The notes under the pieces: generated by a model
Told to the model about the DNA's origin: nothing
Databases searched by the model: none
The model's input: the letters and a program-made list of their open reading frames with translations, nothing else
DNA from: an uncultured Eubacteriales bacterium
GTDB lineage: Bacteria > Bacillota > Clostridia > Christensenellales > CALVMC01
Assembly (NCBI GenBank): GCA_949296455.1
Contig: CASFOZ010000010.1
Coordinates: forward strand, 1 to 34,453
DNA: 34,453 nt
Direction: 5' to 3'
Program-made: the position numbers and the translations under genes
Part shown: one piece after another, positions 1 through 34,453 of the stretch
Position numbering within the stretch: position 1 is the first letter of the stretch
Layout: every line of letters begins with the position of its first letter

Positions 1-167
1 ATAGAATATGTTTAATAATGTAAATATTTAAATTTATTAAACAAAATCATATATTATAGTCATATTATAAATACATTTGAAAGATAAGTCAATATCGGCT
101 TTCAATCGAAATTAAAATATTTAATATTTTGAAATAGAAAATCGGATATATAATTTTAAAACAGCGA
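1..167. other. AT-rich non-coding end of window
   Basis: This stretch lies downstream of the LRR surface gene that reads leftward. I see no open frame, RNA gene or clear hairpin-plus-T-tract terminator. The transcription end of the SipW operon may lie beyond the window edge. Confidence 0.5.
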
Positions 168-1985
168 TTATTCTTTCAAAGTAAAATATCCGGGTGAAGA
201 AGTTCCGCCATCGATACGGGCATAGGTTTTGTCGGTGTAGGAAGAGCTATAGGTCGTTCCCGCACCGCCGACAAGATTTGAGCAGTTAGAAAACATGGTA
301 TTGGAACTAGTTACTTTATTTGTATTAAAACTGTTGCTTGCATATATGGTTTTGAGATTTGAGCAGTATTGGAACATACTAAACATATTTATAACATTAC
401 TTGTGTCGAAACTGCTTACATCAAGAGAAGTGAGAACTCTGCAAAAATAGAACATATAAGACATATATGTAACCTTACTTGTGTTAAAACTGCTTACATT
501 AAGGGAAGTTAGAGCAGAGCAGGAAGAGAACATACTAGACATATCTGTAACATTACTTGTGTTGAAACTGCTTACATTAAGGGAAGTTAGAGCAGAGCAG
601 GAAGAGAACATATAAGACATATTTGTAACATTACTTGTGTCGAGCATGGTAAGGTTTTCGATAGAGGTAAGGCTTTTAAGGCTTTTGAAAAACTCCGACG
701 AGTTTGGATTTGCTATAAAGGTGTCGCCTGATTTTGTTAAAATGTAGGCTACCGTTCCTACTTTGTAAAGGGAATAGGTGCCTGTTCCTGCGGTATCAAC
801 GGGGGTAGGGGTTGCAGAGGAAACGGCGGAAGAGTAGTCTGAGTATTTGCCGAAAATTACTTTTGTTGTATCGGTTCCGATAAGTGATTTCATTTCAGAA
901 CCCGTTTTAAGAATGTAAATAGCTGTAAAGTAGCCGGGTGAAGAAGTTCCGCCGTCGATACGGGCATAGGTTTTGTTGGTGTAGGAAGAGTTAAAGGTCG
1001 TTCCCGCACCTCCGACAAGTTTTGAGCAGTTACGAAACATATTAGTGGAATTGGTTACTTTATCGGTATTAAAACTGTTGCTTGCATATATGGTTTTGAG
1101 ATTTGAGCAGTAAGAGAACATATAAACCATATTTGTAACATTACTTGTGTCGAATGAGCTTAAATCAAGAGAAGTGAGAGCAGCGCAATAAGAGAACATA
1201 CAAGACATATTTTTAACATTACTTGTGTTGAAACCGCTTACATCAAGAGAAGTGAGAGCGTTGCAGTAATCGAACATATAAGACATATCTGTAACATTAC
1301 TTGTGTCGAAACCGCTTACATCAAGAGAAGTGAGAGCGTTGCAGTAATCGAACATATAAGACATATCTGTAACATTACTAGTGTCGAAATCACTTAAATC
1401 GAGAGAAGTGAGCGAGCTGCAGCGATAGAACATCCAAACAAAAGTATTTACCGAACTTGTATCGAAACTGCTTACATTAAGGGAAGTGAGAGACCTGCAG
1501 CTATAGAACATATGAGACATATCTGTAACATTACTTGTGTCGAGCATGGTAAGATTTTCGATAGAGGTAAGGCTCTGAAGGTTTCTGAAAAACTCCGACG
1601 AGTCGGGATTTGCTATAAAGGTGTCGCCGTAATTTGTTAAAATGTAAACTACCGTTCCTACTTTGTAAAGGGAATAGGCGCCCGTTCCTGCTGTATCAAC
1701 GGGGGTAGGGGTTGCAGAGGAAACGGCGGAAGAGTAGTCTGAGTATTTGCCGAAGATTACTTTTGTCGTATCGGTTCCGATAAGGGTATTAAGCTCAGAG
1801 CCGGTTTTTAAAGTGAAATCGGTTTGTGAAAATATATTGGTAACATTGTTGCTTTTATCGGAAAAGAAGGAAAGGGTATCGCTGCTTAAAAAGGCAAGCA
1901 GGATAAGAGAACAAAAAAGCGTCACGATAAGTAATATCGTAATTAACTTTTGCTTTTTCAATTTTCTTTCATTCGTTTTTTCCAT
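168..1985 (-). CDS. DUF285 (BspA-like) leucine-rich-repeat surface protein with SipW-type signal
   Basis: A 605-residue exported protein. Residues 12-34 form a hydrophobic segment followed by a LAFLSSDTLSFFSD...NVTNIFS stretch that resembles the signal of SipW-processed (TasA/camelysin-type) proteins. The body is two homologous halves, about 58-358 and 359-605. Each starts with an LKTGSE...LIGTDTTKVIFGKYSD segment, continues with 26-residue repeats of the form LTSLDVSxFDTSNVTDMSxMF, and ends GGTSSPGYF. These repeats are typical of DUF285/BspA-like surface LRR proteins, which are often adhesins. It is the last gene of the operon headed by the signal peptidase at 4752 (33 bases after the preceding gene), so it is probably processed by that peptidase and displayed with the small exported proteins. 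No LPXTG or other wall anchor is visible. The ribosome site (AAAGAG) is weak. Family is confident; ligand unknown. Confidence 0.88.
   Translation of the reverse strand: MEKTNERKLKKQKLITILLIVTLFCSLILLAFLSSDTLSFFSDKSNNVTNIFSQTDFTLKTGSELNTLIGTDTTKVIFGKYSDYSSAVSSATPTPVDTAGTGAYSLYKVGTVVYILTNYGDTFIANPDSSEFFRNLQSLTSIENLTMLDTSNVTDMSHMFYSCRSLTSLNVSSFDTSSVNTFVWMFYRCSSLTSLDLSDFDTSNVTDMSYMFDYCNALTSLDVSGFDTSNVTDMSYMFDYCNALTSLDVSGFNTSNVKNMSCMFSYCAALTSLDLSSFDTSNVTNMVYMFSYCSNLKTIYASNSFNTDKVTNSTNMFRNCSKLVGGAGTTFNSSYTNKTYARIDGGTSSPGYFTAIYILKTGSEMKSLIGTDTTKVIFGKYSDYSSAVSSATPTPVDTAGTGTYSLYKVGTVAYILTKSGDTFIANPNSSEFFKSLKSLTSIENLTMLDTSNVTNMSYMFSSCSALTSLNVSSFNTSNVTDMSSMFSSCSALTSLNVSSFNTSKVTYMSYMFYFCRVLTSLDVSSFDTSNVINMFSMFQYCSNLKTIYASNSFNTNKVTSSNTMFSNCSNLVGGAGTTYSSSYTDKTYARIDGGTSSPGYFTLKE
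489..644 (-). repeat. second 78-bp tandem DNA repeat in LRR gene
   Basis: The segment starting at 489 is repeated from 567 with a 78-base period and only a few differences. It lies in the C-terminal half of the LRR protein, showing that unit expansion occurred independently in both halves. Confidence 0.8.
1240..1395 (-). repeat. 78-bp tandem DNA repeat inside LRR gene
   Basis: Two consecutive 26-codon LRR units are almost identical at the DNA level: the segment from 1240 recurs from 1318, a 78-base period. This implies a recent unit duplication or gene conversion. Confidence 0.85.
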
Positions 1986-2018
1986 AGCGCACTCTTTAAA
2001 TTACCTTTATAAGTTTTT

Positions 2019-2534
2019 TTATACCGGCCAGCCTGTTGCGTCGAAGGGGGTGGAGCCGTTATTTTCGCTTGCCACGCCGTAAACGGTGATTTTCAGTTCT
2101 ATGATTTTACCTATAAAACTGCTTGAGATATTTTCGCCCTTAAAATGCATTTTTGTGAACAACGCATTTGTGGTATTGTCTTTTGTCAAAGCAGTATTGT
2201 AGTAGTAATATCCGTCTTTAAAGGTCCAGGAGGTATCGGATATATTGAATTCGATATAATTGTCTATATCGGCAGTATTACCGTCTATTGTCAAAGAAAG
2301 GGCGATTTTAAGATAAGCCGAAGTATCCCCGGTATTTTTAACCGTCACAATATTGTCGACGGTATCGCCGGGAAGGATGGTCTGCTCCTTTGCCGTCTGA
2401 AAAAGATTAAGTTTTACATTGCCTGAAACGATAACATCGATATTCGGAATCACTGTGTAAAGCGTAGTCATTGTAAATGATAAAAATATCACCAATATCA
2501 ATGTTACCGATACTAACAGTACCTTTCTTTTCAT
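2019..2534 (-). CDS. small exported SipW/TasA-associated-type protein
   Basis: A 171-residue protein with an N-terminal hydrophobic segment (about 5-28), then a beta-rich ectodomain. A GNVKLNLFQT stretch is followed by a PGDTVDNIVTVKNTGDTSAY motif, which resembles camelysin/TasA-like and other alternate-signal proteins found next to SipW peptidases. Unlike its two upstream neighbours it lacks a clear GTVAYxT-type cleavage motif, so it may keep its membrane anchor and act as a base or assembly partner; that is inference. It has a strong ribosome site (AAGGAGG). It is separated from the upstream gene by 147 bases containing a 21-base palindrome, and from the LRR gene by 33 bases. Confidence 0.75.
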   Translation of the reverse strand: MKRKVLLVSVTLILVIFLSFTMTTLYTVIPNIDVIVSGNVKLNLFQTAKEQTILPGDTVDNIVTVKNTGDTSAYLKIALSLTIDGNTADIDNYIEFNISDTSWTFKDGYYYYNTALTKDNTTNALFTKMHFKGENISSSFIGKIIELKITVYGVASENNGSTPFDATGWPV

Positions 2535-2621
2535 CGGCAGACCTCCTTTTTATAATTTTAATTACAATAAACGATTAAATTATATTTAAGTTTAACAGTT
2601 TACTGTCGGCTTTTTATTGTA

Positions 2622-2642
2622 TAAACTTAAAGTTTAAGTTTA
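2622..2642. promoter_or_regulatory. 21-base perfect palindrome within SipW operon
   Basis: TAAACTTAAA-G-TTTAAGTTTA is a perfect inverted repeat around position 2632, in the largest internal gap of the operon. A related half (TTAAGTTTAA) lies near 2586. It could be a regulator-binding site or a weak RNA hairpin. No T-tract follows, so I do not call it a terminator. Confidence 0.4.
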
Positions 2643-2681
2643 TTATTTGACATAAAAGTATATTCAGATTATCCCTAAAAC

Positions 2682-3326
2682 CTATTTCCAATACAATTCG
2701 AAAGCTTCTTTTGCGCTGCTTCCGGTATTTGCGCTTTGTATTGCGTCTGCGCTTATTATGAGATTAAAATTGGATATCGCATAAATATCTTCGGTTGTGA
2801 ATTGCGTAGGGATAATAATGTACTCGAACAGTGTGGCGGTATTTTCGGCTTCGAGGACATTATTTAAATAAAAGACAAAGGTAAGGGTGTCCGATTGGCT
2901 GTCATAAGAGACCTCATCGGACAAAGTCCATACTTTATCGTCATATCCGCCGAATATCTCAGTAATTTCTATTCCGTACTTATCGCAGGATATTATCCAT
3001 TGATTAGCGTTTGTCAGACTTACAATCATTCGTATCCATTGTCCGTACAAACCGGTGTTTTGTATAGTGGGGTCTTTTTTAAATATATCGCCCGGTTTTA
3101 CATCGTAGTAAGTCTGTCCGCTTTCGGTTTGTCCGCTATCAATAGTTTCGTATATTCTGATTGAAAATATTTCGTCAGGACTTACAGGGTTTTCAGAGTC
3201 GTAGCTTGCAACCATGAAACGGTTTGTAATGCTGTCCTTCGCTGTCAGAAATGCGACCGTACCTATTGAAATCAGAACGAGTATCAATACTGAGACGGCA
3301 ATTATAAATATCCGCCTTTTGTTCAT
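2682..3326 (-). CDS. SipW-dependent exported protein (TasA/camelysin-like)
   Basis: A 214-residue secreted protein. Residues 5-25 are hydrophobic and run into GTVAFLTAKDSITNRF, the characteristic alternate signal cleaved by SipW-type peptidases. The mature part contains a DVKPGDIFKKDPTIQNTG motif near residues 77-94 and a predicted beta-sandwich composition, as in camelysin/CalY/TasA relatives that form extracellular fibres or associate with them. The start at 3326 is preceded by AAAGGT. It lies 16 bases after the preceding gene in the operon. Fibre formation is inferred from the family and not visible in the sequence. Confidence 0.8.
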   Translation of the reverse strand: MNKRRIFIIAVSVLILVLISIGTVAFLTAKDSITNRFMVASYDSENPVSPDEIFSIRIYETIDSGQTESGQTYYDVKPGDIFKKDPTIQNTGLYGQWIRMIVSLTNANQWIISCDKYGIEITEIFGGYDDKVWTLSDEVSYDSQSDTLTFVFYLNNVLEAENTATLFEYIIIPTQFTTEDIYAISNFNLIISADAIQSANTGSSAKEAFELYWK

Positions 3327-3342
3327 ATTTTACCTTTTTTAA

Positions 3343-4065
3343 TTATTCTACAAAGCAAGCGGTAAACGCAGATTGAGCATTTTCAAATCCGCCTGCCTGA
3401 CAAACATAAGCTTCGAATTTAAGCTGACCGAGTTGTTTTCCGTCCGAACCGGTATCGGTGTCGTTTAACGAGGAAGCCGCAGTTATTTTATTATCGGTTA
3501 ATATACCGACATCGACAAGGTCGTCACTTGCAGCACCCGTTTGCACGGCATTTTTATAGCAGTAAACCTTTTCGCCGGCTGCAAGACCGCTTACCGATAT
3601 TTCCGTCCAGTCGCCGGTTACGCTATATGTAAAGTTATTGCTTGTGGTATCGGTTATTTTGATAAATACATAAACTGAAACATCTTCAACTATGTTAAGA
3701 GTAAGTTTCGGATCTTTCGGAATTTCCAAGCCGGGAACGACTTTATCGTATGTGTTTTGCAGTATGCGGGTATTTGCCGTATTCGATAAAGTGTAATTAC
3801 CGTTAGCATATTCGGCTTTGCTTTCAAGCAGATAAAAACCTGCCGTAATAATACTTGAAACGCTTGGATCTGCATTAGTTCCCGCCGCAGGGTTGGTAGG
3901 GTCTACAAGCTGTCCTCCGCCTGCTGCAATAAAGGTATTTACAAGGGCTTTACTTCCGTTAACCGAGGCTTGCAGATAAGCTACCGTTCCGAGTGCGCCT
4001 ATCGAAAAAATAAGCACAACGGCAAGTACTATAAACAAAGTTTTTTTGTTGACTTTTGTTTTCAT
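3343..4065 (-). CDS. SipW-dependent exported protein (TasA/camelysin-like), probable major subunit
   Basis: A 240-residue secreted protein directly downstream of the signal peptidase (33-base gap). The signal is a hydrophobic segment at about 9-25 leading into GTVAYLQASVNGSKALVNTF, a SipW-type cleavage region. The mature part has a PGLEIPKDPKLTLNIVEDVSVYVFIKI-like stretch (about 109-135), which matches the proline-glycine then N/D plus beta-strand pattern of alternate-signal proteins. It carries the best ribosome site of the operon (CAGGAGG, 7 bases before ATG). Its position next to the peptidase and its strong translation signal suggest an abundant structural subunit. No closer family was recognised. 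Confidence 0.78.
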   Translation of the reverse strand: MKTKVNKKTLFIVLAVVLIFSIGALGTVAYLQASVNGSKALVNTFIAAGGGQLVDPTNPAAGTNADPSVSSIITAGFYLLESKAEYANGNYTLSNTANTRILQNTYDKVVPGLEIPKDPKLTLNIVEDVSVYVFIKITDTTSNNFTYSVTGDWTEISVSGLAAGEKVYCYKNAVQTGAASDDLVDVGILTDNKITAASSLNDTDTGSDGKQLGQLKFEAYVCQAGGFENAQSAFTACFVE

Positions 4066-4098
4066 TTTAACCTCCTGTTTTTATATCAATTTAATTTT

Positions 4099-4752
4099 TT
4101 ATTTTTTATCCAAGTAATTTACTTGATTTTCCCTATTTAAATTTTCTGTTTCGGTTTTCGTATCGGGCAGGGGAATCGATTCTTTATCTTCTGTTACCGA
4201 TTTATGTTCCGCACCGTTCGATTCTTTTGGTTGCGGTGATTTTTTATCGCATTTACCTTTCATAAATATTTCAGGTAAAATCATTAGTAATATAATCGAT
4301 AAAATTATTATTATAACTACGATTATTCCGGGCGGGTTGCTTATAAAGTTTGAAACATAACCTAATTTAGGTATTGAAAATTCAACCGTGCCGAGAACAT
4401 TGTTATAATTTACCGCTTTATCATTATTTTCGTTAGCGTCTCCTTTTGTTATAAAGCTTTTGTTTTCAGTATCTATTTCCACGACTCTGTGGGTAATTAT
4501 TACGTCGGTGCCGTCTGCTTTATAAGTGATTATATCGCCCGTTTGTATTTCTTTAAATTCTGCGCTTTTTATATATATTAAATCGCCTGCGCTGAATTGA
4601 GGGGACATCGAGTCCGATAAAACAGTGTACGGCACATATCCGAAAATGCGAAACCCTGCAAATACAATCACAGTCAATACTATTACCGCTAATATAACCC
4701 AAGTAAATATTGACCATATTTTTTTCAATAATTTAATTTTATTTTTATACAT
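4099..4752 (-). CDS. sipW: signal peptidase I, ER/SipW type
   Basis: A 217-residue membrane serine protease of family S26B. The catalytic Ser is S48 in LSDSMSP. The general base is His88 in ITHRV, where ordinary bacterial type I peptidases have Lys; this Ser-His arrangement defines the SipW/ER class. D105 in TKGDANENND is the conserved downstream acidic site. Transmembrane segments lie at about 14-36 and 140-163. A hydrophilic tail of about 50 residues (168-217) follows and is not part of the core family. It heads the operon with three alternate-signal substrates and the LRR protein, so it presumably cleaves them. Its own ribosome site is weak, while the promoter upstream is near consensus. 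Confidence 0.93.
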   Translation of the reverse strand: MYKNKIKLLKKIWSIFTWVILAVIVLTVIVFAGFRIFGYVPYTVLSDSMSPQFSAGDLIYIKSAEFKEIQTGDIITYKADGTDVIITHRVVEIDTENKSFITKGDANENNDKAVNYNNVLGTVEFSIPKLGYVSNFISNPPGIIVVIIIILSIILLMILPEIFMKGKCDKKSPQPKESNGAEHKSVTEDKESIPLPDTKTETENLNRENQVNYLDKK

Positions 4753-4822
4753 TTCTTTATTGCATATTCGGTTTAATTTAGCCGCACAGTAAACTTTAAA
4801 TTAACTGCTATACTATATATAT

Positions 4823-4851
4823 ATTATAAATATTTTGTTATTTTAAGTCAA
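4823..4851 (-). promoter_or_regulatory. promoter of SipW operon
   Basis: On the minus strand, TTGACT (4846-4851) and TATAAT (4823-4828) are separated by 17 bases. This gives a leader of roughly 65 bases before the signal peptidase start. Confidence 0.75.
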
Positions 4852-4974
4852 TATCTAATAATTGGAAATACTTAAAAAATACTTTTTTTGACAAATTTTT
4901 ATTAAATTTTGCAAAGTAAAAAATAAAAGTTGCAAATATTTTTTTATCTATTTCAAATTTGTTGTTATTAAAGT

Positions 4975-5003
4975 CAAAAAAAAAGATTTGCATAAGCAAA
5001 TCT
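4975..5003 (-). terminator. intrinsic terminator after tRNA-Leu(CAG)
   Basis: AGATTTGC / GCAAATCT (8-base stem, 4-base loop, 4984-5003) is followed on the minus strand by a run of T residues. It starts immediately after the tRNA CCA end and separates the tRNA from the SipW operon promoter. Confidence 0.85.
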
Positions 5004-5004
5004 C

Positions 5005-5089
5005 TGGTGCGAGAGACGGGACTTGAACCCACACAGTGTTACCTATATGAACCTGAATCATACGCGTCTGCCAATTCCGCCACTCTCGC
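5005..5089 (-). tRNA. tRNA-Leu (anticodon CAG)
   Basis: An 85-base class II tRNA with encoded CCA. The acceptor GCGAGAG pairs with CUCUCGC. The anticodon arm UAUGA-UUCAGGU-UCAUA gives anticodon CAG (reads CUG). It has a long variable arm and a T arm GGGUUCAAGUCCC. Confidence 0.97.
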
Positions 5090-5100
5090 TCGACTTTTTG

Positions 5101-5129
5101 ATTTTATATTAATTTGTTATTATTGTCAA
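5101..5129 (-). promoter_or_regulatory. promoter of tRNA-Leu(CAG)
   Basis: On the minus strand TTGACA (5124-5129) and TAAAAT (5101-5106) are separated by 17 bases and lie just upstream of the tRNA 5' end. Confidence 0.7.
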
Positions 5130-5140
5130 TAAATTAATAA

Positions 5141-6403
5141 TTATTGACTTTGTTCGTAGTCAATTATTTTTTTATCTTTATTGGATTTTATAATTGCCGT
5201 TACCAAAATCAATCCGAGAAGGGGAATTATCGCTGCGCAAAGTATTCCGATACGCATGGAAAGCTGAGTTGAAGTTATTCCTAAATTTTCCGCTAAATTA
5301 ATTATTTCTTTGCACTCTTCCAAATTATCGGAAATCAGAGTTACGCCGGTAGGACCAAGAGCAGCTCCCAAATCGTTTGCAAAATAAAGCAGTCCGAAAA
5401 GACTTACTCCTGCGCCCGAAAAAAGATTCCCTGCTATCGATACTGCACCCGGCACTATTAAACTTATCGAAAACCCTATTATCATACACGAAATAACGGT
5501 AAGAGCGGTATTAGGGCTTATTGCAATTAATATAAAACACAAAAACGATATTATCATTCCGTATAACATTGTTTTTTCGAGATTGATTTTCAAACAGTAT
5601 TTTGAGTAAAGTATACGACCAAGAGCCAGCATTACGGCAAAGCCGAATATACCTAAAATATCGCCTAAAATTTTACTTATCCCGAGTCCGCTTTCAAGAT
5701 ATGCCGAACCCCATTGGGAAATTATCTGTTCGAGTGCGCCGCCTGTAAAAATAATTACAAAAAGCATAAGAAAATGTTTGTTTTTTATGAAACTTCTTAT
5801 AGGCTGTCTTTCTTCTTTCGGTATCGTGCAGTTTAACGGGACAAAGGAAAAAAGAATCAGACAACTTAACGGGAATATCAGCCAGACAGAAGTTATTATC
5901 TGCCAATTTTGCGCACCTATAAAATATACAAGCAGGGTGGTAATAAGTACTACCGACGCCTGTCCCCAGGCAAGAAAGGAATGAAGAAAACTTATAGATT
6001 TACAGTTATGTTCTTGTGATAGCGATGATATAATGGGACTTAAAAGAACTTCTAAAAGACCTCCCGCTACCGAAAAAATTGCCGTTCCTATTATCATTCC
6101 CGTATAAACGCAGTTTGCAAATATTATGGGCGATAAAATAAAAATCAAAAAACCGCAGATTGCAAGTAAACTTGCACCTATACAAAATTTTCTGTAACCG
6201 AATCTGTCCACAAGGGGACCGAATAAAATATCGGACAGCGTTTGCGCAAGAAAGTTTACAAGGGTAATTATTCCTAATTGAGTTATGCTTAGCCCGAATA
6301 TCTCTTTCAAAGGAATAAAAAGTATCGGAATTAAGTTAATTATTATTGCTTGCGTGAAATTACCCAAATAACAGGCGGCGGCAGTTAATTTAAAATTTTT
6401 CAT
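5141..6403 (-). CDS. MFS transporter
   Basis: A 420-residue integral membrane protein with about 12 hydrophobic segments. The MFS motif A equivalent, GPLVDRFGYRKF, lies in the loop between TM2 and TM3 (about residues 62-73). A second-half counterpart includes GRILYSKYCLKINLEKT after a LGIFGFAVMLALGR segment. The overall pattern (SQEHNCKSISFLHSFLAWGQASV in TM4-5) is like sugar/fucose-type or other gut-clostridial MFS permeases, but the substrate cannot be assigned. The start has GGAGAAC upstream. It is a single gene between two tRNA-Leu genes; the downstream tRNA has its own promoter overlapping the gene's 3' flank. Confidence 0.88.
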   Translation of the reverse strand: MKNFKLTAAACYLGNFTQAIIINLIPILFIPLKEIFGLSITQLGIITLVNFLAQTLSDILFGPLVDRFGYRKFCIGASLLAICGFLIFILSPIIFANCVYTGMIIGTAIFSVAGGLLEVLLSPIISSLSQEHNCKSISFLHSFLAWGQASVVLITTLLVYFIGAQNWQIITSVWLIFPLSCLILFSFVPLNCTIPKEERQPIRSFIKNKHFLMLFVIIFTGGALEQIISQWGSAYLESGLGISKILGDILGIFGFAVMLALGRILYSKYCLKINLEKTMLYGMIISFLCFILIAISPNTALTVISCMIIGFSISLIVPGAVSIAGNLFSGAGVSLFGLLYFANDLGAALGPTGVTLISDNLEECKEIINLAENLGITSTQLSMRIGILCAAIIPLLGLILVTAIIKSNKDKKIIDYEQSQ

Positions 6404-6742
6404 CTGTTCTCCGAAAGTCTAATCGTTAAATCGTTTGGATAATATATAATATGCCGTCTTAAATATTCGGTGTTACCCTTTAAAATCCGTAAAAATTAAT
6501 TTTATTTTTATTTATCCAATAAAAAAATAAGACAAAAAGATTAAAGTATTTTAAAAACAAATTAAAAAAACGTTTAAATATTCTTAAAAATCAAATTAAA
6601 GAAACAATTAACATAAAAACCGTAAATTTAATATAGAAATATAACTCAATGTACAAATAATTATAAAAGTATTTATATTAATATTCCATAATTGTTGCTA
6701 ATTGATTTCTTTTATGATAGAATATTTAAGCAGTTCAGATTT
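6404..6742. other. intergenic gap holding only promoter sequence
   Basis: AT-rich 339-base region between the leftward MFS gene and the rightward tRNA-Leu. Apart from the tRNA promoter (6695-6723) and the MFS ribosome site I see no gene, RNA structure or repeat. Confidence 0.6.
6695..6723 (+). promoter_or_regulatory. promoter of tRNA-Leu(CAA)
   Basis: TTGCTA (6695-6700) and TAGAAT (6718-6723) with a 17-base spacer, about 20 bases before the mature tRNA. Confidence 0.65.
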
Positions 6743-6828
6743 GCCGAAGTGGTGAAATGGCAGACGCGCCAGACTCAAAATCTGGTGAGGGCGACCTCGT
6801 GCGGGTTCAAGTCCCGCCTTCGGCACCA
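6743..6828 (+). tRNA. tRNA-Leu (anticodon CAA)
   Basis: An 86-base class II tRNA with encoded CCA. Acceptor GCCGAAG pairs with CUUCGGC. The anticodon arm CCAGA-CUCAAAA-UCUGG gives anticodon CAA (reads UUG). The variable arm and the T arm GCGGGUUCAAGUCCCGC are canonical. Confidence 0.98.
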
Positions 6829-6831
6829 AAA

Positions 6832-6858
6832 AAGAACCGATTTATCGGTTCTTTTTTA
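6832..6858 (+). terminator. intrinsic terminator after tRNA-Leu(CAA)
   Basis: AAGAACCGA / TCGGTTCTT with a 4-base loop and a following T-run, immediately after the tRNA. Confidence 0.9.
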
Positions 6859-6962
6859 TAATTTATTTAACGGTTGATTTCATTATCGTAATTTGGATTT
6901 AATTTATTTATGGAATTTAATATGGTTATATTTAATAAAAAATCATTATGTATTGATTTATT

Positions 6963-7577
6963 TTAATTGAATAAATTCATACCTATGTTATCTTTTTTTA
7001 CGGAAGTTATTTTTGTTTCAAGATAATTTTTAAGTTTTTTAGGATTTTTAATATATTGTGTATTTATATCCCAACCTTGTCCCATACGGTCTATCCTAAT
7101 ATTTCCGTAATTAAATATCTGTCCCCATATTGACTGTTCAATGTTGACAGATAAAATAGGTGTCATTAATGCATTATGTTCTTTTCGGTTAAATATGCCA
7201 CTGTACATTTTTATTTTATCGGTATATATTTCTATTTTAAAAAATTTAGTTTCAAAAAATGTAAACAATATAACTGCGAGACATATCCCAAATATAATAA
7301 AATAAAAAATTGACGAAGTTTTATATTCATCGACAGTCGATGCAACCATTGATATTGCCGATATTAAACTTATTAATGCCAATATCAAACATATAGGAAG
7401 TCTGATTTTGTAATACCATATTGAACGCCTTGCAGTATATTCAAGTAACGACGGTGCGTTTTTGTTAACACTATCAGTGTTCAAAGCGTTATTTTCATTT
7501 TCGCTTATACTGTAACCGCAAAAAGGGCAGAATGATACATTATCGGAAATTTCTTTTTTACAATTTTTACATAGCAT
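6963..7577 (-). CDS. zinc-ribbon, two-TM, bacterial PH-domain membrane protein
   Basis: A 204-residue protein when started at 7577. That ATG has AAGGAG seven bases upstream, whereas a longer frame to 7676 would overlap the divergent regulator and lacks a site. Residues 1-22 form a zinc ribbon with CxxC pairs C3/C6 and C17/C20. Two transmembrane segments follow (about 59-81 and 89-109), then a bPH2/DUF304-like domain (about 112-190) including the signature stretch of a short basic strand and an IFNYGNIRI motif. Such proteins are found at bacterial membranes with unknown roles. It is divergently transcribed from an XRE repressor gene and the operators between them could regulate both. Confidence 0.8.
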   Translation of the reverse strand: MLCKNCKKEISDNVSFCPFCGYSISENENNALNTDSVNKNAPSLLEYTARRSIWYYKIRLPICLILALISLISAISMVASTVDEYKTSSIFYFIIFGICLAVILFTFFETKFFKIEIYTDKIKMYSGIFNRKEHNALMTPILSVNIEQSIWGQIFNYGNIRIDRMGQGWDINTQYIKNPKKLKNYLETKITSVKKDNIGMNLFN

Positions 7578-7592
7578 AATACAACTCCTTAT

Positions 7593-7631
7593 ATACCAAA
7601 TCGGGATAATTATAATATACCAAAATGGTAT
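7593..7631. promoter_or_regulatory. paired palindromic operators between XRE gene and zinc-ribbon gene
   Basis: A perfect inverted repeat ATACCAAAATGGTAT lies at 7617-7631. A degenerate copy ATACCAAATCGGGAT lies at 7593-7607, exactly 24 bases upstream. Between and over them lie TATAAT sequences (7611-7616 and 7629-7634). This is the arrangement expected for an autoregulating XRE/Cro-type repressor controlling both divergent genes. Confidence 0.65.
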
Positions 7632-7647
7632 AATTGTGTCAAGAAAA

Positions 7648-7851
7648 ATGAGACTAAAATTTTTAAGAGAAAGCAAAAATCTGACTCAGCAACGACTTGC
7701 CCTTGAGCTTAATATGAATCAAAACACTTTAAGCAGATATGAAAATATGAAAAGACAGGCTGATTATAATACCCTTATTTTAATTGCCGATTATTTTAAT
7801 GTTTCGGTCGATTATTTGCTGGAAAGGACGGATAATCCTAAAAGATATTGA
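7648..7851 (+). CDS. XRE-family helix-turn-helix regulator
   Basis: A 67-residue DNA-binding protein that is essentially one HTH_3 domain. MRLKFLRESKNLTQQRLA opens helix 1, the recognition region is LNMNQNTLSRYENM, and the family-typical end is YFNVSVDYLLERTD. I chose ATG at 7648 because XRE proteins commonly begin MRLKxLRE; a GTG at 7636 would add four residues. There is no visible ribosome site and the leader is very short, so the message may be nearly leaderless. It is probably a repressor of itself and of the divergent zinc-ribbon gene. Confidence 0.88.
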   Translation: MRLKFLRESKNLTQQRLALELNMNQNTLSRYENMKRQADYNTLILIADYFNVSVDYLLERTDNPKRY

Positions 7852-8025
7852 TTTATAAGGTGCCGTTTTTTATTTTTTACTTTTAATTAATTGTCATTGC
7901 GTTTATAATTTAAATTATTTTTTGTTTAAAATTTAATACCGATTTTTTTAGCATAAACACTTATTTCATCATTTCACAATAATATGTATTAGGGGATTTA
8001 TGCCCCTTTATTTAAAGGAGTAAAT

Positions 8026-8319
8026 ATGGCTTTTATTAAAAGATATTCTACTATAAGAAAGGGCGGTATTAATTTTATAGGAAACACTTTGGGATTAAGC
8101 AAGATAACTTATACTTCCGAAATAAAAAATACCGGAGATATTGTTTTATTTAATACGATTTTTCAGGATGATATTCCTGAGGGAACTTCCTTTGTTTCTG
8201 GTTCTGTATTTATCGATTCAATTAATTATCCTTCTTACAATCCTCAAACGGGATTCCCTCTTCCAGACCTTGCGGTAGGGGAAAGCGCTACGGTTGAATT
8301 CGATGTAGTGGTTATTTAA
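8026..8319 (+). CDS. DUF11-type domain protein, N-terminal part
   Basis: A 97-residue protein with a strong ribosome site (AAAGGAG, 6 bases before ATG). After a short GGINFIGNTLGLSK start, residues about 28-97 match the beginning and middle of a DUF11 (conserved-repeat, Ig-like) surface domain: YTSEIKNTGD, the PEGTSFVSGSVFIDS strand, and LAVGESATVEFDVVV. The domain's usual final strands (an ISNTA...SNTV pattern) are absent here but appear in the next open frame, which starts two bases after this stop in a different frame. It therefore looks like one domain interrupted by a frame change. No signal peptide is visible. Role unknown; such domains are usually on surface or spore proteins. Confidence 0.7.
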   Translation: MAFIKRYSTIRKGGINFIGNTLGLSKITYTSEIKNTGDIVLFNTIFQDDIPEGTSFVSGSVFIDSINYPSYNPQTGFPLPDLAVGESATVEFDVVVI

Positions 8320-8321
8320 TT

Positions 8322-8561
8322 ATGGAATCAATTATATCGAATACCGCAGTTTTAATAGATAATTCCTATTTGCCTTCTATTATTTATCCAAGCAATACCG
8401 TAAGTACGATTATTAAAGATACAGAAAGAAAACCTGTTTATATTCCTGTAGAGTACTGCGAAAGTCCGTGTTGTTGCAAAAAAAATTGCTGTTGTAAAAA
8501 AAATCTGAATAGTTGCGGTTTTTGTAAGTGTTTTTTATTATGTAAAGTATTCAGAATTTAA
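8322..8561 (+). CDS. DUF11-type C-terminal strands plus Cys-rich tail
   Basis: A 79-residue frame starting at ATG 8322, two bases after the preceding stop and in a different frame. No ribosome site is visible. Residues 4-31 (ISNTAVLIDNS ... YPSNTVSTII) match the last strands of a DUF11 domain whose first strands are in the upstream frame. The tail holds 11 cysteines in about 36 residues, including a repeated CCCKKN block, which suggests metal binding or disulfide cross-linking. The pair could be a frameshifted gene, a programmed frameshift, translationally coupled subunits, or an assembly error. A strong terminator follows at 8568. Confidence 0.6.
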   Translation: MESIISNTAVLIDNSYLPSIIYPSNTVSTIIKDTERKPVYIPVEYCESPCCCKKNCCCKKNLNSCGFCKCFLLCKVFRI

Positions 8562-8567
8562 TTTGTC

Positions 8568-8598
8568 AAAAAAAGCACACCTTAAGGTGTGCTTTTTT
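8568..8598. terminator. bidirectional intrinsic terminator
   Basis: AAAAGCACACCTT / AAGGTGTGCTTTT is a perfect inverted repeat with A- and T-runs on both sides. It can end both the rightward DUF11 pair and the leftward lipase gene. Confidence 0.92.
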
Positions 8599-8614
8599 GT
8601 TTGAAATTCAGTTA

Positions 8615-9901
8615 TTATAATCCATTTATAAGTTCTATACATTTTGCCATAGCGTCGGTATTTGCAACTATCGACATATGTGATTCGTTAGGTACAAGAT
8701 AAACTCTGCTGTCTGTATCGGGAAGGCCCAATGTTGCACTTGTTTTTTCAACAATAGTGTCGCCGTATCCTAAATCGAGAGAAATATTATCTCCGTTAAA
8801 CACAACTGAAAAAGTAGTATCGGCAGTTTCCCCGACCGAATAGAAGAAATAACTGTTTACAAGAAGTGCAGGGTGAGTAGCAGTGCCGGTACCGTAGTCT
8901 TTGAAGAGTCTGTCGTATTGAGGTGTGGTTCTGTCTATTACGGCAATTGTTGTTCCGTTATCGTTTTGTGCCCAACTACGTGATTTTAAAATATTTGCTA
9001 TTTCTTCGTTAGTATTTGCTTCAACTCCGTTATTTTTAACTAAATATTTTCCGTTATATGCGTCCGTATTTAAAATCGATGCAGATGGGACCATCAAATG
9101 CGCACAATCAAGATGGCAAATAAGCTTTGACATATCATCCTCGAAGTCAAGTAACAATGAAGGTAGATCGATATTCGGTATTTTCATGTCGCCTAATAAA
9201 ATATTCATAAAGTGAGAAGGGTTATCGAAAATATTAAACGCTTCCGCAGCTCCTAAGTATGGTGTAGCATAAGAAATATTGAGTTTTACTTTCTTTCTGT
9301 TTTGTTCGCTTAATGCAAGATAGTCGTTTGCAAGCAGTCCGCCTAAACTGTGTGAAATGAAAATGACTTCTCCGTAGCCTTTTTCATCGATAAAGTTCTG
9401 CAAATCCAATGCGGACTTTGCGGTAGAAAGTCTCCAATCGTATTGAAATACCGTAATTTCATATTTATCGGCAAATTCGGCTTCGAGCGCTTGGTAAAGA
9501 GATTTATAAAAATTGAAAGGACCGTACTTGTTTAATTCTGTTACATATTCTCCTGTTCCGACATTTACAATATTAGGATTTAACGGAGTTCCGTCATCGT
9601 TCAAAGAAAGGTCATTGAAAAATTTACTGATAGCACCGTTTGTGCTTATAAATTTTACCATGTCGGCAACTAATTCAGGCGGAATATCTCCTGATAAAAG
9701 ACCTTGGAAAGAAACATTTTCGTAGTCGTTAACAGGCGGATATACATTCTGTTTGGTTTCTTTATCGATAAAGGTTGACCCACCAAGACCAGGTAAAATG
9801 ATTATGGCTTTTTTATTGTTACACGCAGTAAAAAGAAAAAGCATGGGAACGCACAAAGCCAAGATTAAAATGGTTACTAATAATTTTTTTGCAACTTTCA
9901 T
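8615..9901 (-). CDS. LCAT/PDAT-like lipase or acyltransferase lipoprotein
   Basis: A 428-residue alpha/beta-hydrolase exported as a lipoprotein (lipobox LFTAC, C27). The oxyanion-side motif GLGGS lies at 38-42 and the nucleophile elbow SHSLGG at 183-188 (Ser185). A probable acid D381 (GDTIV) and His408 (NESHM) complete the triad. The GLGGS start, DWR near 155-157, and SHSLGG identify the lecithin:cholesterol-acyltransferase-like family, which hydrolyses or transfers acyl groups of phospholipids and other esters. It probably acts on the outer face of the membrane. It has its own promoter and a GGGGG ribosome site. Substrate unknown. Confidence 0.88.
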   Translation of the reverse strand: MKVAKKLLVTILILALCVPMLFLFTACNNKKAIIILPGLGGSTFIDKETKQNVYPPVNDYENVSFQGLLSGDIPPELVADMVKFISTNGAISKFFNDLSLNDDGTPLNPNIVNVGTGEYVTELNKYGPFNFYKSLYQALEAEFADKYEITVFQYDWRLSTAKSALDLQNFIDEKGYGEVIFISHSLGGLLANDYLALSEQNRKKVKLNISYATPYLGAAEAFNIFDNPSHFMNILLGDMKIPNIDLPSLLLDFEDDMSKLICHLDCAHLMVPSASILNTDAYNGKYLVKNNGVEANTNEEIANILKSRSWAQNDNGTTIAVIDRTTPQYDRLFKDYGTGTATHPALLVNSYFFYSVGETADTTFSVVFNGDNISLDLGYGDTIVEKTSATLGLPDTDSRVYLVPNESHMSIVANTDAMAKCIELINGL

Positions 9902-9930
9902 AATTGCCCCCTAAAAAAATTTCTTCGTTT

Positions 9931-9959
9931 ATTATAATGGAATAACAATAAAAAATCAA
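9931..9959 (-). promoter_or_regulatory. promoter of lipase gene
   Basis: Minus-strand TTGATT (9954-9959) and TATAAT (9931-9936), 17-base spacer, about 30 bases before the start codon. Confidence 0.7.
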
Positions 9960-10088
9960 CGATATAAATGCAGTTTTTATTTTTTTTTAAAAATCTACGA
10001 TTTACGACAAAATCGAGTTTTAAGTTGAAAATAAAGGGCAAAATTGCATTTAAAATGAGGAAAAAAGCAATATTAGGTATAAAAACTA

Positions 10089-10117
10089 TTGATATTTCGA
10101 GTTTTAAGTAGTATAAT
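10089..10117 (+). promoter_or_regulatory. promoter of coiled-coil gene
   Basis: TTGATA (10089-10094) and TATAAT (10112-10117) with a 17-base spacer. The spacer contains TCGAGTTTTAAGT (10097-10109), which also occurs upstream at 10013-10025 and could be an operator. Confidence 0.7.
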
Positions 10118-10156
10118 TATAACACTGAATTTTTGTTTTCTATTTAGGAGTGATTT

Positions 10157-12646
10157 ATGAAAAATACCGCTAGTATGATGAAAAGAAACACATCTTCTTC
10201 TAAGAAGAAAAAGTCTGCTCAACGCAGTAAATCAACAGCTTATGTGACTCCGATTATCGGTTTGGGAACAATTGCCGAGGATTATGTTAAACAGTTTGCA
10301 GACATGGAAAGTAAACTGATTGAACTTAAAACGCAAAGAGAAAACAAACAAAAAAATGAAGAAAACAGTTTCAAAAATAAAAGTTTGTCAGAGCAGAGTA
10401 CAGTCAGCGAACTCAGAAAGGAAAATAACGCAAAAGTTAAAGATTTGCGTACTAAACTTGCCGACAAACTTAAAAAACTCGATACCGATAAGATTTTTCA
10501 AAACAATAAAATCGATTTGGAATTGGAAAAAGAAATTAATGCCGTTAAACTTGAAAAAGCAAATCTTGCAAACAGCAAGAAGAATTATACTGCCGAGTAT
10601 GAGTCGGAAATTTCCAAAATAAGCGCAAAAAATAAAGAAGATATTAAAAACTGCAACGATTATCTTAGTGAGCAGGAGAGCATTACCGCTTCGAAAGTGG
10701 AAGAAATCAAAAAGGTTTTAGAAGGCACCAAACAGATTTTCCAGGATAATTATGAGAAGAAAAAAGGTAAACTTCGTGAAGAAATTATGGATTTGCAGGC
10801 AAAATATTTTCTCGATATCAAAAACGGAAAAAGCGTTCTTGAAAATAAAATTGCTTCTTTGTCTAAAAGAGAAAACGACGATATCGAAAAAGAGCAGGCA
10901 AAGCTTAACAATCTTAAAATAAAAATCGATAATCTCAAAATACAAATCGAAGACGGAAAGAAAAAGAAAAATAAAGACGATATACAAAAACTCAAAGATG
11001 ATTTAAAGCAACTGAGCGCAAACTATTCCGCTATGGAAAAAGAAACAAATGCTTTCATAAAGGAAAGCAAAAGCAGCACGGCTGCTCAGATTGAATCTCT
11101 TAAAAAGAAATGGTCTGACGAAGAACAGAAATTAAGAGAAAATCTTATAACCAAAGTAAATGCTTTAAATACTAAAATCGAAGAACAGAAATATGAAATG
11201 GAATATAAAGAATTCAAATATTGTGTCGATAAGGAAATTGCGGAAAATAAAATTTCAGCCATGACTTTCACAGACGAGCAAAACCGTAAAATCCGTATGA
11301 CCGAAATCGAAAAAGAATTCGCTTTGGGAAAAGAAAAAATCAATGCTGATTTCAACCTGAAGAACAGGGAAAACCAACTCAACGAATTTGACGCCGACGC
11401 AAAAGAAAAAAGAGCCAAAGCCGAAGCCGATTATGCTAAAAAAATCAATACGTCCGAAAATCAGTATGCTAAAAAAGAAGCGAATTATTTATTCAATACC
11501 GAACATAAAAAGATTAATTTTGAAATTAATAAGGCCAATATTTCGACAAAACAGAATATTTCATGTCTTGAACAGGATATGAAAAAGAATATTGCTTTGC
11601 TTAGGGTTAATTCCTTTAAATTTTTGGACGACAGCAACTTAAAGAACTTTGAGTCTATTTGCGCATTTAAGCAGGAAAGATTCAATCAGGCAGCCGTTGT
11701 GTTCAAGGATAAAATAGAAGAATATCTTTCCGCTTATGAAAAAAGGTTCGAAGTATTGATAAAATATCATTCGCAGGAAGCAAATGAAGCCATTCGTGCC
11801 GAACAGTACATATTCGACCAGAAAGCGCTTATTATCAAGGAAGATATTGCCGTTGCAGAAAAAGACGGGGATACAGACCTTGCCGACGCTCTTAACAGAG
11901 AACTTGAAAAACTTACTCAGATTCTCAATGACAGAATAGCCGAAATCAAATCTGTTCACGAAGATATTTTAGGTTATTATAACGGTTTTCTTACGGCAGA
12001 GAAGGAAAGGTGCGAGCGTGACTTGCAGAATTTTGAAAAACTCGGAGAAGATGTTCAGGCAAAACTCGAAAGTTTAAGCAACAGCGCTAAAAACAGCAGA
12101 GAAGCTGTGGCAGAATTTCAGACCGAATATGAAAATGTAATAAGCGATAATATAGAAAAAGTTAAGCAGAATTTAATTTCCGAATCGGATAGAGAACTTG
12201 ACGAAGAAACAAAAGAATACGCACAAGTATGTGCAGAGTATGACGACGAAAAAGAAAAGTTCACTGCCGAATATGAAGAAAGTAAAAATAATGCTTTATC
12301 CGATAAGAATGTTGTCTTTGACGAATTAGAAAAAGAACGCACTCTTCTTGCCGAAAAAACAGATAAGGAAAACAGCGAAGACGAACAGAATATTGTTAAA
12401 CTCGAAGCTCAGTACGACGCAATCATTAAGAGCAGTAGCAGTGCTATCGAACAGAAGGAAAAAGAGTCGGCTGCAAACGAAAAAACTCTTAAAGATAAAA
12501 GCGATAAAGAAGTCAATGCGGCTAAAAAGGCTATGGAAAACAAAATTAAAAATCTTCCTAAAATCGAGAAGAAAAAACTTGCAGTATTGTTAAAGAAGGC
12601 TGAAATCGAACAGGATAAAGATTGGTGGGAAGTTTTGGAATTTTAA
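10157..12646 (+). CDS. long, nearly proline-free coiled-coil protein, unknown function
   Basis: An 829-residue protein with AGGAGTG 6 bases before ATG and its own promoter. The N-terminus (1-28) is rich in Lys and Ser, then a short hydrophobic YVTPIIGLG patch. From residue 33 to 800 there is no proline and the composition is dominated by K, E, A, L, N, D and Q, with heptad-like spacing throughout; this is a single very long coiled-coil rod. The only prolines are P32 and P801, at the ends. The C-terminus is short and aromatic (KDWWEVLEF). There is no signal peptide, Walker motif, hinge or SMC head. It could be a cytoplasmic filament, scaffold or spacer protein. I do not recognise a named family, and coiled-coil similarity to SMC or myosin-like proteins would be uninformative. 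Confidence 0.85.
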   Translation: MKNTASMMKRNTSSSKKKKSAQRSKSTAYVTPIIGLGTIAEDYVKQFADMESKLIELKTQRENKQKNEENSFKNKSLSEQSTVSELRKENNAKVKDLRTKLADKLKKLDTDKIFQNNKIDLELEKEINAVKLEKANLANSKKNYTAEYESEISKISAKNKEDIKNCNDYLSEQESITASKVEEIKKVLEGTKQIFQDNYEKKKGKLREEIMDLQAKYFLDIKNGKSVLENKIASLSKRENDDIEKEQAKLNNLKIKIDNLKIQIEDGKKKKNKDDIQKLKDDLKQLSANYSAMEKETNAFIKESKSSTAAQIESLKKKWSDEEQKLRENLITKVNALNTKIEEQKYEMEYKEFKYCVDKEIAENKISAMTFTDEQNRKIRMTEIEKEFALGKEKINADFNLKNRENQLNEFDADAKEKRAKAEADYAKKINTSENQYAKKEANYLFNTEHKKINFEINKANISTKQNISCLEQDMKKNIALLRVNSFKFLDDSNLKNFESICAFKQERFNQAAVVFKDKIEEYLSAYEKRFEVLIKYHSQEANEAIRAEQYIFDQKALIIKEDIAVAEKDGDTDLADALNRELEKLTQILNDRIAEIKSVHEDILGYYNGFLTAEKERCERDLQNFEKLGEDVQAKLESLSNSAKNSREAVAEFQTEYENVISDNIEKVKQNLISESDRELDEETKEYAQVCAEYDDEKEKFTAEYEESKNNALSDKNVVFDELEKERTLLAEKTDKENSEDEQNIVKLEAQYDAIIKSSSSAIEQKEKESAANEKTLKDKSDKEVNAAKKAMENKIKNLPKIEKKKLAVLLKKAEIEQDKDWWEVLEF

Positions 12647-12671
12647 TTTTCCGATTTAATAAGTATTTATT

Positions 12672-12698
12672 AAAAGCCCGCAGCAGCGGGCTTTTTTA
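12672..12698 (+). terminator. intrinsic terminator of coiled-coil gene
   Basis: AAGCCCGC / GCGGGCTT with a 4-base AGCA loop and a T-run, 26 bases after the stop codon. Confidence 0.92.
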
Positions 12699-12881
12699 TT
12701 TGATTATCCTTAAAGCAGATAAAAATTAAAGTATTAATATTATTTAAATTCTTTATTTAGATTTACTGAATTTAACCGCTAAGAAACCTTTACTTTTAAA
12801 CAGTGCAGCGTTTGCGTATAAGTGAATTATTTAAATTTTATTCAAGTTTTATCAGGATGAAATTAAATTCATTATTTATCT

Positions 12882-13400
12882 TCATTTAAAATTCGGTTCG
12901 TTTTCGGAAAGGGAAGATAATAATTCTTTAAAAATTATAATATGAGCTTCTTCGTCGAGAATTATCCGTTCTATAAGGGCTTTTACCGTTGCGTTATTTG
13001 AACAGGCTATGCTTTTTTTATAATTCTGAATAGCGTTTTGTTCTGCCATAATATTGTTTTGCAGTGCCTTTTTGGGATTTTTAATATAACTTACGAAACT
13101 GCCGTTCCAGAATGTTTTTGTGCCTCCTATAATCGGGTCGCCGCCTAAATCGTGAATGGCACCGCCTAAAAGGTCAAAGTGTTTCATTTCGACTATTGCT
13201 ATTTTTTCGAGAGCATCGGCGATTTCAGGGTAGTTGTCTTTAAATATAATACTTTGATATATGTATTGATTTACTGCGGTAAGTTCGCTTTCACGACCTG
13301 CGTAATCGTTGAGTATACATTGAACCTGCCTTAAATCGGGATATCCTGCTACAATTTGCGGATAAGGTTCGTCGGCTGAATATTTGAAATTTTTTTCCAT
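12882..13400 (-). CDS. ferritin-like diiron protein (rubrerythrin/Mn-catalase-like)
   Basis: A 172-residue four-helix-bundle protein. The candidate metal ligands form the complete ferritin-like set: E37 or E39 in GRESEL, E71 and H74 (EMKH), E120 (AEQNAI), and E150 and H153 (EEAH). It lacks the C-terminal rubredoxin domain of classical rubrerythrin. Family members handle peroxide or bind iron/manganese, so a role in oxidative-stress defence is likely but inferred. The ribosome site AGGAGG lies 8 bases before ATG. It is a single gene; no intrinsic terminator is visible after it. Confidence 0.85.
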   Translation of the reverse strand: MEKNFKYSADEPYPQIVAGYPDLRQVQCILNDYAGRESELTAVNQYIYQSIIFKDNYPEIADALEKIAIVEMKHFDLLGGAIHDLGGDPIIGGTKTFWNGSFVSYIKNPKKALQNNIMAEQNAIQNYKKSIACSNNATVKALIERIILDEEAHIIIFKELLSSLSENEPNFK

Positions 13401-13747
13401 AAAATTATCCTCCTGTTTTAAAATATTTTATGAAGCAAATAAGCATGTTGTGACAGTTAATTCTGTTTTGTATTTCAGAGCGAATAATTTTTTAAAACAT
13501 GCCGATAATACATTTCCCGATTATAAAAAAATAATAATGTAAGCTCAATCGTGCTTTTAAAGATGATAATGTTTACGGTTAAAAAAACAGAATATTAAAT
13601 AATATGATAAACGGTTGATATTATTATTGGCTTTTCAATAAATATGCTTGTAAACTTATATAATTATTTATTTTTTAAATTAATTGCTTGTCAATTTAAT
13701 TTCAATATGATAAAATAACTTTATCCATCGAAAAACGGAGTTGAAAT
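13401..13747. other. divergent intergenic region, secG promoter only
   Basis: A 347-base AT-rich region between the ferritin-like gene and secG. The only clear elements are the ferritin ribosome site and the secG promoter and ribosome site. I see no RNA gene or repeat. Confidence 0.6.
13688..13716 (+). promoter_or_regulatory. promoter of secG
   Basis: TTGTCA (13688-13693) and TAAAAT (13711-13716), 17-base spacer, followed by CGGAG before the start codon. Confidence 0.7.
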
Positions 13748-14032
13748 ATGAGTAATTTAATTATGATGGTAAGTATCGATATGCCAATTGCGGTCAGAAA
13801 TGCTTTACTTGCCACTTTTATAACTTTAATGACTGTTCTTTCAATAGCGCTTATAGTTCTTGTACTTCTTCAAAGGTCTACCGAAAGCGGATTAGGCGCA
13901 TTAAACGGAAGCACCAATAACTATGTAGGTGAAAAGAAAGGGCGCACGCTCGAATCGAAACTTAAAATAGCCACTTTGGTAATAGGAGTGTTGCTACTTA
14001 TAGTATCGGTACTTTACTTTATATGCCAGTAA
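13748..14032 (+). CDS. secG: SecG, protein translocase subunit
   Basis: A 94-residue subunit of the SecYEG channel. Two transmembrane segments (about 20-42 and 70-92) flank a loop with the family-typical VLLQRSTESGLGAL...GS region just after TM1. Length, topology and the LLQ motif match SecG, and secG directly precedes rnr and smpB in many Firmicutes, as here. A strong terminator overlaps the end, so rnr is probably transcribed mostly from its own promoter. Confidence 0.95.
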   Translation: MSNLIMMVSIDMPIAVRNALLATFITLMTVLSIALIVLVLLQRSTESGLGALNGSTNNYVGEKKGRTLESKLKIATLVIGVLLLIVSVLYFICQ

Positions 14033-14035
14033 AAA

Positions 14036-14061
14036 AGAGCGGCTTAAAAGCCGCTTTTTTA
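14036..14061 (+). terminator. intrinsic terminator of secG
   Basis: AGCGGC / GCCGCT with an A/T-rich loop and a T-run, starting within 10 bases of the secG stop. Confidence 0.88.
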
Positions 14062-14118
14062 ATAACTTCCGTCAATCGTTTTGAAAGCATAGGGAAAGGG
14101 TATATAATATTAAGGAAA

Positions 14119-14170
14119 TATTTTAACGAACGGATATGATTTTTTATTTTAACGAACGGATATGATTTTT
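14119..14170 (+). repeat. perfect 26-base tandem repeat upstream of rnr
   Basis: Two adjacent identical 26-base units (14119-14144 and 14145-14170), each containing TTTTAACGAACGGATATGAT. They lie between the secG terminator and rnr, in the probable rnr leader or promoter region. Either a recent slippage duplication or a doubled binding site. Confidence 0.85.
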
Positions 14171-14314
14171 ATTTATAAGTTTAATAAAAAGTCAATACCG
14201 TTAAATAATAAAAAATTTTAAATCAATAAATTAATTTATTTAACTACTAAAAAACAGATAAATTAATTTAAATAAACGGACTTAAAAATTAAAAAGTTAG
14301 TCAAACGGAAAGAT

Positions 14315-16243
14315 ATGAAAAAAAAGACAAAAAAGAAAATCAACAGTATCAAGAAAAAAGGCGTAAGGGAAAAACTTATCGAAGGCGTGGTAAGGGGAAA
14401 CAAAAAAGGATTCGCCTTTTTATCGAGCGAAGGAAACGAAGATTTGTTTATTCCGCCGTCTTCTTTAAACGGCGCAGTGCATAACGATAAAGTTTATGTT
14501 AAAAAAGAAAAGGGCGGCGAGGCCGTCGTAGTATCGATTAAAGACAGGGGAATACAGGAACTTGTCGGAGTTTATACTAAAAATCATGACGGTAATTATA
14601 TTGTCAAACCTGACGACAGCGATTATTTTACCCCTGTATATTTAGGAAAGGAAGACAGTGACAGGCTTCGTGACGGCGATAAGGTTCTAGTTAAAATAAT
14701 CGGGTACAAAAGAACGAGAGTGGACGGAAAACTGCTCGAAATTTTAGGAAAAGCGGGCGTTAAGGATACGGAAATTCTTTCAATACTGAAAAATCACGGT
14801 TTTGACAACAAGTTTTCAAATCAGGTAAAAGAACAGGCTAAAAACATTAAAAGAAAGGATATCGAAAGGATAGATTTCACTTCCTTAAAAACCATAACCA
14901 TTGACGGCGACGACGCAAAAGATTTAGACGACGCAATTTCTCTCGAAAAAACCGAAAAAGGGTACAGATTATACGTCCATATAGCCGATGTGTCTTCTTT
15001 TGTGGATATGGACAGTCCTATCGACGCAAGGGCTATGAAATATACGACAAGCGTATATTTTCCGGAATGCGTTTATCCTATGCTTCCGGAAGAACTTTCA
15101 AATGTTATCTGCTCTTTGAACGCAGGTGAAAACCGAGATACTTTAAGCGTTATAATGGATATCGATAAAAACGGCGAAGTTATAAACAGCGATATAAAAG
15201 AAAGTATAATAAAAAGCGACAGGCGTATGACCTATAAAAAAACTACCGCAATATTAAACGGTGACAAAAAACTTTCGGAAGAATATGCGGATATAAAAGA
15301 AATGCTTTTCAACATGAAAGAACTTGCGGAAATTCTGATAGAAAAGCGTAAAAAAAGAGGAGCACTGTTTTTTAAAAGCAAGGAATGCGTGATTACGCTT
15401 AACGACGAAGGGGAACCCGTTGACCTTGTTCCTTACGATTATACGGTATCGAATTCTATAATAGAAGAATTTATGCTTATAGCAAACGAAACGGTTGCTA
15501 AAACATTTTTCGATAAGAATGCGCCTTTTGTTTACAGAGTTCACCAGAAGCCGAAAGAGGAAAAAATGAACGCTTTAAAGGCTTTTGCAAAAAGTTGCGG
15601 ATTTAATATGCCGGAAAAAAGTTTCGCTACCGAAGATATCATAAGGCTTTTGAAAGAGGCGGAAGGAACGCCTTATGAAAATATAATCAACGATTTTGCT
15701 TTAAGAAGTATGCAGAAAGCCCGTTACAGCACAAGTTGCGACGGTCATTACGGTTTGCAGGCGCAGTTTTATTGTCATTTCACTTCGCCGATAAGAAGAT
15801 ATCCCGATTTAATGATACACAGAATAATAAAAAGTTATTTGCACGGCAAGGTTTCAGAAGGATTATTGTCCGTATATAAAAATAAGGTTATGCAAACTGC
15901 GTTAAATTCCACCGAAAAGGAAATTGCGGCGGAAAACGCAGAAAGAGAAATCGACGATTATTATAAAGCTCTCTATATGCAAAATCATATAGGGGATATA
16001 TTCGAAGGATTTATAAGCGGCGTAACGCCTTTCGGAATTTTCGTTGCACTCGACAACACCGTCGAAGGTTTGATAAGAATAGAAAATCTGCCCGGCGGCG
16101 GCTATGTGTTCGATAAGTATGCGGTAACACTGTCCGGCGGCGGAAGAAAATTCGCTTTGGGACAAAAGGTCAAAATAAAGGTTATATCGGCAGACGAAAT
16201 CGAGCGTCATATTGATTTCGAACTTGTCGAAACAAAGGAATAA
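14315..16243 (+). CDS. rnr: ribonuclease R
   Basis: A 642-residue 3'-to-5' exoribonuclease. A basic N-terminus (1-20) is followed by a cold-shock OB domain (about 21-75, GNKKGFAFLSSE). The RNB catalytic domain (about 187-510) contains the metal-binding signature IDGDDAKDLDDAISL (197-210), with the YTTSVYFPECVYPMLPEELS and HFTSPIRRYPDLMIHR motifs in the expected order. A C-terminal S1 domain (about 560-638) begins GDIFEGFISGVTPFGIFV. It is shorter than enterobacterial RNase R because the N-terminal helix-turn-helix is absent, as is usual in clostridia. RNase R degrades structured RNA and defective mRNAs in trans-translation, which fits smpB directly downstream. Confidence 0.95.
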   Translation: MKKKTKKKINSIKKKGVREKLIEGVVRGNKKGFAFLSSEGNEDLFIPPSSLNGAVHNDKVYVKKEKGGEAVVVSIKDRGIQELVGVYTKNHDGNYIVKPDDSDYFTPVYLGKEDSDRLRDGDKVLVKIIGYKRTRVDGKLLEILGKAGVKDTEILSILKNHGFDNKFSNQVKEQAKNIKRKDIERIDFTSLKTITIDGDDAKDLDDAISLEKTEKGYRLYVHIADVSSFVDMDSPIDARAMKYTTSVYFPECVYPMLPEELSNVICSLNAGENRDTLSVIMDIDKNGEVINSDIKESIIKSDRRMTYKKTTAILNGDKKLSEEYADIKEMLFNMKELAEILIEKRKKRGALFFKSKECVITLNDEGEPVDLVPYDYTVSNSIIEEFMLIANETVAKTFFDKNAPFVYRVHQKPKEEKMNALKAFAKSCGFNMPEKSFATEDIIRLLKEAEGTPYENIINDFALRSMQKARYSTSCDGHYGLQAQFYCHFTSPIRRYPDLMIHRIIKSYLHGKVSEGLLSVYKNKVMQTALNSTEKEIAAENAEREIDDYYKALYMQNHIGDIFEGFISGVTPFGIFVALDNTVEGLIRIENLPGGGYVFDKYAVTLSGGGRKFALGQKVKIKVISADEIERHIDFELVETKE

Positions 16244-16267
16244 ACCGTTACAAAAAGTTACGGTTTT
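16242..16267 (+). terminator. weak hairpin between rnr and smpB
   Basis: AAACCGT / ACGGTTT stem with a short, broken T-run (TTTTGAATTT). It could attenuate but probably does not block read-through into smpB, 48 bases downstream. Confidence 0.35.
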
Positions 16268-16291
16268 GAATTTCCGATATTTGGTGAAATT

Positions 16292-16744
16292 ATGGAAAGC
16301 GAAAAACTTATAGCTACAAATAAAACCGCATATCATAATTTTTTTATAGAAGAAAAGTATGAGGCGGGAATAGTGCTTCAAGGCAGCGAAGTAAAGTCGG
16401 TAAGACTCGGTAAAGTCAATCTTAAAGACTGCTACGTAGTGATAAAAGGGGGCGAAGCCTTCGTTCTCAATATGCATATTTCCCCTTATGAAAAAGGAAG
16501 TTATTTCAATCCCGACCCTACAAGGTCAAGAAAATTACTTTTAAACACAAGAGAAATAAACAAACTCAGAGGAAAGGTTCAGACAAAAGGCTACACTCTT
16601 GTCGCAACCAAAATGTATTTCAAAGGTTCTCTCGTAAAACTCGAAGTCGCCCTTGCAAAAGGTAAAGAACTTCACGATAAAAGAAAATCGGCTCAGGAAA
16701 AAGACGCAAAGAGAGAAATCGAAAGGGCTATGAAAAACCACTGA
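16292..16744 (+). CDS. smpB: SsrA-binding protein SmpB
   Basis: A 150-residue OB-fold partner of tmRNA. Diagnostic stretches are [38 protein letters not shown], and [15 protein letters not shown]. The basic C-terminal tail ([20 protein letters not shown]) inserts into the decoding centre. Length and all motifs are standard. The ribosome site is GGTGA, 7 bases before ATG. Its RNA partner ssrA is present in this window at 34019, on the same strand. Confidence 0.97.
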
Positions 16745-16760
16745 GTTAGTTTATAAATTA

Positions 16761-16788
16761 AATTACGGACAATAAAATTACCGTAATT
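16761..16788. other. hairpin after smpB
   Basis: AATTACGG / CCGTAATT (8-base stem, 12-base loop) follows smpB by 16 bases. There is no T-run after it, so terminator function is uncertain. Confidence 0.35.
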
Positions 16789-16843
16789 AAAATAAATTTC
16801 ATAACGAATAATCGAATTTTATGATTTTTGCTTTTAATCGCAG

Positions 16844-16872
16844 TTGAAGATAATTAGAAAATCATTTATAAT
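16844..16872 (+). promoter_or_regulatory. promoter of metY-metA
   Basis: TTGAAG (16844-16849) and TATAAT (16867-16872), 17-base spacer. The predicted leader is only about 50 bases, too short for a SAM riboswitch or T-box. Confidence 0.65.
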
Positions 16873-16927
16873 AACATTAATTTATTAAAATATTTACACG
16901 ATGAAAGCACCGTCAAAGGAGAACATT

Positions 16928-18205
16928 ATGGAAAAGGAAAGACAGATAGAAACAAAATGCGTACAGGAAGGTTATGAGCCGGAAAATAGCGCTCCAAGGG
17001 TACTTCCGCTTTATCAAAGTACCACTTATAAATACAATACCTGCGAGCAGCTTGCAGATGTTTTCGATTTAAAGGAAAACGGATTTATGTACTCCCGTCT
17101 CGGAAATCCCACTTGTTCGGCTTTGGAAAAAAAGGTCGCTTCTTTGGAAGGTTGTACTTCCGCCTTGTCGTTTTCTTCCGGCCTTGCCGCCATTTCCATG
17201 TCGGTTATGAATGTCTGCAAAGCAGGGGACAATATTATTTCTCTTTCTGAAATTTACGGCGGAACATATAATCTTTTTAATGTTACTCTGAAAAAATACG
17301 GTATAGAAACAAGATTTATAAATTCCAAATCTTCTAAAAAGGATATAGAAAAACTTATCGACGGTAAAACTAAAATGATATTTGCAGAAACTATCGCTAA
17401 TCCTTCGATGGCGGTTTTGAATTTCGATTTACTTTCGGAAATCGCAGCGGAAAATAATATCCTTTTTGCAGTCGACAATACTCTCGCAACGCCTATTCTC
17501 GTAAGGCCGAAAGAGTACGGCGCAAATATCGTTATACATTCTTCGTCGAAATATCTCGACGGACACGCAAGCAGTATCGGCGGAATAGTTGCCGAGTGCG
17601 GTAACTTTGTTTACGGCAAGGAAAGATATCCCGATTTTAACGAACCTGACGAAAGTTATCACGGTATAGTTTATTGCCGTGACTTTAAAGACTGCGCTTT
17701 TACCGTGAAACTTCGTGCTCAAATGCTCAGGGATTTCGGTTGCTGTATGAGTCCGTTCAACGCCTACCTTACGAATATGGGTATGGAAACACTTCACCTT
17801 AGAATGCTTCGCCATAGCGAAAACGCTTTGAAAGTCGCTGAGTTTTTAAAAAAACACGAAAAAATCGAATGGGTAAAATATCCCGGACTCAAAGACGACG
17901 CTGAACATAAAATCGCAAGTAAATATTTCAAAAACGGTTTTTCGGGTATGGTGGTTTTCGGTATTAAAGGGGGCAGAAAGGCTGCGCTTAATTTTATGAA
18001 TAATCTTAAACTTATGGCAGTCGTCACCCATATTGCAGATGTAAGAAGCTGCTGTCTGCATCCTGCAACAACTACCCACAGACAACTTTCCGACAGCGAC
18101 CTTAAAGCCTGCGGAGTAAGCGATAACCTTATCAGACTTTCCGTAGGAATCGAAAACGCAGAAGATATTATAAAAGATATTGCCGCCGCACTCGATGAAG
18201 CTTAA
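16928..18205 (+). CDS. metY: O-acetylhomoserine sulfhydrylase (PLP, trans-sulfuration family)
   Basis: A 425-residue cytosolic PLP enzyme. The start is ATG 16928 with AAAGGAG 6 bases upstream; an ATG at 16901 has no site. YSRLGNPT (about 56-63) binds the phosphate of the partner subunit, SSGLAA lies at about 83-88, and the PLP lysine is in HSSSKYLDGH (about 206-215). The later segment MGMETLHLRMLRHSENA and the length of about 425 are typical of MetY (O-acetylhomoserine + sulfide to homocysteine) and longer than cystathionine synthases. It is 17 bases upstream of metA, the enzyme that makes its substrate. A cystathionine-type activity cannot be excluded. Confidence 0.92.
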   Translation: MEKERQIETKCVQEGYEPENSAPRVLPLYQSTTYKYNTCEQLADVFDLKENGFMYSRLGNPTCSALEKKVASLEGCTSALSFSSGLAAISMSVMNVCKAGDNIISLSEIYGGTYNLFNVTLKKYGIETRFINSKSSKKDIEKLIDGKTKMIFAETIANPSMAVLNFDLLSEIAAENNILFAVDNTLATPILVRPKEYGANIVIHSSSKYLDGHASSIGGIVAECGNFVYGKERYPDFNEPDESYHGIVYCRDFKDCAFTVKLRAQMLRDFGCCMSPFNAYLTNMGMETLHLRMLRHSENALKVAEFLKKHEKIEWVKYPGLKDDAEHKIASKYFKNGFSGMVVFGIKGGRKAALNFMNNLKLMAVVTHIADVRSCCLHPATTTHRQLSDSDLKACGVSDNLIRLSVGIENAEDIIKDIAAALDEA

Positions 18206-18222
18206 TAAAAGAGAGGTAATGT

Positions 18223-19140
18223 ATGCCGATTATCGTTCCAAAGGATTTACCCGCATTTAAAGTACTTAAAGATGAAAATATTTTCGTAATGCCCGAAAAA
18301 AGAGCCTTCAATCAGGATATAAGACCTATCGAAATTGCGATAGTTAATCTTATGCCGACAAAAATCGAAACGGAAATACAGCTTTTAAGACTTTTAGGAA
18401 ACAGCCCTTTACAGGTAAACATAACGCTTATCAATATGAAAAGCCATACTTCAAAAAATACCGAGCCTTCACACCTCGAAAAATTTTATAAAACATTCGA
18501 GGAAGTCAAGGACTTTAACTTCGACGGTATGATTTTTACCGGTGCGCCCGTTGAAAAACTCGAATATTCCGATATAACTTACTATAACGAATTAACGGAA
18601 ATATTCGATTATGCAAGTAAAAAGGTAACTTCTTCTATTTTTATCTGTTGGGCTGCACAGGCTGCTTTGAAATATTACTATGATATTGATAAAACGGATT
18701 TGAGCGAAAAAATGTTCGGTATTTATCCCTATAAAGCGCAGGTTAAATACGAACTTCTTCTTAAAGGTATGGACGACGAGTTCTATATGCCGATGTCCCG
18801 TTATACCCATATAAATGAAGTACAGGTCTACAAAAATAAAAATTTGAAGGTTCTTGCAAGTTCCGATAAAAAGGGTATAGGTATTATAAAAAGCAAAGAC
18901 AATAAAAGGTTCTTCCTTTTAGGTCATGTCGAATACGGCAGAAATACCCTTAAAAAAGAATATGAAAGAGATATCGAAAAAAATATAAAAATCAATCCGC
19001 CCGAAAATTATTTCAAGCCCGACGGTAAAACGGTAAACATGACTTGGGCAAGTACCGGAAATTTAATTTATTATAATTGGCTTAATTATTACCTTTATCA
19101 GATAACGCCTTACGATATTTCAAAGGTAGGGGAAAATTAA
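18223..19140 (+). CDS. metAA: homoserine O-acetyltransferase (MetA family)
   Basis: A 305-residue class I glutamine-amidotransferase-fold acyltransferase. The catalytic Cys142 (FICWAAQA), His235 and Glu237 (LLGHVEYGRNTL) fall at exactly the known MetA numbers. Residue 111 is Glu (TGAPVEKLE). In characterised MetA enzymes Glu111 gives acetyl-CoA specificity and Gly111 gives succinyl-CoA specificity, so this enzyme should make O-acetylhomoserine. That matches the sulfhydrylase MetY just upstream. The ribosome site is AGAGAGG. The two genes form a compact homocysteine-synthesis operon. Confidence 0.94.
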   Translation: MPIIVPKDLPAFKVLKDENIFVMPEKRAFNQDIRPIEIAIVNLMPTKIETEIQLLRLLGNSPLQVNITLINMKSHTSKNTEPSHLEKFYKTFEEVKDFNFDGMIFTGAPVEKLEYSDITYYNELTEIFDYASKKVTSSIFICWAAQAALKYYYDIDKTDLSEKMFGIYPYKAQVKYELLLKGMDDEFYMPMSRYTHINEVQVYKNKNLKVLASSDKKGIGIIKSKDNKRFFLLGHVEYGRNTLKKEYERDIEKNIKINPPENYFKPDGKTVNMTWASTGNLIYYNWLNYYLYQITPYDISKVGEN

Positions 19141-19290
19141 TTGAAATAATTATAAGTATTTTAAATTTTTGGCTGTGCTCAAAATAGTTTGTAGATTCAA
19201 AATGATTAATTAGATGTTTTTAAGTGTAAAATGTCAGATTTATAATTTAAAATATACTATAACATTAACACTTAAAAATTGCAGTAATAA

Positions 19291-19322
19291 TAAAAAAAAG
19301 GTTCTTGCGAACCTTTTTTGTT
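19291..19322. terminator. bidirectional terminator between metA and TM2 gene
   Basis: AAAAGGTTC / GAACCTTTT with a TTGC loop, T-rich on the plus side and A-rich (T on the minus strand) on the other. It can end metA and the convergent TM2 gene. Confidence 0.88.
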
Positions 19323-19331
19323 TTTCAAATT

Positions 19332-19790
19332 TTATTGCTGTGTGTTTTGTTGTTCTTGAGAATTGTAAGAGTAATGCTGGGGACTGTAATTTTCTATTAC
19401 CTGTTTTACTATTTCGTAATTTATTTGTTTTACCTTTTTCTTGATATTTATAGCATCTATTATTGCAAGTACAAATAATCCGCCGAGTGTGCAAAGTTTA
19501 AGTACCCCTCTTTTTGTATCACCAAGCATAAAACTGTCAACTCCTAAAAAACCTACCGTTGCCGATATCGTCGTCATTTTAGAAGGGGACAGATAGTTTA
19601 TCTGTTCAAGCGATTCGAATATTCCCGAACGCACTATTGTGTTGAGTTTTACCGTAAGTTCGTTCAACTTCTCTTCGGGAAGATAACTTCCGTAAGTTGC
19701 AATGTATTTTTCAGTATTGTCCTGACCTAATGCAGAAGACAGAGCCGAACGTACATTTTTGTTCAAATCGAACATGTTTTTGTTTTCCAT
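19332..19790 (-). CDS. TM2-domain membrane protein
   Basis: A 152-residue protein starting at 19790, where GGAGGA lies 4 bases before ATG. A longer frame to 19871 would begin inside the -35 box and is rejected. The N-terminal 70 residues are helical and hydrophilic. Residues about 72-115 form a TM2 domain: two short membrane helices around FLGVDSFMLGDTKRGVLKL and TLGGLFVLAIIDA, with the usual Gly-rich hairpin and ID. The C-terminus is Gln-rich (QQNTQQ). TM2 proteins are widespread in bacteria but their function is unknown. Confidence 0.85.
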   Translation of the reverse strand: MENKNMFDLNKNVRSALSSALGQDNTEKYIATYGSYLPEEKLNELTVKLNTIVRSGIFESLEQINYLSPSKMTTISATVGFLGVDSFMLGDTKRGVLKLCTLGGLFVLAIIDAINIKKKVKQINYEIVKQVIENYSPQHYSYNSQEQQNTQQ

Positions 19791-19842
19791 AAATTCCTCC
19801 GTAATTATTGTATTACTATACAATATATTAACTGTAATATAT

Positions 19843-19871
19843 ATTTTAGACTTTTTTATAATATATGTCAA
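19843..19871 (-). promoter_or_regulatory. promoter of TM2 gene
   Basis: Minus-strand TTGACA (19866-19871) and TAAAAT (19843-19848), 17-base spacer. Confidence 0.65.
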
Positions 19872-19997
19872 TTATTTATTCAATATCGTATTAAGTCGGA
19901 ATTTTTATCTATTATTTCCATTTTTAATAGTATACATATTGTTGCAGTTTTTATTTTTTTTAATAAGTGCGCATTTCTGTTATTATTTTTGCATATA

Positions 19998-20026
19998 TTG
20001 ACAAATTTTCACATTTGGAATATAAT
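19998..20026 (+). promoter_or_regulatory. promoter of 549-aa lipoprotein gene
   Basis: TTGACA (19998-20003) and TATAAT (20021-20026), 17-base spacer: full consensus. Its first 13 bases are identical to those of the promoter at 24623. Confidence 0.85.
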
Positions 20027-20058
20027 TTAATTATATTATTTTTTTAAAGGAGATAAAA

Positions 20059-21708
20059 ATGAAAAAGACAGTCAAAATTTTACTGCTTATTGCAGTATCG
20101 TTAATTTTAGTTTTTGCATGCGTTGCCTGCAATACCGTAGATGCAAAAGCTAATTACAAAAAACTTGATTTTATCAAAATGAAAACGGATTTGGATAAAA
20201 TCGTAACAACTAAAACAGAATTTTCGTTAGCGGATAATGAATCCGTTGCCAGCGGAGAAAAAGTTATCGGATTGAAATCGTCGGATGAAAGTATTCTTGC
20301 CTATGTTGTTAAAACCTATAACAGCGAAACAGGCAAGTACGGTTTGTACAACATTCAGACAGGCGAATATCTGTTGAATAACGAATATACTTCTGTTTCA
20401 TTGTATGTCAACTTAGTTAGTGAATCGAGTGGATTTAAAACCAGCGAATACAATTACTTCTTGGTTACCAAAACCGAACAATCGAGCGACGGTAGCAGTA
20501 CAACCGATTTAACTGCTATATATGACGCTTATAATAAAATCTTTCTGACTCAGTTCAGCGAAAAGACTATCGGTACTACTTCCGGCGATATAATTTTTAA
20601 TCCCATTCTTAAAAATAAAGTTGTAGGAGATACTGTTTATAATTTCGTAATAAAAGACGGGTTAGTTTACAGAGTAGGCGCTGAGGGAATGGTTCAGTAT
20701 TTTGGAGATGATAATTTAATTTATAACGAAGATTCAATGAAAATTCAATTTTTAGGCGAATATATTGTTTATGTTTTCGAAAGCGGAACTGGAAGCAAAT
20801 TTTTATTCAAATATTATGATCTGAGCGGTAAATTTGTTTGCGATTTCGAGATTAAAGCTGAATCTTCGTCTTCTTCCAGCAGCAGTATCAGCAGAGATGT
20901 TTTTGTTATAAGCAACGGCAGTATTGTTGTAAGAGAATTAACAAGAGTAGTTTACGGAGAAACCAAAAAATACGATTTACTTATAAACGGTTATCCCTAC
21001 AATATAGAATATACTCTTTACAATCCTGAAAACAAGAGTATAAAAAATATCGATCTTCCTTACTATTTAATTAACTCCTCAAATTATATCGGGGAAGGCT
21101 ATTCTATTATTAGTGCATGTCAGGTAGAAGACAGTTATATCGATAACAGTCAATCTTATATGCTTATTGTAGATAATAAAATGAATGTTATACATAATTT
21201 AAATAATACTTTTGTGAAAATTACCGATAACAGGTATTTGGAAACGCAGGAATACGGAAATATGGCTATTACGAAATCAAACGGTTCGGTAATTAAAGAT
21301 TTAGGTTTTGTTTATGCTGAACCAATAGGCAAATTTGTACGTGTTAGAAATTCCGATATGAGCAATAAATTCTACGATGCGGACGGCAATGAATTGTCTA
21401 CTTTGTCAAATAATTTTTCGATTATAAACAAGTTCGAAGAAAAATTAATAGTAACTGACGACATTTCTTATTTTACATTCGATATAGCAACCGGAACAAT
21501 AAATGTTATCGAAAATTACTTTAATTCTTACGGTTCTTTGATTCAGACCCGTTATGAAAACAGCGAAGGTGCATTCGAATATGTTTATAAAGATTTAAAC
21601 GGTAACGAACTTTACAGACAAAGCACTTCCAGCGTAAATCAATTTGTTATTACTGAAAACGGTGTTTTACTCGTAGAAGACAGCAAAAAATTCGTTAAGT
21701 TCGCATAA
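20059..21708 (+). CDS. lipoprotein with probable beta-propeller/WG-like repeats
   Basis: A 549-residue exported protein. The N-terminal signal (1-23) ends VFACVACN; C24 (or C21) is the likely lipidated cysteine. The body is beta-rich, with recurrent short segments such as TGKYGLYNIQTGEYLLNNEY, GLVYRVGAEGMVQYF and YFTFDIATG, which is suggestive of WG- or propeller-type repeats. A serine-rich stretch near 271-278 is probably a linker. No catalytic motif is seen. It has a strong promoter and AAAGGAG ribosome site and is monocistronic. Function unknown; substrate sensing or binding at the cell surface is possible. Confidence 0.75.
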   Translation: MKKTVKILLLIAVSLILVFACVACNTVDAKANYKKLDFIKMKTDLDKIVTTKTEFSLADNESVASGEKVIGLKSSDESILAYVVKTYNSETGKYGLYNIQTGEYLLNNEYTSVSLYVNLVSESSGFKTSEYNYFLVTKTEQSSDGSSTTDLTAIYDAYNKIFLTQFSEKTIGTTSGDIIFNPILKNKVVGDTVYNFVIKDGLVYRVGAEGMVQYFGDDNLIYNEDSMKIQFLGEYIVYVFESGTGSKFLFKYYDLSGKFVCDFEIKAESSSSSSSSISRDVFVISNGSIVVRELTRVVYGETKKYDLLINGYPYNIEYTLYNPENKSIKNIDLPYYLINSSNYIGEGYSIISACQVEDSYIDNSQSYMLIVDNKMNVIHNLNNTFVKITDNRYLETQEYGNMAITKSNGSVIKDLGFVYAEPIGKFVRVRNSDMSNKFYDADGNELSTLSNNFSIINKFEEKLIVTDDISYFTFDIATGTINVIENYFNSYGSLIQTRYENSEGAFEYVYKDLNGNELYRQSTSSVNQFVITENGVLLVEDSKKFVKFA

Positions 21709-21726
21709 TCAAAATTAAATGCATTT

Positions 21727-21757
21727 AAAAAGTACGGCCAAAAGCCGTACTTTTTTT
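21727..21757 (+). terminator. intrinsic terminator of lipoprotein gene
   Basis: AAAGTACGGC / GCCGTACTTT with a CAAAA loop and a seven-T run. Confidence 0.92.
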
Positions 21758-21882
21758 ATTTTGATATTTAGCCTTATATCGATTTCGGTATTGTTTTTTT
21801 AATGTTAAATTTATCGTTTTTTTTTATTCGATATTTATTTTAAATAATAATATAAATTTTTTTGTTCGTTAAATATTATAAT

Positions 21883-22224
21883 TTAATCGTCCTTTTTATA
21901 GTTGTCGGTATTAACCGTGGTAAGTCCTGCGATGGCGTCGACGGGGACGGATAAGGTTATACCTTTGCCGGGGGAGTTAAGTCCCGTTTTATTAACTATT
22001 TCGCACATTATAGCATTTTTTATTTCGGAAGGGGCGACTATCATTACAAGTTCTTTTTCTTCCTGAATGGAAATATTAAAAAACTTTTCCGCTTCTTTTG
22101 CTCCCGTTCCTCTTCCGTTCAATATAGTGCCGCCTGTCGCACCCTGAGATTTTGCAGCCGTCATAACTTCGTCTGCATAGCCTCTGTTTACTATCGTGAG
22201 TATTAAATCGTATTGCTTATTCAT
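21883..22224 (-). CDS. PII-like protein, second copy
   Basis: A 113-residue protein when started at ATG 22224, which overlaps the end of the preceding PII-like gene (ATGAATAA arrangement), indicating translational coupling. It has the ferredoxin-like fold pattern of PII: strand YDLILTIVNRG, helix, TGGTILNGRGTG, then a short T-loop region and the B-loop-like SPGKGITLSVPV segment near the C-terminus. The T-loop Tyr used for uridylylation in classical GlnB is absent. It probably binds a nucleotide or small effector and regulates the DUF1538 membrane protein of the same operon; that link is inferred from context. Confidence 0.8.
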   Translation of the reverse strand: MNKQYDLILTIVNRGYADEVMTAAKSQGATGGTILNGRGTGAKEAEKFFNISIQEEKELVMIVAPSEIKNAIMCEIVNKTGLNSPGKGITLSVPVDAIAGLTTVNTDNYKKDD

Positions 22225-22591
22225 TGTAAGATTTTCCCCCAAAATTGTTTATTAATAAATTATATACCGCCATTGAACCTAAACTGTTTAATTTAACGGT
22301 AAAGGCAAGACCTTTCCCGGGTTCGCCGAATTTGAATTTTGTCTGTAAAAGTTCAAGTACTTTTTCGGCTTTCGAAAGAGACATTGCAGTAATAAGTATA
22401 TCCTTTTCGCTGTCACCGAGACCGAATAGATTAAGAAGTTCGCTCTTTGCCGTGCCTCTTCCTAAAAATATACAGCCTGTATTGATATTCATTTCTCTAA
22501 GTGCGGATGCGATTATATCGCCTTTGTTCCTTTTGACGATTATACACATTGCACGAAATTCTTTTTCGGAGCTTTTCCTTTCTTCTTCCAT
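22217..22591 (-). CDS. PII-like protein, first copy
   Basis: A 124-residue protein with an AAGGGG ribosome site before ATG 22591. After a charged 12-residue lead, FRAMCIIVKRNKGD starts the PII fold. NTGCIFLGRGTA aligns with the same strand-loop in the second copy, and GEPGKGLAFTVKL corresponds to its SPGKG segment. The two copies are clearly diverged from each other (different loops and charges), so a heteromeric trimer or two different effectors is possible. It lies 77 bases downstream of the DUF1538 gene. Confidence 0.8.
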   Translation of the reverse strand: MEEERKSSEKEFRAMCIIVKRNKGDIIASALREMNINTGCIFLGRGTAKSELLNLFGLGDSEKDILITAMSLSKAEKVLELLQTKFKFGEPGKGLAFTVKLNSLGSMAVYNLLINNFGGKSYNE

Positions 22592-22668
22592 AAATACCCC
22601 TTGTGTTAATTTTATATTATTTTTTAATTTGTTGCAATACCGTTTATTTTTATATTAATTTATTTTTT

Positions 22669-24471
22669 TTACTGTTTTCGAGTATCACTCTTTTCCTTTT
22701 CTTTTTCGCCATTATTTAAAGTTTGGTTTTTTTGTTCGTTATCCGAATTATTAAAAGAATCGCCGTCTGTCTCGATTTCGGTATTTTTATTCATTACATT
22801 ATCTTTTTCGTCCGATGTTTTTTCACCGAGAATTATTACTCCGTTCTCGTCTTGCGGTTTATAATAGTTTTCTTGAACGGGAACGGCGTCTATTATTTCC
22901 GTTTCTACATTATTTAAGGCACTGAAATCTATAATACCGTTTTCTATTACTGCGTCGTCCGTATTGAGTACAAGCTCTTCTTCAACGATTTTTTCAGGCA
23001 TAGGCAGCGCAAAGGGAGCAGGCTTGCTCTTTTTGAGTTTTATTGCATAGAACAGTCCCATAAGCTGAATAGTAACAAGGGGAGTCATAGCGACCATCGC
23101 AACCACGCCGAATGCGTCGCTCATAATGTTTCCGCCGAGTGAGTTCGAAGCTCCGATTGCAAAAGGAAGTAAAAAAGTTGCCGTCATAGGTCCGCTTGCA
23201 ACGCCGCCCGAGTCAAATGCTACGGAAGTAAAAACTTTCGGAACGAAAAAGGTAAGCAACAAAGCTATCGCATATACGGGGACTATAAACCACCATATGC
23301 TTATTCCGGTAAGAACCCTTATCATTGAAAAGGCAAGAGAGAGTCCCGTTCCGCACATAAGGGCTATTAACATATTCCTTTTTTTAATTGTTCCGCCGCT
23401 TATCTCTTCTACCTGCGAATTAAGCACATGTACCGCTGGTTCTGCCGCAACGATAAAAAATCCTACTATTATTCCTATCGGTATAAGTACCCAACTGTAT
23501 TCGCTTGCGCCTATAAGAGAGCCTATCATATTTCCCGCAGGAAGAAATCCGACATTCACACCGGTAAGAAATATTACAAGTCCTATATAATCGTAAATCA
23601 GTCCTATTATTATTTTAATTAATTGTTTCGTCGGTAATTTTAAAATCGCAAATTGATAAATTAAGAAAAATACGAATATAGGCGCCAGCGCTATCGCAAT
23701 TTCGCTCATATAAGCAGGAATTTCCTTTAAAAATGTCAACATTATATTTTCGCCCGTAGGTGAGTAAAGTACACTATCGTAAACCAATTCCGAAGTATCG
23801 TTGAACATTCCTAAAATAAATACCGAGATTATCGGTCCTATCGAACAAAGAGCAATAAGTCCGAAACTGTCTTCTGCGTTGTTTTTGTTGCTTAAAGATG
23901 CAACGCCTATTCCGAGCGCCATTATAAAGGGAACGGTTATAGGGCCGGTAGTTACTCCGCCTGAGTCAAATGCTACCGATAAAAAGTTTTCGGGTACGAA
24001 TATTCCTATTAAAAAAACTATCGGATAAAATATTAAAAGAAGGGTTCTTAGTTTTATCTGAAATATTATTCTGAGAAGGGCAATTACAAGAAATATTCCG
24101 ACTCCCACTCCGACCGTAACTATAAGCACATATTCGTTTATTGCGTCCGACAATTGCTCTGCAAGAACTAGCAAATCGGGCTCTGCTATCGTTATTATTA
24201 TACCGAGTATAAAACTTACTATAACTATAAGCCAGATATTGCGTTGCTTTGTTATACTTGCGCCTATTTTTTCGCCCATTTGTATCATCGATATTTCGGC
24301 ACCGAGCGAAAATAAACTCATTCCCAGAATTACAAAAACAGCACCGACTACAAATGACCATATCATTTCGCTTTCCAAAGGCGCTATGGTCAGTCCTAAA
24401 ATCAATACTATTAAGGTAATCGGAAGTACCGAAAATACCGTTTCTTTGAATTTGAGAAGAAGTTTTTTCAT
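22669..24471 (-). CDS. DUF1538-family integral membrane protein
   Basis: A 600-residue polytopic membrane protein made of two homologous DUF1538 halves (about 1-245 and 246-490). Each half ends with the same signature: VAFDSGGVTTGPITVPF (about 167-183) and VAFDSGGVASGPMTATF (about 415-431), which suggests an inverted or direct internal repeat transporter. Residues about 490-600 form an acidic, Asn/Glu/Lys-rich cytoplasmic tail that is not part of the family. Substrate unknown. Two PII-like genes follow on the same strand, so transport may be gated by PII proteins. No clear ribosome site is seen. Confidence 0.88.
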   Translation of the reverse strand: MKKLLLKFKETVFSVLPITLIVLILGLTIAPLESEMIWSFVVGAVFVILGMSLFSLGAEISMIQMGEKIGASITKQRNIWLIVIVSFILGIIITIAEPDLLVLAEQLSDAINEYVLIVTVGVGVGIFLVIALLRIIFQIKLRTLLLIFYPIVFLIGIFVPENFLSVAFDSGGVTTGPITVPFIMALGIGVASLSNKNNAEDSFGLIALCSIGPIISVFILGMFNDTSELVYDSVLYSPTGENIMLTFLKEIPAYMSEIAIALAPIFVFFLIYQFAILKLPTKQLIKIIIGLIYDYIGLVIFLTGVNVGFLPAGNMIGSLIGASEYSWVLIPIGIIVGFFIVAAEPAVHVLNSQVEEISGGTIKKRNMLIALMCGTGLSLAFSMIRVLTGISIWWFIVPVYAIALLLTFFVPKVFTSVAFDSGGVASGPMTATFLLPFAIGASNSLGGNIMSDAFGVVAMVAMTPLVTIQLMGLFYAIKLKKSKPAPFALPMPEKIVEEELVLNTDDAVIENGIIDFSALNNVETEIIDAVPVQENYYKPQDENGVIILGEKTSDEKDNVMNKNTEIETDGDSFNNSDNEQKNQTLNNGEKEKEKSDTRKQ

Positions 24472-24527
24472 AATTAATTAACTTTTGTGTTTGTTTTCTA
24501 TGATTAAAAATAAATACTGATATTTTT

Positions 24528-24556
24528 ATTTTATTTTTTACCTTTTTTTTTGTCAA
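24528..24556 (-). promoter_or_regulatory. promoter of DUF1538-PII operon
   Basis: Minus-strand TTGACA (24551-24556) and TAAAAT (24528-24533), 17-base spacer. Confidence 0.65.
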
Positions 24557-24622
24557 TTATTTTTATTACTCTAAATATATTTTATTTATATATGCGTTAA
24601 TCATATATATTATATAAGAGAC

Positions 24623-24651
24623 TTGACAAATTTTCGTTTTACATTTAATAT
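24623..24651 (+). promoter_or_regulatory. promoter of metallophosphoesterase gene
   Basis: TTGACA (24623-24628) and TAATAT (24646-24651), 17-base spacer. TTGACAAATTTTC is identical to the start of the promoter at 19998. Confidence 0.7.
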
Positions 24652-24684
24652 ATAAACATAAAATTAAATTGTGGGGAGGAATAT

Positions 24685-25869
24685 ATGAAGAAAAAAATTA
24701 TTATAAGCATTGTTGCCGTTGTTCTTGCAAGTTTAATGATTGTAGGGCTTGCGGCTTGTAACAACGGCTGGAACGGAAAACTTGAGCTCGATAAAGACGG
24801 TAATTTTAAAATACTTCAACTTACCGATACTCAGTTTTCACAGAACGGAAGAATAACTTCCGAATCTAAAATTTTGCTTGACAAAATGATAGAAGAGGCA
24901 AATCCCGACCTTATCGTTATTACGGGTGATGTTATAAGCGGAGAGCATTGGCTCGGATTTTATCCTTCATATACAGAAAATGCTCAAGATTTAATTACTT
25001 TTTGCGGCGAGATAAGAGATTATTTTGAAAGTAAAAAAATTCCGTGGACTTTAAGTTTCGGTAACCACGACGGACTTGCTTTACCTGAAGACCTTGAAGA
25101 AGGCGGTCAGTATCAGACAATCAGAAAAGATATGCTTACCGAATATGCAAAGGGAACATATTTTGTAGGTGGTCTTGACAGTCAGTCTGCAAATTATAAG
25201 TGTTTCAATAACGAAAGCGAAATGACTTATACCAACTTCTCTTTCCCGATTTACAATAAAGACGGAAGTTATGCTTACAATATTTATGTTCTCGACTGTT
25301 ATCCGATAGCAGGTGATTATCCGGCATTATTCCAGGATCAGATTGATTTTTATAACAGCGAATCCGCAAGGCTCAAACAGGCTAACGGCGGGCAAGTAGT
25401 TAAATCGCTTCTTTTCCATCACGAATCGCTTCCTATGTTTATCGATATGAAATACGAATACGATAACAATACCGGAAAAACCAAAGTTTTGGAAGGTGAT
25501 TTCGGCGATAAGGCTTTCGGCGGACCTAAGGAAAATTCGGCAATTGAAGAAGCTATGAAAGCAAATCAGGATATTATAGGCGTATTTGTTGGACACGACC
25601 ATCTTAACACTCTTGCAGGCATTTACGAATATATGGAAAACACTAATATTCTTCTTGCATACGGCAGAATGTCGGCTATTGCTGATTACCTTTATGTAGG
25701 ACTTACGAGAGATAACTTTATAAGAGGTGCAAGAGTTATCGAACTTAACGCAATAGGTGATATTAAAACATACGAAATGCTCGCTACTCCTACCGATATT
25801 AACGCTAATCCGTATACCGATTTCAATATCTCTACTAAAAACACCATTAACACAGCCGATTATAAATAA
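24685..25869 (+). CDS. calcineurin-like metallophosphoesterase lipoprotein
   Basis: A 394-residue exported phosphoesterase. Signal and lipobox GLAAC give lipid-modified C25. The five metal motifs are in order: LTDTQ (D48, with Gln50 where many members have His), GDV (D82), GNHD (N127-D129), FHHE (H245/H246), GHDH (H304, H306). A two-metal phosphodiesterase or phosphatase acting outside the cell is expected, of the DCR2/Icc-like branch. The substrate cannot be predicted. Ribosome site GGGGAGG. Monocistronic, with a strong terminator. Confidence 0.92.
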   Translation: MKKKIIISIVAVVLASLMIVGLAACNNGWNGKLELDKDGNFKILQLTDTQFSQNGRITSESKILLDKMIEEANPDLIVITGDVISGEHWLGFYPSYTENAQDLITFCGEIRDYFESKKIPWTLSFGNHDGLALPEDLEEGGQYQTIRKDMLTEYAKGTYFVGGLDSQSANYKCFNNESEMTYTNFSFPIYNKDGSYAYNIYVLDCYPIAGDYPALFQDQIDFYNSESARLKQANGGQVVKSLLFHHESLPMFIDMKYEYDNNTGKTKVLEGDFGDKAFGGPKENSAIEEAMKANQDIIGVFVGHDHLNTLAGIYEYMENTNILLAYGRMSAIADYLYVGLTRDNFIRGARVIELNAIGDIKTYEMLATPTDINANPYTDFNISTKNTINTADYK

Positions 25870-25889
25870 TTGTGTTAACAGCAAACAGA

Positions 25890-25918
25890 AAGACGAAGCA
25901 AAAGCTTCGTCTTTTTTT
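25890..25918 (+). terminator. intrinsic terminator of metallophosphoesterase gene
   Basis: AGACGAAGC / GCTTCGTCT with an AAAA loop and a T-run. Confidence 0.93.
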
Positions 25919-26041
25919 ATTGTTAAATCAAAACTTTTTTATGGCGATTGAATATAATTGCTTTAAAATAATTTATCAATATGTTATTAAAGTTTGTTGA
26001 TTATTAGTTTTATTTATTAATTTAAAATAAACTCAATTATC

Positions 26042-26743
26042 CTAATTATTAGAATCGGAATTTATACCGTCTTTATCTTCTTCGTTTTCGGGAAAATTCC
26101 GTATAGGGTGCGAGGATATATCATCGCAATCAATATTGTTTTCACTCTTGTCATCGCTTATCGTTAAAGATTTATTGTCGCTGTCAGTTAACTTATCATT
26201 ACTTTTTATTTTATCGTTTTTATTTTTAATAAATTTACCTATATGAAAGACAAATATCAATATGAGAAAAACTATTTCCGATACCGCTAACTGAATAAAA
26301 TTCATAGGTATAACAATTGAAGATGTAACTATGTTTCTGTATAATATCAAATTTGCAATAAAATACCCAATTACCATAATAAGACCCGATAAAAGAGAAT
26401 AAACTACAGTTAAAACATAAGACAAAACCTTTTTTTTCGGAATAAGAAATTTTATCAAAAGTCCGAATACAAATCCCTCCAATCCTTTTATTATTATAGT
26501 AAAAGGTATCCAGTAATAATAGCCGAGAATTAAATCGCCAAGCGCCGAGCCTATCGCACCGATTATTGCCCCCGCAAAAGGGCCTAAAAGATATGCGCCT
26601 GCAAAAATCATTGAATCGCCTATATTAATGTAGTCTTGCGTGCCGGTAACGGGTATTGCTATAACAGTTGTCGCAACGGTTGTAAGGGCGCAGAACAGCG
26701 CAGTTAAAACAAGATTCCAAGTATTTCTTTTACCGTTTTTCAT
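26042..26743 (-). CDS. ribU: ECF transporter S component for riboflavin (RibU-like)
   Basis: A 233-residue membrane protein that captures riboflavin for an energy-coupling factor transporter. I start it at ATG 26743, with AAGGAGG 6 bases upstream; an ATG at 26788 lies inside the riboswitch terminator and is rejected. Six membrane segments fill residues 10-175. The family pattern is seen in the first half: LVLTALFCALTTVAT, NIGDSMIFAGAYLLGPFAGAI and GALGDLI-like IGSALGDLILGY. An FMN riboswitch directly upstream supports riboflavin as substrate. Residues about 176-233 form an Asp/Asn/Ser-rich hydrophilic tail absent from usual RibU (about 190 residues). The EcfA/EcfT partners are not in the window. 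Confidence 0.88.
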   Translation of the reverse strand: MKNGKRNTWNLVLTALFCALTTVATTVIAIPVTGTQDYINIGDSMIFAGAYLLGPFAGAIIGAIGSALGDLILGYYYWIPFTIIIKGLEGFVFGLLIKFLIPKKKVLSYVLTVVYSLLSGLIMVIGYFIANLILYRNIVTSSIVIPMNFIQLAVSEIVFLILIFVFHIGKFIKNKNDKIKSNDKLTDSDNKSLTISDDKSENNIDCDDISSHPIRNFPENEEDKDGINSDSNN

Positions 26744-26770
26744 AAATCCTCCTTTTTGAACAGGGGAAAG

Positions 26771-26798
26771 AAAAGAAAACTTTACCATAAGGTAAAGT
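26771..26798 (-). terminator. riboswitch-controlled terminator ahead of ribU
   Basis: On the minus strand ACTTTACC / GGTAAAGT (4-base loop) is followed by TTTTCTTTTC. Its 5' side GACTTTAC (complement of 26792-26799) is perfectly complementary to GTAAAGTC in the riboswitch 3' segment (26845-26852), giving an antiterminator alternative. Confidence 0.85.
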
Positions 26799-26828
26799 CG
26801 GTAAAAAATATACGAATAAAGTATATTA

Positions 26829-26955
26829 CCGTCTTTCCCATTCAGACTTTACTGGCGGTTGCGGAATCTCACCGCATCGGCTGTTGGGGCTGTCGGACTC
26901 GTCCGTAATTTTACGGCATTACCGCCGGTCGGGTATAACCCTGCCCAAAGATAGT
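26829..26955 (-). promoter_or_regulatory. FMN riboswitch (RFN element)
   Basis: On the minus strand the conserved RFN blocks occur in order: GGGCAGGGTTATACCCGACC, GGCGGTAATGCC, GCCGATGCGGTGAGATTCCG, CCGCCAGTAAAGTCTGAATG and GGGAAAGA closing P1 with UCUUU at the 5' end. It lies between a consensus promoter and a terminator upstream of ribU, so FMN binding should shut transcription off. Confidence 0.95.
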
Positions 26956-26988
26956 AATTAATTCGAATTTTATTTAAAACTTTATAAA

Positions 26989-27017
26989 ATAATACTACAC
27001 AACTTAAACTTTGTCAA
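26989..27017 (-). promoter_or_regulatory. promoter of FMN riboswitch-ribU
   Basis: Minus-strand TTGACA (27012-27017) and TATTAT (26989-26994), 17-base spacer, about 30 bases before the riboswitch P1 stem. Confidence 0.75.
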
Positions 27018-27060
27018 ATATTTCAAAATTAATTGAGCTGTGATTTTAAGAAGAAACTAA

Positions 27061-28488
27061 TTATTTAATAAGTGAGATTTTTATATTTTCTTCATATCCG
27101 TCATTGATTTCAAAAACTATTACATAGTAATATTCGCCGCTTATATATGGCGTATAGGTAAGTTCTGTAATGTTTGATGGATTATACTTTTTCAAAATTA
27201 AATTGCCTTCTTTATCGTATATTGAAAGCGATATTATGCTTTCGCTTTCGCATTTAAAAGTATAAGTTATGCCGCTTTCCAAAAAAGAAGAATATACGAT
27301 ACCGTTCTCACTTTCCGACTGATTTAAATATTTATCGCAAAGTAGAGTATTTTTATTTACTTTCAATTCTGTAATTTCTTCGACAGATATACTGTTACAA
27401 ATAGTCAAAGTTTTTAAGAAGACAAGATTTTCGATTTCTATATAAATTTTTGCATTGACAGAGGTATTGCTTGTATAAATCATATTGTTTGTAACGTTTA
27501 TCGAGTATTCTTCGTAATTGCTATCGAAAGCAATAATTGTTCCGTAATCGGTTTGATTCATATCGGTAATGAATCCGTCGAAATTCAATAAAAAGCCTGC
27601 GACATAATCTTCTTTATTTTGATTTTTGTAAAAGTAAACTGCATTATCGACGGTATTTGTTATATATCCGGGGTTTATTTCAAATTCTGTTTCTTTTCCG
27701 GAAGTATTTTTCATAAATAAAATATTGTTGCTTATGCGGTAATTGTTTGTAAGTTCAGTCTTTTTTACAGTTTTACCGTTTTCGTCGTAAAAAAGATAAA
27801 TGAGATTATAAGTACCGTTATCGGAAAACTCGATTATTTCAATGCTGTTTTTTAATGTTTTTATGTATCGTCCGATAATAAGGGAAGGGGCTGTAGCATC
27901 GCTTTTAACAAACACACAGTCGCCGTCGGTTATCGCATAATCGTTTACGGAATACAAAAATAAATTTTCTTCTTCCTTGTCGGTTCCGTTACAGTTTATT
28001 TTATCAGATACGAGAATGAGATTTTCTTTATCGTTTTTATATGTTCCGCTGTATGTAAAAACATCGTTTTTTTCGGTTTGTTTTAATATAAATGTGCCGT
28101 CGCCGTTCAAAGTTAATTTGCTTATATTGCCGCTGTCGGTTATTTCATTGTAAATTCCGATATAAATGCTTTCCCATTTTGCGTACAAGCGGATATCGCT
28201 TGTTACGGCATTTCCGAAAGTAAATTCGTTAATACATTCTTTTTCACAGAACCAACCTGAAAATAAATAGCCGTCGGCTACGGGACTTTCGGGTTCCGAT
28301 AAAATCGTTCCTTTTTTTACCCGCTCGCTTGTTACGGGTATAATGCCGGAATAGTCGTAAATTATGTTGAAATATTTTTCTTCGCCGTTTGTGTTTTCGG
28401 GAACATCGTTAAAATTGCATGCTGTAAATACAAAGCAAAACATCATTAAAATAAATATCGGCGCTAACAAGAAAAGTCTTTTTTTCAT
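27061..28488 (-). CDS. lipoprotein with Listeria-Bacteroides (InlB B-type) repeat
   Basis: A 475-residue exported protein starting at ATG 28488, the only start that gives a proper signal; the lipobox is VFTAC with C24. Residues about 40-105 form one Listeria-Bacteroides (Flg_new/InlB-B) repeat, with VKKGTILSEPESPVADGY, FSGWF and LYAKWE. The remainder is beta-rich, with segments such as NGDGTFILKQTEKNDVFTYSGTYK that recall lipocalin-like stress proteins, and a C-terminal domain (about 380-475) that resembles a pre-peptidase or CBM-like beta sandwich (EYYYVIVFEINDG). Role unknown; surface binding is likely. The ribosome site is weak. It is a single gene. Confidence 0.78.
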   Translation of the reverse strand: MKKRLFLLAPIFILMMFCFVFTACNFNDVPENTNGEEKYFNIIYDYSGIIPVTSERVKKGTILSEPESPVADGYLFSGWFCEKECINEFTFGNAVTSDIRLYAKWESIYIGIYNEITDSGNISKLTLNGDGTFILKQTEKNDVFTYSGTYKNDKENLILVSDKINCNGTDKEEENLFLYSVNDYAITDGDCVFVKSDATAPSLIIGRYIKTLKNSIEIIEFSDNGTYNLIYLFYDENGKTVKKTELTNNYRISNNILFMKNTSGKETEFEINPGYITNTVDNAVYFYKNQNKEDYVAGFLLNFDGFITDMNQTDYGTIIAFDSNYEEYSINVTNNMIYTSNTSVNAKIYIEIENLVFLKTLTICNSISVEEITELKVNKNTLLCDKYLNQSESENGIVYSSFLESGITYTFKCESESIISLSIYDKEGNLILKKYNPSNITELTYTPYISGEYYYVIVFEINDGYEENIKISLIK

Positions 28489-28700
28489 TCTTTTATAATA
28501 CCATATTTTGTATGTAATTACAATAAGCAAAATTTTCCTTTTGAGACTTGTTATATATCGAAAAGATTAAAAAAGCCTTTTATTTTGTCTCATTTGCAGA
28601 AAATCAGCAAAAATTCGCAGTTAAGGATTTTTCCCGTTTGCTCTAATTTTTAATATTTGAAAGTTTATATCATTAAATCAAGTAATATAAAATTTCAGTC

Positions 28701-28728
28701 AAAAAAAAGAGGCATATAGCCTCTTTTT
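28701..28728 (-). terminator. intrinsic terminator of YugP-like gene
   Basis: AAAAGAGGC / GCCTCTTTT with a five-base loop; the minus strand carries a run of eight T residues after it. It ends the gene at 28749. Confidence 0.92.
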
Positions 28729-28748
28729 GTATATGGTTATTTTAATTT

Positions 28749-29549
28749 TTAATTCGATTTTTTTGTCATTTTGTAAAGTATCTTCAGAATCATTTTTACA
28801 AAGTAGAGCAGGGCAAGTATAAAGTCACAGATATAAGCAAGAATATATGCTTTGTATAATCCGTTAATATAGCCTCTTTCTTCCTCATTCAAAAAGTTAG
28901 TTTGTTCCATAATTTCCAAAGCTTTTTTACAAGCTTTCTTTTCGACGGGAATTGTATATAACAAAACAATGAAAGACAGAAGGAAATATACCGTCGCTAT
29001 CAACAAAAATATAAGTGTTACCCAACCGGTAAATTTAAATGCGAATATATCTACCAAAAGTCCGACTACAACTATCGGAACGAAAGATGCAGGGGCGAAC
29101 ATTGTTAAAACTTCCATTCTGTCTTTGAATCTGAACTTTCTGTCGCCTTCCTTATCTTGAAGGGCAAGACCTACCTTTTGACAGGCAAGGCCTACCGAAG
29201 TTATGGATTTTTTATTGATTATATTTCTTCTCAGTCTTATCTCTTTTTTACGGCCTCTGTAACTGTTCCCGAACATTAAAGCAACAAGCCAGTTTGCTTT
29301 AACGACTTCCACTTCTTGAAGTTGGGCTTCGTCAAGTAGTTTTCTTGCAGCTTCCTTACCGGTAAGTCCGATACTGTTTTGTCTTCTGTTGTTTTTAAAA
29401 TAGGTAAAAAATATAATTAATCTTGCAACTATGGAAATAACCGCAACAATACCTATTAAAACGGATACAATGATTATCGCTAAAAATATTCCGTTATTCA
29501 ATATATCGTTACTTCCTGTGCCGGCTGACACCATAAGTAAATTGTTCAT
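28749..29549 (-). CDS. YugP-like zinc-metallopeptidase homologue lacking HEXXH (pseudoprotease)
   Basis: A 266-residue membrane protein. Its layout follows the YugP-type membrane zinc metallopeptidase family: N-terminal TM (about 20-48), GLTGKEAARKLLDEAQLQEVEV (61-82), GRKKEIRLRRNI (99-110), a helix ending LALQ, two TMs (about 155-198), PVEKKACKKALEIME (201-215) and a C-terminal TM (about 235-252). Where family members have AHEVGHALQ, this protein has CQKVGLALQ (123-131), so both zinc histidines and the catalytic Glu are lost. The preceding DHYDP-type motif is also altered (NSYRG). The rest is intact with no stop or frameshift, so it looks like a maintained, non-catalytic homologue. It has its own promoter and AAGGAG site. 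Confidence 0.78.
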   Translation of the reverse strand: MNNLLMVSAGTGSNDILNNGIFLAIIIVSVLIGIVAVISIVARLIIFFTYFKNNRRQNSIGLTGKEAARKLLDEAQLQEVEVVKANWLVALMFGNSYRGRKKEIRLRRNIINKKSITSVGLACQKVGLALQDKEGDRKFRFKDRMEVLTMFAPASFVPIVVVGLLVDIFAFKFTGWVTLIFLLIATVYFLLSFIVLLYTIPVEKKACKKALEIMEQTNFLNEEERGYINGLYKAYILAYICDFILALLYFVKMILKILYKMTKKSN

Positions 29550-29579
29550 AACTTTTTCTCCTTATCATTTATTAACTTT

Positions 29580-29609
29580 ATTATATTGTATATAAGGGGA
29601 TTATGTCAA
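29580..29609 (-). promoter_or_regulatory. promoter of YugP-like gene
   Basis: Minus-strand TTGACA (29604-29609) and TATAAT (29580-29585), 18-base spacer. Confidence 0.75.
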
Positions 29610-29645
29610 TACCGATTTTAATTATGCGTTAATTTTAATATATTT

Positions 29646-30644
29646 TTATTTTTCTTCTTTTGTATCGATTTCACTTTTTTGAACGTAATCATCCGAATTT
29701 TTCTCGGATATTTCTTTTCCGGTACTTTGTGCCGAATTTTCAGCTTGTGTTTCGCTTTCTTCGTTTTTTGCAGGGTTTACATGCACCATACAATGTTTTA
29801 CCGTCTCAAGTTCATGTTCGAGAGAATTATGAACGTTTTCTGCTATTTTGTGACTTTCGAAAAGAGTAAGATTTCCGTCCGCTTCTATTTCGACGTCTAT
29901 ATAAATTTTAGAGCCGAACATTCTTGTTTTTAAATCGTCTATTTTTATAACGCCTTTTTGCGCCATAATTATGTTAACTATTCTTTCTATTGTTTTGTCG
30001 TCGCAGGCTTTGTCGACAAGTTTATCTATTCCGTCTTTGAATATATCGTATGCGGCTTTAAGTATCATTAAACAAATTACGATACTTGCTATAGGGTCGA
30101 GAACCGGAAATCCTAAACGTGCTCCGAGTATTCCTATAAAACTTCCTATCGACGATAATGCGTCAGAACGATGGTGCCATGCGTCCGCTTTAAGGGACCC
30201 CGAGTTAAGTTTCTTTGCAAAGTGTCTCGTATACCAAAACATACCTTCTTTTACCACAATGGACACTATTGCCGCAATTAAGGGTAGAAGTCCGGGTATT
30301 TCAAGAGTTTCATAGCCTTGCGTGATTTTCAATATTCCGCTGTATCCTATTCCTAAACCTGTCGCAAAAAGTATAACGGCAAGAATTATCGCCGCAGCGC
30401 ATTCTATTCTTTCGTGTCCGTAACGGTGCTGCTTGTCCGATTCTTTGGAAGCAAATTTTATACCTACCATTACGATAAGAGTACTTAATACGTCGGAAAT
30501 AGAGTGTACGGCGTCAGAAAGCATCGCACCGGAATTTCCGATTATTCCCGCCGTCAATTTAAATACCGATAATACGGTATTTATCAATATAGTTACCAAT
30601 GAAACGGTAAAGGCTATTTGTTTATAACTCTTTTCCTTTTTCAT
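29646..30644 (-). CDS. cation diffusion facilitator (metal exporter)
   Basis: A 332-residue CDF transporter. Six membrane helices occupy residues 10-205. The TM2 metal site lies in LSDAVHSISDVL (D44, H47, D51) and the TM5 site in WHHRSDALSS (about 156-165). HRYGHERIE (73-81) is the conserved loop after TM2. The cytoplasmic CTD (about 210-292) has FGSKIYIDVEIEADGNLTL and ends VHVNP. Residues about 293-332 form a hydrophilic Glu/Ser/Lys tail. It exports divalent cations such as Zn, Fe, Mn or Co; which one cannot be told. Translation lacks a clear ribosome site and a terminator-like hairpin abuts the start, so expression is probably controlled in the leader. Confidence 0.93.
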   Translation of the reverse strand: MKKEKSYKQIAFTVSLVTILINTVLSVFKLTAGIIGNSGAMLSDAVHSISDVLSTLIVMVGIKFASKESDKQHRYGHERIECAAAIILAVILFATGLGIGYSGILKITQGYETLEIPGLLPLIAAIVSIVVKEGMFWYTRHFAKKLNSGSLKADAWHHRSDALSSIGSFIGILGARLGFPVLDPIASIVICLMILKAAYDIFKDGIDKLVDKACDDKTIERIVNIIMAQKGVIKIDDLKTRMFGSKIYIDVEIEADGNLTLFESHKIAENVHNSLEHELETVKHCMVHVNPAKNEESETQAENSAQSTGKEISEKNSDDYVQKSEIDTKEEK

Positions 30645-30656
30645 ACTTAATTAAAA

Positions 30657-30684
30657 ATCACCCGTAAAACCTTTTACGGATGAT
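30657..30684 (-). terminator. terminator-like hairpin abutting CDF start codon
   Basis: On the minus strand ATCATCCGTAAAA pairs with TTTTACGGGTGAT and is followed by TTTTT, ending 8 bases before the CDF ATG. Because it lies downstream of the CDF promoter it would act as an attenuator rather than as the end of the upstream NlpC/P60 transcript. Confidence 0.65.
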
Positions 30685-30715
30685 TATCCTTTTATTTTGT
30701 TTTTAAGTTTAATAT

Positions 30716-30744
30716 ATTATATTTTTTTATGCTCGATTTGTCAA
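30716..30744 (-). promoter_or_regulatory. promoter of CDF gene
   Basis: Minus-strand TTGACA (30739-30744) and TATAAT (30716-30721), exact consensus with a 17-base spacer; the predicted leader is about 65 bases. Confidence 0.85.
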
Positions 30745-30764
30745 TTAATTATGCTCGATTTGTC
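30727..30764 (-). repeat. duplicated 16-base element over CDF promoter
   Basis: GACAAATCGAGCATAA occurs twice on the minus strand (30727-30742 and 30749-30764), 22 bases apart, about two helix turns. The proximal copy overlaps the -35 box and spacer. This is a candidate pair of regulator sites. Confidence 0.75.
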
Positions 30765-30858
30765 GATTTATTAATAGTTTTAATTACTTAATAATTTTAT
30801 TAACAAATTAATTAAAAGTACAGATTATTATTCGCATAATTAATTTTAGCGTGTTTTA

Positions 30859-31704
30859 TTAAATAAATCTTTTTGCCGTTATAAAATAGTTCCACCTTGT
30901 TGTACTTATTTCTTCTATAACAGCATGGTCGCTTGCAGTATGTAGTATGTAATTGTTGCCTAAATATATCGCTACATGGCCGACTCTTTCAATTCCGGTG
31001 TTGTAATATCTCGAAGAATTTGTAAAAAACATTAAATCGCCTCGTTTTAAATCACTCAGTTCAACCTCGTTTCCTTGAAGGACTTGAGTTCTTGTCGTTA
31101 CGTCAAGTTTTATTCCGGCTCCTATATAGTATGCATACTGAGTAAGCGCAGAACAGTCAAATTCGCCTTGTTTGAAATTTTTGTTTAAAGTTCCGTTTGA
31201 ATAAAGATATCTTTCGCTTCCCCATACATATGGATAGCCTAAAAGAGATTTTCCGACGCTTATTATATTTTCTATCTGCTGTGAACCTTTTTCAAATTTC
31301 GCAAGAGCACAATAAGATACCGATACATATGCTTCTTGTTGTTTGTATACGGTTTTATACCAATTGCCTTCTTTACCTTCAAAAGACACCATATCGCCTT
31401 TGTCAAGCGTCCCAAGCGACGAATATGAAGTAGAGGGACCTTTTCTTACATTAAGCCCGTTAGTTTCGGAAACGATTAAAATATCATACTCGTCATTAAT
31501 GTTATCGTCGTTTGTATCTTTATCGGTACCGTTATTTGTTTCGCCTTCGGCGGTTTGTCCGTTTTCTTTGTTAACAAAGTAATTGTCGGCTGCTTCCGTT
31601 CCGCCGTCTGAAAATACATTGCTTTGTGTTTCTGCCACACATCCGGAAAGAATTATAACGGCAAGCGTTAACGCCGTTAAAATAAATATTAAATTTTTTT
31701 TCAT
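30859..31704 (-). CDS. NlpC/P60 peptidoglycan hydrolase lipoprotein with SH3b domain
   Basis: A 281-residue cell-wall enzyme, started at ATG 31704 with GAGGTGG just upstream; an earlier start would bury the signal. The lipobox ILSGC gives C22. A linker rich in Asn/Asp/Thr (25-72) leads to a bacterial SH3 domain (about 74-133, LNVRKGPSTSYSSLGTL). The NlpC/P60 domain (about 145-281) has Cys184 (EFDCSALTQY), His243 (VGHVAIYLG) and His255 (ILHTAS) as the catalytic triad. Such enzymes cut the gamma-D-Glu-diamino acid bond in stem peptides. It remains attached to the outer membrane face. Regulation not evident. Confidence 0.92.
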   Translation of the reverse strand: MKKNLIFILTALTLAVIILSGCVAETQSNVFSDGGTEAADNYFVNKENGQTAEGETNNGTDKDTNDDNINDEYDILIVSETNGLNVRKGPSTSYSSLGTLDKGDMVSFEGKEGNWYKTVYKQQEAYVSVSYCALAKFEKGSQQIENIISVGKSLLGYPYVWGSERYLYSNGTLNKNFKQGEFDCSALTQYAYYIGAGIKLDVTTRTQVLQGNEVELSDLKRGDLMFFTNSSRYYNTGIERVGHVAIYLGNNYILHTASDHAVIEEISTTRWNYFITAKRFI

Positions 31705-31877
31705 TTTCCACCTCGAATAGATTATAAAACAAGCTATGGAAAATGCCGACATGTAAATTATGGTAATTTTTCATTGCAGGGGTGATAGGTATTCAATACT
31801 GTTTATTAAACGTATAATATTAATTAAATTAATCGAATTTCTTTTAAAGTAAATTATATTTAAAGTTATAAAGCTTG

Positions 31878-33239
31878 TTATGATTTTCTTTTCATACAAA
31901 CGAGGGTTTCAATATGGTGAGTCTGAGGGAACATATCGAAAGGGGTTATGCTTTCAATATCATAACATTTATTCAAAATTTTCAAGTCTCTTGCAAGAGT
32001 TGCAGGATTGCAGGAAACATAAATAATCTCATTTATTTTTTTACAATCCGTAATAACTTCGGAAGTATTTTCGTCAAGTCCTTTTCTCGGCGGGTCGAGA
32101 ATTAAAATTATTTCTTTTTGAGGATTTTCCGCTTCTGTTTTCTTTATTATTTCAGGTAAAATCTTTGCACAATCGCCTTGTATGTTAACTGAATTCCTTA
32201 TTTCGTTTTCTGCCGCAATTTTTTCTGCGTCTTTTACTGCTTGCTCGACTATCTCTATTCCTATTGTTTTTTCGGCATATGCAGAAAGGGAATAGGTTAG
32301 TATTCCTGTTCCCGAATATGCGTCTATTATTATAGGTTTGTTATGCTTTTTTATTTTTTCGATAATTTTAAGATAGATTTTATTCATTATGTCTTGATTA
32401 ACCTGCATAAAACTCAAAGGAGAAAGATTGAATTTTATTCCGTAAAAATCAGACGGGAGACTCGTTTCGGCAGTCAAAAACACACATTTGTCTGAAAGTA
32501 CCGCATTGCCTTTCAATTTATTGATATTAATTAATATTACAGAATTCGGATAAATTTCAAGTATTGCCTTTTTAAAGGTTCCCGCTTTGTCTTTTATGTT
32601 TTGAGTCGCTACCAATATTATTATTAATTTTTTTCCGACTTCCCGCACTACAAGATGCCTTAATATACCTTTCGAGGTAATTTCGTTATAAACGGGAATC
32701 CTTTCACGCCTTGCCCAATTTTCCGTTATATCAATAATATTTTTAACCCATTCAGGTTGTAAAAGACAATCTTTTATAGGAATTACTTTGTGAGTATTGT
32801 ATTTAAAAAAACCCAATATGACTTTGTTTTCGCAGATACCGAACGGCGCCTGAAATTTATTTCTGTACCGTAATGTTTTATCAGACGGAATACATTCCGA
32901 AGTATCGGCGTCGATTAAAGAAATATGTCTTATCGTATTCGAAAGCATTTCTTTTTTTAATTTTAACTGATTTTCATAATCGATATGCATAAGGTCGCAA
33001 CCACCGCATTTCCCGTAATACGGGCAGGGCGGAGTAACCCTTAATGGCGACGGTTTTATTATTCTTTTCAATATTCCTTCGGCATAATTTTTTTTAATAA
33101 CGGTAATTTCCGCTTCTATTTCGTCTCCCGGAGCAGTGTATTTGACAAAAATCGGTATTTCTCCTATATGAGAAATACCTTCTCCGGTATTGCCGAATTT
33201 TTCTATCGATAAATTTATTTTACTTCCTTTATTTAGCAT
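31878..33239 (-). CDS. rlmD: 23S rRNA (uracil-5)-methyltransferase, RlmD/RlmCD type
   Basis: A 453-residue SAM-dependent methylase of the TrmA/RumA family. The N-terminal TRAM domain is residues 1-60. Four iron-sulfur cysteines are C72, C78, C81 (CPYYGKCGGCDLMH) and C158 (KDCLLQ). The SAM-binding motif is DAYSGTGILTY (about 310-320), the DPPRKGL motif lies near 381-387, and the catalytic cysteine is in IYVSCNPATLARDL (about 402-415). Firmicutes often have a single RlmCD enzyme for both U747 and U1939, so the exact site cannot be assigned. There is no clear ribosome site. Single gene. Confidence 0.93.
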   Translation of the reverse strand: MLNKGSKINLSIEKFGNTGEGISHIGEIPIFVKYTAPGDEIEAEITVIKKNYAEGILKRIIKPSPLRVTPPCPYYGKCGGCDLMHIDYENQLKLKKEMLSNTIRHISLIDADTSECIPSDKTLRYRNKFQAPFGICENKVILGFFKYNTHKVIPIKDCLLQPEWVKNIIDITENWARRERIPVYNEITSKGILRHLVVREVGKKLIIILVATQNIKDKAGTFKKAILEIYPNSVILININKLKGNAVLSDKCVFLTAETSLPSDFYGIKFNLSPLSFMQVNQDIMNKIYLKIIEKIKKHNKPIIIDAYSGTGILTYSLSAYAEKTIGIEIVEQAVKDAEKIAAENEIRNSVNIQGDCAKILPEIIKKTEAENPQKEIILILDPPRKGLDENTSEVITDCKKINEIIYVSCNPATLARDLKILNKCYDIESITPFDMFPQTHHIETLVCMKRKS

Positions 33240-33426
33240 ATAACCAATTATATATTACGAGTAAAAGTTTAGTAAAGTATAAATTAAATATTTTAAGCAA
33301 AGTTTCAAATAAATATAAATCCGATAAAAAAATAAACTGTTATAAATAGATTTAATAGGGTAAACTATTGAAATAAATTTAATAGGGAAAGATATATTAA
33401 TAGATAAAAGTATAATATAATTACAC

Positions 33427-33744
33427 TTATTGATTGCTGATTTTTTCTCCTTCGAAAAATATTTTCATTATATCTTTCGAACGCAGGCTGAAATTATTTA
33501 ATAGCAGTTTTATAAGTTCATAGTAAATTTCTTCGGTGTCCACAAACTTTTCTTCTCCGCTGAGTTCAAGTATCCATGATTTGTTTTCTGTGTCTGAATT
33601 ATTTTCCGTAAGAACAATATCGAACATTTTAGGCTTGTTCGGAAAAGTGTAGTGTATTTCATTGTCTTTTTCATATTCTTTGTATACAAAAAGTTCCTTA
33701 TTGACAGGCTGTTTAAATGATAATAGTTTCAGACGGAAATTCAT
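33427..33744 (-). CDS. hypothetical small protein
   Basis: A 105-residue acidic cytosolic protein that I do not recognise. It has no signal, membrane segment or known motif; ENNSDTENKSWILELSGEE suggests a short alpha/beta fold. It is supported as a gene by a ribosome site (GGAGAA) and a near-consensus promoter upstream. Confidence 0.65.
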   Translation of the reverse strand: MNFRLKLLSFKQPVNKELFVYKEYEKDNEIHYTFPNKPKMFDIVLTENNSDTENKSWILELSGEEKFVDTEEIYYELIKLLLNNFSLRSKDIMKIFFEGEKISNQ

Positions 33745-33777
33745 AGAAGTTCTCCGAAAAAGTGAATTTATAATATA

Positions 33778-33806
33778 ATTTTATCACATAAAAATATGAA
33801 TTTCAA
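33778..33806 (-). promoter_or_regulatory. promoter of small hypothetical gene
   Basis: Minus-strand TTGAAA (33801-33806) and TAAAAT (33778-33783), 17-base spacer. Confidence 0.65.
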
Positions 33807-33838
33807 CAAATGACGATATTTTTGTAAAAAAATTTATG

Positions 33839-33877
33839 AAAAAAAGGTAATATTTTTTACAGAAATTACCTTTTTTA
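33839..33877. terminator. orphan bidirectional terminator-like hairpin
   Basis: AAAAAGGTAAT / ATTACCTTTTT with a 13-base loop and T-runs on both strands. It sits between two divergent promoters, where no visible transcript should need ending. Confidence 0.6.
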
Positions 33878-33928
33878 TTTTTTTGAGACTAATAAATCTA
33901 ATTTGAAATAATAAAAAACGAAAATATG

Positions 33929-33957
33929 TTTACAAATTACATACGTTAGACTATAAT
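33929..33957 (+). promoter_or_regulatory. promoter of ssrA
   Basis: TTTACA (33929-33934) and TATAAT (33952-33957), 17-base spacer, about 55 bases before the mature tmRNA 5' end. Confidence 0.75.
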
Positions 33958-34018
33958 ATTTAATGCATAAATATTAACTGCGAAAATTAAAGCGAATGAA
34001 TAATATTTAATGTTTTAT

Positions 34019-34365
34019 GGGGCTGTAAAGGTTTCGACAGGGGAGCCTAACCGCTATAAGCATACCGTAGGGTCGGCTACGCTAAAACGCAAAAAAAAAT
34101 AAACGCTAAAAATAATAATCAACTCGCTTTTGCTGCCTAACGGCCGAAAGCTGTCGCTTTTAAAAGCTCACTGTTTAATTTTGCGGCATCAATTAGTGTG
34201 AGGAACTTTTCGGGTCCACGCCTTTAAACCCGATCATATTCAAAGGCTTGCCGTAAAAAAACTTGCGGATAAGTAGTTTTGCGGGACAACAGATATCCGA
34301 TAAGTATGTAGAAAGTAACGGCAAATCTTCTTTGGACAGGGGTTCGATTCCCCTCAGCTCCACCA
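34019..34365 (+). ncRNA. ssrA: transfer-messenger RNA (tmRNA)
   Basis: A 347-base one-piece tmRNA. The 5' GGGGCUG pairs with 3' CAGCUCC-A and CCA is encoded. The T arm is GGGGUUCGAUUCCCC. The tag frame starts at GCT 34105 and ends at TAA 34138-34140, giving AKNNNQLAFAA, a standard protease tag ending in Ala-Ala. With SmpB (16292) it rescues stalled ribosomes. Confidence 0.97.
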
Positions 34366-34395
34366 TTACGGGGGTATACGCACACCCCTCTGAAA

Positions 34396-34424
34396 GAGAA
34401 ACCGAATTTTCGGTTTCTTTTTCT
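34396..34424 (+). terminator. intrinsic terminator of ssrA
   Basis: GAAACCGAA / TTCGGTTTC followed by TTTTTC, about 30 bases after the tmRNA CCA. Confidence 0.88.
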
Positions 34425-34453
34425 TTTGCGCTGTTTTCGCCGTTCTCGCCGTT

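Follow-up and report, generated by a model that had tools for sequence, protein, structure and literature searches.

TasA-like fibres have been studied as a biofilm scaffold. The locus described here has an LRR gene as the last gene of an operon that appears to encode such a fibre. The window, the whole stretch of 34,453 nucleotides that was analysed, opens contig C10 in a genome of 1.38 Mb, and the operon lies near its start. The first-pass annotation had described a SipW operon with three small exported proteins and an LRR protein, and all five genes were found, on the minus strand. In order of transcription they are sipW, c1, c2, c3 and the LRR gene, separated by gaps of 33 nt (sipW-c1), 16 nt (c1-c2), 147 nt (c2-c3) and 33 nt (c3-LRR). 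The 147 nt between c2 and c3 leave room for separate transcription; a search of this gap for minus-strand promoter or terminator patterns found none. A candidate promoter, TTGACT-17-TATAAT at 4851-4823 on the minus strand with 11/12 consensus matches, lies about 70 nt upstream of sipW. It is part of a box, GATATTGACTTA-N11-TATTTATAATAT (4821..4855, minus strand), assigned by consensus match only. A second exact copy of the box, of which 0 are expected in shuffles, lies at 62..96 on the same strand and reads off the contig end. The ends of contigs C10 and C11 have no sequence in common. The same five-gene operon, including the LRR signal motif, is present in sibling genome G001 (CALVMC01, uncultured Clostridia bacterium), which was the only match in a scan of genome contigs.

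The first gene (4099..4752, minus strand) encodes 217 amino acids and scores 113.4 bits with TIGR02228 (E 9e-33, cut-off 51.85), while it is below the threshold of the Bacillus-specific model NF046067 (95 vs 190). The catalytic Ser (SDSM) and a His (ITHRV) in place of Lys were read directly from the sequence. By these features the product is a SipW-type signal peptidase I (S26B, Ser/His), and it is the one SipW-class peptidase found in the genome.

The three small exported proteins are encoded on the minus strand at 3343..4065 (c1, 240 aa), 2682..3326 (c2, 214 aa) and 2019..2534 (c3, 171 aa). Profile comparison showed that they are homologous to each other and to the cargo of other SipW operons; family profiles made without the window sequences matched c1, c2 and c3 with E 4e-21, 3e-32 and 1e-27, respectively. 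The scores against named families are lower. The c2 protein reaches 15.7 with PF12389 (cut-off 22.5) and 17.0 with TIGR04088 (cut-off 19), c3 reaches 24.6 with TIGR04090, the BsaA model (E 1.8e-5, cut-off 60), and c1 gave no TasA/camelysin family match (PF12389, TIGR04088/TIGR04090). Because all three fall below the Pfam/NCBIfam camelysin cut-offs they are classed as TasA-like and not as family members. One cargo protein of a related SipW operon, L112:4116, is above the PF12389 cut-off with 35.4. A sequence-profile search of the PDB with c1-c3 gave nothing meaningful. A search of viral contigs with c3 found no relatives; in the alignments of c1 and c2 no segment was sufficiently conserved to serve as a query.

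Models of c3 and of the LRR protein were made with AF2 from alignments of two sequences only. For c3 the prediction reached pLDDT 58 and pTM 0.55, and a beta-rich section at 59-131 was modelled better. The TasA fibre structure 8aur was the second Foldseek match of this low-confidence model (E 1.6e-3, prob 1.00); a second aligner, VIA, placed it at rank 48 (Z 6.1) among many beta-sandwiches, and other beta-sandwiches match the model as well as, or better than, 8aur. The c3 matches lean weakly towards the TasA-like sandwich fold expected of the small proteins.

The LRR gene (168..1985, minus strand) encodes 605 amino acids that match PF03382 (DUF285) with 229.1 bits against a cut-off of 25, and TIGR02167 (the PARCEL repeat) with 345.7 bits against a cut-off of 30, in 12 stretches. 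The protein consists of two leader-plus-repeat modules. The model has an LRR fold with repeats mostly at pLDDT 75-95, and the best Foldseek match is 4gt6, a Faecalibacterium LRR surface protein (E 4e-6), followed by other LRR proteins. Residues 30-75 are modelled with low confidence and are mostly strandless. Neither a TasA-like sandwich in the model nor a C-terminal anchor motif was seen in the window LRR protein.

A profile built from 25 SipW-type signals of cargoes in other genomes was used to search 711 N-termini. It matched c2 (signal GTVA/FLT) with E 2e-7 and c1 (GTVA/YLQ) with E 8e-6. The N-terminus of c3 is hydrophobic and was not matched among the 711, which agrees with the earlier remark that c3 has no clear cleavage motif; its relatives retain GTLAYFT where c3 has MTTLYTVIPNI. 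The window LRR protein was matched with E 0.13 (rank 7/711) and that of G135 with E 0.16 (rank 9/711). All but one of the proteins ranked above the window LRR protein are SipW-operon cargo or have an obvious SipW signal, and TLS/FFSDKSNNVTNIF can accordingly be accepted as a SipW-type signal, though a weak one. The residue at position -1 (DTLS/FFSDKSNNVTNIF) is Ser, not Ala. The suggestion that the LRR N-terminus looks SipW-type is thereby upheld as a weak match above background. The style of the LRR signal also tracks the cargo of its own operon, both being AKY/GKY-style in G135, G147 and G075 and AYL/AFL/SFF-style in the window. The terminal large protein of many other SipW operons seems, judged by eye, to have an ordinary Sec signal, which counts against SipW processing of the LRR protein.

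The combination of SipW and DUF285 recurs in related genomes. In the 396 genomes of the order, DUF285 occurs in 33 and a SipW-class peptidase above the cut-off in 171. SipW is clustered with small exported cargo, TasA-like or otherwise, and with a DUF285 LRR gene in G135 (L068), G147 (L070), G075 (L074) and G316 (L071), which with the window and its sibling (G000/G001) brings the linkage to five families. A same-strand SipW gene lies at most 2.5 kb away from 5 of the 23 DUF285 genes fetched from the order and from 0 of the 43 from other orders. In a simple Poisson model that takes the order to have about 45 such genes, the chance of at least five linkages is about 2e-7. Most DUF285 proteins are encoded away from SipW loci, and their N-termini are of the ordinary Sec or the prepilin-like kind. 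These counts show the SipW linkage to be a lineage-specific use of a widespread DUF285 module; DUF285 in general is not SipW cargo. The first-pass annotation had considered that its proposal would fail if LRR homologues were mainly Sec-type and outside SipW loci, and this holds for most DUF285 proteins, which goes half of the way towards that refutation.

Further evidence comes from the gene next to the LRR gene. In six other SipW operons the final gene encodes a large exported protein and is immediately preceded by a gene of the c3 subfamily. The final products are an InlB-repeat protein of 1120 aa (L112), vWA proteins of 1024 aa (L113) and 1066 aa (L119), a 774-aa CHAP/SH3 hydrolase (L120), a protein of 523 aa (L116) and one truncated at the end of its contig (L117). 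The LRR protein occupies this terminal slot in the window operon. In two distant genomes, G076 and G485, the latter from another order, a single polypeptide moreover carries both a DUF285 LRR and a c3-like domain. The c3 profile matches these fusions with E 1e-4 and E 1e-7, respectively; neither the c1 nor the c2 profile matches them. The operon of the G485 fusion also encodes a c1 orthologue (33.7% identity, E 1e-21). The fusion of two domains is a standard sign that they are linked physically or functionally. The gene order in five families, the signal type and the two fusions together give good support to the earlier proposal, which counts the LRR protein among the cargo of a SipW/TasA-like system, and export of the LRR protein and its linkage to the fibre are likely.

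The comparison with the sibling genome shows where the operon changes. The DNA identity between G000 and G001 is 96-99% for sipW, c1, c2, c3 and LRR residues 1-145, with dS 0.04-0.09, and falls to 77% in the first LRR repeat block (146-325). The six face positions per repeat, the xx pairs in M-xx-MF-xx-C-xx-L, have a protein identity of 23%, with dN 0.90 and dS 0.26; the resulting dN/dS of about 3.5 is approximate and a guide only, since both rates are inflated by repeat shuffling. The LRR scaffold has 80% identity, dN 0.13 and dS 0.54, and the length differs between the window (605 aa) and the sibling (682 aa). The face of the paralogue LRR2 on contig C11 has 89% identity (dN 0.055, dS 0.125) and no such excess. 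Tandem repeats that vary in copy number, with a scaffold that is invariant and hydrophilic positions that vary, are shared with the PARCEL/DUF285 surface proteins, in which variable hydrophilic positions are a known trait (PMC2996958). What stands out is that the LRR face changes in an operon that is otherwise almost constant, and fast divergence of the face is expected for a ligand-binding surface. A diversity-generating retroelement was considered as the source of the variable face and rejected: no reverse transcriptase family match was found in the genome, and the NNY-rich variable codons fit the codon usage.

The window operon resembles Bacillus subtilis tapA-sipW-tasA in its dedicated SipW and in TasA-like subunits with alternate signals (PMC9674648, PMC10151520). 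It differs in being without TapA, in having three diverged subunits below family cut-offs and in the DUF285 LRR protein in a putative end-piece role. In the B. subtilis fibre, the N-terminal strand (AFNDI...) of each TasA subunit n enters the following subunit, n+1 (PMC9674648), and TapA, with the N-terminus AFHDI and a closed fold, only donates a strand and starts the filament (PMC10151520). Like TapA, the window LRR protein is a non-major component with an N-terminus similar to a subunit donor strand, FFSD...NIF resembling AFNDI/AFHDI by eye. The sipW-bsaABCRSD locus of Clostridium perfringens also has sipW first and several secreted proteins, and its BsaA model TIGR04090 is weakly matched by c2 and c3 of the window (PMC7395162); two-component genes were not seen in the window operon, and an LRR gene is not reported in the C. 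perfringens locus. The F-ENA endospore appendages are similar in that the fibre has a separate distal-end protein and a base anchor, but they are built from a DUF4183 subunit with a collagen-like tip fibrillum and, according to the same source, without donor-strand exchange (PMC11952670). In the open-licence literature searched, no report was found of the combinations SipW+LRR+TasA, DUF285+SipW, camelysin+LRR or BspA-like+TasA, nor a link of PARCEL to a SipW/TasA-like operon or a TasA-like-domain fusion. The window operon is a variant form of the known SipW/TasA-like fibre loci.

These features can be combined in one mechanism. SipW would cleave c1 and c2 at their alternate signals, and the freed N-terminal strands would let the subunits polymerise through donor-strand exchange, the mechanism known from TasA. 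The LRR protein would most likely be cut after TLS (residue 39), and its freed N-terminus, FFSDKSNNVTNIF... (about residues 39-53, codons at 1827..1871 on the minus strand), may act as a donor strand like those of TasA and TapA, which it resembles by eye. An LRR protein with a donor-like N-terminus but without a sandwich could donate and not accept, and would therefore sit at one end of the fibre or on c3, with the LRR domain displayed. The c3 protein, with a hydrophobic N-terminal helix that is apparently uncut, would be an acceptor-only partner or a membrane base, and is likely an adaptor or a membrane-held base. The end that carries the LRR protein could be either distal, as a tip, or beside c3 at the cell surface; placement at the tip or side of the fibre, as the first-pass annotation had suggested, is plausible on this analysis. 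It is about an even call that a SipW-freed, donor-strand LRR protein caps the TasA-like fibre, probably via c3, as a diversifying adhesin that serves as end-piece. The genes, their homologies, the recurrent gene order, the fusions and the divergence of the LRR face are observed, and cleavage, strand insertion, end position and adhesion are the steps of this reading that we infer.

The weak cleavage signal of the LRR protein and the absence of one in c3 would also fit an LRR adhesin anchored in the membrane, with its N-terminal helix (about residues 13-34) uncut and placed beside an uncut c3, so that a c1/c2 fibre and a separate cell-bound c3-LRR complex would coexist. The LRR model has a helix at residues 2-34, and the c3-LRR fusions mean that the pair can work as a single unit. 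This arrangement is nevertheless rather unlikely, as the FFSD...NIF segment after the helix is conserved in SipW style and the LRR proteins of other operons share the signal style of their own operon, which would be needless for a plain anchor.

The LRR protein might instead be exported and cut by SipW and then function in soluble form outside any fibre, either released or attached to the wall. The lack of a C-terminal anchor motif agrees with this, as does the fact that DUF285 proteins mostly function outside fibre operons, but the fusion of a c3-like domain to an LRR in two genomes and the conserved adjacency of c3 and the terminal protein make it improbable. Even less probable is that there is no fibre at all, that c1-c3 are monomeric camelysin-like surface proteins and that the LRR gene is a mobile PARCEL gene without functional relation to them, inserted into the operon by chance. 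The scores of c1-c3 under the family cut-offs and the known horizontal movement of PARCEL genes (PMC2996958) speak for it; the recurrence in five families, the SipW-type LRR signals and the fusions would be unlikely under random landing.

The end-piece reading leads to a broader and more tentative one, in which SipW/TasA-like fibres in Clostridia would be modular adhesive pili. They would carry an exchangeable terminal end-piece, which could be an LRR, vWA or InlB-repeat protein or a hydrolase. In the window this would be an LRR protein that only donates a strand, with the ligand face under positive selection and the fibre constant. Concrete questions are raised, namely whether SipW processes the LRR protein and whether the LRR protein caps the fibre. 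The sibling pair, with constant fibre genes and an altered LRR face, is a ready natural experiment for ligand specificity. If true, a fast-changing LRR protein encoded in the same operon, and fused elsewhere to a fibre-type domain, would turn TasA-like fibres into organelles of targeted adhesion, comparable to pili that bear tip adhesins.

A second exact copy of the sipW promoter box is found on the (-) strand at 62-96 of the window, directly past the LRR gene and pointing off the contig end. The assembly breaks at this copy both in G000, the genome containing the window, and in the sibling-species genome G001. The paralogue LRR2 (G000:C11), which comprises an InlB-like repeat and DUF285, is truncated by a contig end in both genomes; it may be the next gene after the window LRR gene and co-regulated with the operon.

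Silent-site divergence (dS) between the siblings is 0.47 for the MFS gene adjoining the operon (5141-6403; compared with G001 C10) as against 0.04-0.09 for the operon, a difference hinting that the operon was recently exchanged. The remaining genes compared gave dS values of 0.009 to 0.245. At 8026-8561 (+), a small ORF with a DUF11 domain (97 aa) is followed by a Cys-rich ORF (79 aa); the two may encode a pair of spore or surface proteins.

Among the loci of other genomes, the SipW operons L126, L127 and L129 each carry two genes for SipW and end in a large protein with a SipW-like signal of SKY/SRY type; they possibly form a class of their own. In L071 a 414-aa SipW-like peptidase, extended by a long tail at its C-terminus, is encoded at 11129-12373 (-); its gene has a 4-base overlap with the beginning of a DUF285 LRR gene.

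Prepilin-like N-termini (GITLIALVITIIVLLILAG...), with family-model scores below the cut-off, were found on DUF285 LRRs of other Clostridia: L167 (8367-10469), L177 (7083-8432), L193 (7615-9315), L190 (4806-8702) and L199 (6128-10351). These N-termini suggest that the same LRR module is also borne by type IV pilus-like proteins.
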